DNA of 64,000 bases. It comes from Bacteriovoracaceae bacterium. GTDB lineage: Bacteria > Bdellovibrionota > Bacteriovoracia > Bacteriovoracales > Bacteriovoracaceae. The stretch lies in assembly GCA_020630335.1 (NCBI GenBank), contig JAHDBN010000006.1, forward strand, positions 16,139 to 80,138. Direction: 5' to 3'. The position numbers and the translations under genes are program-made. Position 1 is the stretch's first letter. Every line of letters begins with the position of its first letter. This document shows, in pieces, positions 1 through 64,000 of this stretch. The notes beneath the pieces were generated by a model, which was given only the letters and a program-made list of their open reading frames with translations, searched no databases and had not been told where the DNA came from.

Positions 1-1205
1 GTTGTTGTCGTAGTAGTTGTTGTTGTCGTTGCACAAGTTCCTGGAAAACCTCCAGCTGTATCACAGCTTAAACCTGTATCACAGGTTCCTGCTGTACTTC
101 CACTTCCTCCACAACAACTCTGAGTATCTGCGCCACAAGGATCACAAGTTCCTGATCCATTACAAGCTAAACCTGAATCACAAGTTCCTCCGATTCCTCC
201 TCCACAACATACTTGTGAGTTCGCTCCACAAAGTGTTGTAGTCGTAGTTGTTGTTGCACAAGTTCCTGGAAAACCTCCAGCTGTATCACAACTTAAACCT
301 GGATCACAGGTTCCTGCTGTACTTCCACTTCCTCCACAACACATAATTCCATTGCTTCCACAAGGAGCTGCTGTTGTCGTAGTGGTTGAAGTAGTCGTTG
401 TTGTTGTCGTTGCACAAGTTCCTGGATAACCTCCAGCTGTATCACAACTTAAACCTGGATCACAGGTTCCTGCTGTACTTCCACTTCCTCCACAACACAT
501 AATTCCATTGCTTCCACAAGGAGCTGCTGTTGTCGTAGTGGTTGAAGTAGTCGTTGTTGTTGTCGTTGCACAAGTTCCTGGATAACCTCCAGCTGTATCA
601 CAACTTAAACCTGGATCACAGGTTCCTGCTGTACTTCCACTTCCTCCACAACACATAATTCCATTGCTTCCACAAGGAGCTGCTGTTGTCGTAGTGGTTG
701 AAGTTGTTGTAGTCGTTGTAGTTGCACATGTTCCTGGATAACCTCCAGCTGTATCACAGCTTAAACCTGGATCACAGGTTCCTGCTGTACTTCCACTTCC
801 TCCACAACACATAATTCCATTGCTTCCACAAGGAGCTGCTGTTGTCGTAGTGGTTGAAGTTGTTGTGCCACTCGTTGATCCATTAACATAACCTGAATCT
901 GAAATTGATCCATCACTACAAGTAACATCGTATTCAAAACTCCAAGGCCCAGGTCCAGTGATAACAACATTATACGATGGACCAACTCCTGATACTGTAA
1001 TATTAGAAGTCTGATTGTATGCATTACTATAAGTAACTGGATCACAATTTTCTGAATCGGTATCAGGCCCTACATCAACTGACCCTCCACCCGGTGGGAC
1101 ACTGGCTATTGTATCTTGAACTGATAAGCCTTGATTCAAACCTAAGTGATAGTTCTGACCACAACCAATAAAAATAAATAGTAAAAATAATAAACTAATT
1201 CGCAT
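1..1205 (-). CDS. Secreted lipoprotein with Cys-rich modules and Thr-rich linkers (3' part outside window)
   Basis: The frame reads from ATG at 1205 without a stop to the left edge, so the C-terminus is missing. An AGAGGT ribosome site lies just upstream. The N-terminus is a signal peptide ending in a lipobox (FIGC), so the protein should be lipid-anchored. About 90 residues with a GPGPWSFEY core follow, then 52-residue modules. Each module has a CG-x5-CC start, then C-x5-C and a PGTC end (six cysteines), and is joined to the next by a linker of about 13 Thr/Ser. The last two modules before the edge are divergent. The cysteine pattern suggests small disulphide knots on extended stalks, as in adhesins or carbohydrate-binding surface proteins. 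I do not recognise the family and infer only a surface role. Confidence 0.8.
   Translation of the reverse strand, partial: MRISLLFLLFIFIGCGQNYHLGLNQGLSVQDTIASVPPGGGSVDVGPDTDSENCDPVTYSNAYNQTSNITVSGVGPSYNVVITGPGPWSFEYDVTCSDGSISDSGYVNGSTSGTTTSTTTTTAAPCGSNGIMCCGGSGSTAGTCDPGLSCDTAGGYPGTCATTTTTTTSTTTTTAAPCGSNGIMCCGGSGSTAGTCDPGLSCDTAGGYPGTCATTTTTTTSTTTTTAAPCGSNGIMCCGGSGSTAGTCDPGLSCDTAGGYPGTCATTTTTTTSTTTTTAAPCGSNGIMCCGGSGSTAGTCDPGLSCDTAGGFPGTCATTTTTTTLCGANSQVCCGGGIGGTCDSGLACNGSGTCDPCGADTQSCCGGSGSTAGTCDTGLSCDTAGGFPGTCATTTTTTTTT
216..839 (-). repeat. 156-bp tandem repeat array, four units
   Basis: Four head-to-tail units of exactly 156 bp (684-839, 528-683, 372-527, 216-371) lie inside the lipoprotein gene. 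The landmark acataattcc recurs at 341, 497, 653 and 809. The units are nearly identical at DNA level and differ mainly in the Thr-codon stretch and one Tyr/Phe codon. The period is a multiple of three (52 codons), so gain or loss of a unit keeps the frame. The high identity suggests recent expansion or gene conversion. Confidence 0.93.
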
Positions 1206-1352
1206 ACGTACCTCTATAATCTATTGATAATCATTATAAATTATACGTTACATGAGAGCTAAGAACTCAGGACAGGAAGAATAATCCTTTAAATATTTCT
1301 TCAAGCACAAATTGCCTGTAAAAATTGTCATTCTTACCTGATAAACTCTTCG

Positions 1353-2060
1353 CTATAATTTAAGATATCTTTGTCTTTTATCTTTAGATAGCTTCTCTAT
1401 CGCATATCTAAGCGTAGTTCTAGACATACGAGGCAAATTAAACTTTAGGAATTTCTCTAGTTTTTCAACATCTTTTTTTCCTGCTTCTCGAAGCATCCAG
1501 CCTACTGCTTTATGAATCAAGTCATGTTTATCTTCTAAAAGAATCGAAGAAAGGGAGAACACATCTCTTAGATCACCTTTTCTAATAAACCACCAATTTG
1601 AAATTATTGCGATTCTTTTTGTCCATAAATGCTCAGATTTTGCCCACTCATACAGAATAGATCTGTCTCTATTCATTAAATATTTTCCTACAATATGTGG
1701 GCAGGTAACATCTACAAGATCCCAATTATTAATATATTTAAAATGCGAAATATAAAGTTCGTAAATTTTTATTTTTTCTTTTTCTTCTTTTGATTTTTTG
1801 TATTTATTTACCAAAATAATTAGCCCAAGAAGTCTTTCTTCATGGTATTTAGACTTAATTAGTTTTTTTGTGTTTGTTATAGATAACAGAGTATTTTCTT
1901 TAGCAATTTTCCTAATATCAGGAGATCGAATTCCTAAAAATAAATCCTTATCAGCATAATCACCTTTGTCAGTTTTAAAAAATCTTTTTACTTTTTCAGC
2001 GTAATCTCTAGAACCAAGCTTTCTAAAAGTCTTTTGGATAGGTAAAATATTCGACTCCAT
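1353..2060 (-). CDS. DNA alkylation repair protein, AlkD-like
   Basis: This 235-residue protein matches the AlkD family of HEAT-like-repeat DNA glycosylases that excise 3-methyl- and 7-methyl-purines. Visible family marks are the NNWDLVD motif in the middle, the following WTKRIAI/SNWW segment, and the late HKAVGWMLRE helix typical of this fold. Length is normal for the family (about 220-240). I chose ATG at 2060; an upstream in-frame TTG at 2078 would add six hydrophobic residues but has no better ribosome site. The gene stands alone between the repeat lipoprotein and a divergent small gene. Substrate range cannot be read from sequence. Confidence 0.85.
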   Translation of the reverse strand: MESNILPIQKTFRKLGSRDYAEKVKRFFKTDKGDYADKDLFLGIRSPDIRKIAKENTLLSITNTKKLIKSKYHEERLLGLIILVNKYKKSKEEKEKIKIYELYISHFKYINNWDLVDVTCPHIVGKYLMNRDRSILYEWAKSEHLWTKRIAIISNWWFIRKGDLRDVFSLSSILLEDKHDLIHKAVGWMLREAGKKDVEKLEKFLKFNLPRMSRTTLRYAIEKLSKDKRQRYLKL

Positions 2061-2188
2061 AATTAATAGTAGTAGCAAAGTGACATTTCTAAAATATTAA
2101 AATTACAGCTTCTAGTGCCAAACTGACTAAGTTTGTTTTCCACTTTTTGAAGTAATAAATTGTCACTTTTCAGACGCTTATTTTTCAT

Positions 2189-2245
2189 AGGAGAATATAT
2201 GTAGATAAAGATTCTAGGAGTGAATCTTTTTATTTCCAGGAGGGA
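2189..2245 (+). promoter_or_regulatory. Leader with start-stop codon pair and hairpin
   Basis: AGGAG (2189-2193) is followed after 5 nt by ATGTAG (2199-2204), a start codon directly followed by a stop. Next comes a perfect 8-bp hairpin AAAGATTC/GAATCTTT (2207-2214 with 2222-2229) trailed by T residues. The real ribosome site of the next gene, AGGAGGG, is at 2239-2245. This could be an attenuator in the leader, or a terminator. Its function is inferred only. Confidence 0.35.
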
Positions 2246-2249
2246 AATC

Positions 2250-2483
2250 ATGGCATCTAAAAAATATCAAAGCAGTCCATTAACAGGAGTTTTAGAAGAA
2301 GACAGAGTTGTTGTTGACTTCGGAGAACATGAAGGAAAATCTGTATTTGAAATCAATGTAGAGGTTCCAGATTATTACCGATACCTTTTAGATCAAAAAG
2401 AGCAGGGAAACTTTTATATAAAAAGAAGTAAGGATAAAGTTTTTAAACTTTATATTCAAGAGATCTCTCACTCTATTAACTAA
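2250..2483 (+). CDS. Small conserved-type protein, exonuclease X C-terminal-like fold possible
   Basis: This 77-residue protein starts at ATG 2250 behind a near-perfect AGGAGGG site. It contains VDFGEHEGKSVFEI, then PDYYRYLLD and later FYIKRSKDKVFKLYI. The pattern of a glycine-x-(K/H)-x-G-K-S followed by a YxxYLL helix resembles the small DUF3820/exonuclease X C-terminal-like domain, but similarity is faint. It has no signal peptide or membrane segment, so it is probably cytoplasmic. It is monocistronic, with a leader hairpin in front and a strong hairpin after it. I do not assign a function. Confidence 0.7.
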   Translation: MASKKYQSSPLTGVLEEDRVVVDFGEHEGKSVFEINVEVPDYYRYLLDQKEQGNFYIKRSKDKVFKLYIQEISHSIN

Positions 2484-2503
2484 TCAAAAACCTTATCTAA
2501 ATT

Positions 2504-2532
2504 AAAGGCATCTTAAGTTTTAAGATGCCTTT
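2504..2532. terminator. Bidirectional hairpin between convergent genes
   Basis: A 13-bp perfect stem (AAAGGCATCTTAA with its complement, GTT loop) lies between the small plus-strand gene and queG. It overlaps the last four codons and stop of queG. Only short T runs follow on either strand, so it can serve both directions. Confidence 0.75.
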
Positions 2533-3467
2533 AACGCTTTTAAATTCTTGATCATACCTATTCTGCCAGGCCTCTCTAAAGCTGTACCATAAAAGATTCT
2601 TTTATATTCTCTATTAGACATTGCATCTAATTGATTTAGAATTTTGTCCACTGACCGCTTTAAAAAGAACTCTGTTATGAAACTCTCATTTTCATTATCT
2701 AGTTCTATTTTATGATTCCAAGGACAAACTTCTTGGCAAATATCACAACCAAATATTTCAGATTCTACTTCATTATAATTTTCAGGTGGGTCTACTTCTT
2801 TAAACGTTTCAATTGTAAAATTGGAAATACATTTTGCTAACTCTAAAGTTCTGTCTTCTTTGATCGCTTTAGTTGGGCAAAGATCAATGCATTTCCTGCA
2901 AGTTCCACAATGATCAGTTTCCATTCCTTTTAAAAGAACATCTACTTGATTTTCTAGTTTAATGGAAAGTAACAATGAACCAATTAAAAAATAACTTCCA
3001 TGTTTTTTATTAATTAACATAGAATTTCTCCCAAACCATCCAAGGCCTGCTCTAAAAGCAAGATCTCTTTCTAGTACAGGCTCTATATCAAGTGATATTT
3101 TGTAATCAAAATCGAATGACTCATTTAATTTTGAGGCCATCCTTTCTAAACGTTCTTTTATAACAAAATGATAATCCTTTCCTTGAAATCCAAGTGCATA
3201 AGAAGCTATTTTTAAATTATTATCTCCAACTGGAGCTTTTGGGTAATCAAATAAAAATACAAGTGCAGATTTAAACTTAGGAAAAACTTTTTTTATATTT
3301 TCTCTTTTATCTCCGCGCTCACCTTCAAGGTACTTAAGCTCTCCGTGCATTTTTTCACTGATCCATTTTTCAAATTTTTTATAACTCAAAGCTTCTGCTG
3401 ATTCTGTATAGCCAAAATCAACTATTCCAAGAGATTCTAAGAAATCATTTGATAAAAAACTCTTCAT
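2520..3467 (-). CDS. queG: Epoxyqueuosine reductase QueG
   Basis: This 315-residue protein reduces epoxyqueuosine to queuosine in tRNA, the last step of queuosine synthesis, using cobalamin and two [4Fe-4S] clusters. Both cluster motifs are visible: CGTCRKCIDLCP and, near residue 240, CDICQEVCPWN. The upstream half carries the family patterns LERDLAFRAGLGWFGRN and a KHGSYFLIG strand. Length is slightly short of the E. coli protein (379), as in many homologues lacking the C-terminal HEAT extension. It is the last gene of the long minus-strand run, 12 nt after pyk, and its end overlaps a hairpin. No other queuosine gene is nearby. Confidence 0.95.
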   Translation of the reverse strand: MKSFLSNDFLESLGIVDFGYTESAEALSYKKFEKWISEKMHGELKYLEGERGDKRENIKKVFPKFKSALVFLFDYPKAPVGDNNLKIASYALGFQGKDYHFVIKERLERMASKLNESFDFDYKISLDIEPVLERDLAFRAGLGWFGRNSMLINKKHGSYFLIGSLLLSIKLENQVDVLLKGMETDHCGTCRKCIDLCPTKAIKEDRTLELAKCISNFTIETFKEVDPPENYNEVESEIFGCDICQEVCPWNHKIELDNENESFITEFFLKRSVDKILNQLDAMSNREYKRIFYGTALERPGRIGMIKNLKALKAS

Positions 3468-3479
3468 GCCTGATATTTA

Positions 3480-5144
3480 TTAGACTTTAGGGATTATTTC
3501 AATAGCACCTGTCGGGCAGGCATCAATACATTGATTATCAAGAATACAATTTTGAACTTTTTCAGGATCAATTCTTGTTTCTTTGTTTTCATTCATTGTC
3601 CATACATCATAAGCACAAACATTTATACAGCCTTGGCATTGAGCACAAACATCTAAATCTAAGGAAATAATTCCCTTAGAAAACTCTTCTCTTTGAAAAG
3701 CATGATCACTTAATTTAGTTTTCTTTAAATCCTTGATAATCTCTACTCTAATAGAATTTGATTGCCCTTCTTTAAATGTTTTACCATCACCATAAGTCAC
3801 TACAATTTTGTCACCGTTTACTAATTTGGCTTCTTTTTTAAGTTTATCTAATGCTCTTAAATCAAGTCCGGCCATATCTCGATTAGTCATATCGACAAAG
3901 AAAGGAATAATTCCCCAATATAAACTCATACGTCTTAATGTTCTAAGTGAAGTGGTAACTCCAAGAACTCCCGTTTTAGGCCTATATCTGGACATTTTCA
4001 AACATGAATTACCACCTTGAGTAAGTGATAAGATCCAGCGAGCTTGTAGTTTTTCAGCAATCATAGAAGCTGCCACCTGATTCGCTGATGACACACTTGA
4101 AATATTTGTATCTCTTAACCTAGGCCTAATACGAGGAGTTTTTTCCGCTTCTCTAACAATCTTATCCATCATCGATAAAGCTTCAAGAGGGTATTTACCC
4201 GCTGCTGTTTCTCCACTAAGCATTACTGCATCTGTTCCATCCCAAACGGCATTAGCAACATCACTAGCTTCTGCTCTCGTTGGAGTTGAGTTTGAAATCA
4301 TAGACTCAAGCATTTGAGTTGCAGTAATAACAGGAACTCCTACAAGGTTACATTTTTTAATTATATTTTTTTGAATAGAAGGAACTAAGTGATTTCCGAG
4401 CTCAACACCCATATCACCCCTAGCAATCATAATAACATCTGACACTTCTATAATACTATCAATGTTCTCTACTGCTTCAGGTTTTTCAATTTTAGAAACA
4501 ATTGGAACTCTCACCTTCAATCCATGTAAAAGATATTTTACTTTTTTAATATCATCAGCAGTTCTAACAAAACTCAAAGCTATATAATCAATGTCTTGTC
4601 TTAGAGCAAAAAGTAAATCAGCTTCATCTTTCTCAGTTAAGCTTGGAGCTGAAACCTCACAATCTGGAAGGTTAATTCCTTTGTTTGATTTTAACTCGCC
4701 TCCTACTTCAACATTTATTTTTATAACTTCTTCATTTTTTTCGATAACTTTCCCACAAAGAAGTCCATCATCAAACAATACCCTTGATCCAATAGTCGCA
4801 TCTTTAACTAAATCTTTATAAGTAGTAGGAATAAAATTTTCTGTTTGATTTACAGACTCATGTCCAATAAACCAAGTCGAGCCATCTTTAAGATGAAGAT
4901 TTTCTTTTAACTTTGATACTCTAATTTTTGGCCCCTGAAGATCAACTAAAATAGCAATCTCTTGACCTAGCTCCTTAGAAACGCTTCGAATATTATCAAT
5001 CGTTTGTTTATGAAGTTCATGTGTTCCATGACTCATATTCACTCTGGCAACATTTAAGCCTCTTTTTATGAGCTCTTTTATGGCTTCCTTTGAATTACTC
5101 GCAGGACCAAGCGTTCCAACAATCTTAGCGTTTCTTCTACTCAA
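3480..5144 (-). CDS. pyk: Pyruvate kinase with C-terminal ferredoxin domain
   Basis: Residues 1-480 form a complete pyruvate kinase, which converts PEP and ADP to pyruvate and ATP. The substrate and metal-binding motifs RVNMSHG, KIEKPEAVENI, ARGDMGVELG and ITATQMLESM are all present, and the regulatory C domain ends normally. A roughly 75-residue extension follows, with two Fe-S motifs: C500-x2-C503-x2-C506-x3-C510, and C533-x2-D536-x2-C539-x3-C543-P. The aspartate in the second motif matches the Pyrococcus-type ferredoxin pattern, where Asp replaces one Cys. The start is TTG directly after the stop of the DsbA-like gene, which suggests translational coupling. There is no internal stop or frame change, so the fusion is real in this assembly. 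Its function is unknown. Confidence 0.93.
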   Translation of the reverse strand: MSRRNAKIVGTLGPASNSKEAIKELIKRGLNVARVNMSHGTHELHKQTIDNIRSVSKELGQEIAILVDLQGPKIRVSKLKENLHLKDGSTWFIGHESVNQTENFIPTTYKDLVKDATIGSRVLFDDGLLCGKVIEKNEEVIKINVEVGGELKSNKGINLPDCEVSAPSLTEKDEADLLFALRQDIDYIALSFVRTADDIKKVKYLLHGLKVRVPIVSKIEKPEAVENIDSIIEVSDVIMIARGDMGVELGNHLVPSIQKNIIKKCNLVGVPVITATQMLESMISNSTPTRAEASDVANAVWDGTDAVMLSGETAAGKYPLEALSMMDKIVREAEKTPRIRPRLRDTNISSVSSANQVAASMIAEKLQARWILSLTQGGNSCLKMSRYRPKTGVLGVTTSLRTLRRMSLYWGIIPFFVDMTNRDMAGLDLRALDKLKKEAKLVNGDKIVVTYGDGKTFKEGQSNSIRVEIIKDLKKTKLSDHAFQREEFSKGIISLDLDVCAQCQGCINVCAYDVWTMNENKETRIDPEKVQNCILDNQCIDACPTGAIEIIPKV

Positions 5145-6170
5145 TTATAACAACTCTGAGTCAATGATTTCTTTGAATTGTTCGAAAGGCAATGCACCAG
5201 TTACAATTCTTCCATTTACAAAAAACGTTGGAGTAGAATAAACACCAATGTTTTTGCCATCAGCAATATCTTGCTCTACATATTTCCCGAATTTTTTATC
5301 ATCAATGCATTTTTCATACTTCGCTTGATCAAGCCCATATTTTTTTCCATAAGACTTAAGATCAGCAATTTCTAACTTCTTTTGATTTTCAAAAAGATGA
5401 GCATGGAAGTCCCAAAACTTATCTTTCTTTTGTTCGTTCAAACACATTGCCGCAATACCTGCAGTCTTAGCTTTCTTATGAAAACTTAAAGGATAATTCT
5501 TATAAACAACCTTAACGTCATTAGGATATGCTTTTTTAATTTTTTTAATAATTGGAACAGCTCCCGCACAAGCAGGACATTGAAAGTCTGAAAATTCAAC
5601 TATTGTTACCTTTGCGCTAGATTTTCCATAAGTCGGAGCTCCAACTAAAGAAGGAAGACTAAACTTCGGTCTTTCAGGTTTTTTCATAAAAATTTCAATT
5701 TGTTTTCCACCAAGTTTTGATTGAATCCAAGAATCAATTGCTTTTGCTTTATCTTGACCTGCGATATGTTGCTCAACTTTTTTTCTTAGCTGGTCATTTA
5801 CGTGAACCGCAGGGATTTTATTTTCTTTTATAAAATCTTCTATTTGCTGTTTTGAAACTTTAATCTTATTAAACACGTTTTTTTCTAAAAATTGATTCTG
5901 ATTCATTCCTTTAGATGCTGGATCTTTTTTTACAAAGTGATCAACCATCTTTCTTTTTACTTGAGCAAGTTTGAAATCAAAAATTTCTTTTTCTTTGTTA
6001 AATACTTCTATTCTATATCTTGCATCACCTGAAAAATCTGCTTCCGTAAAAACTTTTCCATCAGCATTAGCTATTTTATCTCCAGATCCTTTTGAAAACT
6101 TAAACAAAGGCTTAGATTGAGTTTGATTACAAGAAAAAGTAAGTAATCCCAAAAGTAAAAAAATTTTCAT
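5145..6170 (-). CDS. DsbA-family thiol oxidoreductase lipoprotein
   Basis: This 341-residue protein starts with a lipoprotein signal (lipobox TFSC, Cys14), so it should sit in the periplasm on a membrane. Residues 31-165 form a charged helical region without a clear family, somewhat like the N-part of SurA/PpiC chaperones. Residues 175-341 are a DsbA/DsbG-type thioredoxin fold with active site C198-P-A-C201, a cis-proline loop (YSTPTFFVNG) and an intervening helical insert. It probably makes or repairs disulphides in exported proteins; the Cys-rich lipoprotein at the left edge is a conceivable client. The gene lies between the ABC exporter pair and pyk. Confidence 0.88.
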   Translation of the reverse strand: MKIFLLLGLLTFSCNQTQSKPLFKFSKGSGDKIANADGKVFTEADFSGDARYRIEVFNKEKEIFDFKLAQVKRKMVDHFVKKDPASKGMNQNQFLEKNVFNKIKVSKQQIEDFIKENKIPAVHVNDQLRKKVEQHIAGQDKAKAIDSWIQSKLGGKQIEIFMKKPERPKFSLPSLVGAPTYGKSSAKVTIVEFSDFQCPACAGAVPIIKKIKKAYPNDVKVVYKNYPLSFHKKAKTAGIAAMCLNEQKKDKFWDFHAHLFENQKKLEIADLKSYGKKYGLDQAKYEKCIDDKKFGKYVEQDIADGKNIGVYSTPTFFVNGRIVTGALPFEQFKEIIDSELL

Positions 6171-6190
6171 ATGTACTCCTTATAACAATT

Positions 6191-7942
6191 TTATTCTGAC
6201 TTAAGCATTTTAAAAAAATTAGCGTAATCAGTATAGTTTTTCATCAATTTATCGTGTGGCCCTAAAGCAATTTGCTCTCCTGAATCTAAAAAGAGGATTT
6301 CATCACATTTAATGAGGGTTTCCACTCTATGAGCAACGATGATCATCATAACCTCATCTTGAATGTAGTCAATAAAATCACTCAATGCTTGCTCTAAATC
6401 CCCATCTAGAGCTGAAGAGATTTCGTCAAGTAAGACAATAGGTTTCTTTTGATAACAAAATCTAAGAGCTGAAATAAGTTGTTTCTGGCCCAAAGAAATT
6501 TCAGAAAGGATTATCTGACTATCTGGTTTTAAATTCCAAGTTTTTACATAAGGAATTTTTTCTTGCATCAACTTCCAAAACTTTTCAAAATCTTCAGCTT
6601 TATTATTATTGAATGTAATATTAAATTCTAAAGTGTTTGAAAAAAGATAAGAGTCCTGAGAAACAAGACATAAATATTTTCTCAAGATATTCACATCCTT
6701 TAGATCCATTCCTCTGTAAGTTACAGAATTATTTATAGACTTTAAGTCAATTAGGATTTTATCACTAAAGATATCACCAGAAAGTAGTTTTAAAATAGTC
6801 GATTTTCCACTTCCAGATTTACCTATTATTCCAATTTTCTTTCCTTTAGTTAGATTCGCATTAATTTTTCTTAAGCTAAAACTTTTATCATCAACTTGAT
6901 ATTCAAAGTTTTCTACTGAAAAATTCAAGCTATTAATTTGCATTAACTCATTCGATATAGTTTTAAAGGAATATTTTTCTAAATCATTATCTAATTCAGT
7001 AATTCTTCTTATACCTGTCATTGCTCGTTGAATATTAGAAACTTTACTTGCTACATTTTTTATTGGCCCAATTGATCTTTGGACTAAATCAAGCAGTGCA
7101 GCAAAAATAGCAACACTGGAAACATGAGAATAAGGATAAACTAAGACAACAACAACGAGCAAGATTGGAAAAAGCGATTCTGCAAAAGAATAATAACTAG
7201 CATCCCAGAAGTTTGCTTTTAATTGAACCTTTAAAAAATTTTCAAATTTAGGAGTTGCAGAATTTAAAGCATACTTTTCACTTTTAGAGTAAAAAAGTGG
7301 TTTAAACCCTTGAGAAAGACTTGATAAAACACGAGAAAGCTTGGCACTTGAAACTCTTACTTCTTTGAAGCTATGTACCATAAACTTACTAATCCAAAGT
7401 AGCAAAACACAAATAAATGCCTCGGTAATAATTAAAACTATTCCATAAAAAGTATGAATGGAAAGAAAACTTATCATGCAAGCCAAAATAAAAAAGAAAT
7501 CCATAAAAATCGTTAGACTTCCCGAACTAATAAGCTCTCTTACCGCTTCAGCATCATTAATAATTCTCGCTTGGAACTCACCTCTCGTATATTTATCTTG
7601 TGAAAAATATGATTTCTTATTTTTGATAATTTTATCTTGAGAGAAAATCCAATGAGAAAAGAGATCTTCTCTTAATTTTTCAATTAAGCTTTTCACATAA
7701 AAACTCATCAATATTTTATAAATTAATCTCACCATATATTGCGAGATAAAAAAAACTCCACCTAGATAGATAAAATTTTCAAATTTTTCAGTTCCGTAAC
7801 TTTCATAAATTTGAGTAATAATAAAAGGAACTTTTACTCCTATATAAATACTTATTAGCAATAATAAAAGAATTCCCAGAACTAATCCTAGATGCTCTTT
7901 AATCCTTAAATACTTAATCTCTTTGACTTCTAAAAAACTCAT
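6191..7942 (-). CDS. ABC exporter half-transporter with degenerate signature motif
   Basis: This 583-residue protein has six predicted membrane helices in the first 320 residues, then a nucleotide-binding domain. Walker A is GKSGSGKS. Walker B is IVLLDE with the catalytic Glu, and the switch His is in VAHR. The signature is ISLGQ instead of LSGGQ. It overlaps the preceding ABC gene by 29 bp, so the two almost certainly form a heterodimer. The substrate is unknown; the neighbouring LolC/E-like permease and the DsbA lipoprotein hint at envelope export. Confidence 0.9.
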   Translation of the reverse strand: MSFLEVKEIKYLRIKEHLGLVLGILLLLLISIYIGVKVPFIITQIYESYGTEKFENFIYLGGVFFISQYMVRLIYKILMSFYVKSLIEKLREDLFSHWIFSQDKIIKNKKSYFSQDKYTRGEFQARIINDAEAVRELISSGSLTIFMDFFFILACMISFLSIHTFYGIVLIITEAFICVLLLWISKFMVHSFKEVRVSSAKLSRVLSSLSQGFKPLFYSKSEKYALNSATPKFENFLKVQLKANFWDASYYSFAESLFPILLVVVVLVYPYSHVSSVAIFAALLDLVQRSIGPIKNVASKVSNIQRAMTGIRRITELDNDLEKYSFKTISNELMQINSLNFSVENFEYQVDDKSFSLRKINANLTKGKKIGIIGKSGSGKSTILKLLSGDIFSDKILIDLKSINNSVTYRGMDLKDVNILRKYLCLVSQDSYLFSNTLEFNITFNNNKAEDFEKFWKLMQEKIPYVKTWNLKPDSQIILSEISLGQKQLISALRFCYQKKPIVLLDEISSALDGDLEQALSDFIDYIQDEVMMIIVAHRVETLIKCDEILFLDSGEQIALGPHDKLMKNYTDYANFFKMLKSE

Positions 7943-9524
7943 AGAGATTTCCTTCGCTTAAACTTGTGTATTTTTGAACCCTTTTTTCATTTATTAAATG
8001 TATTTGAGATGCATAATTCATTGTTGTAATTCGATGTGATGAAAAAACTAAGTACTTATTTTCAAGAAACTTTTCATTAATGAGTTTATCAAAGATAGAT
8101 TTTTCTAAAATATTATCAACTGAAGAAAATGGATCATCCCAGAGTAATACTTGCGAGTCACTTAGCAAGCTTTGAGCAAGAGCCATTCTCTTTATTTGCC
8201 CACCAGAGAGTTTTTTCCCATTCTCTCCTACTACTAATTCTAGTACATTTTCTTCTCGAGATTCCAATTGGTTTAATTCAAAAATCTCTAAAAGTTTTTC
8301 TATTTTTTCTTTTTTTATGTTTTCTCTTCCTAAGCATAAATTATTCAAAACAGTATCATTAAATAGATGTGGTTCTTGTAAGACCAAAGAAAAAGAAATA
8401 TTTTCTTTATGACAAAGATCAGCTATTTGAAATAAAAGATGAGATTTCCCTGAAGCTGTTCGCCCGCAAAGTCCTAAAAACTTCTCTTTCTTTATTTTTA
8501 AGCTAACTAAAGAATCCCAGAGATAAGTTTCTACTGAAAGTTCATCATCTACTTCCTCTACCGATCCTTTTGGTTCAATATTTTCATCTAAGTTACTAAC
8601 TAATTTTTTAACTCTTTTCCATCCTGTTAACGCGGTTGCAGTTACAATTCCAATCCAAGATAAAAACATTAAAGGTTCTAATGCAAGATACAAAAATCCT
8701 GAGTAGAGAATAATCGTAGTCACTCCAAGATTTAGATCTTGAATAATATAAGCTCCCCATAACAAAGATAAACTCATCCCCAAGGGAACTAATGGCCTAG
8801 AAAAGGCAGGGCCTATACTTGCCTTGAAAAAATTTTCAAGTTCTATATGGCTAGTTTTTAAAAAATTTTCCAAGAAAGATTGTTCTTTTTGGTAGTTAGC
8901 AATGCTTCCTTTTGCATCAAATGTTTCAATTAAAATATTCTGTACGTCTCCTTGAGCTTTTGTCGCTTTTTCTAAATATGGTTGAAATACAAAAATCAAT
9001 AAGGAAAAAACAAAAACCGAAACCAACATTGGAAGAAAAGCTACAAAGATTCTAGAGTCAATTTCAGAAATTTTTGGAATAAGAACCCAACTAGCAATAA
9101 TAATATTTCCTACTTGAAGTAAAGCAAATCCAATTAATCCTCTAAGCCTATTAATATCATTTAAAAGTATTTGATAAATTTGCCCAAAACTATAATCTGC
9201 ATACTGAGAAGGGTATGCGTTCTTAATCATTTCTAAAATTTCAGTTCTTAGAGTTTTTTGTTGTACTCTAGCGGGATAAAAAAATAGCCATCTAGACAAA
9301 GTTCTAAAAATCAAGATTAAAACTGCCAAAGATAAAAATGTAAGGATTTGATCTTTTTGAAAATTTTTAATTAAAATACTATCTCCTAGCTCTTTAGCTA
9401 GCTTAGGAATTTTTACTTGTGATACATGAAGAATATATAAAGACCCCAATGCAAGTATGTAGTAAGGTATAAATTCGCAGATATGAAAAAAAATCCACGG
9501 AAAGAAACTTCGTTTTAATCTCAA
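7914..9524 (-). CDS. ABC exporter half-transporter with Asp at catalytic position
   Basis: This 536-residue partner has an N-terminal six-helix membrane domain and a nucleotide-binding domain. Walker A is GRTASGKS, the signature is a good LSGGQ, and the H-loop is FSSHR. Walker B reads VLLWDD, so the catalytic Glu is Asp. In a heterodimer its Walker motifs pair with the ISLGQ of the partner, giving one degenerate site, while its LSGGQ completes a canonical site with the partner. This is the usual architecture of asymmetric exporters. The next gene upstream, the permease, ends one base before it starts. Confidence 0.9.
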   Translation of the reverse strand: MRLKRSFFPWIFFHICEFIPYYILALGSLYILHVSQVKIPKLAKELGDSILIKNFQKDQILTFLSLAVLILIFRTLSRWLFFYPARVQQKTLRTEILEMIKNAYPSQYADYSFGQIYQILLNDINRLRGLIGFALLQVGNIIIASWVLIPKISEIDSRIFVAFLPMLVSVFVFSLLIFVFQPYLEKATKAQGDVQNILIETFDAKGSIANYQKEQSFLENFLKTSHIELENFFKASIGPAFSRPLVPLGMSLSLLWGAYIIQDLNLGVTTIILYSGFLYLALEPLMFLSWIGIVTATALTGWKRVKKLVSNLDENIEPKGSVEEVDDELSVETYLWDSLVSLKIKKEKFLGLCGRTASGKSHLLFQIADLCHKENISFSLVLQEPHLFNDTVLNNLCLGRENIKKEKIEKLLEIFELNQLESREENVLELVVGENGKKLSGGQIKRMALAQSLLSDSQVLLWDDPFSSVDNILEKSIFDKLINEKFLENKYLVFSSHRITTMNYASQIHLINEKRVQKYTSLSEGNLYEFFRSQRD

Positions 9525-10703
9525 CTATTCTCCTACTTTTCGTAAAAGTTCAATATAAGAAGTATTTTCTTTGTTAAAAACCCAAAGAGCGTATATAGAA
9601 AAGACTGAAGAAACTAAATAAGGAACAAAAAACGCTATTAGCACATGATCCCACGTCACATGTACTGGAAGTGATTTCTCCAAAAACACATCTGGCATAA
9701 TATTAGGCGAAAATTTCTTAAGAAACAAAAGTAGTAGTCCACCTACAAGGATTCCTGAAAAACAAGTAAGTAATGCTTTAACTTGAAAATACAAAAACAT
9801 TAATATTGAAATAGTTTTTTTGGAAAGACCTAATATCCAAAAACTAATTAAATCAAAACGAATCTTATTAAAAAAGATTAAATTCCCTGCAACTATAGTA
9901 ATACTAACTAAAAAACACATACAAACAAAAAGCGCTAACATCACAACTGATTCTAACTTAAATGCCCATAAAAGCTCAGGATGTAATTCTTCCCATGAAG
10001 TTATCGTACTTATATCTGAAAGTTTAGCATTCTTTAAAAGATCTGCTAGTTTTTCCTTAGAAATTTCTTGATAAATTCTTATCTTATTATAACTAACTTC
10101 TCTAATTAAATTGTGTACAAATGAACTTCTTATATAAGCTGTGACCTCATCTACCTCATTCACCGAGGAACTTGAAAGATCACTTACCGTCTCTCCAGCC
10201 ATTCGAGGAACATCTCCAAAAAATGTATCTAAGTGTGATGGCGAAAAAAAGACAACTGTTGATCCTATCGTACTTTTTAACTTGGAAAGTAAATCTGCTC
10301 CAAGAATTACACCATCTTTTTCTAATTCTTTTAAAAAGTTTGGTGTACTCGCATCAAAATCAATACCTCTTAAAATTACAGGTGCTATATAAGCATCATG
10401 CTTACCAAGAAGCTCTAGTTCTATTTCTTTGGTGAAGAATACTTGTGATTTCTTTAGATCGCTCGTGAATTGATTAAAAGAATTTTCATCATACTCATCA
10501 AACGAGATAACATGATGTCCTATCATCTTTTTAGATCGCTTAATCATTTCTCCCTGAAGGCCTTGCATGATTCCTTGTAAAACAAGAAGGGCCATAGAAG
10601 ATAAAAACAGACCAAAAATTGCTAAGAATATAAGCTTTTGCCTCGTCTTTGAGTGAAACAAATACTTATAGAAATAACTTAAAAATGATTTAACTTTTGA
10701 CAT
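9525..10703 (-). CDS. FtsX/LolC-E-like ABC permease
   Basis: This 392-residue protein has one N-terminal membrane helix, a periplasmic domain of about 210 residues, and three C-terminal helices. That is the topology of the MacB/LolC/LolE/FtsX permease family, which extracts lipoproteins or drives periplasmic effectors. The SHxK-rich start followed by IFGLFLSSMALLVLQGIMQG is LolC-like. No dedicated LolD-type ATPase is encoded next to it; the flanking ABC proteins carry their own membrane domains. The cognate ATPase must be elsewhere, or the partner is unusual. It starts 4 nt after the fadB stop. Confidence 0.78.
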   Translation of the reverse strand: MSKVKSFLSYFYKYLFHSKTRQKLIFLAIFGLFLSSMALLVLQGIMQGLQGEMIKRSKKMIGHHVISFDEYDENSFNQFTSDLKKSQVFFTKEIELELLGKHDAYIAPVILRGIDFDASTPNFLKELEKDGVILGADLLSKLKSTIGSTVVFFSPSHLDTFFGDVPRMAGETVSDLSSSSVNEVDEVTAYIRSSFVHNLIREVSYNKIRIYQEISKEKLADLLKNAKLSDISTITSWEELHPELLWAFKLESVVMLALFVCMCFLVSITIVAGNLIFFNKIRFDLISFWILGLSKKTISILMFLYFQVKALLTCFSGILVGGLLLLFLKKFSPNIMPDVFLEKSLPVHVTWDHVLIAFFVPYLVSSVFSIYALWVFNKENTSYIELLRKVGE

Positions 10704-10707
10704 AAAT

Positions 10708-12816
10708 TTAGTAGAAACTCTTTTTTTGTTTTATAAGTTTTTCTATATAAGTAGAAAGCTTAAATCTTTCTTGAGATACTTCATTTTGAAAATTCGCAAT
10801 TGTTTTTTGAATTTCATCCAAGCCTTTGTCATCTGCATATTTTAATAATCCACCTTTAAACGGAGGAAAACCTATTCCAAAAATCATTGCTAGATCTAAA
10901 CTATCTGCTTTGCTAACAATTCCATCTTCTAAACAATTAGCTGCTTCATTAATCATTGGATAAATTAATCTTTTCTTCATCATTTCAGAATCACTTGTTT
11001 TGGAAGTCTCTGGAAGAATTGCTTTTAAATCAGGATTGATTTCTCCTTTTTTCCCTTTTTCATCATAAAGATAAAAACCCTTCTGATTTTTTTTACCAAG
11101 AAGATTTAATTCTAATAATTTTTCAGAAAAACTTGAAGGTTTAAACCTTTCACCTAAACCATCAAATAAAATCTTTCCAACCTTATTTGAAACATCAATC
11201 CCAACCTCATCCATTAAATGACAAGGTCCCATAGGAAGACCAAAATCAAGAGCGACTTGATCTAAATCTTCAATAGAATAACCTTCCTCTAGCATATGAC
11301 CAGCTTCGTTTAAATAAGTTGCAAGAATTCTATTCACTAAAAATCCTGGCCCATCTTTTACTATCACCGGAGTTTTCTTGCTCTCCACTACAAACTTATA
11401 AAGAGCTTCTATCGTTTCATCACTTACTTTAGAATGCTTGATAATTTCCACTAAAGGCATTTTATTAACAGGATTAAAAAAATGTAGCCCTGCAAAGCGC
11501 TCAGGCTTTTTAAGGACTGAAGCCATTTCCTCAACACTTAAAGATGAGGTATTAGAAGTTAGTAAAGTATCATCAGAAACTTTACCTTCAACCTCTTGAA
11601 AGACTTTTTTCTTAATATCCATATTTTCAACAACGGCTTCAATTAAAAGATCAACTCCTTTAAATCCGTCATAATTTAATGTAGGAGCGATACTTGTCAT
11701 TTTTTTATTAAATTCATCTTTGCTCATTCTTCTTCGTTTTAATTTTTTTGAAAAAACTAAAGAAGCTTGTTTTAATCCGAGGTTAAGAGCATCTTGATTT
11801 AAATCTTTCATCAAGCAAGGAATATTATTGGATGCAAAGTACCAAGCGATTCCACCACCCATTGTTCCTGCACCCAGGACTGCTCCCATTTCAATATCTT
11901 TTAATTTTTTATCTTTCGAATATTTTTTTGATTCATCATGAAGAAAGAATAAATGGATGAGATTCTTAGACTGTTTCGTTTGCGATAACTCTCCAAAAGC
12001 ATTTGCTTCTCTTTCTAAATAACTTGATCTATTTGAGCTATGCTTTTCAAGTAAATCTATAATTTTTAATGGAGCAGGATAAAAACCTTTCGTTTTCTTC
12101 ATCACTCCTTCTCTTGCTTTAGAGAAAATAAGTTTTTTCCCAACAAAATTATTCTCAACAAGACTCATTAACTTTTCGCTTGCTTTCTTCTTTTTTTCTT
12201 TCACTTTCTTGAAAAGATATTCCTCTGATAAATCTTTAAATCTTTCTGGAGGTATAATGAAATCTGCAAGCCCTAATTTAAAAGCTTTCTTCGCTCTCAC
12301 TTGCTTACCTGTTAAGATCAAATCAAGAGCATTGGCCATTCCTATTTTCTTTGGAAGCCTAAACGTTCCTCCAAAACCTGGCAGAACTCCTAACATAACT
12401 TCTGGAAGTCCTAGCTTCGTTTTAGAAGAATCACTCACTAAAATTTTATCACATGAGAGAGCAAGCTCTAATCCTCCACCAAGGCAGAAACCATCTATCA
12501 TTGCCATTGTAGGAATATCTAAATCTTCAATCTTATTGAATAAAGCTTGTCCTTTCGCCGCTCCCTCACTCGCTTTAGCTGCTGTATCTAAGTTTTGAAT
12601 AATTGAAATTTCAACTCCAGCTAGAAAAACATCTTTTTTTACCGAATGAAAAATTACTCCTCTAGCATCCTTATCTTTTTTAATTGTTTCTAAAATTGTT
12701 TCTAAATCTTCAAGGACCTGAACACTTAGGGTAGAAAGAGATTTTTCGACATCTTTTCCAAATCCTACATAGTAAATTTTATTTTTTGCTTCAAATTGAA
12801 TATTTGTAAAACTCAT
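10708..12816 (-). CDS. fadB: Fatty acid oxidation multifunctional protein (enoyl-CoA hydratase / 3-hydroxyacyl-CoA dehydrogenase)
   Basis: This 702-residue protein is a FadB/FadJ-type beta-oxidation enzyme. The N-terminal crotonase domain carries IDGFCLGGGLELALSCD and the GLPEVMLGVLPGFGGTFRLP signature. The NAD-binding dehydrogenase domain starts near residue 315 with GAGTMGGGIAW and includes HFFNPVNKMPLVEII. The C-terminal helical half repeats are complete. I start at ATG 12816, preceded by AGGGA; a longer in-frame reading to 12876 overlaps the thiolase gene and is basic and unlike the family. It lies 11 nt after fadA and acts with it. FadB versus FadJ subtype is not certain. Confidence 0.93.
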   Translation of the reverse strand: MSFTNIQFEAKNKIYYVGFGKDVEKSLSTLSVQVLEDLETILETIKKDKDARGVIFHSVKKDVFLAGVEISIIQNLDTAAKASEGAAKGQALFNKIEDLDIPTMAMIDGFCLGGGLELALSCDKILVSDSSKTKLGLPEVMLGVLPGFGGTFRLPKKIGMANALDLILTGKQVRAKKAFKLGLADFIIPPERFKDLSEEYLFKKVKEKKKKASEKLMSLVENNFVGKKLIFSKAREGVMKKTKGFYPAPLKIIDLLEKHSSNRSSYLEREANAFGELSQTKQSKNLIHLFFLHDESKKYSKDKKLKDIEMGAVLGAGTMGGGIAWYFASNNIPCLMKDLNQDALNLGLKQASLVFSKKLKRRRMSKDEFNKKMTSIAPTLNYDGFKGVDLLIEAVVENMDIKKKVFQEVEGKVSDDTLLTSNTSSLSVEEMASVLKKPERFAGLHFFNPVNKMPLVEIIKHSKVSDETIEALYKFVVESKKTPVIVKDGPGFLVNRILATYLNEAGHMLEEGYSIEDLDQVALDFGLPMGPCHLMDEVGIDVSNKVGKILFDGLGERFKPSSFSEKLLELNLLGKKNQKGFYLYDEKGKKGEINPDLKAILPETSKTSDSEMMKKRLIYPMINEAANCLEDGIVSKADSLDLAMIFGIGFPPFKGGLLKYADDKGLDEIQKTIANFQNEVSQERFKLSTYIEKLIKQKKSFY

Positions 12817-12827
12817 TTTTTCCCTAA

Positions 12828-14111
12828 TTATAATTTTTCTAAAATTACTGCTCCACCTTGCCCGCCACCGATGCAAAGGCTTGCAATACCATATTTCGAA
12901 TTTCTCTTTTTCATTTCATGAGCAAGAGTCACTACCAATCTTGAACCTGTGGAACCTACTGGGTGCCCTAGTGCAATTGCTCCACCATTAACATTTAGTT
13001 TATCTAAAGAGATTTCTCCCATCGCTTCATTGATTCCCCATCTTGAAGATAACTTCTCATCAACACTAGCTTTTCTTACAGCAATAACTTGAGCTGCAAA
13101 GGCTTCATTGATTTCAATTAAATCCATATCAGACAGTTTCATTCCTGTTTTTTTAAGAACTCCATTCATAGAAAGTAAAGGCCCCATTCCCATTCTCTCT
13201 GGTTCTAAACCATGAAAGTGATAATCCACAATTTTAGCCATAGGCTTAAGATTGTATTTTTTCACAGCTTCTTCACTGCACATTAAAAGCATGGAACCAC
13301 CATCAGTAATAGGACAGCTATTTCCTACAGTTACAGTTCCTGTTCCTTTTTCAAAGTATGGCTTAAGTTTTGCTAAAGACTCCATTGAGCTTTTCGCTCT
13401 AGGCCCAACATCTTCACTTAAAGTTTTATCTAAATTTTTACCACATACAATTGGAACTATTTCATCAGAAAATTTTCCATCCTTCATGGCCTTAATTGTT
13501 TTGTGATGCGAATTATTTGCATACTCGTCTTGTTCTTCTCTTGAGATATGAAACTCTTTAGCAAGAGTCTCTGCAGTTTGCCCCATATTTTTTCCACAAA
13601 AAGGATCTGTTAAACCTTGTTCAATAGCGATAATTGGCTTGAGAAAATCAGGTCTAAAGCTCATGAAAGTTTTAAGTTTTGCACCTAGAGTTTTAGCTCT
13701 CATTAAATACATAAAAAAGTTTGTCATTTTTTTATTAAATATCAATGGCATTTGAGACATGCTTTCAACTCCACCAGCAAAAACTATATCTGCTCTTCCT
13801 AATGCAATTTTATCAAAAGCTTGCGACATCGCTTCCATACCAGAAGCACAATTTCTATGAACAGTATAAGCACTTGTTTTCTTATCAAGCCCAGCTTCTA
13901 AAGCAACAACTCTTCCAACATTGGCATATTTCGCAGGCGTTCCTGTGTTTCCAATTATAACCTCATCTACCTGATCAGCTGGAATATTATGTTTGCCTTT
14001 TAAATGTCTTACTAAATAATGTCCTAAAAAAGGAGCTGCTACATCTTTAAGATTTGCTCCTGCTTTTACTTGAGGAGTTCTTACTCCATCTACTAAATAC
14101 ACTGGCTTCAT
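12828..14111 (-). CDS. fadA: Acetyl-CoA C-acyltransferase (3-ketoacyl-CoA thiolase)
   Basis: This 427-residue thiolase cleaves 3-ketoacyl-CoA with CoA, the last step of beta-oxidation. Catalytic residues are visible: nucleophile Cys88 in HRNCASGMEAM, the His in NGGAIALGHPVGSTGSR, and the late Cys in CIGGGQGG. The length and a loop insertion after residue 130 resemble the FadI/trifunctional beta type (about 430) more than E. coli FadA (387). It heads the long minus-strand run. For a predator of other bacteria, prey fatty acids would be a natural substrate; that link is inference. Confidence 0.93.
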   Translation of the reverse strand: MKPVYLVDGVRTPQVKAGANLKDVAAPFLGHYLVRHLKGKHNIPADQVDEVIIGNTGTPAKYANVGRVVALEAGLDKKTSAYTVHRNCASGMEAMSQAFDKIALGRADIVFAGGVESMSQMPLIFNKKMTNFFMYLMRAKTLGAKLKTFMSFRPDFLKPIIAIEQGLTDPFCGKNMGQTAETLAKEFHISREEQDEYANNSHHKTIKAMKDGKFSDEIVPIVCGKNLDKTLSEDVGPRAKSSMESLAKLKPYFEKGTGTVTVGNSCPITDGGSMLLMCSEEAVKKYNLKPMAKIVDYHFHGLEPERMGMGPLLSMNGVLKKTGMKLSDMDLIEINEAFAAQVIAVRKASVDEKLSSRWGINEAMGEISLDKLNVNGGAIALGHPVGSTGSRLVVTLAHEMKKRNSKYGIASLCIGGGQGGAVILEKL

Positions 14112-14200
14112 AAATAAATACCCTTAAATAAAATAAGATTAATTATAATTGTAAATCGTTTCTATCTTATTAGAAAATCAATGAAAGGGGAAAATTAGGC

Positions 14201-14244
14201 AAAAAAAAACGCTCTGAGAGGCCACATCTAAAACCTGTCAGAGC
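14201..14244 (-). terminator. Rho-independent terminator of the outer-membrane barrel gene
   Basis: On the minus strand a GCTCTGA-x-AGG stem pairs across a 12-nt loop (one mismatch) and is followed by a run of about nine T. It sits 30 nt after the barrel gene stop and before fadA, separating the two transcription units. Confidence 0.85.
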
Positions 14245-14274
14245 ATTTAAAAGGAAATAAAACAAAAGTTTTAT

Positions 14275-15462
14275 TTAAAAAGTTACCGTTACGCCGGCAT
14301 TTACTCCAAATGAATTAGAGTTTGCAAAATCATCTGCTAATTGTTGCAAAATCCCTTCATCTAAAAATCCGATGTTTAAGTCACTTCCTCCAAAAGTTGT
14401 TAAGCCTTTATTGAAGTTACCTTCAAGAAAAAAGCCTACGTTTTTAGTAAAAGAAAACTCAGCACCGCCTTTAAGATTACCCGTTATCGCAAAAGTCGAG
14501 TAGCTCTCATTTCCGAAGACGAATGCTCCACCGTTAAAATAATCGTTTTGATCATACTCCATAGAAAGTCTATTTACTCCAACACCAGCACCGATAAATG
14601 GTCTTAATCTTGTTGAGTTAAAAAGATAAAACTTTCCATACATATCAAGTCCAAATGACTTTAATTCTACTGCTCTTCCACCAAGTCCATCATAGAAACT
14701 ACCCTGATAGTTATAATTATAGTTTCCGTAATAATTAGGTGCAAAATCATTATAAAAATCTTCAGCGAAAGTATTTGAGTGATAATTAAATCCTAAACCA
14801 AGAGCAACTCTTCTGTTAATTTCTGATTCTACTCTAATACCCAATAAAGGAGTTGAATCTATTTGCTGATAAAACTCACCATTTGAATAAACTCTAAAAC
14901 CAACTTCAGGTAACACTTTTAAAGAATCAATAAACGATGAACTTTCATAATCTGAAACAGACTTCTCTACAACTACAGGAGCCGGCGTAGGAGCTGCTTG
15001 TTGAATAACAACTGGCTGAACGACTTGCTTCGCAACTGGAGCCTGAGGTTTCTCTGTCTGACAATCAGGATCAAGAGCATTCTCATCTAATAAACACTTA
15101 ATTTGCTTATTATATTTTTTTATTTGAGCTTCAGATGACTTTCTTTCAACAACATAATCTTTTGTCGTATCGACTAATTTCTCAGTTGTATCTTGAAGAT
15201 TTTTATACTTTTTAGTTTTTTCTTTATTTAGATAAATCTGATTTTTTTGTTTCTTTAATTCATTATTAATAAAATTTAATTCAGAATCAACCACTTCTGG
15301 TTCATCGTCATACCCTTCAACATTCAAGGGTCTATCATTATAATTGATAACCTTGTTTACAATTTGTTGCCCACCATCATCATTTTGATTGCTCTCTTGA
15401 GAGAAACCACTCGCTGATAACAACAATGCTAAGATTAGTAGTTTAGAATTACGATGTTTCAT
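14275..15462 (-). CDS. Outer-membrane beta-barrel protein with periplasmic coiled-coil
   Basis: This 395-residue protein has a Sec signal peptide (cleavage near SGFSQ). Residues 60-135 are charged and probably a coiled coil. A Pro/Ala/Val-rich linker follows near 145-165, then a C-terminal barrel of about 220 residues with alternating polar and aromatic strands. It ends in VTVTF, the terminal Phe recognised by the BAM machinery. The barrel resembles small OmpA/OprF-N or opacity-type barrels; there is no OmpA C-terminal peptidoglycan domain. It is monocistronic with a strong terminator, so probably well expressed. Specific function is unknown. Confidence 0.82.
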   Translation of the reverse strand: MKHRNSKLLILALLLSASGFSQESNQNDDGGQQIVNKVINYNDRPLNVEGYDDEPEVVDSELNFINNELKKQKNQIYLNKEKTKKYKNLQDTTEKLVDTTKDYVVERKSSEAQIKKYNKQIKCLLDENALDPDCQTEKPQAPVAKQVVQPVVIQQAAPTPAPVVVEKSVSDYESSSFIDSLKVLPEVGFRVYSNGEFYQQIDSTPLLGIRVESEINRRVALGLGFNYHSNTFAEDFYNDFAPNYYGNYNYNYQGSFYDGLGGRAVELKSFGLDMYGKFYLFNSTRLRPFIGAGVGVNRLSMEYDQNDYFNGGAFVFGNESYSTFAITGNLKGGAEFSFTKNVGFFLEGNFNKGLTTFGGSDLNIGFLDEGILQQLADDFANSNSFGVNAGVTVTF

Positions 15463-15750
15463 GTCTTCTCCTAAATTCTTATGTTTTTTAATACGAAGCG
15501 CTAAGCATTCAATAGAAAAAAATCCATAATTTTCATTCTTGAAACTATCTAGCAGGATTATTGATGTGGAGCAATGAAGACTTTGAAAATCGTCTAGTTC
15601 TTACACGGTATGTAAATATTACAAAGTAGTCCCCTTCTCCTTCTTATGCTTTCAACAAACACTATTATGCTTATTGATCAAAGATTTACCACTGTGTAAC
15701 TTTGACAAAGCAATCACGCTTTCTCATAGAAATCAATATAGAATTTCATT
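15463..15750. promoter_or_regulatory. Divergent intergenic region with a candidate promoter for the plus-strand gene
   Basis: This 288-bp gap separates two secreted-protein genes. TTGACA at 15702-15707 is followed after 17 nt by CATAGA (15725-15730), a moderate promoter for the gene at 15751. A second -10-like TATAGA at 15737-15742 lies only 8 nt before the ATG. No small gene or RNA is evident. Confidence 0.4.
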
Positions 15751-17370
15751 ATGTTTAAATTAATTTCTATATTTTTCTGTTTATCTCTTTTCGCTGAATT
15801 CAATAATGACCCCTCCCAAACCGACAAGTTTATTGAAAACTTATATCAACTAGACAAAGTTTCTGAAGATAAACTTGAAGAATACTCCGATGATATATAC
15901 CAAGAGAACATTAACCGATTTTCTTATTTTCCCAATTATATCTGGTCTTCAGTTTTACGAAGGACAAATTACACAAACAGAAAACACATGTATAATTTCT
16001 CTATTTCAACGAGTGAATTTAAGTTTTACGAAAACACTCGATATAAGAATAGGTTTGATTATTTAAGCTTAAGAAAATCAAGTAACATCACAAGGTTTTC
16101 TAGTAGTATTCATAGACCATGGGTAGCTTCAATTTCTCCTAGTTTAGATTTAAAGTCTGATTATTTTCAAAAAAATATTAACGAAGAACTATACGAAGTT
16201 GATTCTGATCAATTTAAGCAATTAAGTTCTGGGTTAGATAAATTTTTTTCTTCTATTCATTTTCATCGAGGAGAAACAGATTTTGAACAAAACCCTGTTT
16301 TCAATATCCCCGGTGTGTTTACGGCGACATGCACTCAAATTAGCATGAGAAACATTTTTTCTTGCGCAAAACAACTTAAAAATATTATTAAATCCATGAA
16401 ACCTTATTCTCTTTTCTCTTTTGAATCCGAAGCATACACCATCGATGAAACATCAATGATACTAACAAGTGGTACAGAATATTTATATATACTAAAGAGA
16501 AAAGAGATTATTCAGTATATCTTAAACCTATCAAATCATATAAGTGATCTTATCAAGCAAGACGATTCAAGTTCTACTTTTTTTGAATTAATGCAACAAG
16601 AAGCATTCAAACTCAATCTAAACGAGAATGATATATGGGACACTATTGCACTTTTATCTTCCTCTGGAGCTAACCTTTCTTATCGTTTAAGAAAAATTTT
16701 TTCTCAAGTTGAATTTCACTCTAGCTATATCTCTTACGATGAATTTCGTGTTTTAGAACAGTTCTTGTTCCACGTAGATAATATTACTTCTGGAATGACC
16801 CTCATGGATTCAAAAAGAATAGAAAAGAGAAACTCTTTATTTAGTTTTCCGCAAGATCTCGAATTAAACTTAACAAGTTACAAGCCTTATCATTTCTGGA
16901 TGACTGCATTTCTTGCAAGAAGAGCTTATATCCAACAAAAAAACTGGCAAGCAGCATTCTCAGCAAGTTTTCTCTCTAATGTCGGATATCAAGTTTTTGG
17001 GCCTAGAAAACTAGATGCTTTTTGGGGAACATCTTCTTTTCACCCTTTAAAAAACAAAACTAGAATAGATTTATTACTATCTGCTGCTGGTGCATATTGG
17101 GGAGCAACATCGATAATAAGAAAAAGCTGTCATTCAATGGGAAAAAACTCCTTTAAGAATTGGATTTCTTCTTTTTATCAAAGATCGCAAAAGAATATTT
17201 GTTCAAAAAATCTAGATTTTAATAGAATCTTCATGGTATTCATGAAAGCTTCTAACAATGATGAAATTTTTCACAAAGAAGAAAATGAATCGATTTTCAA
17301 TCCCTCATTTTTCAATCAGTGGAAAAAACATTTCCCTTTTACTACGCTTTCTGACGAAGTTCTAAAATAA
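15751..17370 (+). CDS. Secreted protein of unknown family, 539 residues
   Basis: A short hydrophobic signal (LISIFFCLSLFAEF) suggests export. The rest is soluble, rich in Phe, Ser, Asn and Tyr, with helical stretches around 250-350 and a hydrophobic segment near 440-455 (LLLSAAGAYWGATSII) that may be buried or membrane-associated. Cysteines are scattered (about five). I recognise no domain. There is no clear ribosome site before the ATG. The gene is monocistronic, converges on the His-rich lipoprotein and diverges from the barrel gene. It is best read as a lineage-specific exported protein. Confidence 0.75.
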   Translation: MFKLISIFFCLSLFAEFNNDPSQTDKFIENLYQLDKVSEDKLEEYSDDIYQENINRFSYFPNYIWSSVLRRTNYTNRKHMYNFSISTSEFKFYENTRYKNRFDYLSLRKSSNITRFSSSIHRPWVASISPSLDLKSDYFQKNINEELYEVDSDQFKQLSSGLDKFFSSIHFHRGETDFEQNPVFNIPGVFTATCTQISMRNIFSCAKQLKNIIKSMKPYSLFSFESEAYTIDETSMILTSGTEYLYILKRKEIIQYILNLSNHISDLIKQDDSSSTFFELMQQEAFKLNLNENDIWDTIALLSSSGANLSYRLRKIFSQVEFHSSYISYDEFRVLEQFLFHVDNITSGMTLMDSKRIEKRNSLFSFPQDLELNLTSYKPYHFWMTAFLARRAYIQQKNWQAAFSASFLSNVGYQVFGPRKLDAFWGTSSFHPLKNKTRIDLLLSAAGAYWGATSIIRKSCHSMGKNSFKNWISSFYQRSQKNICSKNLDFNRIFMVFMKASNNDEIFHKEENESIFNPSFFNQWKKHFPFTTLSDEVLK

Positions 17371-17384
17371 GAAAAAAATAAAGT

Positions 17385-17654
17385 TTATTGTTTTTCACAT
17401 TCATGCGTATGCCCATCTAATTGATGGTGAAGATGTCCTTTATGTACATAATCTATATGCTTTCCATGCTTAATAGACTTATGCCCACAACTTTTTCCAT
17501 GAGTATGCTTATGTTTTTTATGATGCTCATGATGATGGCCATGATGACCGTGTTGCTTATGCTTATAATGTACATCATCTACTTTGTGAGGATGCTCATG
17601 AGTTGATGAGCAAGAAACTAAAAAAATAAAACTTAAAATTAATAATGTTTTCAT
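17385..17654 (-). CDS. Histidine-rich small lipoprotein, probable metal-binding
   Basis: This 89-residue protein has a lipoprotein signal (lipobox VSCS). About 25 of its residues are His, in runs such as HGHHGHHHEHH. The second half, CGHKSIKHGKHIDYVHKGHLHH, follows a pattern (CGH-x4-HG-x-H-x-DY-x4-GHLHH) that I recall from a widespread small His-rich protein often found near zinc or cadmium transporters. It should bind Zn, Ni or Cu at the outer membrane or in the periplasm. No metal transporter lies beside it in this window. The role is inferred from composition. Confidence 0.82.
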   Translation of the reverse strand: MKTLLILSFIFLVSCSSTHEHPHKVDDVHYKHKQHGHHGHHHEHHKKHKHTHGKSCGHKSIKHGKHIDYVHKGHLHHQLDGHTHECEKQ

Positions 17655-17674
17655 TAAATAATCCTTTTATATAC

Positions 17675-17860
17675 TTAACGAGGAATCGTATAAGTTCTAA
17701 AACTACCATCACCTTTCTCATCTATTTGAACAATCTCAGTTAGAATTCCTTGATTTCCGAAAAGATAAGGTTTTAATTTCGTATAAAAAGTTTGAGCTAT
17801 AGCAACTACTACCAAAAACATAAACATGTACTCGACTAAAGCCTGACCCTTCTTATTCAT
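17675..17860 (-). CDS. Flp/TadE-type prepilin-like small membrane protein
   Basis: This 61-residue protein begins MNKKGQALVEY, the class III signal: Gly5 at the cleavage point, Glu at +5 of the mature form, then a hydrophobic helix (MFMFLVVVAIAQTF). The remaining 35 residues are polar. It resembles Flp pilins or TadE pseudopilins but lacks the longer TadE C-terminal domain. No tad genes are adjacent. A TATAAT box at 17867-17872 ends only 6 nt from the ATG and no ribosome site is visible, so the mRNA may be leaderless. Confidence 0.72.
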   Translation of the reverse strand: MNKKGQALVEYMFMFLVVVAIAQTFYTKLKPYLFGNQGILTEIVQIDEKGDGSFRTYTIPR

Positions 17861-17912
17861 AAAATTATTATACCAATTTAATGATTTTTAAATCATATAG
17901 AGAAAAATCTTC

Positions 17913-19076
17913 TTAAACTTTTAAATGAGTTAAAAAATCATCAAACCAATCATCTTTTACTTGTCTTTGCCCTATCGATTTTTTATCCAAGCTTCTTAAA
18001 AGACTCTGCCCTAAACGGTCTTTATCGTGAACAGCTATATAAGAAAACTCATTTGACTTACTAGTCTTAGGGCCACAAATACAAAAACATCCAGAAAGAT
18101 AGGGCTCTAGTAATGAATGAACTGATTTTCTATATCCTCCTCCTATATAAGCAATATCAAAGAATTGATAAAGCTCACAAAGAACCCCTTTAAGAGAAAA
18201 AAGAAAAACATTTTTTGATAAATCTGGCTCCTGTTCTTTAGTTACAAAACTTATATTCTCAAAAGATTTTAGAATGTTTTCGTTCTGTTTTTCATTTAAT
18301 TGATGAGGGACTATCACTAAAATATCGTTTGAGTTAACTTTAGGAAGATCCATTAACTCGTATTCATCATGCCAATAATTACCTAAGATAATTTTTCTTT
18401 CTGAACTTTTTAATTTATCTAAAAATTTTTCAAACCATAATAGATTTTCAAATAAAGTTTCTCTAGCTTTCTTAATTCTTTTTTTTATTTCTAAAACTCT
18501 TAAGTTTCCAACATAAATATTTGTAGTCTTCAAAAAACTTAACTTCTCCTTATCTGATTCAAGATCTAAAAGAAACGTATCAAAAAAACTTAAACAATAT
18601 TTTTTATAATATCCTATACTCTCTAGTTCAGGAGCAATTAAAATCATTTCTTTCATTCTTGATCTCAAATTTAGAAGTTGAGGAAAGAAATCATAACTTA
18701 CCATTAATAACTTAGAAGCAGTGATCCAAGACGAAAGATGATTTTCGCCTCTAAGAAGTGTTGTTAATCTAAGAAATCTTATTTGTTCTGAATATTGCTT
18801 CTGAAAAGTTATTACTGCTTTTTCAACACTAGGTGAGCAAAAAATACATTCAATCTTATAATTAGGGTCTTGAAGTAATTCTTTTAATAAATATTTAACT
18901 CTTTGAAATTCTCCTTCGCTAGAGAACTCAACTGCAATATCTGCTTTTTGATGAGATTGCCTGAAACTTTGTGCTCCAGAATCGCTTAAGTTTTTTTTCT
19001 CAAACTCATAACGATTTCTCATGAATAATCGAGCAATAAATCCTAGATAATATTCAAGAAAAAAAAGAAGACTCAT
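17913..19076 (-). CDS. Divergent Kdo transferase (WaaA/KdtA-like)
   Basis: This 387-residue protein has an N-terminal membrane-associated helix and a GT-B-like two-domain build. Near residue 320 the motif YIGGGYRKSVHSLLEPYLSGC matches the WaaA pattern (GG...GGHN.LEPA..G). A second WaaA mark is VPHQLNEKQNENI around 255. WaaA transfers Kdo from CMP-Kdo to lipid A on the inner face of the cytoplasmic membrane. The N-terminal domain is poorly conserved and the central His-Asn is altered to VHS. Activity is likely but acceptor and number of Kdo added are unclear. It overlaps hemB by 4 bp. Confidence 0.7.
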   Translation of the reverse strand: MSLLFFLEYYLGFIARLFMRNRYEFEKKNLSDSGAQSFRQSHQKADIAVEFSSEGEFQRVKYLLKELLQDPNYKIECIFCSPSVEKAVITFQKQYSEQIRFLRLTTLLRGENHLSSWITASKLLMVSYDFFPQLLNLRSRMKEMILIAPELESIGYYKKYCLSFFDTFLLDLESDKEKLSFLKTTNIYVGNLRVLEIKKRIKKARETLFENLLWFEKFLDKLKSSERKIILGNYWHDEYELMDLPKVNSNDILVIVPHQLNEKQNENILKSFENISFVTKEQEPDLSKNVFLFSLKGVLCELYQFFDIAYIGGGYRKSVHSLLEPYLSGCFCICGPKTSKSNEFSYIAVHDKDRLGQSLLRSLDKKSIGQRQVKDDWFDDFLTHLKV

Positions 19077-20056
19077 GCTTGAAAATAATCAAGTGCTTCA
19101 GGTGTAAAGTAACTTAAAATCATCGATGCTCCAGCTCTTTTAAAGGCCATAAGACTTTCTAGCATAACCTGCTTTTCATCAACCCAGCCTTTCTCTCCGG
19201 CTGCCTTAATCATCGAATACTCTCCACTTACTTGATAAACTGAAATTGGTGCCGCACAATTTCTAGCTAAAAGACTTACTATATCTAGGTAAGCAATTCC
19301 TGGCTTCACCATTAATATATCTGCCCCTTCTTTTAAATCCATTCGAGCTTCTTTCAGGGCAATTTTTTTATTTCTAAAATCAAGTTGATAAGTTTTCTTA
19401 TCACCAGATTTTGGAGCAGAATCTAAAGCATCCCTAAAAGGTCCATAAAAATGTGAAGCATATTTAGCAGAATAACTCATAATTAAAGTATTCTTAAAAT
19501 TATTTTCTTCCAAGGATTCTCTTATCACTTTAATCCTTGAATCCATCATATCTGATGGCCCAATAATATCAGCTCCTGCTTTTGCTTGGGCAACACTCAT
19601 CTTGGAAAGTACTTTTAGAGTTTCATCATTAAAAATTTCACCCGTCTTTGGATCAACTATTCCATCATGTCCATCTGTTGAATAAGGATCAAGAGCAACA
19701 TCAGTCATTACCACTAACTCAGGAAATCTATCTTTGATTTCTTTTAATAAATCTAAGTAATAATTTTTCTCTGAATATGAATAACTACCTTTAGAATCTT
19801 TAAATTTTTCTTCAACTAGGGGGAAAAGACAAATTGCTTTCAATCCTTTTTCTTCTAGTTTTTTAATTTCTTTTAAAAGAGCGTGTCGGCCTAGTCGAAA
19901 ACGTCCAGGCATAGAACTTATTTCTTCTCTTGCATCACTTTCAAAATGAGCAAACATTGGATAAATCAAATCAGCAGAACTTAAAGAACTTTCCGCTACA
20001 AGTTCTCTAATATTTTCCAAACTTCTTAATCTTCTTGGTCTATCTAATATTTTCAT
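19073..20056 (-). CDS. hemB: Delta-aminolevulinic acid dehydratase (porphobilinogen synthase)
   Basis: This 327-residue enzyme condenses two 5-aminolevulinate molecules to porphobilinogen for heme and cobalamin. The two Schiff-base lysines are visible, in SYSAKYASHFYGPFRDA and in LMVKPGIAYLDI. The metal-site segment reads DVALDPYSTDGHDG, with Asp/Ala instead of the three cysteines of the zinc-type enzymes. It therefore belongs to the Mg/K-dependent, non-zinc class. It is the middle gene of sufE-hemB-waaA-like, with 4-bp overlaps on both sides. Confidence 0.95.
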   Translation of the reverse strand: MKILDRPRRLRSLENIRELVAESSLSSADLIYPMFAHFESDAREEISSMPGRFRLGRHALLKEIKKLEEKGLKAICLFPLVEEKFKDSKGSYSYSEKNYYLDLLKEIKDRFPELVVMTDVALDPYSTDGHDGIVDPKTGEIFNDETLKVLSKMSVAQAKAGADIIGPSDMMDSRIKVIRESLEENNFKNTLIMSYSAKYASHFYGPFRDALDSAPKSGDKKTYQLDFRNKKIALKEARMDLKEGADILMVKPGIAYLDIVSLLARNCAAPISVYQVSGEYSMIKAAGEKGWVDEKQVMLESLMAFKRAGASMILSYFTPEALDYFQA

Positions 20057-20478
20057 TTCTTCACCAAAGTATTAAATGCTAATGCATACATCTTCATTGA
20101 TTTTACTATAGAAGCTAATCCATTGGTACGATTCATTGATAAGTGATCAGAAATTCCTAATTCTTTTAAAAAGTCTGGCTTATGATTCATGATAACCTCT
20201 GGTGTTTCTCCGCTATAAACATCTACCAAAAGTTTTACAATTCCTTTTACGATCAAAGCGTCACTATCAGCCTGAAAAAACAGATGATTTTCTTTCAACT
20301 CTGGATAAACCCAAACTTGAGATTGACAGCCTTTAACTCTAAATTTTTCATTTTTATGTTCTTCACCCATCTCCGGGAGCTCTTTTCCGAGTAGAATTAA
20401 TTGCCGGTATTTATCTTCCCAATTGGAAAAATTACTGAATTTATTCTGAATAGTTTCTATTTTCTGCTCTATATTCAA
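20053..20478 (-). CDS. sufE: SufE-family Fe-S cluster assembly sulfur acceptor
   Basis: This protein accepts persulfide sulfur from a cysteine desulfurase (SufS/CsdA) and passes it to the scaffold. The active cysteine is in RVKGCQSQVWVYP, and the C-terminal LGISDHLSMNRTNGLASIVK helix is typical. I start at TTG 20478 because AGGAG lies 7 nt upstream and the resulting 142 residues match SufE length. An ATG at 20526 would add 16 residues not found in the family and has no properly spaced ribosome site. It overlaps hemB by 4 bp; Fe-S supply and heme synthesis are thus co-transcribed. Confidence 0.88.
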   Translation of the reverse strand: MNIEQKIETIQNKFSNFSNWEDKYRQLILLGKELPEMGEEHKNEKFRVKGCQSQVWVYPELKENHLFFQADSDALIVKGIVKLLVDVYSGETPEVIMNHKPDFLKELGISDHLSMNRTNGLASIVKSMKMYALAFNTLVKK

Positions 20479-20666
20479 TATAACGCTCCTGGTAAACAAA
20501 ATCCCTTGAAAAGACCCCTCATTCATCCTAGAATTTATACAGGTTTCTTCTTTCTTTAATTATAGGAAGATTTTGTCCTTAACAAGAGTTATTATATTAA
20601 TAGAGAAGAAATTATCCAACGGAAATGGATACGCAGGTAAAAAGAGAAAAGGAAGTCTTGTAAATC

Positions 20667-21935
20667 ATGAACGAAAACGATTTTTTATCCAAAATTCAGC
20701 CTCTTACAAAAGAAGAACTTAAAAACCACGAGCCTTCTCAGGTATGGTTAATACAATCAAGTCTTGAAACCAAAGGCCCTTACAAGCAAAGTGATCTTGA
20801 TGGATTAATTGATTTATACACAACTGAACTATCAGAATGTATTGCTTGTAATTTATCTCATAAAAGATGGAAACCATTTTTTGAACATAAAGTCTTTGAT
20901 CAAAGAGATCCAAAGCAAATTAAACCTGTAGTTAAAGAAGATGAATTAGGTAGTAATAGATATTTTGTTCTCTTAGAAGGAAATAGAAAAGGCCCTTACT
21001 CTAAATCTGATATTGAAAGATTTTTAGATAAAGGTGATTTAAGGCTTAATGATTTACTATCTGCTGATAATGGAAAGAGTTGGAGAAAAGTTTATCACTT
21101 CCCGCTATTTGATAGAAGAAAAGAAGTTGAAGAAAAACCTATTGAAGTTGCTTCTTTAAATCAAGAGCAGATGGAAAAATCTAGAATTTTCACCTCTGCA
21201 ATGCTTCAAGGGATACAAGAAAACCCTGGCACTCATACAGCTATAGAGGGAGCATTAATAGCAAGAAGAAGACATTTAAGTAAGAAAAATAAAAAACTTG
21301 AAAGAGAAAATACAAATCAAATTAAATATAAAGAGATGCTTAACGCTGATGTTCAGGCTCCAAGCCAACCAAAAAGAAGTAAGCTTTTTTATGCTGCTTC
21401 ATTTTGTGTATTTGCTCTTGCAATAGGTGTTATGCTTTTTCCTGATCAACCAAAAAGAATTGCTAAAAAAGCAAAAAAACTCAGAGTGGTTAGCTCACCA
21501 GATGACGTTAAAGAAATAAATGTAAGAGATAATGAAATCGCAAGTGATGAGCCAGCGAAGCCAAGAGCTAGAACGAGTTATAAATCAAGATCTAGGAATA
21601 ATGATATTTCAAATTCAGATTTAGAAATTCCAACTGATCCAAGATATGTAGAAGATACTCCTGAAGATTATTACGATGAAGAACCAATGGAGGAGCCAGT
21701 TAGAAGAAGGAGAAAAAGAAGATCTCCAAGTGTTGCTGCTGATGATCCAGAAGCTTTTCCTCGAGGAGATGATGAGTTTGATGATCCGGAACTACCTGAA
21801 TTAACAGATCTTGAAAATATGGACCTTCCTCCTGTACCCGGCTTAGAAGATGATGAAGAAGGCGGAAGAGGTATTGCGAGAGATTTTGATGACGAATTCA
21901 CAGAGTTTGATCCTGATGATGAAAACTTCGAATAA
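20667..21935 (+). CDS. GYF_2-domain membrane protein with acidic C-terminal tail
   Basis: This 422-residue protein carries two GYF_2-like modules: residues 24-75 (VWLIQSS...KGPYKQSDL) and 94-155 (RYFVLLEGNRKGPYSKSDI). GYF_2 modules are thought to bind proline-rich peptides. A basic linker follows, then one membrane helix near 248-262 (FYAASFCVFALAIGVMLF). The last 150 residues are disordered and highly charged, with Arg-rich patches turning into Asp/Glu-rich sequence ending PDDENFE. The GYF domains would be cytoplasmic and the acidic tail periplasmic. The function is unknown; similar architectures occur in deltaproteobacteria-like lineages. Confidence 0.75.
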   Translation: MNENDFLSKIQPLTKEELKNHEPSQVWLIQSSLETKGPYKQSDLDGLIDLYTTELSECIACNLSHKRWKPFFEHKVFDQRDPKQIKPVVKEDELGSNRYFVLLEGNRKGPYSKSDIERFLDKGDLRLNDLLSADNGKSWRKVYHFPLFDRRKEVEEKPIEVASLNQEQMEKSRIFTSAMLQGIQENPGTHTAIEGALIARRRHLSKKNKKLERENTNQIKYKEMLNADVQAPSQPKRSKLFYAASFCVFALAIGVMLFPDQPKRIAKKAKKLRVVSSPDDVKEINVRDNEIASDEPAKPRARTSYKSRSRNNDISNSDLEIPTDPRYVEDTPEDYYDEEPMEEPVRRRRKRRSPSVAADDPEAFPRGDDEFDDPELPELTDLENMDLPPVPGLEDDEEGGRGIARDFDDEFTEFDPDDENFE

Positions 21936-21963
21936 GCACTGAGCCTTGCCGCAAAAAACCTTT

Positions 21964-21992
21964 TTGACTAAACCTCTGATCTAGACTTTAAT
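21964..21992 (+). promoter_or_regulatory. Promoter of tmk operon, probably giving leaderless mRNA
   Basis: TTGACT (21964-21969), a 17-nt spacer and TTTAAT (21987-21992) are followed after only 7 nt by the tmk ATG at 22000. There is no purine-rich ribosome site in between. Transcription would start at or next to the A of the ATG. Confidence 0.55.
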
Positions 21993-21999
21993 CTACCCC

Positions 22000-22626
22000 A
22001 TGAATAAGACTCTTTTGATTTCTTTTGAGGGTATTGAATGCTCGGGAAAATCAACTCAAATTCAAAAATTTAAAAAGTATTTGGAAGAAAATACTAGTTA
22101 TCAAATTCATCTCTTCAGAGAACCTGGTACAACGAGCTTTGGTGAAAAAGTTAGAAGTTTATTATTAGATTCACATGAAAACATGAACTCTCTATCCGAG
22201 CTATTCTTGTTCTTATCTTCAAGAGCAGAACTTATTGAAAAAAAATTAAAACCCTTACTTAAAAATCCTAATACTATTATTATCCTTGATAGATATCTTG
22301 ATAGCTCAATAGCTTATCAAGGAGCTGGTCGAAATCTAGGCCCTAAATTTATAGAACAACTTCATGAACATGCTTTTCTAAATTTAAAACCTGATCTTAC
22401 ATTTTATCTAGATATCTCTCTACCTACTTTCCATAAAAGATTAGCGTTAAGAGATGATGAAAAAGATCGAATGGAAAAAGAGAATGATACTTTTTTTGAA
22501 AAGATTAGAAATGAATATCTAAATATTTCCAAAAACCATCCTGAAAGATTTAAAGTTATCAATGCTGAAAAAACACCAGATGAAGTATTTCAATCAATCT
22601 TAAAAACTGGAAAGAAATTTTTATGA
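22000..22626 (+). CDS. tmk: Thymidylate kinase
   Basis: This 208-residue kinase phosphorylates dTMP to dTDP. The P-loop is FEGIECSGKST, the DRY motif with substrate contact is LDRYLDSSIAYQGAGR, and the lid region carries RDDEKDRME. Its length is typical of the family. It heads tmk-holB-ricT; the stop overlaps the next start by 4 bp (ATGA). The lack of a ribosome site fits leaderless translation. Confidence 0.95.
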   Translation: MNKTLLISFEGIECSGKSTQIQKFKKYLEENTSYQIHLFREPGTTSFGEKVRSLLLDSHENMNSLSELFLFLSSRAELIEKKLKPLLKNPNTIIILDRYLDSSIAYQGAGRNLGPKFIEQLHEHAFLNLKPDLTFYLDISLPTFHKRLALRDDEKDRMEKENDTFFEKIRNEYLNISKNHPERFKVINAEKTPDEVFQSILKTGKKFL

Positions 22627-23396
22627 AAAGTCTTTCTAAGTTACTAAGCTCAAGAGAACACTTCTCCCCGGTTTATTATATTCAAAACTTCAAAGGTATA
22701 CATTTAGATAATGCTATGTATGAAAAATGGTTTTCACTTTTTTTTTCAGATTATTTAAAACATCACTCATTAAAGCATTATAATGATTTTAAAAACTCTC
22801 CAGATATTTTACTTATAAAAAAAGATGCTGATCAAAAACAATTTATTACAGAAGATTTCTCTGAAGTTTTTCGCTTCCAGGAAACAACTCCCTTGAATGC
22901 AAATCACAAGTTTTGTGTGATTTTCGAGGCAGAATTTATTACTGATCAAATTTATAATAAATTACTTAAAATCTTTGAAGAGCCTTCTAATAATCTAACT
23001 TTCTTTTTATTTTCAAATTCCAGTAAAACTTTAATTAGTACAATTGAGTCAAGAGTAACTAAACTGAGACTAACTCTAGAAGATATAAGTGATTTAGGTT
23101 TTGATGCTCAGGTACAAAATAATTTTAATGAAGAGCTTGAAAACCTTGATCAAGAAATGACTTTGTTGAAGTTTCAAGATTTTTATAAAAACCTAAACAA
23201 CGAAAACGCCTTTTTAAAGTCATTTCTAGCCAAAATTTCAAATCATGATGACCTTGAGAAGCTCAAAAAGAAAGTACCTGATTTCCTTCAATGGTTTCAA
23301 GAGTCAAAAAATTTCAATAACGCAAAGTCAGAAAGGGCCTTTTTTATCTATCAAATGCTCAAAGCTATACAAGTAAATAGAAAAAGCTTATCATGA
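22623..23396 (+). CDS. holB: DNA polymerase III delta'-like subunit, stripped of P-loop and zinc site
   Basis: This 257-residue protein aligns with the clamp-loader delta' subunit in its central part: DQIYNKLLKIFEEPSNNLTFFLFSNSSKTLISTIESR matches the NALLKxLEEPP...TIxSRC region. The amino-terminal Walker A and the four-cysteine zinc module seen in other clamp-loader subunits are absent, and the SRC motif reads SRV. Delta' does not hydrolyse ATP in E. coli, so this reduced form may still work. Position between tmk and ricT, as in Firmicutes, supports the call. The protein is shorter than usual (about 330). Confidence 0.8.
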   Translation: MKSLSKLLSSREHFSPVYYIQNFKGIHLDNAMYEKWFSLFFSDYLKHHSLKHYNDFKNSPDILLIKKDADQKQFITEDFSEVFRFQETTPLNANHKFCVIFEAEFITDQIYNKLLKIFEEPSNNLTFFLFSNSSKTLISTIESRVTKLRLTLEDISDLGFDAQVQNNFNEELENLDQEMTLLKFQDFYKNLNNENAFLKSFLAKISNHDDLEKLKKKVPDFLQWFQESKNFNNAKSERAFFIYQMLKAIQVNRKSLS

Positions 23397-23402
23397 TCGA
23401 AT

Positions 23403-24512
23403 ATGGATCAAGAACAAGTCTCTTCTGAAGAGAATAGAAATATAAAAATTCAAAGTGCTTCTAAAGAAAAAAAGCATAATTTCAAGCCGGGACAACTACT
23501 AACTCTTATTAGAGTAAGATTTCCTGGGCATGTAAAAAGTTATCCGTTTCTAACTGGTAGAGATACTCCTCATTACGGACAAAAAGTTGTTGCTATGAGT
23601 GATAGAGGAATTGCTGTTGGATATATTAATTCATTTCCTTACGAAGTGAAATTTGAAGAATCTATGTTACCGATTAGAAGAATAAAAAAACTAGCAACTG
23701 AAGAAGATGTTAAAGCTCAAGTTGAAAATTATAAAAAAGAAAAAGAAGCTGAGATTTTTTGTAAAAGATTAATTCACAAACACGAGTTAAAAATGAATTT
23801 AACTCATGTTGAATTTACTCAATTTGGTAAGAAATGTGTTTTTTATTTTACAGCTCCGGCAAGAGTTGATTTTAGAGAACTTGTAAAAGACCTTGTTAGT
23901 GAGTTAAAAATTAGAATAGAGCTACGACAAATTTCAGTTAGAGATAGAGCCGCTGCTGTTGGAGGTATTGGTTCTTGTGGAAGGCAATTATGCTGTTCAT
24001 CTTTTTTAGAAAAATATGGGCAGGTCAATATAAAAATGGCTAAAAGCCAAGATCTTAGTCTTAATTTTGATAAATTAAATGGTGTGTGTGGACAAATCAA
24101 ATGTTGCATTAAATATGAAGATAAAGTTTATGCTCATAAAAGAAATAAACTCCCTGTAGAAGGTAAGCTTGCAATTTGCACCAATGGAGATCAAGGGAAA
24201 GTTATAAGACTTCATACTCTTATGGAATGCTTTGATATGATTACTGATAAAGGTGTTAAAAGAAGATATAACTTTGATCAGCTTAAAGAGAAAAATGCAA
24301 AGTTTAAAATGCCTGATTTCAAAAGCTTTGATCATATAAGTGATGAAACATCTACCATTATTGGTCTTTCTAACTTTCAAGAAGAACAAGCAATAAAGAT
24401 AAATGAAGAGTTAGAAAAAATCTCTGAGAAAGAAAAAGGTTATGCTGATACTGTTTTTGATAATCTTTTTGGAACGAAATCCATTAAAGAAGAATTCAAA
24501 TTAGACTCCTAA
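23403..24512 (+). CDS. ricT: PSP1-domain protein RicT/YaaT
   Basis: This 369-residue protein has the PSP1 C-terminal domain with the family cysteines: GGIGSCGRQLCCSSFL and GVCGQIKCCIKYE. In Bacillus RicT (YaaT) forms a complex with RicA and RicF that carries [4Fe-4S] clusters and promotes mRNA processing by RNase Y. The tmk-holB-ricT order is the same as in Firmicutes, an ancient synteny. RicA and RicF are not visible here, so the partners may differ in this lineage. N- and C-terminal tails of about 40 residues are lineage-specific. Confidence 0.9.
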   Translation: MDQEQVSSEENRNIKIQSASKEKKHNFKPGQLLTLIRVRFPGHVKSYPFLTGRDTPHYGQKVVAMSDRGIAVGYINSFPYEVKFEESMLPIRRIKKLATEEDVKAQVENYKKEKEAEIFCKRLIHKHELKMNLTHVEFTQFGKKCVFYFTAPARVDFRELVKDLVSELKIRIELRQISVRDRAAAVGGIGSCGRQLCCSSFLEKYGQVNIKMAKSQDLSLNFDKLNGVCGQIKCCIKYEDKVYAHKRNKLPVEGKLAICTNGDQGKVIRLHTLMECFDMITDKGVKRRYNFDQLKEKNAKFKMPDFKSFDHISDETSTIIGLSNFQEEQAIKINEELEKISEKEKGYADTVFDNLFGTKSIKEEFKLDS

Positions 24513-24575
24513 AACCACTAATTCTTAATTTCCACTAGACAAAACTCCCATATTCAGGCAGGATTCATCTCGGAT

Positions 24576-25541
24576 ATGCGAACAATCAATCTAAAAGATA
24601 CATTGACTCATCAAAGAAACTTCTTGAAAACAGCTGCTGGTAAAGGAAGGAGTGCAAATAGTTTAAAGTGTTATAGATTAGATTTTGAGGTCTTTAATTC
24701 TTTTTTAACTACAATGGAGAATAAAGAAATCCAAAATTTTAATAAAAACCTTGTTGATGCGTTTGAGCATTTCCTTGAAAAAAAATATAAGAGTATTAAC
24801 TCCAGAAGAAGAAAGCTGCAAACTCTCAGACTTTTCTTTGACTATCTTGTTGAAAAAAATGTCTATCATGAAAACCCTATTAAGAAAATTGCATCAGCTC
24901 CAAAGTCTATTTTGCCGCCTATGCCAACTTTATATCCTGAAGTTTTCATGGCAAATGATTACTTAAGAACAACTGCTCTGAATGCTGAATCAAAGTTAGA
25001 AAAAATCATAGCTCTAAGAAACAGAGTTTTGTTTGTTCTTATTTATGAATGTTGTATAAGTGTTTCAGCTCTTTCTGTTTTAGAAAAAGATGATCTCTTT
25101 TTAGATGCTGGCCCTCGAATTTTAGTACGACCAAAGAAAAGAGATCCTTACACTATCCCTATACCAGAACACTATAAACCCTTGTTTAGTGAATATTTAG
25201 ATTTATTAGTCTCTTTTCAGAATGAAAAATTCTCATTTAAAGAGCTCTTGTTTTACGCTAACTCTCATACAATTTTAAAAGGAAGTCTTTCTCCTAGAGG
25301 GATTGAAAATTTCTTTAAGCATATTGATAATCATTTAAAAATCTCAATTACCCCTAAATCTCTTCGTCAATCAGGAATTCTTAAATGGATAAGAGAAGGA
25401 CATTCAGAAGGCAATTTAAAAGAATGGTTAGGAGTTGCTCCTAGTTATAATTTTAACTTGTATAAAAAATACATTAAGGATCAATTAGAATCTGATTCAA
25501 AAACTAGAGATCACCTAGATTATAAATCACTCCAAGTATGA
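24576..25541 (+). CDS. Degenerate tyrosine recombinase-like protein
   Basis: This 321-residue protein has the XerC/D layout: an N-terminal SAM-like core-binding domain (1-110) and a C-terminal catalytic domain. The key residues are mostly lost. Arg I in the GLRISEL motif is replaced (ECCISVSAL, Ser162). The HxxR histidine is Lys (TPKSLRQ, K261), though its Arg264 remains. The later His is Val (WLGVAPS). A lysine-rich beta hairpin (RPKKRD) and candidate Tyr296 are kept. It probably binds DNA without recombining it, or has been repurposed. It overlaps ribD by 4 bp, an odd place for a recombinase, and there are no flanking att-like repeats. Confidence 0.75.
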   Translation: MRTINLKDTLTHQRNFLKTAAGKGRSANSLKCYRLDFEVFNSFLTTMENKEIQNFNKNLVDAFEHFLEKKYKSINSRRRKLQTLRLFFDYLVEKNVYHENPIKKIASAPKSILPPMPTLYPEVFMANDYLRTTALNAESKLEKIIALRNRVLFVLIYECCISVSALSVLEKDDLFLDAGPRILVRPKKRDPYTIPIPEHYKPLFSEYLDLLVSFQNEKFSFKELLFYANSHTILKGSLSPRGIENFFKHIDNHLKISITPKSLRQSGILKWIREGHSEGNLKEWLGVAPSYNFNLYKKYIKDQLESDSKTRDHLDYKSLQV

Positions 25542-26512
25542 ATCACGAACATTTCATGCGAAAAGCTTTGGATTTAGCCAAAAAAGCTGAAGGCCTTACA
25601 AAAACTAATCCCATGGTTGGTGCCGTTTTAATAAAAGATCATCAAATTGTTGCTGAAGGATTTCATCGTTATTTTGGGGCAGCTCATGCCGAAGTTGATT
25701 TACTTGATAATTTCAAAGGTTCAATTTCAAACGACTTATCTCTTTATTTAACTCTTGAACCTTGTTTTCATACAGATAAGAAAACTCCTCCTTGCTTACC
25801 GCTACTTTTAAAATCAGGAATCAAGAAGATATTTATTGCATCTGAAGATCCTAATGAAAAAGTAAATTCTAAAAGCATCAAAGCACTTAAAGAAAATGGA
25901 ATTGAAGTTCAGGTAGGTATTTGTGACTTTGAGCAAAGAAAGTTAAATGAAAAATTTTATAAGAACATGAATACAGGCTCACCTTTCTTACATGTCAAAA
26001 CAGCTCAATCTTTAGATGGAAAGATGTGTTTAGAAAATGGAATATCTCAATGGATTACAGGGCCCTTAGCTAGAAAGAAAGTTCATCAAATGAGATCGAC
26101 TTGTGATGCCATTATGGTCGGAGGAAATACTCATAGAATAGACTCTCCTTCTTTAAGTGTTAGAGATCTTGAAATTATTAATCACCCCAAATTTGAGCAG
26201 CCGGTAAAAATCATATGCTCAAAAGAAACAAATCATCTTAAATCTAAAAAAGATTGGCTTGATTATTTTAAAGAGTTTTACACATCAAAAGGCATTGGTT
26301 CTATTTTCATTGAAGCAGGACCTAATCTTTTCGGAACTCTCCTCGAATTAGAAATTATAGATCGACTTTCACTATTTATCGCTCCAATATTTATAGGAGA
26401 AGGGAAATCTTTAATGAATCCCAAAAGAGAAGTTTTAGATAATTTAACAAAACACCAATATGAAATTCATCATTTCGAAGATGGTGATTTCTATTTAGAC
26501 ATAAGGTTTTAA
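25538..26512 (+). CDS. ribD: Bifunctional riboflavin deaminase/reductase RibD
   Basis: This 324-residue enzyme performs the second and third steps of riboflavin synthesis: deamination, then reduction of the ribosyl side chain. The deaminase zinc site is AAHAEVDLL with LEPCFHTDKKTPPC (one His and two Cys). The reductase half begins near residue 145 (LHVKTAQSLDGKM) with DAIMVGGNTHRIDSPSLSVR and ends with GSIFIEAGPNLFGTLL. The reductase is shortened by about 40 residues relative to the usual 360-370. It shares ATGA with the recombinase-like gene. Confidence 0.95.
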   Translation: MNHEHFMRKALDLAKKAEGLTKTNPMVGAVLIKDHQIVAEGFHRYFGAAHAEVDLLDNFKGSISNDLSLYLTLEPCFHTDKKTPPCLPLLLKSGIKKIFIASEDPNEKVNSKSIKALKENGIEVQVGICDFEQRKLNEKFYKNMNTGSPFLHVKTAQSLDGKMCLENGISQWITGPLARKKVHQMRSTCDAIMVGGNTHRIDSPSLSVRDLEIINHPKFEQPVKIICSKETNHLKSKKDWLDYFKEFYTSKGIGSIFIEAGPNLFGTLLELEIIDRLSLFIAPIFIGEGKSLMNPKREVLDNLTKHQYEIHHFEDGDFYLDIRF

Positions 26513-26513
26513 T

Positions 26514-27107
26514 ATGTTCACAGGGCTCATTCAAGAAGTTGGAAGTATCACTAAAGTTCAATCAAATAAAGAAGGAAAAGTTTTTACTATTCACTGCCCT
26601 AAACTTTTTTCAGAAATTAAAGTTAATGATTCAGTAGCCGTTAATGGAACTTGCCTTACAGCGACCGAATTAAAAGATCATTCATTTAAAGCTCAAGCTG
26701 TCCATGTCACCTTAGAAAAGACCTCTCTTGGTTCTTTAGAATTAGATTCTAATGTAAATTTAGAACTAGCACTCAGGCCAATTGATCGAATGGGAGGACA
26801 TTTTGTTCAAGGACATGTAAACACTCTTGCTGAAATCAAAGAAATTGAAATGATTGGTGATAATTGGAATTTTACTTTTGAAATTCATAAGAAATATTCA
26901 AAATATATAGTTAGAGAAGGTTCTATCTCTATTGATGGAACAAGTCTTACAATATCAGATCACAATGAACAAAAAAATCAATTCAAAGTAACTATTATTC
27001 CTCATACCTTAGATAAAACTATCTTTAGGAACTATAAAGTTAAGACAAGAGTAAATATTGAATTTGATATGTTATTTAAATATCTTGAGAGTTTGCAAAA
27101 TGGATGA
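26514..27107 (+). CDS. ribE: Riboflavin synthase alpha chain
   Basis: This 197-residue protein dismutates two 6,7-dimethyl-8-ribityllumazine molecules to riboflavin. It starts with the hallmark MFTGLIQEVG, and the two lumazine-binding repeats each carry a domain mark (VNGTCLTAT near residue 42 and IDGTSLTIS near 142) plus GGHFVQGHVN at 97. Length fits the family. It starts one base after ribD and overlaps the next gene by 8 bp. Confidence 0.95.
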   Translation: MFTGLIQEVGSITKVQSNKEGKVFTIHCPKLFSEIKVNDSVAVNGTCLTATELKDHSFKAQAVHVTLEKTSLGSLELDSNVNLELALRPIDRMGGHFVQGHVNTLAEIKEIEMIGDNWNFTFEIHKKYSKYIVREGSISIDGTSLTISDHNEQKNQFKVTIIPHTLDKTIFRNYKVKTRVNIEFDMLFKYLESLQNG

Positions 27108-27603
27108 TTTTTTTGAGAATGCTCATTCTTTTTTAGCAAAAACTTTTCGCCTTCTAGAAGAGCGTAAGATTTCTATTCCACTTGATTGGGAAATAGATCA
27201 TGTCTGCTACAGAGTTGAGACTCTTGAACAATATCAAAATCTTAAAAATAAAATTCAGAATTTTTCAGAATTACTAATTGAATCTCCTATCAATGGAAGA
27301 AATATTTCAACCTTTAAACTTCATAGTCCTATAAGTTTTCAAGGAAGGGTTATTAAACTCATAGAGCTACCTGCTCCAAAAGAAAAAACATTTTATAAAG
27401 AAGGCTTTGAGCACTTTGAAGTTGTTCCTGATATTGCTTTATTAGATCTAGAGAAAAAATATCCTATGGTTCAATTTAATAAAGATGCTTATTCAAAAAA
27501 AATCAATAGAGATATCTCCTTTGAAATTGAAGACTACACCATTAAATTTCATGAAGAATCTTTAGAAAAAGTCATCATAAGAGAATTAGAAGAGCTTAAA
27601 TAA
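27100..27603 (+). CDS. YecM-like VOC-superfamily protein
   Basis: This 167-residue protein starts at ATG 27100 inside the last codons of ribE; a longer frame from 27058 is less likely. The core IPLDWEIDHVCYRVETLEQY, FKLHSPISFQG, IELPAPKE and FEHFEVVPD matches the YecM family, a metal-binding vicinal-oxygen-chelate fold of unknown function. Likely metal residues are the His of DHVCYR and the Glu of HFEVV. The 8-bp overlap implies tight translational coupling to riboflavin synthase, which suggests a flavin-related or metabolite-repair role. That is inference only. Confidence 0.82.
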   Translation: MDDFFENAHSFLAKTFRLLEERKISIPLDWEIDHVCYRVETLEQYQNLKNKIQNFSELLIESPINGRNISTFKLHSPISFQGRVIKLIELPAPKEKTFYKEGFEHFEVVPDIALLDLEKKYPMVQFNKDAYSKKINRDISFEIEDYTIKFHEESLEKVIIRELEELK

Positions 27604-27657
27604 GCAATTAGACATTAAATAAAGAAATCTTTACTAAAATCTTTTCATGAGCTAGAA

Positions 27658-28320
27658 ATGCAAGTGATGAAAAAGCTAGAAAAAGCAATTCAAGATTTAA
27701 AGCAAGGAAAAATGATTATCGTTACTGATGATCATGATAGAGAAAACGAAGGTGATTTTCTCCTAGCTGCTGAGTTTGCTACCGCTGAAAATATTAATTT
27801 TATTACTAAGATAGGACGGGGATTAATTTGTGCTCCAATTACGAAAGAAAAAGCAATAGAGTTAAAACTAGATCCTATGGTTTCTATTAACGAATGCACT
27901 CACCAGACCGCTTTTACAGTCAGCATAGATGCCAGAGAAAATGTGACAACGGGTATCTCTGCTTTTGATCGCTCTTATACTCTAAAACTTTTATCAATGA
28001 ATAATGCTATTCCAAGCGACTTTGCTAGACCAGGTCATATATTTCCTTTAATAGCTAAAGATGGAGGAGTAGAAGAAAGACCTGGACATACTGAAGCTAC
28101 AATTGATCTTTTAAAACTTGCAGGACTAAACCCAGTGGGTGTTATTTGTGAAATTATGAATGAGGCTGGGGAAATGGCTAAAGGTAAAGAATTAAAATTC
28201 ATAGCCCAAAAATATGATATGAGTTTAATCTCAATCGCAGAACTTGTTGAATATAAAAAATTTTTACGAGCTGAGATAAAAAAGAAAAATTATATCTCTG
28301 AATCACAAAGGTCTATATGA
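27658..28320 (+). CDS. ribB: 3,4-dihydroxy-2-butanone 4-phosphate synthase
   Basis: This 220-residue enzyme forms the four-carbon unit of riboflavin from ribulose 5-phosphate. The acidic active-site motif is DDHDRENEGD, with VSIDARENVTTGISAFDRS and HIFPLIAKDGGVEERPGHTEA following. It is monofunctional: no RibA (GTP cyclohydrolase II) domain is attached and none is encoded nearby. ATG 27667 (MKKLEK) is an alternative start three codons in. It overlaps ribH by 4 bp. Confidence 0.94.
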   Translation: MQVMKKLEKAIQDLKQGKMIIVTDDHDRENEGDFLLAAEFATAENINFITKIGRGLICAPITKEKAIELKLDPMVSINECTHQTAFTVSIDARENVTTGISAFDRSYTLKLLSMNNAIPSDFARPGHIFPLIAKDGGVEERPGHTEATIDLLKLAGLNPVGVICEIMNEAGEMAKGKELKFIAQKYDMSLISIAELVEYKKFLRAEIKKKNYISESQRSI

Positions 28321-28805
28321 AGATTGCTCAAAATATTAAACCTATTGAAATTGATTTAAGAGAAAACTCTAAGATTGCTATTGTGACTGCTGAGTTTAAT
28401 CAAGAAATTACTAAAGGCCTTCATGAGGGAGCCAAAGATTTTCTCATTCAATCTGGGCTCACTGATAAGCAAATTAAGGAATTCTGGGTAAGTGGAGCTG
28501 TTGAAATCCCTTTAGTTTTAAAGGCCCTTGCTAAAAAAGGCTATCAAGGCATCATAGCTCTTGGATGCGTGATTAAAGGTGAGACCGCTCATTTTGACTA
28601 TGTGTGTAAATTTGTGACTGAAGGAGTCTTAAAAGTAGGACTTGAGGAAGAAACACCTATAAGTTTTGGAGTACTTACCACCAATACCCTTTCTGAGGCC
28701 CAGGATCGATCAAGATTTCCATCCGAAGAGAATAAGGGAGCTGAAGCTGCTAGTGCTTTGTTAAAGCAAATTCTGACTCTAAGAGAGATTTATCAAACTC
28801 GCTAA
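28317..28805 (+). CDS. ribH: 6,7-dimethyl-8-ribityllumazine synthase
   Basis: This 162-residue protein joins the butanone phosphate with the pyrimidine to give the riboflavin precursor and normally assembles into capsid-like particles. The family patterns are AIVTAEFNQEIT, VSGAVEIPLVLKAL, ALGCVIKGETAHFDYVC and the C-terminal SFGVLTTNTLSEAQDR. The last gene of the riboflavin cluster, it shares ATGA with ribB. No hairpin terminator separates it from rpsD. Confidence 0.95.
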   Translation: MKIAQNIKPIEIDLRENSKIAIVTAEFNQEITKGLHEGAKDFLIQSGLTDKQIKEFWVSGAVEIPLVLKALAKKGYQGIIALGCVIKGETAHFDYVCKFVTEGVLKVGLEEETPISFGVLTTNTLSEAQDRSRFPSEENKGAEAASALLKQILTLREIYQTR

Positions 28806-28833
28806 ATTACTCCGCCTTCCTCTCTTTCCACCC

Positions 28834-28863
28834 TTGACCTTATGCACCTATAAATGCTATTTA
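28834..28863 (+). promoter_or_regulatory. rpsD promoter
   Basis: TTGACC (28834-28839), an 18-nt spacer and TATTTA (28858-28863) lie 28 bp before the rpsD ATG. An AGGAG ribosome site follows. This gives rpsD its own transcript, separate from the rib genes. Confidence 0.6.
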
Positions 28864-28891
28864 ATACAGACTTATTTTTTTAGGAGAAAAA

Positions 28892-29521
28892 ATGGCTAAA
28901 GCAACAATGGGTAGAGCTAAATTCAAAATCCAAAGAAGACTTGGAGTAGAACTTCCAGGACTTGGAAAAGCAGGAGCACTAGAAAGAAGGCCATACGGTC
29001 CAGGTGTTCATGGAATGAAAAGAAAAAAGCTTTCAGATTATACGATTCGTCTAGTTGAGAAACAAAAAGTTATGTTTCATTACGGAGTGAGAGAAAAATA
29101 TCTTGTAAACTGTGTAAAAAAAGCAAAGAAGCAAAAAGATAGAGCTTGGGTTGATACACTAATCGTAAATCTTGAAAAAAGATTAGATAATATTATTTTT
29201 AGACTTAACTGGGCACCAAGTACACCTGCTGCAAGACAAATGGTTGTTCACGGGCACGTTCTTGTAAATGGTAAAAAAGTTACTTCTCCAAATCAGATTA
29301 TAAAAGTTGATGACGAAATCACTTTAACTCAAAAAGGTTTTAAAAGTGGTAACTACCTTCAAGCTCAAGCAAGACCAAGGATTTCAACAATTCCTGCTTG
29401 CTTAACTAAAGAAGCTGTTGGTGAAGCAGAGAAAGCGAAGCTTATCGCTGAACCTATGCCAGAAGATATTCCTTTTCCATTCGAAAAACGACTTGTTACG
29501 GAATATTACTGGAAAATTTAA
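28892..29521 (+). CDS. rpsD: 30S ribosomal protein S4
   Basis: This 209-residue primary 16S rRNA-binding protein nucleates assembly of the 30S body. The S4 domain (LEKRLDNIIFRLNWAPS...ARQMVVHGHVLVNGK) is near residues 95-160. The N-terminal segment lacks the four-Cys zinc knuckle found in some S4 proteins and begins with an arginine- and glycine-rich RRLGVELPGLGK stretch. It is separated from the other ribosomal protein genes, as in several lineages. It has its own promoter and a perfect terminator. Confidence 0.97.
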   Translation: MAKATMGRAKFKIQRRLGVELPGLGKAGALERRPYGPGVHGMKRKKLSDYTIRLVEKQKVMFHYGVREKYLVNCVKKAKKQKDRAWVDTLIVNLEKRLDNIIFRLNWAPSTPAARQMVVHGHVLVNGKKVTSPNQIIKVDDEITLTQKGFKSGNYLQAQARPRISTIPACLTKEAVGEAEKAKLIAEPMPEDIPFPFEKRLVTEYYWKI

Positions 29522-29550
29522 TTTAAGAATTACTATTCTAAATGATATTA

Positions 29551-29579
29551 GGGATAAGCTTAGCTTATCCCTTTTTTTT
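29551..29579 (+). terminator. rpsD terminator
   Basis: A perfect 9-bp stem GGGATAAGC/GCTTATCCC with a 3-nt TTA loop is followed by eight T. It stops rpsD and faces a convergent small gene. Confidence 0.93.
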
Positions 29580-29588
29580 GCTTTTTTA

Positions 29589-29867
29589 TTAATCTCTTAA
29601 TCTTCCACCAAAGCTTTCATCTAAATATTTTTGAAAAGCCTTATTCGCTTTAGGATCTTTTTTATCAAGACCTAAAAATGTATCTTCTAGGCAATGCTCA
29701 AAAGCTTGAATCGTCTCCTCGTTTGATTTACAGCTTACAATTCCAGCTTTAATTTCTTCCTCACTAAAAGTAATACACTCTTCTTCAGCATGACAACGAT
29801 CAACAGTAGGTACAGCCTGAGAAAACAAATTAAGTGAGAAAAATAGAACAATTAATTTTTTAAACAT
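29589..29867 (-). CDS. Small secreted protein with four cysteines
   Basis: This 92-residue protein has a clear signal peptide (LIVLFFSLNLFSQA). The mature part of about 75 residues has four Cys (RCH, EEC, VSC, EHC), fit for two disulphides, and an acidic helical character. No family is recognised. Its AAAGGAG ribosome site can fold into a hairpin, see the separate entry. It is monocistronic and convergent with rpsD. Confidence 0.75.
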   Translation of the reverse strand: MFKKLIVLFFSLNLFSQAVPTVDRCHAEEECITFSEEEIKAGIVSCKSNEETIQAFEHCLEDTFLGLDKKDPKANKAFQKYLDESFGGRLRD

Positions 29868-29871
29868 TTAA

Positions 29872-29889
29872 AACTCCTTTGGGGGAGTT
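29872..29889 (-). promoter_or_regulatory. Hairpin enclosing the ribosome-binding site
   Basis: On the minus strand AACTCC-CCCAAA-GGAGTT forms a 6-bp hairpin in which the 3' arm is part of the AAAGGAG site of the small secreted protein. Translation could be limited when the stem is closed. The stem is short, so this may be incidental. Confidence 0.35.
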
Positions 29890-29979
29890 CTAGGTTATCA
29901 TGAAGAAATCTATCGAATTCCTTACCTAGAGGAAATTACAGAGTCTGTTGATATTTTTTACAATAATTTTAAGTAAAGG

Positions 29980-30786
29980 CTATTTTTTTCTTAAAAATTG
30001 GATACCGATAAGAAATAAAATAAGAAAACCGCCAATTACCCAATACCAAAACTTAGAGTGACCTATTCCAAATTTTTCTTCCTCTCCTACTTTATAAATA
30101 GCATTTGCAGAAGAAAAATTGTTAAATCCATTTTGCTCATAATCAACAAGAGCATGAATGATATAATTACTTCCTACTAAAGCGTTCAAATTCTTTCCTG
30201 AGAAAACGAGAGTTTCTTCGCTTTTCCCCTTTATCGACATTTCAGAACTATCACTTTGAACTGAGATTTCTCTTGGTACAACGAAATCTAATTTAATAGA
30301 AGTTGCTTCATCTGAGAGATTTTTAACAACGACTTCTCCTTTGAATTCATTTCCCATTGAGATTATTTTAGCTTTCGTCACTAATGCTCCTACTTGAAGA
30401 GCTGATAAATCTTCTGTGCCCGTTTTTTTGACAGGAATCTTCATAAGATTAGCACTTGAGAAAGGATAGCTGTTCCCATCTTGATAATGGTAAATAAGTT
30501 TTAAGGGGAAAAACCCTGCCCTCTCACTTGAAAATGTTCCTTTCAAATCCCATGTATGTCCCTTGTTAGGGGTTAAATTTTTTCCTTCAGAGACTAATTT
30601 AAAATCTAAAAAAGAAACCTCTGGAAATACTGCCTGGGCAAGCTCATCTCCCTTATTAACAAGCTCTATACTTCCAGTAATCGATCCACTTTGGCCATCA
30701 ACTGTAATCTTCGGTGTTCCTTGAATTGAAATATAACTAGCAAGACTAATTTGAGAAAATAAGGCTAATAGTAAAATATTTTTCAT
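29980..30786 (-). CDS. Exported membrane-anchored protein with Ig-like domains
   Basis: This 268-residue protein has a signal peptide (NILLLALFSQISLAS), about 210 residues of beta-rich sequence that look like two Ig-like/NEW3-type modules (for example GSIELVNKGDELAQAVFPEV and GEVVVKNLSDEATSIKLDF), and a C-terminal membrane helix (WYWVIGGFLILFLIGIQFL) with a basic tail. It should be a type I membrane protein with its bulk in the periplasm. It starts 8 nt after the Na+/H+ antiporter and may assist it. No specific function is recognised. Confidence 0.75.
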   Translation of the reverse strand: MKNILLLALFSQISLASYISIQGTPKITVDGQSGSITGSIELVNKGDELAQAVFPEVSFLDFKLVSEGKNLTPNKGHTWDLKGTFSSERAGFFPLKLIYHYQDGNSYPFSSANLMKIPVKKTGTEDLSALQVGALVTKAKIISMGNEFKGEVVVKNLSDEATSIKLDFVVPREISVQSDSSEMSIKGKSEETLVFSGKNLNALVGSNYIIHALVDYEQNGFNNFSSANAIYKVGEEEKFGIGHSKFWYWVIGGFLILFLIGIQFLRKK

Positions 30787-30794
30787 ATGTTTTC

Positions 30795-32120
30795 CTATAC
30801 TAAAATTTGAAATAAGACCATTGCTAAAATTGTTGGAAATAAAGAACCCAATAACATTTTCAAAGGGCTAACTCCTTCTTCTCCGAAAGAATCTTTTAAA
30901 ATGCTTAATCCTGCAGGATTCGGAGCATTCGCTATCACCGTTAATCCTCCACCTGCAACTGCACCTGCCATAACGGAGTATTTAGCCGCATCACTTAATC
31001 CCTCAACCTGAGCCGCAAGGTAAGTAAGGGCTGCATTATCAGTAATTCCTGTTAGGGCAGTTGTTCCGATGAAAAGAGGTAATTCCCCTAAACTACTAAT
31101 AATAGGTTTTAACCACCATGCTTGCAATCCTCCAAGTGTAACGAGTCCACCTAAGAAAAATCCCACAAGAAGTGATTCTCTAATTTTAATTCTATCTTGG
31201 TATGTTTCTGTAATGGTCGTAAACCCTAAAAAGAAAATAAAAAGACCAAGAAAAACAACCATATGATGAGAAGTTAAAACAACTAAGCCTAGAAATAATA
31301 AATGGACTATATATTTCCAAAACTTAGGTTCTGGTTTTCCATCATCAGCTCCAACTCCTTCAAGCTCACCTTCCAATTCCTTTCTAAAAAATTGAGAAAC
31401 AACTAGTGATCCTATTACGATTGCAATCACAGATTTATAACCAAAGTTAAAAAACATATGGCTCATTCCCCAATTCCATTTCGCGGCAACCATGACCACT
31501 GGTGGAGCTGCATAATTTGTTAAGGTTCCGCCAATGGAGATATTTACAAATAAAAGTCCAAGAGTTGCATATTTAAACTTTGTACTCATACCGCCTAGAA
31601 AAAATGAGTTTAAAAGAATAATTGCTGTAACTGTCATTGCTGCGGGCTCAGTAATAAAAGATCCAAGTATAGGGCCAATAACTAACGCTGAAATGTAAAA
31701 AGATCTTTTCTTTTTAAATGGTAAAACATTAGAAAAAAGAACAATTATTTTTTCAGCTAATTTAATGACTGGTCTAGTAGCAGCCATACACATAATAACA
31801 AAAACAAAAGCTGGCTCTGTAAAGTTTAATTTATGTTCAAGGTAATAAAGTGCTTCGCTAGTTTTATGCATTAATCCATCATGTCCTATGGCATCAACGC
31901 TTCCACCAATGAAAAAATAAATTGCCATAAAAATACCGGCCCAGATACCAAAAACTGCTTCTACTTCTCCTAAAAAATGATAAGCATGATAACTAATAGA
32001 ACCTTTGGGGCAATGATGAGCCATGTCTTCAAATTTTTTAGCTATAAAAGTGTGTATGATCGCAATAGCAAAAATAATAGTTGCAATAATTTCAATAGTT
32101 GAAACAGCGCTAAAATCCAT
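30795..32120 (-). CDS. Putative Na+/H+ antiporter
   Basis: This 441-residue integral membrane protein has about ten to twelve helices and resembles the Na_H_antiport_2 family of putative Na+/H+ antiporters. Recognisable parts are the MAHHCPKGSISYHAYHFLGEVEAVFG start, TRPVIKLAEKI, ITEPAAMTVTAIIL, NYAAPPVV, GTTALTGITDNAALTYL and NAPNPAGLSIL. Such proteins exchange Na+ for H+ and fit a saline or marine habitat. It lies first in a two-gene minus operon with the Ig-like anchored protein. Confidence 0.85.
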   Translation of the reverse strand: MDFSAVSTIEIIATIIFAIAIIHTFIAKKFEDMAHHCPKGSISYHAYHFLGEVEAVFGIWAGIFMAIYFFIGGSVDAIGHDGLMHKTSEALYYLEHKLNFTEPAFVFVIMCMAATRPVIKLAEKIIVLFSNVLPFKKKRSFYISALVIGPILGSFITEPAAMTVTAIILLNSFFLGGMSTKFKYATLGLLFVNISIGGTLTNYAAPPVVMVAAKWNWGMSHMFFNFGYKSVIAIVIGSLVVSQFFRKELEGELEGVGADDGKPEPKFWKYIVHLLFLGLVVLTSHHMVVFLGLFIFFLGFTTITETYQDRIKIRESLLVGFFLGGLVTLGGLQAWWLKPIISSLGELPLFIGTTALTGITDNAALTYLAAQVEGLSDAAKYSVMAGAVAGGGLTVIANAPNPAGLSILKDSFGEEGVSPLKMLLGSLFPTILAMVLFQILV

Positions 32121-32201
32121 ATTCCCTCACATTTAAAACTTGAGCTTCTTACTCAATAGTTGATGACCCTTTGAAGCTTATTCTATAAGATAGGTTTTAT
32201 A

Positions 32202-33902
32202 ATGAATATAAAATTTTCACTGGTATTTTTATTTTTCTTTTCACTCTCTTGTCAGAAAAACTCAAGAAAAATTGTTAATGCAACTATTAATTCTGAAGTA
32301 ACTACTATCGATCCACACAAATCATACGATGCTGTTTCAAATACAATTGTTTACCAAATGTATGAGACTCTTTTTCAATATCATTACTTAAAAAGACCTT
32401 ATGCTTTAGAACCACTTCTAGCAAAAGAATTACCCACTATTTCTTCTGACGGACTGACATACACAATAAAAATTAAAGATAATATTTTTTATCATAATCA
32501 AAATAAATTCTTTAAATCCCCAAGAAAAGTTATTTCCGAAGATATTCTTAATAGTTTTAAAAGAGTAGCGTTTAAAGGAACTGATGCTAAAGGCTGGTGG
32601 CTATTTAAAGACAAAATTGTTGGGTTAGATGAATTTAGAGAGAAAGTTACAAGTTTTGATAATTTCTTCAAGAAAAAAGTTTCAGGAATAGTACTTCCTG
32701 ATAATCAAACAATTGTCATCAAATTAAAGAAAAGATTTCCTCAGTTTATTCATATTCTATCAATGACTTTCACCTCTCCTCTGCCAAAAGAAATTCTCAT
32801 TTCAAGTAATAATAATTTGGAAAAAATTGATATTGGTACTGGCCCATTTATACTTAAAGAAATAAAGCACAAAGAAATGATTCATTTCTTAAAAAACGAA
32901 TCTTATCAAACAAGTAAATATCCTTCTAGTGGTGATCGAGAAGCAAATGAGAAGGGATTACTTGCAAGTATTAACAAGGAACTTCCTCTTGTAGATGAAT
33001 TGAAATTTCATGTTATTGAAGATGAAACACAAAGATGGAAAGGTTTTAGAGAAGGACTCTTTGATTTTATTGAAATTCCATCAAAAGAATTAGACAAAGC
33101 AATTAATCTTAGTGGTAAGCTAAATAAAAATTTGAAAGATGTTGACCTTGAAATTTCATCGAGCTTAGTCTTTTGGTGGCTTGGATTCAATATGAGAGAT
33201 CCTATACTTGGGACTAATTTAAAGCTAAGAAAAGCTATTGCTCATGCTATTAATATGAAAAGTTATGTAGAAAACTTTTACGTTCATAGTGGAAGACTTG
33301 CAAACTCTCTTTTTCCTCCTGGTGTACAAGGCTATACTCCTACTAAAAAACATCCTCAAGAATACAATTTAAACGAAGCAAGAAGATTATTAAGTGAAGC
33401 AGGCTACCCTGCAGGGAAAGGACTTCCTGTCTTAGAATTTAATACAAGAAGAAACTCTGAAAAGCATATTTTAATGGGGCAATTCATAAAAAAAGAACTT
33501 AATAAAATTGGGATAACTGTAAAGATCGTCGTAAATAGTTTTAAAGAATTTTTACAAAAAGCTAAAGAAGCTAAAATGCAGTTTTGGCAAAGTGGATGGC
33601 TAATGGATTATCCAGATCCTGAAAACTTGCTACAACTCCTATATTCAAAAAACTCAAATGGAGGACCTAATAAAACAGGTTTTAATAATAAGAATTTTGA
33701 TTCTCTTTATGAACAATATTTAATAGCAACTGATGAAATCAAAAAACTTGAACTCTTACAAAGAATGGAAGGAATCGTTGTTAGTGAAGTTCCTTGGATC
33801 ATCTCTAATTATTCAATTAATTATCATGCAAAAACGAAAGATTTAGAAAATTTTAGGTTTTCTGATTTAATATTTAATTTCTATAAGTATTTAAAAAAAT
33901 GA
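32202..33902 (+). CDS. Peptide ABC transporter substrate-binding lipoprotein (SBP_bac_5)
   Basis: This 566-residue protein has a lipobox (SLSC, Cys17) and the OppA/DppA fold. Typical passages are INSEVTTIDPHKSYDA, YQMYETLF, KAIAHAINMKSYV and QSGWLMDYPDPENLLQLL. It would deliver oligopeptides to an inner-membrane ABC importer. The permease and ATPase genes are absent here, so it may serve a transporter encoded elsewhere. It overlaps deoC by 4 bp, a pairing that joins nutrient uptake with nucleoside breakdown. A TTGATG-18-TATAAG promoter (32160-32189) is weak. Confidence 0.9.
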   Translation: MNIKFSLVFLFFFSLSCQKNSRKIVNATINSEVTTIDPHKSYDAVSNTIVYQMYETLFQYHYLKRPYALEPLLAKELPTISSDGLTYTIKIKDNIFYHNQNKFFKSPRKVISEDILNSFKRVAFKGTDAKGWWLFKDKIVGLDEFREKVTSFDNFFKKKVSGIVLPDNQTIVIKLKKRFPQFIHILSMTFTSPLPKEILISSNNNLEKIDIGTGPFILKEIKHKEMIHFLKNESYQTSKYPSSGDREANEKGLLASINKELPLVDELKFHVIEDETQRWKGFREGLFDFIEIPSKELDKAINLSGKLNKNLKDVDLEISSSLVFWWLGFNMRDPILGTNLKLRKAIAHAINMKSYVENFYVHSGRLANSLFPPGVQGYTPTKKHPQEYNLNEARRLLSEAGYPAGKGLPVLEFNTRRNSEKHILMGQFIKKELNKIGITVKIVVNSFKEFLQKAKEAKMQFWQSGWLMDYPDPENLLQLLYSKNSNGGPNKTGFNNKNFDSLYEQYLIATDEIKKLELLQRMEGIVVSEVPWIISNYSINYHAKTKDLENFRFSDLIFNFYKYLKK

Positions 33903-34540
33903 CATACGAAAAATATATCGACCATACTCTTTTGAAAGCTAATGCTCGTGAAGAAGATTTTAAAAAACTTTGTTCTGAAGCGAATGAATTTAATTTTTTT
34001 TCTGTTTGTATTCCAGCAAGTTATATTTCTTTTGCAAAAGAACAATTAAAAAAAGATGTTAAGATCTGCACCGTTGTTGGTTTTCCACTAGGTTCTTCTC
34101 TTGCAAAAGAAGAAGAAACTCAAAAAGCAATAGATCAAGGAGCAGACGAAATAGATATGGTTATTAATATTAGTAAATTGCTTTCTCTAGATTTTTCTTA
34201 CATAGAAAATGAAATCTCTAAAATTTCTAAAAAATGCCAAAATAAAATACTTAAGGTCATTATAGAAACTGATTACCTAGATGAGTCTTTAACTATTCAG
34301 TGCTGTAATATTTTAAATAATACAAATGCTCAATACATAAAAACATCTACGGGATTTGCGGACTCCGGAGCTCAATTAAGCGATATTCATTTATTTAAAA
34401 AACACCTAGATTCCTCTAAGAAAATTAAGGCCAGCGGTGGAATTAGAAATGCCAAAGACTTTAAAGCATTTATTTCTGCTGGGGCTGATAGGATAGGAAC
34501 TAGTTCTGGAGTAAAAATCATCTCTGATATGAAATGTTAG
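33899..34540 (+). CDS. deoC: Deoxyribose-phosphate aldolase
   Basis: This 213-residue class I aldolase splits 2-deoxyribose 5-phosphate into acetaldehyde and glyceraldehyde 3-phosphate, letting DNA sugar be used as carbon. The Schiff-base lysine is in YIKTSTGF, the proton-relay lysine in IKASGGIRN, and the start YIDHTLLKANA is typical. Length matches the short bacterial form (about 215). Coupling to a peptide-binding lipoprotein fits a scavenger or predator of DNA-rich prey; this is inference. Confidence 0.94.
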   Translation: MTYEKYIDHTLLKANAREEDFKKLCSEANEFNFFSVCIPASYISFAKEQLKKDVKICTVVGFPLGSSLAKEEETQKAIDQGADEIDMVINISKLLSLDFSYIENEISKISKKCQNKILKVIIETDYLDESLTIQCCNILNNTNAQYIKTSTGFADSGAQLSDIHLFKKHLDSSKKIKASGGIRNAKDFKAFISAGADRIGTSSGVKIISDMKC

Positions 34541-34627
34541 AAAGCTCAACCCTGAAAACCTTTTAATATCAACACTTTAAGTTCTTTGGTTTGTAAATTT
34601 TACTGAGTAAATAAGAAAAAACTTATT

Positions 34628-34655
34628 TTGTGCGCAATGCATCAATGTGTTAGAT
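34628..34655 (+). promoter_or_regulatory. Candidate promoter of small secreted protein gene
   Basis: TTGTGC (34628-34633), a 16-nt spacer and TTAGAT (34650-34655) lie 30 bp before the ATG at 34686, which has an AAAGGAG site. The match to the consensus is moderate. Confidence 0.45.
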
Positions 34656-34685
34656 TGCTCACCTACTTCAAACAAAAGGAGCAAA

Positions 34686-35339
34686 ATGTTTAAGTGCATA
34701 CTTTTATCTTTATTACTTGGTTCTGTTAGTTCTATGGCCCAAGCAAACAAGGTTAAAGTGCGAGGAAATTTAGTCGAAAAAGGTATGAATACCATCGGCC
34801 AAACAGTGCTTTTACATAATTCAGATTATCAAAATATTGATTTTCAAAATTGTAAAAGTGGTTCTTACGTAACTTCAAAAAGCTATCCTGAACTAGGAAA
34901 ACATTACACTTGTAATAAACAACTTGTAAATTCCTATACGCTAGCAAAACTAACAGAAGAAAACGGAATGACTGATGTGAAATTAATTGTTTCTCAAGCT
35001 GATTGTGCTGATCAAGGTAAACCAAATTCAAGCATAGATACTGCAATCTACAGCTTACAAGAAATGGTTGAAAATGCTAAATCGACACTCATAGATCATA
35101 AAACTTTTTATGGAAAAGGATACATGATCGATGAATCAGAACCTATGAGACCTTTTTATTCAGGAGCTGGAACGGATTACAGACTAAAACTTTTAGTCGT
35201 AAAATTTGCAACTCCAGAAGGAAGTAAATACTTAGGTTTTTTAAGAAATACTAGACGAGAATTTTTTCTTTATGCTGAAAATAAATCTCTTGATGTGCTA
35301 GTAAATCAAGTTCAAGCTCAATTGAATCTTGTAATGTAA
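34686..35339 (+). CDS. Secreted protein of unknown function, 217 residues
   Basis: I start at ATG 34686 (MFKCILL) because AAAGGAG is close upstream; the longer reading from 34647 lacks this. A signal peptide (CILLSLLLGSVSSMAQA) is followed by a soluble domain with several Tyr, four Cys (NCKSG, TCNK, DCAD) and a conserved-looking DYRLKLLVVKFATPEGSKYLGFLRN segment. I do not recognise the family. It is monocistronic, with a promoter and a terminator on either side. Confidence 0.78.
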   Translation: MFKCILLSLLLGSVSSMAQANKVKVRGNLVEKGMNTIGQTVLLHNSDYQNIDFQNCKSGSYVTSKSYPELGKHYTCNKQLVNSYTLAKLTEENGMTDVKLIVSQADCADQGKPNSSIDTAIYSLQEMVENAKSTLIDHKTFYGKGYMIDESEPMRPFYSGAGTDYRLKLLVVKFATPEGSKYLGFLRNTRREFFLYAENKSLDVLVNQVQAQLNLVM

Positions 35340-35353
35340 AACGAAGGATTTTT

Positions 35354-35389
35354 AGCTCACTGTCGTATTTTTAGACAGTGGGCCTTTTT
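35354..35389 (+). terminator. Rho-independent terminator
   Basis: CTCACTGTC pairs with GACAGTGGG (one G-T pair) across a 9-nt loop, then GCC and a short T run follow. It closes the secreted protein gene ending at 35339. Confidence 0.85.
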
Positions 35390-35445
35390 AACTATCTAAA
35401 ATTACTAAGTAAATATTTGGCATTAAAATTGTATAGTTAATAAGC

Positions 35446-35973
35446 ATGTTTCTAAAAATGTGTAATACATTTACAATTCTGATACTGCTCACGCTATTCT
35501 CCTGTGGTGAAATTGATGGACTATCAGAAACAGCTGATGATCTTCTAAATATGTCAGCGGAAATATCTCCTAGTGAATTACAAGGCTTATGGAAAGCAGA
35601 TGATATTTATGAGCACTATTCATTATCTCAAGTTTTTGATGAAACTCAAGAGTTAGACACTGGGAGTTTTCAATTAATATCAGAAGATGAGTTTAATAAT
35701 GTTCAAGAAAACATTCACTCATGCGATATTAATTGGTCTGAAAGTCATGATATAGAAACGAATTTTTATTTCGAATTTATTAATCAATCATATAAATTGC
35801 ACGCACTACTCAAGATCAAGAATACAGGAAAGAGCTGCATGATAATACTGAGCCAAGGTGAATATTCAACCTATGATCGATTTATCTTCTTTAAAGATTT
35901 AAAAACAAGTTATTATATAACCAAGGAAAATGAACAAAAAATTCATATAGGCTTTACAAGCCTTGATATATAA
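35446..35973 (+). CDS. Lipoprotein of unknown function
   Basis: This 175-residue protein has a lipobox (LFSC). An internal Met at 35458 is an alternative start. The mature part (about 150 residues) is acidic and beta-rich, with three later Cys (SCDI, SCMI) and a pattern LQGLWKADDIY...FQLISEDEF that recalls lipocalin-like lipoproteins, but only faintly. It is followed 14 nt later by the AstE-like gene, probably in one operon. Confidence 0.75.
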   Translation: MFLKMCNTFTILILLTLFSCGEIDGLSETADDLLNMSAEISPSELQGLWKADDIYEHYSLSQVFDETQELDTGSFQLISEDEFNNVQENIHSCDINWSESHDIETNFYFEFINQSYKLHALLKIKNTGKSCMIILSQGEYSTYDRFIFFKDLKTSYYITKENEQKIHIGFTSLDI

Positions 35974-35987
35974 AAATAAAATAAGAA

Positions 35988-36896
35988 ATGAGTTCTACTC
36001 AAGAATTATACCTTAAAAAAATAGATACATTAATATCTAAATTGATTTTTGAAAAAAAAATAGTAGAACAAGAAAAAGATTGCTTCTTATCTAAAAAATC
36101 AGGAACTCATAAACTATTTTCTGTCATCATTCATGGCAATGAAACAATTGGACTTCATTTACTCGAATACATACTGAGTAATTACGATGACTTCAATAAT
36201 CTTTCTTTTTTAATTGGTAACAGAGATGCTTATTTATCGGATACGAGGTTTGTAGAAACAGATTTAAATAGAGCATTTCTAAGTAAAGAAAGAATTTCAA
36301 AAGAAAAGAAAAGAGCTCAAGAAATTGAAAGATTTGCAAAGAACTTTGAATACATACTTGATATTCATCAAACGACTCATTTATGTAAAAAAGAGTTTTG
36401 CTTAGTGAGAAGATCAAAAAAATCTAATAATCTTTATAAATCTATAAAGAAAAGTTTGAATAACTTTTCTCTTATATATTTAAACAATAAAAAACTCAGT
36501 AATGATGGAAGTACTTTTTCTGAATTTGCCACAGAAAAAGAAATCGGTTTTATTACACTGGAATTAGGCCAAAAAGGATTCTCTGCTGAAATGTTTGAGA
36601 AAGGAAGAAAAATATTGCAGAACTTCAATGAAGCAACAATCAAAGAGCTTCCAGAAGAAAGATTTCAAATACTTGAGATGTATTCTGATATAAAGAAACT
36701 AAATCAAAGCGATCATCTAATAAATGATCTTCAAAACTTGAGTTTTCTCACAAAAGAAACCTTAATCGCCAATATTAATAATCAAGAATTTTTCATGCCA
36801 ATTGATGGATATATTCTCTTCCCTAAATATGGAATTTATCAAAAACAATCAACTGAACTGTGTAAGATTCTTGTTATGAACGAAGTCGTTTTTTAA
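35988..36896 (+). CDS. AstE/aspartoacylase-family metallopeptidase
   Basis: This 302-residue protein belongs to the succinylglutamate desuccinylase/aspartoacylase (M14-like) family of zinc amidohydrolases. Zinc ligands are visible in HGNETIG (H and E) and in DIHQT, and the catalytic Glu sits in ITLELGQKG. The DLNRAF motif follows the first ligand pair. These enzymes remove acyl or peptide groups from small amino acids. The exact substrate is not readable. Its end overlaps the FliF-like gene by 4 bp on the opposite strand. Confidence 0.87.
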   Translation: MSSTQELYLKKIDTLISKLIFEKKIVEQEKDCFLSKKSGTHKLFSVIIHGNETIGLHLLEYILSNYDDFNNLSFLIGNRDAYLSDTRFVETDLNRAFLSKERISKEKKRAQEIERFAKNFEYILDIHQTTHLCKKEFCLVRRSKKSNNLYKSIKKSLNNFSLIYLNNKKLSNDGSTFSEFATEKEIGFITLELGQKGFSAEMFEKGRKILQNFNEATIKELPEERFQILEMYSDIKKLNQSDHLINDLQNLSFLTKETLIANINNQEFFMPIDGYILFPKYGIYQKQSTELCKILVMNEVVF

Positions 36897-38185
36897 TATT
36901 TTGAATTAATATATTTAATAGATTGTTTATGTATCTCTGGTGATATATCACCTATAAGATTTGAAGATTTTTGTATTTCATTATATCTTTTTTTTCCAAG
37001 CAACCATCTAAGTCTTAATTTATTAGGTCCTTTCATTTGTTTCATCATTGCAGCACATAATAAATTTGACTCAGTATCAAATATTTTTTTTATTTTTTCA
37101 CTTTCAAAGACACTAAAGGGCCAAGCTTGTATATGCTGATTTGTTTTAATAAAGCTAACTATGAGAAATAGGAACAAAGCAATTGATAGGTACTTAAATA
37201 ATTCTTTGAAAAATGAAATGATAGAAAACAAAAAACTCGTTTTTTCATTTCTCAGAAGAGATTTTTCAATAATATTCAAATCATTCTCTGTAAATATTTG
37301 TTCTTTTACATTTACACTGACCTTAATATTCAATTCATCTCTGATTTTTTTATCTAAAACAAGAACAGACAAATCTTTATATTCAGAATCAAAACTCTCT
37401 GAATCTTTATGAGCCATTCCTCCATTAATTATTATAGATTTAAAATGTTCGTTATTATTCACTTTGTATTGACTCTTTAGTAAAAAGTTTTTTTCTCCGA
37501 GTTCTTTTTTCCAATACTTTAAAACCAACTTATTACTTTCTTTTATTTCACCCAAAGCTTTAAAAAGATTTTTTGCCGACTTCTTTCTTGGTTTCTGATA
37601 AAAATCATAAAGAAGAGATCCATTCTTAGAAAAAATAACAATCTTCGATGAATCCTCAATGCCAAAATTAATTACCTTCAAAAGCTTTGATATTTTATTA
37701 AGCTCTAGAACTGAAATTTTTTTATTGTTTAAAAGAATAACTAATTCAGGATTTAAAGCTTTTTTTATTCCAAAAAAAGGATTTATGAAGATTTCTACTT
37801 CTCCAAGAATCAAATTCAAAGATTTTCTCAATTGATCTTTCTGAGTATTCTTATTTAAGTATTTAGAAATATTGCTTTGAGTAAGAGAAGAAGAAGTAAG
37901 GTTTCTCTCTTTTGATAATAAATCTTCTTTTAAGACGATTTCATTTTGAAGTTTCTCTTTATTATCTTTGTTGACAAGAATAGAGTTTGTTTCAACTTTT
38001 GTTTTATACTCAATGTTATTTATATTCAAAAATTCCTCTACTCGATCAAAGTCAGAATTAGAAAGTTCTGAAAATAAAGTAGCATAAGTTGTTTTTGAAA
38101 AACTAGAGAACAAGAAGAAAAGTAATAGGCAGGCTATCCAGAGCCCACCTAGAACTTTAAAGGGTATTTTAGTTAATCGTCTCAT
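36893..38185 (-). CDS. Divergent, shortened FliF-like ring protein
   Basis: This 430-residue protein has the FliF plan: membrane helix 1 (11-30), an YscJ/FliF module (33-85: YATLFSELSNSDFDRVEEFLN...NIEYKT), a second ring-building module (118-192: NPELVILLNNKKISVLELN...SKIVIFSKNGSLLYDF), a periplasmic stretch to 315, helix 2 (331-348) and a 75-residue cytoplasmic tail. FliF is usually about 550 residues with a larger third module and a FliG-binding C-terminus that I do not see here. It could be a second MS ring, an unrelated secretion-ring protein, or a decayed copy. It is the last gene of a three-gene minus operon. Confidence 0.72.
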   Translation of the reverse strand: MRRLTKIPFKVLGGLWIACLLLFFLFSSFSKTTYATLFSELSNSDFDRVEEFLNINNIEYKTKVETNSILVNKDNKEKLQNEIVLKEDLLSKERNLTSSSLTQSNISKYLNKNTQKDQLRKSLNLILGEVEIFINPFFGIKKALNPELVILLNNKKISVLELNKISKLLKVINFGIEDSSKIVIFSKNGSLLYDFYQKPRKKSAKNLFKALGEIKESNKLVLKYWKKELGEKNFLLKSQYKVNNNEHFKSIIINGGMAHKDSESFDSEYKDLSVLVLDKKIRDELNIKVSVNVKEQIFTENDLNIIEKSLLRNEKTSFLFSIISFFKELFKYLSIALFLFLIVSFIKTNQHIQAWPFSVFESEKIKKIFDTESNLLCAAMMKQMKGPNKLRLRWLLGKKRYNEIQKSSNLIGDISPEIHKQSIKYINSKY

Positions 38186-38200
38186 TTTTATTAATCTTAC

Positions 38201-39139
38201 CTATCTAAGATTAATAAAAAATTGAGATCCATCATTTCTATACTCGTTTATTTTGTTTCTAAGAGTTCTAATTGAAACTCCTAAAATTTTAGCAGCTTGA
38301 GTTCTATTCTCAGAAGTATGAATCAAAGCTTTTTTAATCAATAACTTTTCTGCTTCTTTCAAAGACATTAATTTTAAAGAACCTTCATCTTCTGAACTTC
38401 CAATAGATTCAACACCTTTTTCACTTTCCTCGATAGTATTCTTATCAATCATTGAAATTGCTGGGTTCTTTGCAATATTTTCAATAACTGAAGCTAGCTC
38501 ATTATAATTTTGAGACCAATACGATTGTGAAATAACATCAATTGCAGAGTCAGAGATTAATAAATTTGCTCTTTGATATTTTGCACAAAACTTTTGAGAG
38601 AAATATTCAACGATCATTTTTAAATCTTCTTTTCTATCTCTCAAGCTAGGTACGTTAATTTGAGTGCTATTGAAATAAGAAAATAATGCTCTGTTAAACC
38701 TTCCAGAACTTACATATTTTGATAAATTCTTTGTTGTTGTTGCTACCAATCTTATATCTAGGTCATAATCTGTTAATTCATTTAAAATCACATAAAGCTT
38801 TCTTTGAAAAACCTCATCTAATCCTTCGATATTAGCAAAGACAACCATTCCATTGTTTGCTTGCTCTAAAACACCTTTATGAAACTTTCCAGTTTCATCT
38901 CTAAATCCCAAAATATTTCGCTCTACTTCCTCTTTACTTTTGCTACAATCAACAATTAAAAGAGCTTGTTCTCTTCTTGCAGAGCTTTGATGAATATATC
39001 TACACAATGTTCTTTTACCTGTTCCTGATTCTCCAACAATTAATACTGGATTTTTTGTTACCGAAACATTTCTGGCAAAATTGATTGTTTGTAAATACTT
39101 TGGACTAACACCTAATACTTCAAAATTTTCAATTAACAT
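38201..39139 (-). CDS. Sigma-54 activator-like protein with inactive ATPase core
   Basis: This 312-residue protein has the AAA+ core of NtrC-type activators without any receiver domain. Walker A is intact (GESGTGKR, 36-43). The Walker B acids are lost (VVFANI, Ala102 and Asn103), and the GAFTGA sigma-54 contact loop is absent (ILGFRDETGK instead). The RFNRALFSYFN and LRDRKEDL parts remain. A Fis-type helix-turn-helix at 265-300 (NRTQAAKILGVSIRTLRNKI) can bind DNA. It probably acts as a DNA-binding regulator that cannot drive sigma-54 by ATP hydrolysis. A good GGAGG site precedes the start. Confidence 0.85.
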   Translation of the reverse strand: MLIENFEVLGVSPKYLQTINFARNVSVTKNPVLIVGESGTGKRTLCRYIHQSSARREQALLIVDCSKSKEEVERNILGFRDETGKFHKGVLEQANNGMVVFANIEGLDEVFQRKLYVILNELTDYDLDIRLVATTTKNLSKYVSSGRFNRALFSYFNSTQINVPSLRDRKEDLKMIVEYFSQKFCAKYQRANLLISDSAIDVISQSYWSQNYNELASVIENIAKNPAISMIDKNTIEESEKGVESIGSSEDEGSLKLMSLKEAEKLLIKKALIHTSENRTQAAKILGVSIRTLRNKINEYRNDGSQFFINLR

Positions 39140-39159
39140 AAGACCTCCTGTCTTTACCC

Positions 39160-39777
39160 TTATAGATTTTTTTGAGATGACTTTGCCTTCATCCTTGAGG
39201 CAATACTTATTTCTTTAAATTTTTTTTCATTCTTTAGCTTATTCTTAAGCAATGCATTCATATAATTTCTAAGATCTTGATATCTTTTTTCTTTTAATAA
39301 GATCTTTGATCGGACTAGCCATTTAAGTTCCATTAGGTTGCTATTTGCAGCAGGGTGAATTTTATTTAACTTTTTATGTAAATCGTTAAAATTATTTTGA
39401 TTTCTACTATTATATTCTAAAACTCTAAGTCTCGCTTCTATTGCTTGTTTTTTGCTCTGAGCATGTTCTAAAGCCTTTTGATATGCTGTTATAATATTAT
39501 TATTTGGCAATCCAAGCATCTCTGAGATTAAACCAATTCTTATATGAGCATGTGATAAATTAAAATGATCTGCATTCAAAACAACAAAATTCCTGAAACT
39601 CTCTAAAGAATTTGCTAGTTTTTTATCTTGAAAGGCTTTTTCAGCATTGTTGAAATAATTAGATTCTCTAGAGCTTTCTAATAATTCATAATTCCAATAA
39701 ATTAAGTCATTCTGATTTTCTTCTATTGAAAATAAATTAATTGATAAAATAATGAAAAGAAATCCTATCTTGCTCAC
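39160..39777 (-). CDS. Secreted helical TPR-like protein
   Basis: This 205-residue protein starts with GTG at 39777 and carries a signal peptide (IGFLFIILSINLFSI). The rest is helical with a TPR-like rhythm (NAEKAFQDKKLANSLESFRNFVVLNADHF...AYQKALEHA). It lies first in the operon with the activator-like and FliF-like genes, so a role in assembling or tuning that ring is likely. No exact family is recognised. A CCTCC...GGAGG hairpin lies 22 nt before the start. Confidence 0.72.
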   Translation of the reverse strand: MSKIGFLFIILSINLFSIEENQNDLIYWNYELLESSRESNYFNNAEKAFQDKKLANSLESFRNFVVLNADHFNLSHAHIRIGLISEMLGLPNNNIITAYQKALEHAQSKKQAIEARLRVLEYNSRNQNNFNDLHKKLNKIHPAANSNLMELKWLVRSKILLKEKRYQDLRNYMNALLKNKLKNEKKFKEISIASRMKAKSSQKNL

Positions 39778-39945
39778 TAAAAAAACTTCCTTGTTTTTTC
39801 CTCCTAAATCCTTGGAGGTCTATTAATATTTTACCTTGAATTAAATTTTTAGAAAGGAAATTTTTGCTTATATGGAAAAATATTCACTTACATTTGGAAT
39901 TAAAATACTATGATATTCGAATAGGCATTATGGCCCTGGGGCCAA

Positions 39946-41541
39946 TTAGAGCAAGAGCTTCTTTTTCTTAATCTTTTCAATCAATGTTGTTCGATTAAGG
40001 TTGAGTAATTTAGATGCTTTATTTTTATTACCCTTAGTTCTATCAAGTGCTTGAAGAATTAGAGAATCTTCTATATCTGATAAAATTTGTTTTAAGAAAA
40101 CACCTTCTTCTGGTAATTCAAATAGCGTTTTATAGGCCCTGTTTGTCAGAGGATTACCTTTAAAGATTTTGCTAGGAAGATCTGTTGGGATGATCGTTGA
40201 TCCACCTTTTAAAATAACTAACCTTTCGATTACATTTTCTAATTCTCTAACGTTTCCTGGCCAATTATAATTTAATAATAAATCATAAGACTCTGCAGAA
40301 AATTCAACCATATTACTTTGATCAGCACTTACATATTTTTTCAGGAAAAAAGAAATTAATAAAGGAATATCTTCTTTTCTCTCTCTCAATGCTGGCAAGT
40401 TAATAGGTATAACGTTGAGCCTGTAAAAAAGATCTTCTCTGAATCGACTCTCATCAACTTCATTTTCTAAATTTTTATGAGTAGCAGCTATAATCCTAGT
40501 ATTTACACTTACAGTCTTGCTAGAACCTACAGCTTCAAATTGTCTTGATTGTAAAACTCTTAAAAGTTTTACTTGAAGAACCAAAGGCATATCCCCAATC
40601 TCATCTAAGAAGATTGATGATTGATCTGCTAGATGAAACTTTCCTTTCCTATCTGAAATAGCACCTGTAAAAGCACCTTTCACGTGTCCAAATAATTCTG
40701 ACTCAAGTAAATCTTGGGGAATGGCTCCACAATTAACTGCAACCATTGATTGATTTGTTCTTGGTGAGATTTGGTGAAGAGCTCTAGCAACAAGTTCTTT
40801 TCCTGTTCCAGACTCTCCTGAGATTAAAACAGTAGAATCAGAATGAGCAACTTTTTTGATTCTATCAAAAACTAATCTCATTGCAGTTGATCTTCCGATC
40901 ATGTTTACAAATACATCATCATCTGAAAGCGAAGGAAGTATTGGATTCTTCTTAAAATCACTTGGTACAATAGTTGATTCATTCAACTCATTTATAGGAT
41001 CTTGAGAGTTAAATTGCGTATTAACTTTCGGAAGACCAAGTGCTTGTCCTTTGATAATCATTCTGAGTTTTTGAGCAAAACCGTCTACGATGAGCTTATT
41101 TAAATGTTCCAGTTCAAAAGGTTTCGTTAAATAATGATAAACACCTTTTTTGGTAGCTGAAATAGCAGTCTCAATACTTGCAAAACCAGTCATAACGATT
41201 GAGAAAAACTTTACTTGCTTCTCATATAAAAGATCTAATAAAAACAATCCATCATGACCAGAACCAAGACTAATATCTGCAAGTAAGCAAAAAGGCTCAG
41301 ATGTAGGATTGTTTACAAAGTTCTCTAAGAAATCACTTCCATTATTGAAAACAATAACTTCAGCATTCATCGCTCTTTCAAGATAGATTTTAAGACTCAT
41401 TGAGAGTGCTTTATCGTCTTCTAAAATAACAATTTTGGGAACGTCACAAAATACAATGCGATGAGGGGCATCCGATGCCTTGAAAGGGTTTTGTTCTTTG
41501 TTCAAGTGGTATGAACTAGCTAAGTTATTTAAATCATCCAT
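39946..41541 (-). CDS. NtrC-family sigma-54-dependent response regulator
   Basis: This 531-residue protein is a complete activator. The receiver domain spans residues 35-155, with acid cluster E41-D42-D43, phosphoacceptor Asp89 (LLADIS), Thr118 and Lys140. The AAA+ domain (210-440) carries GESGTGKE, GAFTGA and a full Walker B (FLDEIGDMP). A Fis-type DNA-binding helix pair ends the protein (GNKNKASKLLNLNRTTLIEKI). It turns on sigma-54 promoters after phosphorylation by an unlinked kinase. The neighbouring FliF-like operon makes a flagellar-type regulon likely but not proven. Confidence 0.93.
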   Translation of the reverse strand: MDDLNNLASSYHLNKEQNPFKASDAPHRIVFCDVPKIVILEDDKALSMSLKIYLERAMNAEVIVFNNGSDFLENFVNNPTSEPFCLLADISLGSGHDGLFLLDLLYEKQVKFFSIVMTGFASIETAISATKKGVYHYLTKPFELEHLNKLIVDGFAQKLRMIIKGQALGLPKVNTQFNSQDPINELNESTIVPSDFKKNPILPSLSDDDVFVNMIGRSTAMRLVFDRIKKVAHSDSTVLISGESGTGKELVARALHQISPRTNQSMVAVNCGAIPQDLLESELFGHVKGAFTGAISDRKGKFHLADQSSIFLDEIGDMPLVLQVKLLRVLQSRQFEAVGSSKTVSVNTRIIAATHKNLENEVDESRFREDLFYRLNVIPINLPALRERKEDIPLLISFFLKKYVSADQSNMVEFSAESYDLLLNYNWPGNVRELENVIERLVILKGGSTIIPTDLPSKIFKGNPLTNRAYKTLFELPEEGVFLKQILSDIEDSLILQALDRTKGNKNKASKLLNLNRTTLIEKIKKKKLLL

Positions 41542-41553
41542 AAATACTTGACT

Positions 41554-41582
41554 ATGCTAGCTGGGTTTAATTTCTGTGTCAA
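41554..41582 (-). promoter_or_regulatory. Promoter of the response-regulator gene
   Basis: On the minus strand TTGACA is at 41582-41577, then a 17-nt spacer and TAGCAT at 41559-41554, 12 bp before the ATG. The -35 is perfect and the -10 is moderate. Confidence 0.6.
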
Positions 41583-41605
41583 CGATCTGACATTGCCTAA
41601 CACTA

Positions 41606-41614
41606 TGTGGATAA
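41606..41614. promoter_or_regulatory. Perfect single DnaA box
   Basis: TGTGGATAA (TTATCCACA on the minus strand) matches the DnaA-box consensus exactly. It lies between the response-regulator promoter and the end of metK. There is no cluster of boxes or AT-rich unwinding element, so it is not an origin. Confidence 0.4.
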
Positions 41615-41626
41615 CTAAGGTTTTTA

Positions 41627-42790
41627 TTAAAGAAAGCTCTTAATCTCATCGACCTTATTTAACTCTTCCCACGCAAAAAATCCTTTATGAGAATCACGTC
41701 CGAAATGACCATATGCCGCCGTTGGTGAGTAAATAGGTGATAATAAATTTAAAGAATCAATGATCGCTTTAGGTCTTAAATCAAAGACTTTTGAAATGAT
41801 TTCCACAATCTTTTCTTCTGATATTTTTGCTGTGCCAAAAGTATTAACATTTACTGACATTGGATGAGCAACACCAATAGCATAAGCAACCTGAACCAAT
41901 GCTTGATCACATAAACCTGCAGCAACAATATTTTTTGCAATATGCCTTGTTGCGTAAGCAGCTGATCTATCAACTTTAGATGGATCTTTTCCAGAGAAAG
42001 CACCGCCACCATGAGCTCCATGGCCACCGTAGGTATCAACTATAATTTTTCTTCCAGTTAATCCACAATCTCCCATCGGGCCACCAATAACAAATCTTCC
42101 AGTAGGATTAATATAATATTTTGTATTGCTATCAATTAAGTTCGAAGGAACTATTTTTTTTATTACTTCTTCTTGAATACCTTCTGTTACTTGAGACAAA
42201 GTCATCTCTTCAGAGTGTTGAGTAGAAACTACGATGCTATCAATCCTAGCTAATTTTCCATCTTTATACTCAACAGAAACTTGTGTTTTCCCATCTGCTC
42301 TAAGATCTCCAAGTACACCATTTTTTCTTACCTCAGAAAGTTTATGTGCAAGCTTATGAGATAAATCAATACTCATTGGCATTAAAGAGTCAGTTTCATT
42401 AACAGCATAACCAAACATAATTCCTTGGTCCCCAGCACCTTGTTCTTTAAAAGTACCTTCTCCTTCAGTAACACCTTGAGAGATATCAACTGATTGCTTA
42501 TCCAGACTCACCATTACACTGCAAGTATTACAATCAAAACCTTTATCCGAATGATCATAACCTATCTCTTTAATTTTATTTCTTACTACATTTTGAAAAT
42601 CTACATTAGTTTTAGATGTCACCTCACCAGCTAAAACAACTAAGCCTGTTGTAATCATAGTCTCACAAGCCACTCTTGAGTTTTTATCTCCTTCTAAATA
42701 AGCATCTAGAACAGCATCAGAAATTTGATCAGCCATTTTATCTGGATGCCCTTCTGTAACTGATTCTGAAGTAAAAATATAATCTTTCAT
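41627..42790 (-). CDS. metK: S-adenosylmethionine synthetase
   Basis: This 387-residue enzyme makes S-adenosylmethionine from methionine and ATP. The family signatures are [21 protein letters not shown] at the start, [12 protein letters not shown], and [20 protein letters not shown]. Length is typical. It is monocistronic behind its own promoter, with an AGGAG site. No SAM riboswitch is visible in the 57-bp gap upstream. Confidence 0.97.
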
Positions 42791-42813
42791 AAAAACTCCT
42801 CTTAAGAGCTGAG

Positions 42814-42842
42814 ATTATAGCTTCAAATAGATATGAGAGCAA
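42814..42842 (-). promoter_or_regulatory. metK promoter
   Basis: On the minus strand TTGCTC (42842-42837), a 17-nt spacer and a perfect TATAAT (42819-42814) lie 23 bp before the metK ATG. The AGGAG ribosome site is between. Confidence 0.72.
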
Positions 42843-42847
42843 TTAGA

Positions 42848-44452
42848 CTATGGCTTTCTTCGTGCAAAAAATTTAAAAATATTGGGATCTCTAAATGAAT
42901 AAATCTGTTTACTTACAAGCTCTACTACATAGTTTTCTTTTTGAATATCTATCGCCATATACTCAGAGCCACTTTGTTTAAACTTAAATAAATATCGAAA
43001 ATTTTCATTTTTAATTTTTTCACTTAGGGCCGCGTTATAAATCTTTTTTCCCACAATCGTAGATAAAGAATCATTATTCTTGTGCCAAATTTCAGCCATA
43101 TTAATTCTTCCTAGCATCGAAACTCTAGAGAAATAATAAAATGGTTTTTGCTTATCCCGATCAGCATTATGAGAATTAATAAAATCAACACTAATTTTTA
43201 AATTCTTATCTCTTAAAGCATTTGACCAATCAGACATGGGAGGACAGAAAATATTTTTTACTGAAGAAATATAATGATAAGTAAACGAATATTCTCCTGT
43301 TCTAAATAATGTATTGGACCATGGGTATTTTGATGTATTCAATCCCTTAATGTGTTTGTAGATAGAATCATTAGAACTTAAATTATTAAAAGGAGAAGTA
43401 ATAGTTCGATTAAAAAAAGTTTTTAGCACATCATATTTATCAATTCCATCTGGATCTAAAGAACCTACTTCATTATAAAGCATTGTTTCTAGAAGATAAG
43501 CTTTTCTATAAATATCTGGCAAAGTAGCTAGGTATGAATAAACTTTTCCTTCTTGCCCATAAACAAAATCTTTAAACTTTTCTACAGAAAATGATTTATC
43601 TTTCTTTTCTTTTTTATGAGGAGAAAAAATTAATTTATTATAAAAATCAAATTGTTCCTGAGATTTAATTCTCCACTTCTTAATTCCACTTAAATATTGT
43701 CTTTTGTTAGAATATTTTTTTTTCTTTTTTAACTGTCCAATTAACCATTCTAAATCATATCTGAGATCATCATCCAAAAAAACAAATGTTTTATTAAGTT
43801 TTAGTCGAATAGTATCTAGGCTAGTTCGAAATAAAGTATCTCTACCACGGCCAGTGCTAACTCCATCTTCTAGTATTTTTCTACGAACAAAGCTTATATT
43901 TTTATTCAGATAATCTTTTTTCGCTTTAAAGTCTTCATAGACAGCTCTGTTTTGCAAATGATTCACAGGGTAGCTAAAGCCAAATAGATAAAAAAGTTTA
44001 TCTTCTAGTTCATAGAAAGATTTCTTTATATTATCAATTGAATTCTTTGCAGAATTAACAAGTTTTACACCATATTGAAATTTAATTTCTTTTTTATACT
44101 TAAGCTCTAAGTTTTTATCGATACTATTCTGCATGGATTCTAATGTGAAAGTGATATCTTCTTTTTTTAGATTTCTTGATAAACGCTGAGATAATTTATT
44201 TATCCAGGTAATTTTTTCTTTTAATAAGTTCTGATTTCTTCTCAAGGCCTCTTTATCAACAAGTCCTGTTCTATAAGGAACATAAAAACCTGTATCCCTA
44301 AACTCTTCTTTTAACTTATTATATTTTTGTAAATCATTAGGTGAGCAGGTTAAAGCACTCAAGCTACCGAGATATCTATAATATTGATCTTTATTAAAAG
44401 AGTTAGGAAATAAAGACAAAGAGAATAAAAGAATAAAAATGCTAATTTTCAT
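42848..44452 (-). CDS. Secreted protein of unknown family, 534 residues
   Basis: A signal peptide (ISIFILLFSLSLFPNSF) precedes a long soluble, mostly helical protein rich in Lys, Asn, Tyr and Phe. Positions 30-260 look like coiled or alpha-helical segments. Around 325-355 the passage LYNEVGSLDPDGIDKYDVLKT followed by FFNR faintly recalls the SleB-type cell-wall hydrolase core (E...G..A...NR), but too weakly to assign. It sits one base after mpl in the same direction, a gene for murein peptide recycling. A murein-related role is thus possible but unproven. Confidence 0.72.
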   Translation of the reverse strand: MKISIFILLFSLSLFPNSFNKDQYYRYLGSLSALTCSPNDLQKYNKLKEEFRDTGFYVPYRTGLVDKEALRRNQNLLKEKITWINKLSQRLSRNLKKEDITFTLESMQNSIDKNLELKYKKEIKFQYGVKLVNSAKNSIDNIKKSFYELEDKLFYLFGFSYPVNHLQNRAVYEDFKAKKDYLNKNISFVRRKILEDGVSTGRGRDTLFRTSLDTIRLKLNKTFVFLDDDLRYDLEWLIGQLKKKKKYSNKRQYLSGIKKWRIKSQEQFDFYNKLIFSPHKKEKKDKSFSVEKFKDFVYGQEGKVYSYLATLPDIYRKAYLLETMLYNEVGSLDPDGIDKYDVLKTFFNRTITSPFNNLSSNDSIYKHIKGLNTSKYPWSNTLFRTGEYSFTYHYISSVKNIFCPPMSDWSNALRDKNLKISVDFINSHNADRDKQKPFYYFSRVSMLGRINMAEIWHKNNDSLSTIVGKKIYNAALSEKIKNENFRYLFKFKQSGSEYMAIDIQKENYVVELVSKQIYSFRDPNIFKFFARRKP

Positions 44453-45889
44453 CTAATTAAGCTCACTCACGAAATCAGATTCCCAAAGGCCCAAGATAGT
44501 TCTATTCCCCATAATGAGAAAGACTGATTCTTCATTTGCTAAGTCATCTATATATTTTCTTAACTCTGAGAGTTCAGATGTTGCCCAAGTGGGAATGTCA
44601 AAAGAATTATGAATATCTTCTGCTAATTTTTTATAGTCTAGGTTTTCAAATTGTTTTGCATTTGTATTCAACTTCGGATTAGCAACTATAACGGCACTAG
44701 CATTCTTAAAAGAATCTATGAAAGACTCTTGAAAAGCAGTACTTCTAGAAGTTGAAGTACTTGGCTCGATGACAGTAAAGATTTTTTTTCCTGGATATTT
44801 TTTTTCAATCGCACTAATTGTTAGTTCCACCGATGTGGGATGATGAGCAAAATCATCAATGACGAAAGATTCTTTATATTTACCTCTGTATTCCTGTCGT
44901 CTTTTGACATTGCTTAAGTTCTTCACAGCATCTTTTATTTGTTCATAATTGAAACCATTTTGAAAACAAAAAAGAATGCAAGAAGTAATATTAAGAATAT
45001 TATGAAAACCTATCATGCTTGTTTCAAAGTTTAGGGTTTTATTATTATAAGTTAACTCGAAAGTTGTTTTACCTTCAGATGTTTGAACATTTTGAGGGCC
45101 AATCTCTGAATTAGCTCCATAATAAAGAGTCGGTATCTCTGATGTTTTCTTAGACACATTTACGACTGAAGAATAATCACTATTTCCAATAAAGTGAGTA
45201 ATCTTAGGCATCACTTCTGAGAACTCATCTTCAATAGACTGCAAAGTAGGATAAATATCAGCATGATCATATTCTAAAGAAGTCAGTACTAATTGATCTA
45301 TATGATACTGTCTAAGCTTTGCTATTTTTTGAAAATACGCACTATCATATTCATCTGATTCAATGACAAAGAACTTCCCTTTTCCTATCGCAGCAGGTGG
45401 TCTATCTAATAAAACTCCACCAACTAAATACCCTGGATCTTCTCCTAAAAAATCTAAGATTTGCGTTAAATAATAAGTGGTCGTTGTCTTCCCATGAGTT
45501 CCTGCAATTCCTACTACAGTTCTATCTTTTAAAACTAACTCTCCAAGCAAACATGGAAAAGAAGTAAAAGGAATGCCAGTTTCTTCTAACATTCTTGCAT
45601 CATCACTATTTCTTCCAACTGAATTGCCTACAACAATTAAGTCGTAATCTTTTAATAAATCTTCAGTCACCTCAGATAAATTGAAGCATTCAATGTTTTG
45701 ATCTTTTAAATAATTTCCCATAGGTGGGAAAAAAGCATTATCAGCTCCAGCAATTTGTTTACCTGACTCTTTCATAAGAATTGCACAAGTTCCCATGCCC
45801 ATTCCACAGATCCGATAAAAGAAAATCTTATTAATCTTAGATTTATTTAAGGTGATTTGCTCTGCATCCCAGAAGTTCTTTAAATTCAT
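44453..45889 (-). CDS. mpl: UDP-N-acetylmuramate:L-alanyl-gamma-D-glutamyl-meso-diaminopimelate ligase
   Basis: This Mur ligase reattaches recycled murein tripeptide to UDP-MurNAc. The start RICGMGMGTCAILM, the Mur ATP site GIAGTHGKTTTTYYL, ESDEYDSAYF and the late DDFAHHPTSVELTI are Mpl-type rather than MurC-type. I use ATG 45889 (478 residues). A TTG six codons upstream would lengthen it. Recycling of murein peptides makes sense in an organism that digests other cells. It lies 43 bp after glyS, same strand. Confidence 0.93.
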   Translation of the reverse strand: MNLKNFWDAEQITLNKSKINKIFFYRICGMGMGTCAILMKESGKQIAGADNAFFPPMGNYLKDQNIECFNLSEVTEDLLKDYDLIVVGNSVGRNSDDARMLEETGIPFTSFPCLLGELVLKDRTVVGIAGTHGKTTTTYYLTQILDFLGEDPGYLVGGVLLDRPPAAIGKGKFFVIESDEYDSAYFQKIAKLRQYHIDQLVLTSLEYDHADIYPTLQSIEDEFSEVMPKITHFIGNSDYSSVVNVSKKTSEIPTLYYGANSEIGPQNVQTSEGKTTFELTYNNKTLNFETSMIGFHNILNITSCILFCFQNGFNYEQIKDAVKNLSNVKRRQEYRGKYKESFVIDDFAHHPTSVELTISAIEKKYPGKKIFTVIEPSTSTSRSTAFQESFIDSFKNASAVIVANPKLNTNAKQFENLDYKKLAEDIHNSFDIPTWATSELSELRKYIDDLANEESVFLIMGNRTILGLWESDFVSELN

Positions 45890-45932
45890 AGAATTTAATT
45901 CTAGCAAACTCTAAAGCGGCTTTTAAAGTAAA

Positions 45933-47249
45933 TTAGAGATTTTCAGCTAAATATCTGCTGATTTGATCCATTGGCACTCTTTCCTGAGTCATTAAGTCTC
46001 TATTTCTAATTGTCACACTATGATCTTCTTTTGAATCATAATCAACTGTTACGCAAAAAGGAGTTCCAATTTCATCTTGTCTTCTATATCTCTTACCAAT
46101 AGAACCAGCTGCATCATATTCAGCTTTATAAGTTTTATTAATATCATTGAAAATCTTTTCTCCAAGCTCTCCCAACCCATCTTTTTTCATTAGTGGAAGT
46201 ACACTTGCCTTAATAGGAGCTAAGGAACTTTTAATTTTTAGCACAGTTCTCTCTTCTCCCGAATCAGTTGTTTCTTTTCTATAAGCATCACATAAAACTG
46301 CAAGTAAGCATCTATCACAACCAACAGATGTTTCAACAACATAAGGAAGATATTTTGCATTATTATCTGCCTGATCAACATAATGAAGATTCTTTTTAGA
46401 AAATTCTTGATGTTGTTTCAAATCAAAGTCAGTTCTCGAATGAATTCCCTCCATCTCAGACCAACCGATTGGAAACTTATATTCTATATCAAAAGCAGAG
46501 TCTGCATAATGAGCAAGCTCACCATCTCCATGCTCATGAAACCTAAGATTAGATTCAGTTATTCCATTATCTAAGTGCCATTGCCAACGAGTTTCTTTCC
46601 ATTGCTTCATGAAATCTTGCTGGGTTCCTGGTTTAATAAAATACTGCATTTCCATTTGCTCAAACTCTCTGGTTCTAAAAATAAAATTTCCCGGAGTTAT
46701 TTCATTTCTAAAAGCTTTACCTATTTGAGCAATTCCAAAAGGTAATTTTTTTCTCATGCTATTTTGCACATTTAAAAAATTTACAAATATTCCCTGTGCA
46801 GTTTCTGGCCTTAAATATACTTTCGCAGAATCATCTTCCACTGGTCCCATTTTTGTAGAGAACATAAGATTAAATTGCCTTGGTTCTGTAAAAGAATTCT
46901 CAGCTTTGCAATTAGGGCAACCTTCTTTTAGATCGATTTTATCTTCTCTAAATCTTGCATTACATTCTTTACAGTCAACAAGTGGATCAGAAAAGTTATC
47001 AATATGACCAGAAGCTTTCCAGGTTTGAGGATGCATTAAGATTGCAGCATCAAGCCCCTCAACATCTTGTCTGTAAGTCATTGCTTTCCACCAAGATGAT
47101 TTAATATTGTTTTTTAACTCAGATCCAAGAGGCCCATAATCCCAGCAAGACCCAAGCCCTCCATAAATTTCAGAACTTTGAAAAATAAAGCCTCTTCTTT
47201 TACAAAGAGAAACTAACTCACTCATTGACTCTAATTTCTTCTCACTCAT
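45933..47249 (-). CDS. glyS: Glycyl-tRNA synthetase, single-chain type
   Basis: This 438-residue class II enzyme is the single-chain alpha2 type found in Archaea, eukaryotes and some bacteria, not the alpha/beta (GlyQ/GlyS) type of most Proteobacteria. Motifs include [25 protein letters not shown] (motif 2 region), [21 protein letters not shown] and a C-terminal anticodon domain with [24 protein letters not shown]. Zinc-type cysteines occur in CKECNARF and CPNCKAEN. It is followed 3 nt later by nothing but the msbA-like gene upstream. Confidence 0.95.
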
Positions 47250-47252
47250 TTT

Positions 47253-48950
47253 TTATCCTATGCTTAAATCATATAATTTTTTATACTCACCATTTTTTAA
47301 AACTAATTCTTTATGGCTACCTCGCTCTGCAATCTCTCCGTTTTTCAAAAGTACTATTTCATCATAGTCTTTTATCGTATTGAGTCTATGAGCAATAGAT
47401 ATAATTGTCTTATTTTTTAGCAATTCATTAAGAGATTGGGAAATATTTCTTTCAGTTTCATTATCCAAGGCTGAAGTCGCTTCATCAAAAATATATATAG
47501 GAGCTTTCTTATTTAATGCCCTAACTAAACTTATTCGTTGGTTTTGACCTCCAGAGAAATTTCGCCCTCCCTCTTTTATCATTTCCTCTCCTGAACCATC
47601 CAAGAAATCAAGCTTCATTTTCTGTTTAATCTCTTTAAGATGATCATTTTTCCTTCTTCCTAATCGGATATTTTCTTCCAGAGAGTCTTCAATCAAGAAT
47701 CCTTTTTGATCAACATAAGAAAATAGAGACCTAAGCTCCCTTTTATTTATTTTTGAAATTTCCAAATCATCAATTAAAATCTCACCTGAATCAACCTCAT
47801 AGAGTCTCAACAATAAACTTAATACAGTAGACTTACCCGAACCTGAAGCACCAACAAGACCAACCTTGCTTCCTTTTTTTATAATCAAATTAAAGTTTTT
47901 TAACACAACTTCTGAATTATAGCTAAAACATACATTTTTAAATTCAATCGACTTGTTGAATTTAAGATTATGAGTATCCTCGCTATTTTCATCTTCAATA
48001 TCTAAATCAAGTAACGAATAAATTCTATCTGCTGAAGCTCTCGCTTGATTAAGCCCTACGTTTGCAATATTGATTTTTTTTATAGGTTCTAAAAATAAAG
48101 CCAATGCTGCTACAAAACTCATGAACTCACTTGTTGTTAACTCGCCAGCTTGAATCCTAAGAAAAGCAAAAATAATAATCCCAATAAGAGCACATACTCC
48201 CACCAGTTCAACTGAGGGTTTAGAATGTTCCTCATAGGAGATTGCTTTAACTCTGGACTCTAAGAACTCTTTATTTTTATTTTTATATTTCTCTAGAAAT
48301 TTTTCTTCTACGTTGTAAATCTTAATTGGAATAATCCCAAAAATAATCTCATTCATTTGCTCCGTTAGTTCACCCATTATATTTTGAGCTCTTCTAGTAT
48401 GTTTTTTTATTTTCTTCCCAGTATAACTTAAAATTAAAACGACTATCGGGATAATTGCGAAAACAAAGAGTGTTAATTTCCAATCATGATAAATTGCAAC
48501 ACCTAATAAAACTATTGCAGAAATAGGCTCTCTGAAAATATTTGAAGCAAAATTCATAGAGAGTGCGAAAGAATTTGTATCAAAAATCCCTATCGAAACT
48601 AACTCTCCTGATTTATATTTACTGATTTCTCTATAGGGCCTTAAGCTTATAGATGAATAAATTTTTTCTCTTATAGTACAAGCAGCATCCTCTACAATAT
48701 TTCTTAAATTCCCATAATGAAAAACTCTAAAAACAACAACTAATCCTTGTGAGAAGCAAAGGATTAAGCATTTTTCAATCAAGCCATTTGCATGTTGTGT
48801 TCCATCAAAAATGAAATCAAATATTTCTTTAATATAAAATGCCTGAAAACCTTTTAACAAAGCAATAGGAATACCAAGAACAAGAGAAAAAATAAAAAGA
48901 ACTTTATTTTTTTGTATAAATGGATAGATTTTTTTTAAGGTTTCAAACAT
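47253..48950 (-). CDS. MsbA-like lipid/drug ABC exporter
   Basis: This 565-residue homodimer-type half-transporter has six membrane helices (1-300) and a canonical nucleotide-binding domain. Walker A is GASGSGKST, the signature FSGGQNQR, Walker B IYIFDEA and the switch His is in IAHRL. The MsbA-like EPISAIVLLGVAIYHDWKLTLFVFAIIP stretch and length fit a lipid A flippase. Unlike the ABC pair at 6191-9524 it has complete motifs. It ends 3 nt before glyS. Confidence 0.88.
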   Translation of the reverse strand: MFETLKKIYPFIQKNKVLFIFSLVLGIPIALLKGFQAFYIKEIFDFIFDGTQHANGLIEKCLILCFSQGLVVVFRVFHYGNLRNIVEDAACTIREKIYSSISLRPYREISKYKSGELVSIGIFDTNSFALSMNFASNIFREPISAIVLLGVAIYHDWKLTLFVFAIIPIVVLILSYTGKKIKKHTRRAQNIMGELTEQMNEIIFGIIPIKIYNVEEKFLEKYKNKNKEFLESRVKAISYEEHSKPSVELVGVCALIGIIIFAFLRIQAGELTTSEFMSFVAALALFLEPIKKINIANVGLNQARASADRIYSLLDLDIEDENSEDTHNLKFNKSIEFKNVCFSYNSEVVLKNFNLIIKKGSKVGLVGASGSGKSTVLSLLLRLYEVDSGEILIDDLEISKINKRELRSLFSYVDQKGFLIEDSLEENIRLGRRKNDHLKEIKQKMKLDFLDGSGEEMIKEGGRNFSGGQNQRISLVRALNKKAPIYIFDEATSALDNETERNISQSLNELLKNKTIISIAHRLNTIKDYDEIVLLKNGEIAERGSHKELVLKNGEYKKLYDLSIG

Positions 48951-48961
48951 GCAAGAAGAGT

Positions 48962-49489
48962 TTACTCTTGATTATTACACATCTCATATTTTTTAAATAA
49001 AAAGAGATTTGAATTTTCTACATGTTTTTTTACTTTTGTATATAAATCAGCATCGCTAGCAAGAGTTCCAAGAAAACTACAAAACAATGTTTTCTCAGCC
49101 CTATCAATAGCTTTTTGTTGATTCTCTAACTGTGAAGCATTTGCGGTCGGCTTCTCATCTTGTTGCTTCCAAGAAACAATGTCGTATTTTGTCTCTCTCG
49201 GCCATCCCATAAGATGCTCATTATAGAAAAGAACAACTTTTTTATTTTCTAAATTAAAAAGCTCTTGAGCAACAGCATCATCTTTTACCGAAAAAAAGAA
49301 AGTCAGTTGTTCTCCAAAACCTTCATCTAATGTTCCCTCCCAGGTTTTCAGAACCTTACCTTTCTGAGAAATCTTCGTAAGATTCCCTACTCTTTTTCCT
49401 TTAGAATAAACATAATCAAAAAGAATAAACTTTGCTGCAATACCTGCAACTATTAAGATAATAAAAAATAAAAACAAAAACTTTTTCAT
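48962..49489 (-). CDS. Conserved membrane-anchored protein of unknown function
   Basis: This 175-residue protein has an N-terminal membrane helix (FLFLFFIILIVAGIAAKFILF), then VYSKGKRVGNLTKISQKG and VLKTWEGTLDEG. I recall this last pattern in a conserved family of small envelope proteins in several Proteobacteria and Bacteroidetes, which has no known function. The C-terminal half is lineage-specific. Its start codon directly follows a terminator-like hairpin whose GGGG arm may serve as ribosome site. The msbA-like gene follows 11 nt later. Confidence 0.75.
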   Translation of the reverse strand: MKKFLFLFFIILIVAGIAAKFILFDYVYSKGKRVGNLTKISQKGKVLKTWEGTLDEGFGEQLTFFFSVKDDAVAQELFNLENKKVVLFYNEHLMGWPRETKYDIVSWKQQDEKPTANASQLENQQKAIDRAEKTLFCSFLGTLASDADLYTKVKKHVENSNLFLFKKYEMCNNQE

Positions 49490-49544
49490 AAAAAAACCCC
49501 AAAAAGATATTTTCTTATTTTATTGAGAAAAAACCGTTTTGGGG
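49490..49544 (-). terminator. Terminator-like hairpin between the histone and the next gene
   Basis: On the minus strand CCCCAAAA pairs with TTTTGGGG across a loop of about 30 nt and is followed by six T. The T run touches the next start codon (ATG at 49489). The GGGG arm is the only candidate ribosome site for that gene, so this may be an attenuator rather than a plain terminator. Confidence 0.6.
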
Positions 49545-49564
49545 AATATATTTTATTAAGGAAA

Positions 49565-49756
49565 TTAGCTAGCCATAATATCGTAAGGTCTGATTGTCTT
49601 TCTTCCATTAGCCTTACATTTTTTTTGAGCTTGATCTACATACCAGTGAACCATTTCGTTCATAGCTTCTAAAGCATCAGAAGATACATTAAATCCTTTA
49701 CCTTTTAGAGCTTCTTTAGTTTTTGATCCTACTAATAACATTTCTTTCTTTGCCAT
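49565..49756 (-). CDS. Bacterial histone-fold protein
   Basis: This 63-residue basic protein is a single histone fold. Helix 2 runs through SSDALEAMNEMVHWYVDQAQKK and the hallmark ANGRKTIRPYDI matches the archaeal HAGRKTIKAEDI; the third helix is truncated as in the Bdellovibrio protein Bd0055. Bd0055-type histones are reported to bind DNA as dimers and bend or coat it. A strong ribosome site (AAAGGAGAGG) and its own promoter suggest high expression. It is monocistronic, with a terminator-like hairpin just after it. The N-terminal segment is short (about nine residues). Confidence 0.93.
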   Translation of the reverse strand: MAKKEMLLVGSKTKEALKGKGFNVSSDALEAMNEMVHWYVDQAQKKCKANGRKTIRPYDIMAS

Positions 49757-49811
49757 AACCTCTCCTTTATTGGTTTTCTAAGCTGTTTAAGCTGCTTTGT
49801 TAACAATTCAG

Positions 49812-49839
49812 ATTTTAGAGAGAATTCACTAAATTTCAA
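49812..49839 (-). promoter_or_regulatory. Candidate promoter of the histone gene
   Basis: On the minus strand TTGAAA (49839-49834), a 16-nt spacer and TAAAAT (49817-49812) lie 55 bp before the histone ATG. The recO gene ends about 24 bp further upstream. Confidence 0.5.
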
Positions 49840-49862
49840 GAGCTAACTTAGAAATAGAAATT

Positions 49863-50612
49863 TTAGCCGCCAAATATAAACTGAGATGATTTAATATGGT
49901 CTTGATTTAGCTGAAATTGCTGGAGCAAATAAGTATAGATTTGCTTCGTCATGGAAATGTCTACCTCAATAAATTCTTTGTACTCTTTGTAACTCGTCTT
50001 TAAAACTTTTAAGAAAAACTCTTGCTCAAAAGCTTGCTGAGTAGTCGAACTACAATCAAGGCAATCAAACCTGCCTTCTAATAATTTAAATCTTCCTGCA
50101 AGCTTTAAATCTTTCTCACAAGTTGCACAGCTTACCAAGTCAGGAAAAATCCCTAAGTAATAAATTAATTTCCCTAGAAACAAACTACAAAAAGAAGCAA
50201 TCTTTAAATTTTTGCTTTCACTTGCTTTTTCAAGATAAAAGCTAGCATTAGAAAGAAGATTATATAACTCTCCAACTTCTTTACCTTGATTTAAATTATC
50301 TTCGATCGAAACGTGTGTAATTAACTCACAAAAAAAATTTAAAAGAAAAAATGCTTTATAATCTTTTTCTATACTCTTATGCTGCCAATGCCCTTTCCAT
50401 TCTTTGCAATTAAACATTTGAGACTTAGAACTACTCAAAGTGACAAGCAATGCATTTCCTAATTGTATATTACTAGGCTTTTGCTTCGCTCCGCCGCCTC
50501 TTCCTCCATAAAAAAGTACTGTCTTCTTCTCTCCAGTTTCTAAGAGCACATCAGAAATAATATGTCGATCTTGAAATATTTTTTTATTTAAAACAAGTAC
50601 TTTGCAATGCAT
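49863..50612 (-). CDS. recO: DNA repair protein RecO
   Basis: This 249-residue protein acts in RecFOR recombination, annealing single strands and loading RecA. The N-terminal OB fold has KVLVLNKKIFQDRHIISDVL...LFYGGRGGG. The C-terminal zinc-finger module is CATCEKDL and FDCLDC. Length is normal for the family. It starts inside the last codons of a small helicase gene (29-bp overlap), so the two are probably co-translated. Confidence 0.88.
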   Translation of the reverse strand: MHCKVLVLNKKIFQDRHIISDVLLETGEKKTVLFYGGRGGGAKQKPSNIQLGNALLVTLSSSKSQMFNCKEWKGHWQHKSIEKDYKAFFLLNFFCELITHVSIEDNLNQGKEVGELYNLLSNASFYLEKASESKNLKIASFCSLFLGKLIYYLGIFPDLVSCATCEKDLKLAGRFKLLEGRFDCLDCSSTTQQAFEQEFFLKVLKTSYKEYKEFIEVDISMTKQIYTYLLQQFQLNQDHIKSSQFIFGG

Positions 50613-51537
50613 GAAAAAACATAACTCCTATTTCAAAAAAATTCATCTTCTTCGCTTCTATAAAGTTATCATCTCTAAAGTAAACATTAAAATCTTCACC
50701 ACGTCTTCCGGCCCTAGAAAGCATTTGATTAAAAAACTTTCGGTCTCCTAACTCATAAGAGATGATTGCTGTATTTATCTCAGGGAGATTTACACCATGA
50801 CTCAATACTGTAGTTGCAACAAAGAATTGTACATCGTCCTTCTTTTCTAGTGAAAACTGATAGGCTTCGCCTCCGACACATCCCAAAGAGCTTATCCCCA
50901 TCCTCCTTGCCCAATCTAAATATTCGTTCACTTTTCTTCTGTATTTAACAAATAGAATTACTCTTCCTATTCTCAACCTACTCAATATTAATATTTTTAG
51001 TAAAATCTTATTATCTGAAACTTTATACGCACCCAATGGATTATTCTTAAGCTTCATATTTCCAAGATCAAGCATATAGTTATGAGAAAAAGTCAGTGCC
51101 GTATCTAGTTTGAACTTTTTTATTAACTCATCATCCATAGTCGCACTCAAAGATAAACAATTATTGAATATTGAAAAAGTTTCATCTCTAAATTTCTTTA
51201 AGCTATCTCGAAAACTGTCCCAAAGATAAAAAAGATGAACTTCATCTATAATTAAGAGATCATTTTCTTTTATGGAAAAATTATTTAATCTTGCCAAGAA
51301 ATTTTCAACCGTGCCCGCATAAATCTTAAAATTATTGCCATCATCTAAGTAAAGCTCATCTTTTGAAAATTTTCCTTTAAACTCTTCAGCTAAAGCTCTA
51401 AGAGGAGAAATATAATAAATTTTTCCTTGATAATTTTTATAAATATCAAGAATCATTCTAGTTTTACCCCAAGCAGGAGGAGCCAAAAAAAGAAGAGATA
51501 TATTTTTTATTTCTAATAATTGTTGTACTGAAATCAC
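50584..51537 (-). CDS. Compact SF2 DEAD/DEAH-box helicase
   Basis: This 317-residue protein holds only the two RecA-like lobes. Motif I is APPAWGKT (19-26), motif II DEVH (98-101), motif III SAT (131-133) and motif VI QMLSRAGRRGE near 271-281. Domain length is about half of most SF2 helicases and there are no accessory domains. Motif VI (SRAGRRG) is of the Ski2/Brr2-like or archaeal Hel308-like type. The overlap with recO suggests a recombination-repair role. It starts at ATG 51537 and diverges from nfu; the region between carries a promoter for nfu. Confidence 0.82.
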   Translation of the reverse strand: MISVQQLLEIKNISLLFLAPPAWGKTRMILDIYKNYQGKIYYISPLRALAEEFKGKFSKDELYLDDGNNFKIYAGTVENFLARLNNFSIKENDLLIIDEVHLFYLWDSFRDSLKKFRDETFSIFNNCLSLSATMDDELIKKFKLDTALTFSHNYMLDLGNMKLKNNPLGAYKVSDNKILLKILILSRLRIGRVILFVKYRRKVNEYLDWARRMGISSLGCVGGEAYQFSLEKKDDVQFFVATTVLSHGVNLPEINTAIISYELGDRKFFNQMLSRAGRRGEDFNVYFRDDNFIEAKKMNFFEIGVMFFHALQSTCFK

Positions 51538-51548
51538 TATCTGATGAC

Positions 51549-51577
51549 TTGCAAAAACTGAATAAACATTCTAATTT
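51549..51577 (+). promoter_or_regulatory. Candidate promoter of nfu
   Basis: TTGCAA (51549-51554), a 17-nt spacer and TAATTT (51572-51577) lie 30 bp before the nfu start. A GAGGAGA ribosome site follows at about 51596-51602. Confidence 0.55.
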
Positions 51578-51607
51578 GTAAGTACTTGAATTCACGAGGA
51601 GATATCT

Positions 51608-51862
51608 ATGATGCGTAAAATAGAAAAAATTTTTGATGCTCAAGTAAGACCTGTTCTTGCTCAACATGGTGGAGATATTGAATTAATGGATTATGACAAT
51701 GATATTCTATATATTGCATTTAAAGGTGGATGCCAGGGTTGCTCAAGTGCTAGTGCAACTCTTAGAGATGGTGTCGAAAAAATCTTAATGGAGAAGTTTC
51801 CTGAAATTGAAAAAATTGTCGACATGACAAATCATGCTGATGGCCAAAATCCCTATATGTAA
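51608..51862 (+). CDS. NifU C-terminal domain Fe-S scaffold/carrier
   Basis: This 84-residue protein consists of the Nfu domain only. The cluster ligands are in GGCQGCSSA (CxxC), and the protein starts FDAQVRPVLAQHGGDIELMD as in plain NifU-C proteins. It should carry [4Fe-4S] clusters to client enzymes, several of which are encoded in this window (QueG, the ferredoxin-like domain of pyruvate kinase, possibly RicT). Two Met codons in a row (51608, 51611) are alternative starts. Its stop shares a base with the next start (TAATG). Confidence 0.93.
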   Translation: MMRKIEKIFDAQVRPVLAQHGGDIELMDYDNDILYIAFKGGCQGCSSASATLRDGVEKILMEKFPEIEKIVDMTNHADGQNPYM

Positions 51863-52369
51863 TGATTACTCTCAAAAAACCTACACTAAGCGATCAAACT
51901 GAATACTATAAAGCTCACAAAATCATGCAAAAAGAAGATTTTGATTTTGCCTTCGACCTAAATACTTTTGAATCTTTTACTGAATATTTGAAGAGAAATC
52001 AAGAACTTGAAAAAGGAATAAACTTAAAACACATGGTTCCTGCAAGTTTTTTGGGTATCCTACAGTGAAAGCAATAATCTTGTTGGACGAATTTCTCTAA
52101 GACATAGCCTGAACGATTTTCTTAAAAAAATTGGTGGGCATATTGGATACTGCATTCTTCCTGAATATCGTCAAAAAGGGTATGCCTCTGAAGCCTGTAG
52201 ACAGGGATTAGTATACCTCAAGGAAAACCTTAAGATCAAAAGAGCTTTAATTACTTGCTCCCCAGACAATAAAGGTTCGATTAAAGTTATCCAGAAAAAT
52301 AGTGGTGTTTTCGAAAATCAGATAAACCATGAAGGTGTTATTAAGAATCGATATTGGGTAGAATTATAA
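51862..52369 (+). pseudogene. GNAT acetyltransferase interrupted by a +1 frameshift at T6
   Basis: The first frame starts at 51862 and stops at 52068 after 68 codons. The second frame continues with FWVSYSESNNLVGRISLRH, GGHIGYCILPEYRQKGYASEA and ends at 52369, together giving a full GNAT protein of about 168 residues. The junction is a T run at 52047-52052; removing one T joins HMVPASF to WVSY in the expected frame. The reason may be a sequencing error, a recent pseudogene, or programmed slippage. The acetyl-CoA-binding pattern RQKGYA is in the second part. Substrate unknown. Confidence 0.8.
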
Positions 52370-52371
52370 AG

Positions 52372-53334
52372 CTACATCCAGCTTAGTTTCAAAGGCATCT
52401 CTTTAAAAAACTTTGCTCCCGCAGATTTTTCTTTTCTTACTTCATAAAAGTTTGAAATCACTTTGTTGGTAAAGATATTTTCAGGAATATCCTCCATGAC
52501 CTCCAAGGAGGAAACTACATTATTTTCTGGGAAAACCTTGAAAATAAAGTTCACTCCAGTTTTAAAAATTTCTGATCTCGCCGATCCATTGATACATTCA
52601 AATCTTTCAATATAGATCTGCGAGATTTGATCTTTCTTTCTTTTTTTAAAGATTTTAAAATAAATAAAAGATAGTGCTTTGCTCCGAAAAGATTTCGCTT
52701 TAAATTGCATAGTATTTTTTTCATTGTGTGCGACGTGAAGAGAACCTACTTTTATTCCTTTATTAAAGACTTCTATTTCCTTTCCATTCAATTCACAACT
52801 GTACCTTCTATTTTTCAAAGAAAAAAAAGGGAAAAAATAGTGATATGATTTGAAATCAAAATGTTTCTCATACTTTATATCATTTAATTTTCTAGAAAAA
52901 AACTTCAATGCTTTTTCATTTTTAGATAATACTATTGAATAAAATCTCTCAATCTCTTTTAATTCTTCTATATTATTTTTTTCTTTAATTAAACTAGAAT
53001 AAACTTCTCTAAAACACAGTAACCCACGTCTTTCTCTTGGCCTCACTCTTAACTCACAAAGATAACCAAGAGTTCTTTCTTCTCCTAGTATAAACTCTTT
53101 TCTTACTACAATAGTTCCTGAAACTACGATCTCTTCTTTTTCCCAGTAAACAATCGTATACCTTTTATCTTCATTCTCTTGATTAAAAAGATAATCTCTT
53201 TTTAAATTAATTGAGAGATCAAAGTCACTTGTTTCCATTTTTTGAGTTTCAAAAAAGCATCTATATTTCTCTTCATCTGATTCTTTTAAGAAAGCAACAT
53301 TAGGGAAACTCTCTAAGAATTTTACAAGATTCAT
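52372..53334 (-). CDS. GNAT-like acyltransferase of unknown substrate
   Basis: This 320-residue protein has an N-terminal GNAT-like core (1-170): YTIVYWEKEEIVVSGTIVVR is the central strand pair and YLCELRVRPRERRGLLCFRE the acyl-CoA-binding site, followed by FYSIVLSKNEKALKFFSRK. The C-terminal 150 residues are not recognisable; they include a basic patch KKRKKDQ and ENEK-rich loops. It starts one base after the desaturase-GNAT fusion ends, so the two are one operon and probably act on the same substrate. Confidence 0.72.
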   Translation of the reverse strand: MNLVKFLESFPNVAFLKESDEEKYRCFFETQKMETSDFDLSINLKRDYLFNQENEDKRYTIVYWEKEEIVVSGTIVVRKEFILGEERTLGYLCELRVRPRERRGLLCFREVYSSLIKEKNNIEELKEIERFYSIVLSKNEKALKFFSRKLNDIKYEKHFDFKSYHYFFPFFSLKNRRYSCELNGKEIEVFNKGIKVGSLHVAHNEKNTMQFKAKSFRSKALSFIYFKIFKKRKKDQISQIYIERFECINGSARSEIFKTGVNFIFKVFPENNVVSSLEVMEDIPENIFTNKVISNFYEVRKEKSAGAKFFKEMPLKLSWM

Positions 53335-54804
53335 CTAAAACACTCTTTTTATTAGAAAGAATGGAGATAAAAGAGCATAAACTGGAGCCATACGTGAATA
53401 GGTAAAGACAACATTCTCATCTTTGGGAATGTTTACACCTTTAATCTTTTTCGTAGGCCCTGAATAAATTTTTCTAGGATTTACAACTGAATATATATGC
53501 TTAAGTTTTTCATCTGATTGGTCATAAGCAAAAACTATTTTCTTTTTCTTAGAGAAAAACACATTTTTCATCATTGAGAACCAAAGAACAAAAGAACTCT
53601 GAGTTCCTCTCACAAGTGGGTCCATCCAAAGTCCAGTCATCTCAGCAACATCTTTATGCTTTACACCCAAATTCGATAAATTAATTTTATCCGGAATTGA
53701 ATCAAGAGATCTAACTCTTAAATCTTCATTTAAAATATACCCTCCAACCAATTGCTTTTCTTTATAGACTCCTATAGTTTTTGATTTTTCCAAAAAATCT
53801 AAACTATAGTTAATACCTATAAAATCTTTTGCTTTTCTTATAAACAACTCATAATCACATTTTTCAATTTCTTTGCTTGTGACTCTTTCGATTAAATCGA
53901 TGTAGAATGTTTCCAAATATGATTTCTTAATATTTGCTTCTTTCTTATATAAAGAACTTTTTAATAAAATCTGATGCAAGGGCCTTAAATTATAATAAGG
54001 TATACGTGAAAAAAGATGATGTTCATTATGAATTCCTATACTACAAGGAGCTAATAGTATTCTCTCCCACCAAGGAGAAATGATCGTTCTTGTCTTTTGT
54101 AATTCATTCTTATTTTTTAATCCAAAATGATCTGCAATACTACGAATTCTTAATATTAACTTTAAGCTAGTTAGAATTGATAAAACCCAAATTAACAAAT
54201 AACTTTGAAGAGAAAAATAAAAGCAAACACCAATAGTAATAAGCGTGCAAACTAATCTCGTGTAGAAAAAAAGGGTTTGCTTCTTGTTTTCAAGTTCAAA
54301 ATTTTTAGCATCTTTCGCTTCTTGGATAAAATCTCTACTGTTTAAGCCAAGTAGATCAAAGACAAAAATTTTAACTATCTTTAAAGAGGACATTTTAAAT
54401 ACCCATTGAGAGTTTTGTTTCCTCGCAAAATCAGGATCTTCCATTGTATTGATATTTGATACTTTATGGTGTTTATTATGGTGCCTTCTGTAACCAAGCA
54501 TACTCATGAAATGTAATCCACCTAAGAACTCACCTACGAAATCATTCAAGCCTTTATTATTAAACAATAATCCATGTGCTCCTTCATGCATTAAAACAAG
54601 CAATGCATGCTGTCTTGAAGAAAGCAAAATAAAGCTACAAAAGAATAAAAACCATGAAGATGTATTAACACAAGTAAAAACGAATATTACACATAAACTT
54701 AATTCTATTAATATTCTCAAGGAAGATCGAACTGGTTGAAGTATTTGCAGTTCTTGAATTTTCTCTTTACCTACGAAATCTCTTAGTGCTTTATATTCTT
54801 TCAT
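53335..54804 (-). CDS. Fatty acid desaturase fused to a GNAT-like domain
   Basis: Residues 1-290 form an integral membrane desaturase with the three histidine boxes HEGAH (73-77), HHNKHH (108-113) and HNEHH (259-263), which hold a di-iron site, and several membrane helices. Residues 320-489 form a second domain: GVYKEKQLVGGYIL, MTGLWMDPLVRGT and a C-terminal hydrophobic end (ALLSPFFLIKRVF). The order VGGYIL followed by a strand with VRG resembles GNAT N-acyltransferases such as N-acyl amino-acid or autoinducer-like synthases. The pair suggests that an acyl chain is desaturated and moved to an amine. It is the first gene of a two-gene operon with another GNAT-like gene. Confidence 0.78.
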   Translation of the reverse strand: MKEYKALRDFVGKEKIQELQILQPVRSSLRILIELSLCVIFVFTCVNTSSWFLFFCSFILLSSRQHALLVLMHEGAHGLLFNNKGLNDFVGEFLGGLHFMSMLGYRRHHNKHHKVSNINTMEDPDFARKQNSQWVFKMSSLKIVKIFVFDLLGLNSRDFIQEAKDAKNFELENKKQTLFFYTRLVCTLITIGVCFYFSLQSYLLIWVLSILTSLKLILRIRSIADHFGLKNKNELQKTRTIISPWWERILLAPCSIGIHNEHHLFSRIPYYNLRPLHQILLKSSLYKKEANIKKSYLETFYIDLIERVTSKEIEKCDYELFIRKAKDFIGINYSLDFLEKSKTIGVYKEKQLVGGYILNEDLRVRSLDSIPDKINLSNLGVKHKDVAEMTGLWMDPLVRGTQSSFVLWFSMMKNVFFSKKKKIVFAYDQSDEKLKHIYSVVNPRKIYSGPTKKIKGVNIPKDENVVFTYSRMAPVYALLSPFFLIKRVF

Positions 54805-54901
54805 TCGATATTTTTATCAATTCCGAAAGAATATTTAATTATCTTTTGCTAAGAAAGGTAAGTTTTACACATCGCCCAGAGCGCCGCGTTATCGCTTTTA
54901 G

Positions 54902-56698
54902 TTAATCAACTTTCAATACAGCTAAAAATGCTTCCTGAGGAACCTCTACATTTCCAACCATTTTCATTCTCTTCTTACCTTCTTTTTGCTTTTCAAGAAG
55001 TTTTCTTTTTCGAGATATATCTCCACCATAACATTTTGCTAAAACGTTTTTTCTAAGAGCTTTAAGAGTTTCTCTTGCTATAATTTTTGCACCAATTGAA
55101 GCTTGTATGGCGATTTCAAATTGTTGCCTATCAATAATTTTTCTAAGTTTTTGAGTAAGATCTCTTCCCTTGTAAAAAGCATTATCTTTATGACAAATCA
55201 AAGATAAGGCATCGACTTTTTCACCATTTAATAAAATGTCTAATCTAACGAGATTAGAAACTTCATAACCAATGAGTTCATAATCCATGCTAGCATATCC
55301 TTTAGTTATACTTTTCAATGAATCATAAAAATCAAAAACCATTTCACTTAAAGGCATCTTATAAACGATCTGAACTCTCTCTTCTGTAAGGTATTTAAGA
55401 TCTTTCTGAACTCCTCGCTTATCTTGGCAAAGTTTCATGATTTTTCCGACGTATTCATTTGGCACGTGAATAGAAATTTCTACATAAGGCTCAGAAATAC
55501 TTTCTATATCTCCTATATCAGGAAGCTCTGATGGATTATCTATATAAAGAGTCTCTCCTTTATTGGTAACTACTTGATAATTACAACTTGGAGCCGTTGA
55601 GATAAGTGTTAAATCAAATTCTCTTTCTAATCTTTCTTGAATAATACTCATATGTAATAAACCAAGAAATCCACATCTAAAACCAAAGCCGAGTGCTTTA
55701 GAAGTTTCCGGCTCATAAGAAAAAGATGAATCATTTAATGCAAGTTTCTCGAGAGCGTCTTTTAAGTTCTCATAATCATCACTTACAACTGGATAAACAC
55801 CACAAAAGACCATAGGCTTAATTTCTTCATACCCTGCCAAGCTTGGTGTTTCTTTTTTATTAGCATGAACTATCGTATCTCCTACTTTCACATCTCTTAT
55901 TGTTTTAATACCACAAATAATAATTCCAACCTCTCCAGCACTTAGTTTTTTCACATCACTATAAAAAGGTTCATGGATTGCTAGCTTTAAAACTTCATAA
56001 GCTCCCTCAGACTCTTTAAAGTAAATCTTATCTTTTAGTTTTAGCTCTCCTTCAAAAACTCTAACTAAAATAACAACACCTCTATACGGATCAAACCAAG
56101 AATCAAATATTAGGGCCTGTAAATTATTTTCAGATTTACCTGTTGGGGCTGGAACTTTTTGAACAATTTGTTCAAAAACCTCATCTACTCCCATACCTGT
56201 TTTTGCACTAATCTGGCAGGCATCCATTGCTTCTATTCCAATAACATCCTCAATCTCTTGAGAGACTCTTTCACAATCGGCATGAGGAAGATCTATTTTA
56301 TTTAAAACTGGAACAATCTCTAATTCATTTTCAAGAGCAAGATAAACATTCGCTAAAGTTTGTGCCTCTACACCTTGAGAAGCATCAACAACTAATAAAG
56401 CTCCTTCACATGAAGCGAGTGATCTACTAACTTCATAAGTAAAATCAACGTGACCTGGAGTATCGATTAAATTTAAAAAATATTCTTCACCATCTTTTGC
56501 TTTATACTTAATTCGAACAGTTTGAGCCTTGATAGTAATCCCACGTTCTTTTTCTAAATCCATATTATCTAAAAACTGATCACTCATCTCTCTTTGAGAA
56601 AGAGTTTGAGTTAACTCGATCATACGATCAGCCAAGGTTGATTTACCGTGATCAATATGAGCAATAATAGAAAAATTTCTAATTTTAGATGGATCCAT
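54902..56698 (-). CDS. lepA: Elongation factor 4 (LepA)
   Basis: This 598-residue translational GTPase back-translocates or remodels stalled ribosomes. G-domain motifs are [18 protein letters not shown] and NKIDLP. The C-terminal family-specific domain with [23 protein letters not shown] is complete. Length is exactly as expected (about 600). It lies after the sensor gene in the same direction, with 42 bp between. Confidence 0.97.
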
Positions 56699-56740
56699 TG
56701 AATCTTAAGATACTAAATATATTGGGGTTTTATAAGTCTT

Positions 56741-57877
56741 TTATGCGAACATTTGCTCAGATATAATCATAATATAATAATCCAAACTACTTTCTTTACC
56801 TCTAATAGGAACAATATTAGCAAATCCATTAAAATCCTCTTCTAGGACCTCTTCTCCATCAATTCGCTTCGTCTTAAACTCTATTGATTCATTTTCTATC
56901 TTAGTTCTTCTCTTAAGGGCAACTTCATAAGCATCTTTTATTCCTTTAGGAAGAATCGTTTCTTTTATTTGCTTATCAATAACATCATCAGACTTAACAT
57001 TTAGAAGTGAATAAAGAGAGTTATTTAAGTAAACCAACTTCCCTTCAGCATCAGACACTAAAACATTTTTCTTAACTAAGTTTGCAAGAGTATCAAATTT
57101 TCTAAGCTCAACAGAGATTCTATCTGTTCTCAACTCTTCGAATGTTTTTAAGCTTCCAATCATTTTATTGATTTCTCTTGATAATTGGCCTATTTCATCA
57201 TTTTGATTATAGTAAATAGAAACATCAAAGTTACATTCCTGAAGTTCTCTAATGGCATCTGAAATTTTTCTAAAAGGAAGAGAAATTTTCCCAGGGATCA
57301 CCATGCTGATCAGCAATGTTCCAAGCGATGTTAAAATCAGAGTCCAAAGCATCTGATTTTTTGTTTGCCCAATACTACTTCTTATCTGATTTTCTTGATT
57401 CTGAGTACTATTAAACTTCTTATCTACAATCTTGGAATAAGAATCTAAGATTCCATCAAGAGAAACGGCAACCGGACTAAAGTTTTCTTGAAGATCTTCA
57501 CTTTTCTCAATTAAATCCTGAGTCGATTCAACTTTACCCAGCATATTCGCAATACTCTTTTTCATTTCAACATCTTTATAAACAGCTTCCACTTTGCTTA
57601 ATTGATCTCTTAAATTTTCTAAATAATTATCAAGCTCTTTAATATCTTCTAAGCTTGCTTTTTCTGTGAGTAGTACTCTTTGCTTTTTAAATACTTCTAT
57701 TGTCGATACTCTGACTGCATCATTTAAAGTATTTTCAACATTAATTCTTCCCATTTTAGACTGAATTTCATTGCTTAGTTTATTTAGAAAGAAAAAAGAT
57801 GTTAATCCCATCACTAAAACAATGAGAAGAGAAAATAAAAAAGCTACAAATATTCTTCTTTTTAATGAAAAATTCAT
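56741..57877 (-). CDS. HAMP-PAS sensor without output domain
   Basis: This 378-residue protein has two membrane helices (about 9-31 and 173-195) enclosing a 140-residue periplasmic coiled domain, then a HAMP linker (196-248: GKISLPFRKISDAI...QNDEIGQLSREINKMIG) and a PAS domain (about 258-375). No histidine kinase, cyclase or methyl-accepting domain follows; the protein ends after the PAS. It lies 9 nt downstream of the trkA gene in one operon with trkA-trkH. It may sense an envelope or redox signal and act on the K+ transporter or on another protein by contact. Confidence 0.85.
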   Translation of the reverse strand: MNFSLKRRIFVAFLFSLLIVLVMGLTSFFFLNKLSNEIQSKMGRINVENTLNDAVRVSTIEVFKKQRVLLTEKASLEDIKELDNYLENLRDQLSKVEAVYKDVEMKKSIANMLGKVESTQDLIEKSEDLQENFSPVAVSLDGILDSYSKIVDKKFNSTQNQENQIRSSIGQTKNQMLWTLILTSLGTLLISMVIPGKISLPFRKISDAIRELQECNFDVSIYYNQNDEIGQLSREINKMIGSLKTFEELRTDRISVELRKFDTLANLVKKNVLVSDAEGKLVYLNNSLYSLLNVKSDDVIDKQIKETILPKGIKDAYEVALKRRTKIENESIEFKTKRIDGEEVLEEDFNGFANIVPIRGKESSLDYYIMIISEQMFA

Positions 57878-57886
57878 GAAATACCT

Positions 57887-58579
57887 TTATTCTGAGAGAT
57901 CATCGAAGAGTTTATCAAAATGTTTATCACTACCAACAATTGCAATAATATCATCAGCATGAATTGAATCCATAGGAAGAGGATTATCATTAATTTCGAT
58001 TTTAAAAGATGATTTTCCATCTTGGGTTATATAAGGAACTTGTTTTTCTACTGCCACAATATTTAAAGAGTAATTTACCTTTATCTGAGTTTCCGCAATT
58101 GTTTTTCCATGATATTTCTTGCCAAGTTTTAATTGAACTAGGGAATATCCCGGAGCAAAGCTATATTTTTGAATGATATAAGGAGCTACGATTTTTGAAG
58201 CAATAATATCTCCCATCTGCTCTTCTACCTTTATAATTTCACTTGCTCCAACTTCTTGCAAAACACTTTCATGGAGCTGATTAGTAGCTCTCGCAATAAT
58301 TCTTCCAACACCTAATCTTCTTAACATTGCTACGGCCATAATACTCATTTGAATATTATCTCCAATCGCTACAATCGCTGCATCAATATCTGAGATATTA
58401 ACAGCTCTTAGAGCTTTTTCGTCTGTAACATCGGCTGTAATAGCATGAGCAACAACATCTTTCATTTTTTCAACAAGTTCAGGATTGCTATCTATTGCAA
58501 CAACCTCTATTCCTTTGTCTGCAAGTCTAGATGCTACTCTCGACCCAAAATTTCCCATTCCAATAACTGAAACTAACAT
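57887..58579 (-). CDS. TrkA/KtrA-type K+ channel regulator
   Basis: This 230-residue cytosolic ring protein has an RCK-N NAD/ATP-binding fold (GMGNFGSRVASRLADKGIEVVAIDSN) and a C-terminal RCK-C domain. It gates the membrane protein encoded next to it. Its length is that of KtrA-type single-RCK proteins rather than E. coli TrkA (458). It lies 18 nt after trkH and 9 nt before the HAMP-PAS sensor, on the minus strand. Confidence 0.92.
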   Translation of the reverse strand: MLVSVIGMGNFGSRVASRLADKGIEVVAIDSNPELVEKMKDVVAHAITADVTDEKALRAVNISDIDAAIVAIGDNIQMSIMAVAMLRRLGVGRIIARATNQLHESVLQEVGASEIIKVEEQMGDIIASKIVAPYIIQKYSFAPGYSLVQLKLGKKYHGKTIAETQIKVNYSLNIVAVEKQVPYITQDGKSSFKIEINDNPLPMDSIHADDIIAIVGSDKHFDKLFDDLSE

Positions 58580-58597
58580 GTTGTTTTACCTCTTATA

Positions 58598-60337
58598 TTA
58601 TCCAATCATAACTCTTCCTTCAGCATATTGCACCCTAGATGGAAGAGTTTTTAGTTTACTTAAGGCCAAAACCAAAGTGAAAGGACCTACTCGCCCTATA
58701 AACATTAAAATAGTAATAAAAATTTTCCCTAGCACACTTAAGTCGGCGGTAATTCCCAGACTTAATCCAACAGTTCCAAAAGCACTAATTGTTTCAAAGA
58801 AGACACTTAAGAAAGGAAGATTAGGTTCTAATTTTAACATAATAAGTAAAAATGTCGTTAGAACTCCGAGACATATCATCAATAAAGCGACAGAACGAAT
58901 ATACAAACTTGTAGGAATTTTTTTATCAAAAAATTCAATCTCACTTCTACCTTTTAGAGTTGCTCTTACAGATTGAACAAGAATTGCTAAAGTTGTAGTT
59001 TTCAGCCCACCACCTGTTGAACCAGGCGAAGCACCTATAAACATTAGGACACAGATAAAATAAATTGTATGCCCATGAAAATCAGAAAAATCTAAAGTAT
59101 TAAATCCCGCCGTCCTTGTTGTAACTGATTGAAAAGCAGACATTAGAAACTTTTCAGGCAAAGAAAATCCATCAAGAGAATTTAAAAACTCACTAAAAAA
59201 GAATGCAAATGTTCCAAGAGTAACAAGGATAATATTAGTATAAATAACTATCTTAGAGTGAAGACTTAAATTTACCCATTTCTTTTTTTTCAAAAAGTTA
59301 TGCTTCAAATCTTTCATCACAAAAAAACCTAAACCACCCAAAAGAATGAGAATCATAATAACTGTATTTACAAAAACATTAGATTTATAATCCACTAGTG
59401 AGTTTGAAAATAAAGCAAATCCAGCATTGCAAAAAGCTGAAACACTATGAAACACTCCATTAAACATCGCCTCTCCCAGGTCTTGCCCTTCGTAGATAAA
59501 CGCTCCTGTTAAAAAAACAGCTCCCCAGAACTCAATGAATAAAGTGATTTTGATAATCTCAAAAATCATATCGATGAGTTCTTCTAGAGATGAAATATCC
59601 AAAAGTCCTTTCATGAAAACTTGTTCTTTCATTCCGAAAGTTTTCCCCAAAAGAATTGTCATTGAACTAGTTAGAGTCATAATACCTAGCCCACCAACTT
59701 GAATAAGAAAGAGCATAAAGAACTGACCGATTAATGTGAACTCTTCTCCAATAGAAAAGGTAGCTAGACCTGTCACACATGTGGCTGATGTTGCCATAAA
59801 AAGAGCATCTACTAAGCCAACACCAGAGCCATCTTTATGAACGAAAGGTAATAAAATAATCAGAGTTCCAAAAGCAATCAGAGCAAAAAATGAAAGAATA
59901 ACGAGTTGAGCTGGATTTAATTGTAATCTTTCCCAGATACTGACTTTAAATTTTATTTTTTCTCTTTTTCTTTCTTCTCTATTTCCTATATATCGAAAAA
60001 TTATTGATGAGACTAAATGAAAAACAAAAATCCAATAAACAAACTTAACGTCGTCTTTTACCCAAAACAAAGCAGGTAATAAAAGAATTGTATGAATATT
60101 CTCTCTTACGAAATCAATAAAATTATTATTCTTAAAATACCTGAGAGAAGTGGTCAGGGTTAAGATGAAAGGAGATAAATATGCAAGGTAAACTAAAATA
60201 GTCTTTGTACTTTCATAAGAAACATAAGTGAAGAATTTGTCATCTCTTGCTTCTGTAAATAATAAGTACAAAGCAATAAAAGCAATGCTAACAATTAAGT
60301 CTAATCCTAGCCCTAGTGGGTAAAGTTTCTTTTGCAT
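58598..60337 (-). CDS. TrkH/KtrB-type K+ transporter
   Basis: This 579-residue membrane protein has the four pore loops: TSATCVTGLATF, HSVSAFCNAGFALF, SVTTRTAGFNTLDF and ISAFGTVGLSLG, each with the filter glycine. An extra amino-terminal block of about 120 residues with four hydrophobic segments precedes the transporter core and is not in KtrB. It takes up K+ with Na+ or H+, and together with the regulator forms the operon that starts here. Divergent promoter region (60338-60460) faces the TPR lipoprotein gene. Confidence 0.92.
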   Translation of the reverse strand: MQKKLYPLGLGLDLIVSIAFIALYLLFTEARDDKFFTYVSYESTKTILVYLAYLSPFILTLTTSLRYFKNNNFIDFVRENIHTILLLPALFWVKDDVKFVYWIFVFHLVSSIIFRYIGNREERKREKIKFKVSIWERLQLNPAQLVILSFFALIAFGTLIILLPFVHKDGSGVGLVDALFMATSATCVTGLATFSIGEEFTLIGQFFMLFLIQVGGLGIMTLTSSMTILLGKTFGMKEQVFMKGLLDISSLEELIDMIFEIIKITLFIEFWGAVFLTGAFIYEGQDLGEAMFNGVFHSVSAFCNAGFALFSNSLVDYKSNVFVNTVIMILILLGGLGFFVMKDLKHNFLKKKKWVNLSLHSKIVIYTNIILVTLGTFAFFFSEFLNSLDGFSLPEKFLMSAFQSVTTRTAGFNTLDFSDFHGHTIYFICVLMFIGASPGSTGGGLKTTTLAILVQSVRATLKGRSEIEFFDKKIPTSLYIRSVALLMICLGVLTTFLLIMLKLEPNLPFLSVFFETISAFGTVGLSLGITADLSVLGKIFITILMFIGRVGPFTLVLALSKLKTLPSRVQYAEGRVMIG

Positions 60338-60460
60338 ATCTATATTTGAGAATTCCCTTAAGAATGCGCAATGTCAACAAGTGGACTGGCTATTTGATTG
60401 AGATCCTTTTCTTTACTATCATTAAGATCTAAATTGACTTCAATTTCAAGGAGATAAATC

Positions 60461-61273
60461 ATGGCAAGAAGCCTCTACTTTTCAATTCTATTAATTACTT
60501 TTTTATTTTCTTGCTCTTCTAAAGATAGAATTGTAGCTGAGAAAAAAGCCGATCTTTATTTTGGCAAAGGAACAAATTTTTTAATGAAAGGAGAATATAC
60601 TGACGCTTTAAACAGCTTGATTAAAGCATCAAAGTATTCACCAGAAAGAAGTGATATTCATAACAACTTAGGTATGGCTTATTATTTTAAAAAAAGTAAA
60701 TCTAATGCTTTAAAACACATCAAACATGCAATTAAACTTGATAAAAAAAACACTGAAGCAAAAAGTAATCTTGCATCCATTTATCTTGAAGCGGGAAGAT
60801 TAAAAAAAGCTAAATCTATTTATCATAAAATCTTATCTGATTTGACTTATAAAAAGCATTTCCAAACTTATTACAATCTTGGAGTTATTTCTCTCAAAGA
60901 AAAAAACAAAAAAGAAGCAGTCATAAATTTCACTAAATCAACTCAAGAAAACCAATTCAGCTGCAATGCTTTATACCAACTAGGTATTCTTTCTTTAAAG
61001 AGTAAAAATTATAAAAGTGCTCTAGAGCATTTTGGAAAAGGTACAGATGGCCCTTGCTATAATAGTGATGCTAATCATTATTATTTAGGATTAAGCCATG
61101 AAAAAAATGGAAATTTGCAAAAAGCACTTAAGTCTTATCAAGATGTAAGTAACAAATTTTCACAAGGGAAATATTCAATTTTATCTAGAAGAAAAATTTC
61201 AAAACTTAACCAGTTACAAGACTCTGGTCTAATTTATTCAAAAGAAAATTTACCTTCTAATAGAAAACTATAA
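60461..61273 (+). CDS. TPR lipoprotein, PilF/Tgl-like
   Basis: This 270-residue protein has a lipobox (LFSC, Cys18) and about six TPR motifs from residue 30 on (for example LYFGKGTNFLMKGEYTDALN and NLGMAYYFKKSKSNALKHI). PilF/Tgl lipoproteins help pilotin-type assembly of type IV pilus secretins in the outer membrane. The gene has a strong AAGGAG site. It lies 8 nt before the RodZ-like gene in the same operon, a usual pairing of pilot-like lipoproteins with RodZ-like genes in several lineages. Confidence 0.82.
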   Translation: MARSLYFSILLITFLFSCSSKDRIVAEKKADLYFGKGTNFLMKGEYTDALNSLIKASKYSPERSDIHNNLGMAYYFKKSKSNALKHIKHAIKLDKKNTEAKSNLASIYLEAGRLKKAKSIYHKILSDLTYKKHFQTYYNLGVISLKEKNKKEAVINFTKSTQENQFSCNALYQLGILSLKSKNYKSALEHFGKGTDGPCYNSDANHYYLGLSHEKNGNLQKALKSYQDVSNKFSQGKYSILSRRKISKLNQLQDSGLIYSKENLPSNRKL

Positions 61274-61281
61274 ATAAAGAA

Positions 61282-62247
61282 ATGGAAGATTTAAAAACAG
61301 GTCAATATCTAAGAAAACTAAGAGAGGATAAAAATTTATCTCTTAAAGAAATTGCCGAGAAAACAAGAATTAGTACTAAGGTTTTAGAAAACTTAGAACT
61401 TTCTAATTTTAGCAATCTTCCTAAAAAGCCCTACATTATTGGCTTTATAAAAAATGTTTGTAAAGAACTAGGCGTTGATTCAAGCGAAGCTTTATCACTA
61501 CTTCATCATGATTTAGAAACTTTAGGACTTGATAAAAAAAATGATACTCCCATATATGAACAACAAAAAAACAATAGTCTTAAGAGCTCGAATAAAAAAC
61601 CTATAATTTTCTTATTACTTACAACTCTTGGCCTGTTTTCTCTTTACAAGATTCTTAGTAAAAACGATCCAAAATTAATTAATCAAAAAACAAAGAGTAC
61701 AAAAGTAATTACTTCTACCACTCTTTATAAAAGAGTTATTTTATCGACAACTACTTCGATGAAAATCACAACGACTTCTTCTACTACTACTTCAAGCACT
61801 ACTACCACGACTCTAAAAGTTTCAGTGCCATATGTTAAATTCAAGCCACTTCTCGATCCAACTTTCTATGTTACTCAGAATTCTTCTGATGAAGTTCCGG
61901 ACAAGTACAAAGATTCAAACACTGCTTATCAACAAGTATATTTTAAAGCTTCAAATAAATGTTGGATTAGATACAAGGTAGACTCTGCTAATATTAAAAG
62001 TCGCTCTCTTAAATCCGGAGACACATTTTTTATTTCAGGAAGAAAAGTTTTTCTTGCTGTTGGAAGCTTTAATAATTTAGATCTTTACCTTAATGGAAAA
62101 AAAGTTGAGTCTACTAATAATCAGTCCTTTCAAACGATTATTTTTCCAATTGATGAGTATACAAATCATTATTCACCATTGTTTGTAGATGATGATTTAG
62201 GTCAAACTTATTTTTATAAAGATTATATGAAGCTTATGTCTCTTTAA
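61282..62247 (+). CDS. RodZ-like cell-shape protein
   Basis: This 321-residue protein has an N-terminal helix-turn-helix domain (9-75: YLRKLREDKNLSLKEIAEKT, then PKKPYIIGFIKNVCKELG), one membrane helix near 106-124 (PIIFLLLTTLGLFSLYKIL), a Ser/Thr-rich linker (about 140-180, similar in composition to the Thr linkers of the left-edge lipoprotein) and a periplasmic C-terminal domain with CWIRYKVDSANIKSRSLKSG, as in the DUF4115 part of RodZ. RodZ links MreB filaments to the wall synthesis complex. It overlaps trmL by 4 bp, convergently. Confidence 0.85.
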   Translation: MEDLKTGQYLRKLREDKNLSLKEIAEKTRISTKVLENLELSNFSNLPKKPYIIGFIKNVCKELGVDSSEALSLLHHDLETLGLDKKNDTPIYEQQKNNSLKSSNKKPIIFLLLTTLGLFSLYKILSKNDPKLINQKTKSTKVITSTTLYKRVILSTTTSMKITTTSSTTTSSTTTTTLKVSVPYVKFKPLLDPTFYVTQNSSDEVPDKYKDSNTAYQQVYFKASNKCWIRYKVDSANIKSRSLKSGDTFFISGRKVFLAVGSFNNLDLYLNGKKVESTNNQSFQTIIFPIDEYTNHYSPLFVDDDLGQTYFYKDYMKLMSL

Positions 62248-62711
62248 GATAAAGCTTTAACTTGCCTTAAACATTCATAGCTAATGGCAGTTGCTGCGTT
62301 AGATAGATTCAATGATCTTATATGCTTTGAATACATAGGGAGTTTATAAATTGATGTGTCGTATTTTTCTAATAACTTTTTAGGAAAACCTTTAGTTTCA
62401 CTTCCAAAAATCAAATAAGAGTTTTTTTTATAAGGAGCCTTGTCATACTCAAGGTTTGTAAAATTATCAAACAATAATAAACTCTCAGGTTTTTCTAAAT
62501 TTAAGAAATCTTCCCAATTGTCATATTCTTTTAATTCCAAGTGCTTCCAATAATCTAGGCCAGCTCTTCTAACTGCCTTTTCTGAAATATCGAAGCCATA
62601 AGGCCTTATAAGGATTAACTCTATTCCCAGGGCAACACAGGTTCTTCCAATACTACCTGTATTCCCTGGAATTTCTGGTTCTAATAAAACAATTTTGAAA
62701 TCTAAATTCAA
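62244..62711 (-). CDS. trmL: tRNA (cytidine(34)-2'-O)-methyltransferase TrmL
   Basis: This 155-residue SPOUT methyltransferase methylates the wobble ribose of tRNA-Leu. The start VLLEPEIPGNTGSIGRTC and the deep-knot parts FGSETKGFP and LPMYSKHIRSLNLSNAATAISYE are exactly the family patterns. Length is typical (about 155). It lies 3 nt after the end of pepA in the same direction and converges with rodZ, with shared stop bases. Confidence 0.95.
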   Translation of the reverse strand: MNLDFKIVLLEPEIPGNTGSIGRTCVALGIELILIRPYGFDISEKAVRRAGLDYWKHLELKEYDNWEDFLNLEKPESLLLFDNFTNLEYDKAPYKKNSYLIFGSETKGFPKKLLEKYDTSIYKLPMYSKHIRSLNLSNAATAISYECLRQVKALS

Positions 62712-62714
62712 AAA

Positions 62715-64000
62715 CTACTTCATTAAATACTGAGAAACTGTTCGCACCATCACTCCTGACGCTCCAGACGGAGGACAATAAGGAAGGTGAACCTGAGAAT
62801 CACAAACACCTGCGATGTCTAAATGAGACCATGAGATATCATTTTTGATAAAGTTCTCAAGGAATGCGGCTGCCGTAGCAGTTCCGGCCATTCTTGCTTT
62901 TCCTATGTTTTTCAAATCAGCAATTTTAGATTTCATTTGATCTCTATATTCATCAATAATTGGTAGTTGCCATAAATACTCATCCGCATCTTTCGAAGCA
63001 CCTAGTAGGCCATTTATCATCTTTTGATCATTTCCTAGTAAAGCACAAACCTCGACACCAAATGCTACTAAACAAGCCCCTGTAAGAGTTGCGGCATCAA
63101 TAATTTCATGGGGTTTAAGATCACAAGTATAATCAAGCGCATCTGCGAGAATGAGTCTTCCCTCTGCATCCGTATTTAAAATCTCTACAGTCTTACCATT
63201 TCTTCCTTTTACAATCGAATCAGGTGTTGTTGCTTTTGCATTAACTGCATTGTCAGTCATAGCAAGAACACAAGTGATTTTATTTTTAGAACCCTGAAGA
63301 ACAGCTGATCTAAAAGCACCATAAAGAGTTGCTGAACCACCCATATCAAACTTCATTCCCATCATCGAGCCACCAGGTTTTAAGCTATATCCACCTGTAT
63401 CAAAAGTAATTCCTTTACCGACCAAAGCGATATGCTTTGTTTTCTTTGTTGCTTTCTTAGGAGTATAAGTAAGATGCACGAGTCTTGGTTCATAAGCAGA
63501 TCCTGCATTTACCGATAAGAAAAGATTCATTTTTTCTTTTTTAATATCTGACTTCTTAAGGATTTTTACTTTAACTCCGCATCCTTTCATGTTTTTCTTA
63601 ATATCTTTTTCGATTAAGCTTGCATAAACTTCGGAGTTTAAAACATTTGGAGCTTCGTTTACAAAATCTCTACAAATATTTACAGATGAAGAAATTGCAG
63701 AGATCTTCTCATCAATTTTTTCAAACTTTGCTTTAGTCATTTTAGATGAATAAAAAGATACCTTACCATTCTCTTTACTAGTCGCTTTATATTTATCAAA
63801 GGAATATCGAGTCAAATAAATAGCCTCAAGTAGTATTTCTGCTGTTTTATCTGTTTTAAATTTTTTTGAAAAACTATCCAAATCAACTAAAACATTCTTT
63901 GTCTTTAATGATCTATAAAACTTTGCAAAAGATCTTCTTAATTTTTCAGACTTTAAATCTTTCGAGTTTCCTAATCCCATGACAATATATTTATTTTCTT
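62715..64000 (-). CDS. pepA: Leucyl aminopeptidase (M17), start outside window
   Basis: This cytosolic dimetal aminopeptidase releases N-terminal amino acids. The signature NTDAEGRLILADAL and the active-site block GKGITFDTGGYSLKPG, with its conserved Lys and Asp, are visible. The frame stays open past an in-frame ATG at 63980 to the right edge (KYIVMGLGNSKDL), and the upstream residues look like the N-terminal domain of the family, so the true start lies beyond 64000. About 60 to 80 N-terminal residues are missing. It is likely in one operon with trmL. Confidence 0.93.
   Translation of the reverse strand, partial: ENKYIVMGLGNSKDLKSEKLRRSFAKFYRSLKTKNVLVDLDSFSKKFKTDKTAEILLEAIYLTRYSFDKYKATSKENGKVSFYSSKMTKAKFEKIDEKISAISSSVNICRDFVNEAPNVLNSEVYASLIEKDIKKNMKGCGVKVKILKKSDIKKEKMNLFLSVNAGSAYEPRLVHLTYTPKKATKKTKHIALVGKGITFDTGGYSLKPGGSMMGMKFDMGGSATLYGAFRSAVLQGSKNKITCVLAMTDNAVNAKATTPDSIVKGRNGKTVEILNTDAEGRLILADALDYTCDLKPHEIIDAATLTGACLVAFGVEVCALLGNDQKMINGLLGASKDADEYLWQLPIIDEYRDQMKSKIADLKNIGKARMAGTATAAAFLENFIKNDISWSHLDIAGVCDSQVHLPYCPPSGASGVMVRTVSQYLMK

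Follow-up and report, generated by a model that had tools for sequence, protein, structure and literature searches.

The MS ring is usually regarded as nothing more than the base on which a flagellum stands, with the export gate inside it. A FliF-like open reading frame in the stretch of Bacteriovoracaceae DNA analyzed here (64,000 nucleotides, hereafter the window) raises the question of what a protein of this ring is doing where the open reading frames scanned include no other fli or flg gene and no type III secretion gene.

Anatomy of the FliF-like protein

The reading frame runs from an ATG start on the minus strand and encodes 430 residues, the length given by the first-pass annotation. 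Pfam YscJ_FliF matches residues 30–102 with 32 bits (cut-off 24.4), and NCBIfam TIGR00206 (fliF) matches residues 3–84 with 32 bits, well short of the 130 required by its equivalog cut-off. Hydropathy places membrane helices at residues ~11–29 and ~328–346, the first of which is also a helix (9–29) in an AlphaFold2 model built with an alignment of 32 relatives. In this model, module 1 (residues 34–85) forms a block with a pLDDT of mostly 77–96, module 2 (residues 105–194) one of ~70–87, and the helical cytoplasmic tail (residues 362–429) has a pLDDT of ~80; the remaining periplasmic part (residues 231–319) is mostly below 50. A PDB sequence search with the protein gave no match. Foldseek searches of the PDB with the model returned FliF MS rings (best E 3.9e-8) as well as EscJ and PrgK, and the sister protein from G002 likewise gave FliF and EscJ/PrgK-type matches. 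The parts of the protein are as follows.

36893..38185, minus strand: FliF-like protein, 430 aa, sole FliF of the genome (ORF, Pfam/NCBIfam, AlphaFold2, Foldseek)
38099..38155, minus strand: membrane helix 1, residues 11–29 (hydropathy; model helix 9–29)
37931..38086, minus strand: ring-building module 1, residues 34–85 (Pfam; AlphaFold2)
37604..37873, minus strand: ring-building module 2, residues 105–194 (AlphaFold2; EscJ/PrgK-type fold matches)
37244..37585, minus strand: reduced module 3, residues 201–314, insert deleted (weak family FliF HMM match, alignment; low pLDDT)
37148..37204, minus strand: membrane helix 2, residues 328–346 (hydropathy)
36896..37105, minus strand: cytoplasmic tail, residues 361–430, putatively FliG middle domain-like (profile-profile comparison, four-species tail alignment)

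Pfam, AlphaFold2, Foldseek and hydropathy agree that YscJ/FliF ring-building modules 1 and 2 are present between two membrane helices, as had been read from the DNA letters, and a ring-building fold does appear in the structure prediction. What remains of canonical FliF is the pair of membrane helices with modules 1 and 2 and the end of module 3; alignment shows that an insert of roughly 100 residues has been deleted from module 3, and the protein has no ASVXV-type motif or FliG-binding tail and has given up much of the linker joining modules 1 and 2. In FliF the module 3 insert points into the ring lumen (PMC4768692), and the ASVXV-type motif is thought to be needed for export core recruitment or multimerisation (PMC7064773). 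The first-pass annotation had counted the third module and the FliG-binding tail as missing or unrecognizable. This was right for the insert, but the end of module 3, its last strand and the helix after it, can still be recognized by a weak match of family FliF HMM positions 420–473 to residues 290–345; it was right also that the tail itself has gone, but a segment resembling the FliG middle domain appears to stand there in this genus.

The gene stands at the locus of the ancestral flagellar operon

In the flagellated relative G005 the gene order is metK, a sigma54 response regulator, a 900-aa TPR-like protein, a receiver-less regulator, flgB, flgC, fliE, fliF, fliG, fliH, fliI and fliJ. The window has metK, the response regulator, a remnant of the TPR protein, the receiver-less regulator and the FliF-like gene, followed by an unrelated convergent AspA/AstE-like gene, so that flgB, flgC and fliE are missing, as are fliG and all the genes after it. 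The neighbors upstream of the FliF-like gene are listed here.

38201..39139, minus strand: receiver-less sigma54-type (FlbD/FleQ-like) regulator without a GAFTGA loop, same operon (orthologue of the regulator before flgB in 77/80 loci)
39160..39777, minus strand: 205-aa remnant of a TPR-like exported protein of ~900 aa (E 5e-9 against the 900-aa protein of G005, 24% identical across 155 residues)
39946..41541, minus strand: sigma54 response regulator with receiver domain and GAFTGA (Pfam; 55% identical to the one at the G005 flagellar locus)
41627..42790, minus strand: metK, synteny anchor upstream of the flagellar operon (73% identity to G005; same place where loci are long enough)

A search with the regulator, using one genome per species, yielded 80 loci, of which 77 carry the flagellar operon in the order seen in G005 within the limits of their contigs (a few without a recognized fliG); the other three (L045, L046 and L048, from G001, G003 and G002, respectively) have the reduced form found in the window. 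The FliF-like gene is an orthologue of flagellar fliF by synteny, and it lies where the ancestral operon lay. It had been described as outside any flagellar gene cluster, which is not the case: this is the site of such a cluster from which the rest has been deleted. Only 15 bp separate the regulator from the FliF-like gene in the window, and ~4 bp or less in the other species, so TPR remnant, regulator and fliF look like one operon. On the far side of metK, the window encodes a 534-aa protein (42848–44452) with no Pfam match, whose place is conserved in relatives and whose counterpart in sister species is ~32–34% identical to that of G005.

Loss of the flagellum in the genus

The host genome (2.36 Mb, 98.35% complete) contains the FliF-like gene as its sole YscJ_FliF match. 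Family searches found no FlhA/SctV, FliG_C, FliM/FliN C domain or rod/hook N domain in it, and no MotB plug domain, whereas sigma54 is present. The other three species of the genus likewise gave no FlhA, FliG_C, FliM/N or rod/hook match and have kept sigma54, and PF00771 (FlhA/SctV) has no match across the genus. The flagellum and its export machinery have been lost in the genus, a claim that covers the families tested, namely FlhA/SctV, FliG_C, FliM/N and rod/hook. The first-pass annotation's statement that no flagellar or type III secretion genes lie around thus extends, in these families, to the whole genome. Its label of a second-ring FliF does not survive, as the genome-wide search found no canonical FliF beside this one; the reading it had named as its own refutation, an only FliF that is just divergent, is correct as to the number, but this FliF has outlived its flagellum.

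Among 129 genomes of the family, a reduced FliF occurs in only five, the four species of this genus and G031, and nearly all others have a canonical FliF scoring ~190–219 bits; in the exceptions the gene is split or, in a few incomplete genomes, has no clear match. Nine FlhA-less genomes from other families of the phylum gave zero FliF matches. In a tree of the regulator the genus is monophyletic (100/99), and the flagellated L047 is its sister (99/92). G031, a genome of 1.6 Mb from another genus, lacks FlhA, FliM/N and rod/hook proteins and also has the TPR-regulator-FliF-like arrangement; it is placed away from the genus, and 2% of bootstrap trees join both, although its branch is long and its placement in this tree unsure. 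With G031 outside the genus clade, two separate flagellar losses are needed. At the G031 locus (L040:4572–9690), the FliF-like protein has 531 residues and a different, long cytoplasmic tail, in which Pfam gives a hint of MgtE_N (E 0.006).

The cytoplasmic tail and the FliG middle domain

The tail comprises ~85 residues in the window and in G001 and ~145 in G002 and G003, and a stretch of ~70 can be aligned gap-free with the middle domain of FliG (FliG_M). A profile of the four tails matched FliG_M with a probability of 68 and a score of 32, a score reached by 0 of 292 column shuffles (10.9 ± 2.0, maximum 17; artefact scores above 100 excluded). The equally helical FliG_N scored 14. Among 124 windows of 12 locus families, FliG_M was the best match (25.9 versus 22.5), the next-best control being the C-terminal tail of FliF. 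The significance given by hhalign for one and the same tail alignment went from P 0.003 with a FliG profile from the family alone to 0.00046 when FliG from other families was added, and to 4.8e-5 (the E value of the above match) with the FliG_M sub-profile; since these profiles were tried successively, the final value is somewhat favored by choice.

The match belongs to the four-species alignment: the tail encoded in the window does not score against FliG_M by itself, Pfam FliG domains have no match in the tail, and a whole-FliG HMM found nothing above shuffles in single reduced FliF proteins. For the model of the long-tailed G002 protein, Foldseek returned no FliG among its best 50 matches, and the FliG_M-like part of this model is a row of five helices, as would be expected by eye from the FliG_M sequence. 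The last 60–70 residues of the long tails in G002 and G003 have only a weak resemblance to FliG_C, with 5 of 293 shuffles scoring as high. Because Pfam and Foldseek are silent and the window's tail alone does not score, we grade the relation to FliG_M as moderately supported; on these sequence comparisons, the protein of this genus would be a natural FliF-FliG_M fusion. A deletion joining fliF to fliG offers a simple origin for such a tail, as fliG was the next gene in the ancestor. For G031, whose tail has no profile match to FliG_M, we do not claim such a fusion.

Separately, several flagellated genomes (G005, G011, G013, G029, G033 and others) carry one to three extra short FliG_C open reading frames (~140–190 aa) beside a full FliG, and G031 has a weak short FliG_C match too.

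Selection on the FliF-like gene

In the best-resolved pair, G002 and G003, the FliF-like gene is clearly under purifying selection, with a pN of 0.23 and a pS of 0.75 (saturated). Its reading frame is intact in 4/4 species of the genus, despite random single changes creating a stop at a rate of 5–6% in these AT-rich genes. These two observations exclude a completely unconstrained gene for G002 and G003. Between the two halves of the genus the FliF-like proteins are only 19–23% identical (19–33% for FliF and the TPR remnant together), whereas in the same comparison the two regulators stand at 75–81% and metK at 87%; the regulators are strongly conserved throughout (75–97% identity). The TPR protein has shrunk from ~900 to 205–294 residues. 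Constraint on the FliF-like gene is weaker on the branch of the window, and decay there is possible.

Regulators and stators retained with the gene

The GAFTGA loop is missing from the receiver-less regulator in the window and also in flagellated close relatives, whereas orthologues at the syntenic position in two further families of the phylum (L185:4093–5058 and L186:4327–5358) have GSFTGA or GAFTGA, so loss of the loop apparently preceded that of the flagellum. No sigma54 promoters above chance were found near the operon or in the window. When the link between FliF and the regulator was examined in other families, the flagellum-less G040, with no FliF match, was seen possibly to keep a related regulator.

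MotB-type stator genes are present in the long-tailed G002 and G003 and in G031 and absent from the short-tailed G000 and G001. The MotAB genes lie at L144:673–2205, L145:674–2205 and L147:699–2202, those of G002 and G003 being 89–91% identical to each other. This pair is orthologous to the secondary, not the canonical, pair of flagellated relatives such as G013, and we therefore rejected it as a retained flagellar stator; such secondary stators may serve a non-flagellar structure.

What the remnant may do

The FliF-like protein is very probably an MS-ring remnant in a lineage that lacks the rest of the flagellum. Its ring-building fold, the absence of FlhA/SctV, rotor and rod and the selection seen in G002 and G003 together make a use outside the flagellum likely, and a ring protein that was kept at its old locus after the flagellum went, and that seems to have taken in part of its partner, probably has a job that needs no flagellum. 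We accordingly lean, with some reserve, toward a selected non-flagellar function. The earlier idea of an MS-ring variant for a dedicated assembly fits this to the extent that the ring fold is there and a non-flagellar use is likely, but the protein is an orphaned flagellar FliF and not an extra copy beside a canonical one.

How such a remnant might work can be outlined. The ancestral TPR-regulator-flgB-flgC-fliE-fliF-fliG-... operon shrank to TPR-regulator-fliF; the inner-membrane ring would still assemble without a secretion core, and its cytoplasmic face could act as a membrane platform. In polar flagellates, sigma54 two-component systems sense FliF/FliG assembly, and proteins of the MS and C rings are needed for the activity of FlbD as well (PMC7064773). 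Since such regulators respond to assembled FliF/FliG in flagellated bacteria, the likeliest clients here would be the retained ones, the in-operon receiver-less regulator and the adjoining sigma54 response regulator. Ring formation and contact with the regulators are both inferred. Several points speak against a platform: the checkpoint as known requires an export core, missing here, and the ASVXV motif of FliF, which is lost; the in-operon regulator has no GAFTGA; no sigma54 promoter rises above chance; FliF and the TPR remnant diverge rapidly, and the tail is shortened in the window and G001; and G040 is a possible counter-example. As a specific mechanism the regulator platform is thus a tentative proposal with the odds somewhat against it. 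For the statement as a whole, an orphan MS-ring remnant with a non-flagellar job as a platform for the co-retained regulators, we would put the probability at about 0.4. The wider formulation, a stand-alone FliF-FliG_M ring without a type III export core that is selected for a non-flagellar task, be it a signaling platform or a new envelope machine, comes just short of an even chance.

The gene could instead be a relic in decay, the only structural gene left from the lost operon, co-transcribed with a useful upstream regulator and functionless under weak residual constraint. The divergence between the halves of the genus, with neighbors at 75–90% identity, would fit this, as would the reduced TPR protein and the truncation of the tail in two species (the window and G001). 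However, the constraint between G002 and G003 is clear, frames have stayed open in all four species, and the gene was kept through two separate flagellar losses, and we consider a relic unlikely. Recruitment as the structural ring of another envelope machine, such as a gliding or MotAB-driven motor, a pilus base or a prey-entry structure, would account for ring modules kept without an export core and for MotB-type genes in just the long-tailed species and G031. Against it, the MotAB of G002 and G003 is the orthologue of a secondary pair, a correlation cannot be drawn from just three lineages, and the operon contains no machine gene; nothing we found ties the protein to prey entry or to a secretion structure, the two uses offered as examples in the first-pass annotation. 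This second possibility seems to us rather improbable.

Modules 1 and 2 are the part of FliF that is homologous to SctJ, and the structural matches to EscJ and PrgK could be read as signs of an injectisome or a reduced type III secretion system. The lack of FlhA/SctV anywhere in the genus contradicts such a reading, as does the synteny with flagellar fliF, and the protein has a second membrane helix and a FliF-type end of module 3; an SctJ-type component is very improbable. A mis-assembled or contaminated stretch might be suspected, since the genomes examined from the genus are multi-contig assemblies and the named ones MAGs, but separate assemblies of four species agree on this arrangement, flanked on either side by conserved genes, which contradicts an artefact and leaves it scarcely credible.

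Comparison with known systems

Having outlived every flagellar partner family tested, this ring protein allows one to ask what role a ring may have of its own, for example in anchoring or informing sigma54-type regulators. The flagellated sister L047, the long-tailed species and the short-tailed species represent a series of steps by which a flagellar operon eroded. Searches of the open-access literature turned up no account of a FliF retained in the complete absence of an export core.

The canonical FliF of the Bacteriovoracaceae (for example in G005, L041:7566–9230) shares with the reduced protein its locus, modules 1 and 2, the two membrane helices and the end of module 3, but it has ~550–570 residues, the module 3 insert, the ASVXV-type motif, a FliG-binding tail and a full flagellar operon, and the two are 16–21% identical. 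Engineered FliF-FliG fusions of Salmonella form rings in a non-motile host (PMC6079021) and, like the putative fusion here, have FliF and FliG on one chain, although their FliF modules are complete and their FliG complete or nearly so. SpoIIIAG and SpoIIIAH of Bacillus sporulation carry FliF/SctJ-like ring-building modules outside flagella and injectisomes (PMC4768692); compared by description, they differ in not being flagellar remnants at a flagellar locus and in having no FliG-like tail described for them.

The nearest parallel is the FliF-FliG_M fusion of the non-flagellated Chlamydiaceae, which have kept FlhA and an injectisome (Bergeron 2016, PMC4768692). Likened by description, both cases combine the lack of a flagellum with a shortened FliF, two membrane helices, a reduced periplasmic part and a cytoplasmic region that is, or here may be, of the FliG_M type. 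The Chlamydia protein has ~330 residues with module 2 recognizable rather than module 1, whereas module 1 is the clearest here, and Chlamydia keeps FlhA and a functional injectisome that interacts with its flagellar proteins, whereas this genus has no FlhA/SctV. As the fusion here would have arisen inside the Bacteriovoracaceae, at the native locus and next to a flagellated sister, it would be convergent with that of Chlamydia and not related to it by common descent, and this raises the question of whether loss of the flagellum repeatedly yields the same FliF-FliG_M fusion.
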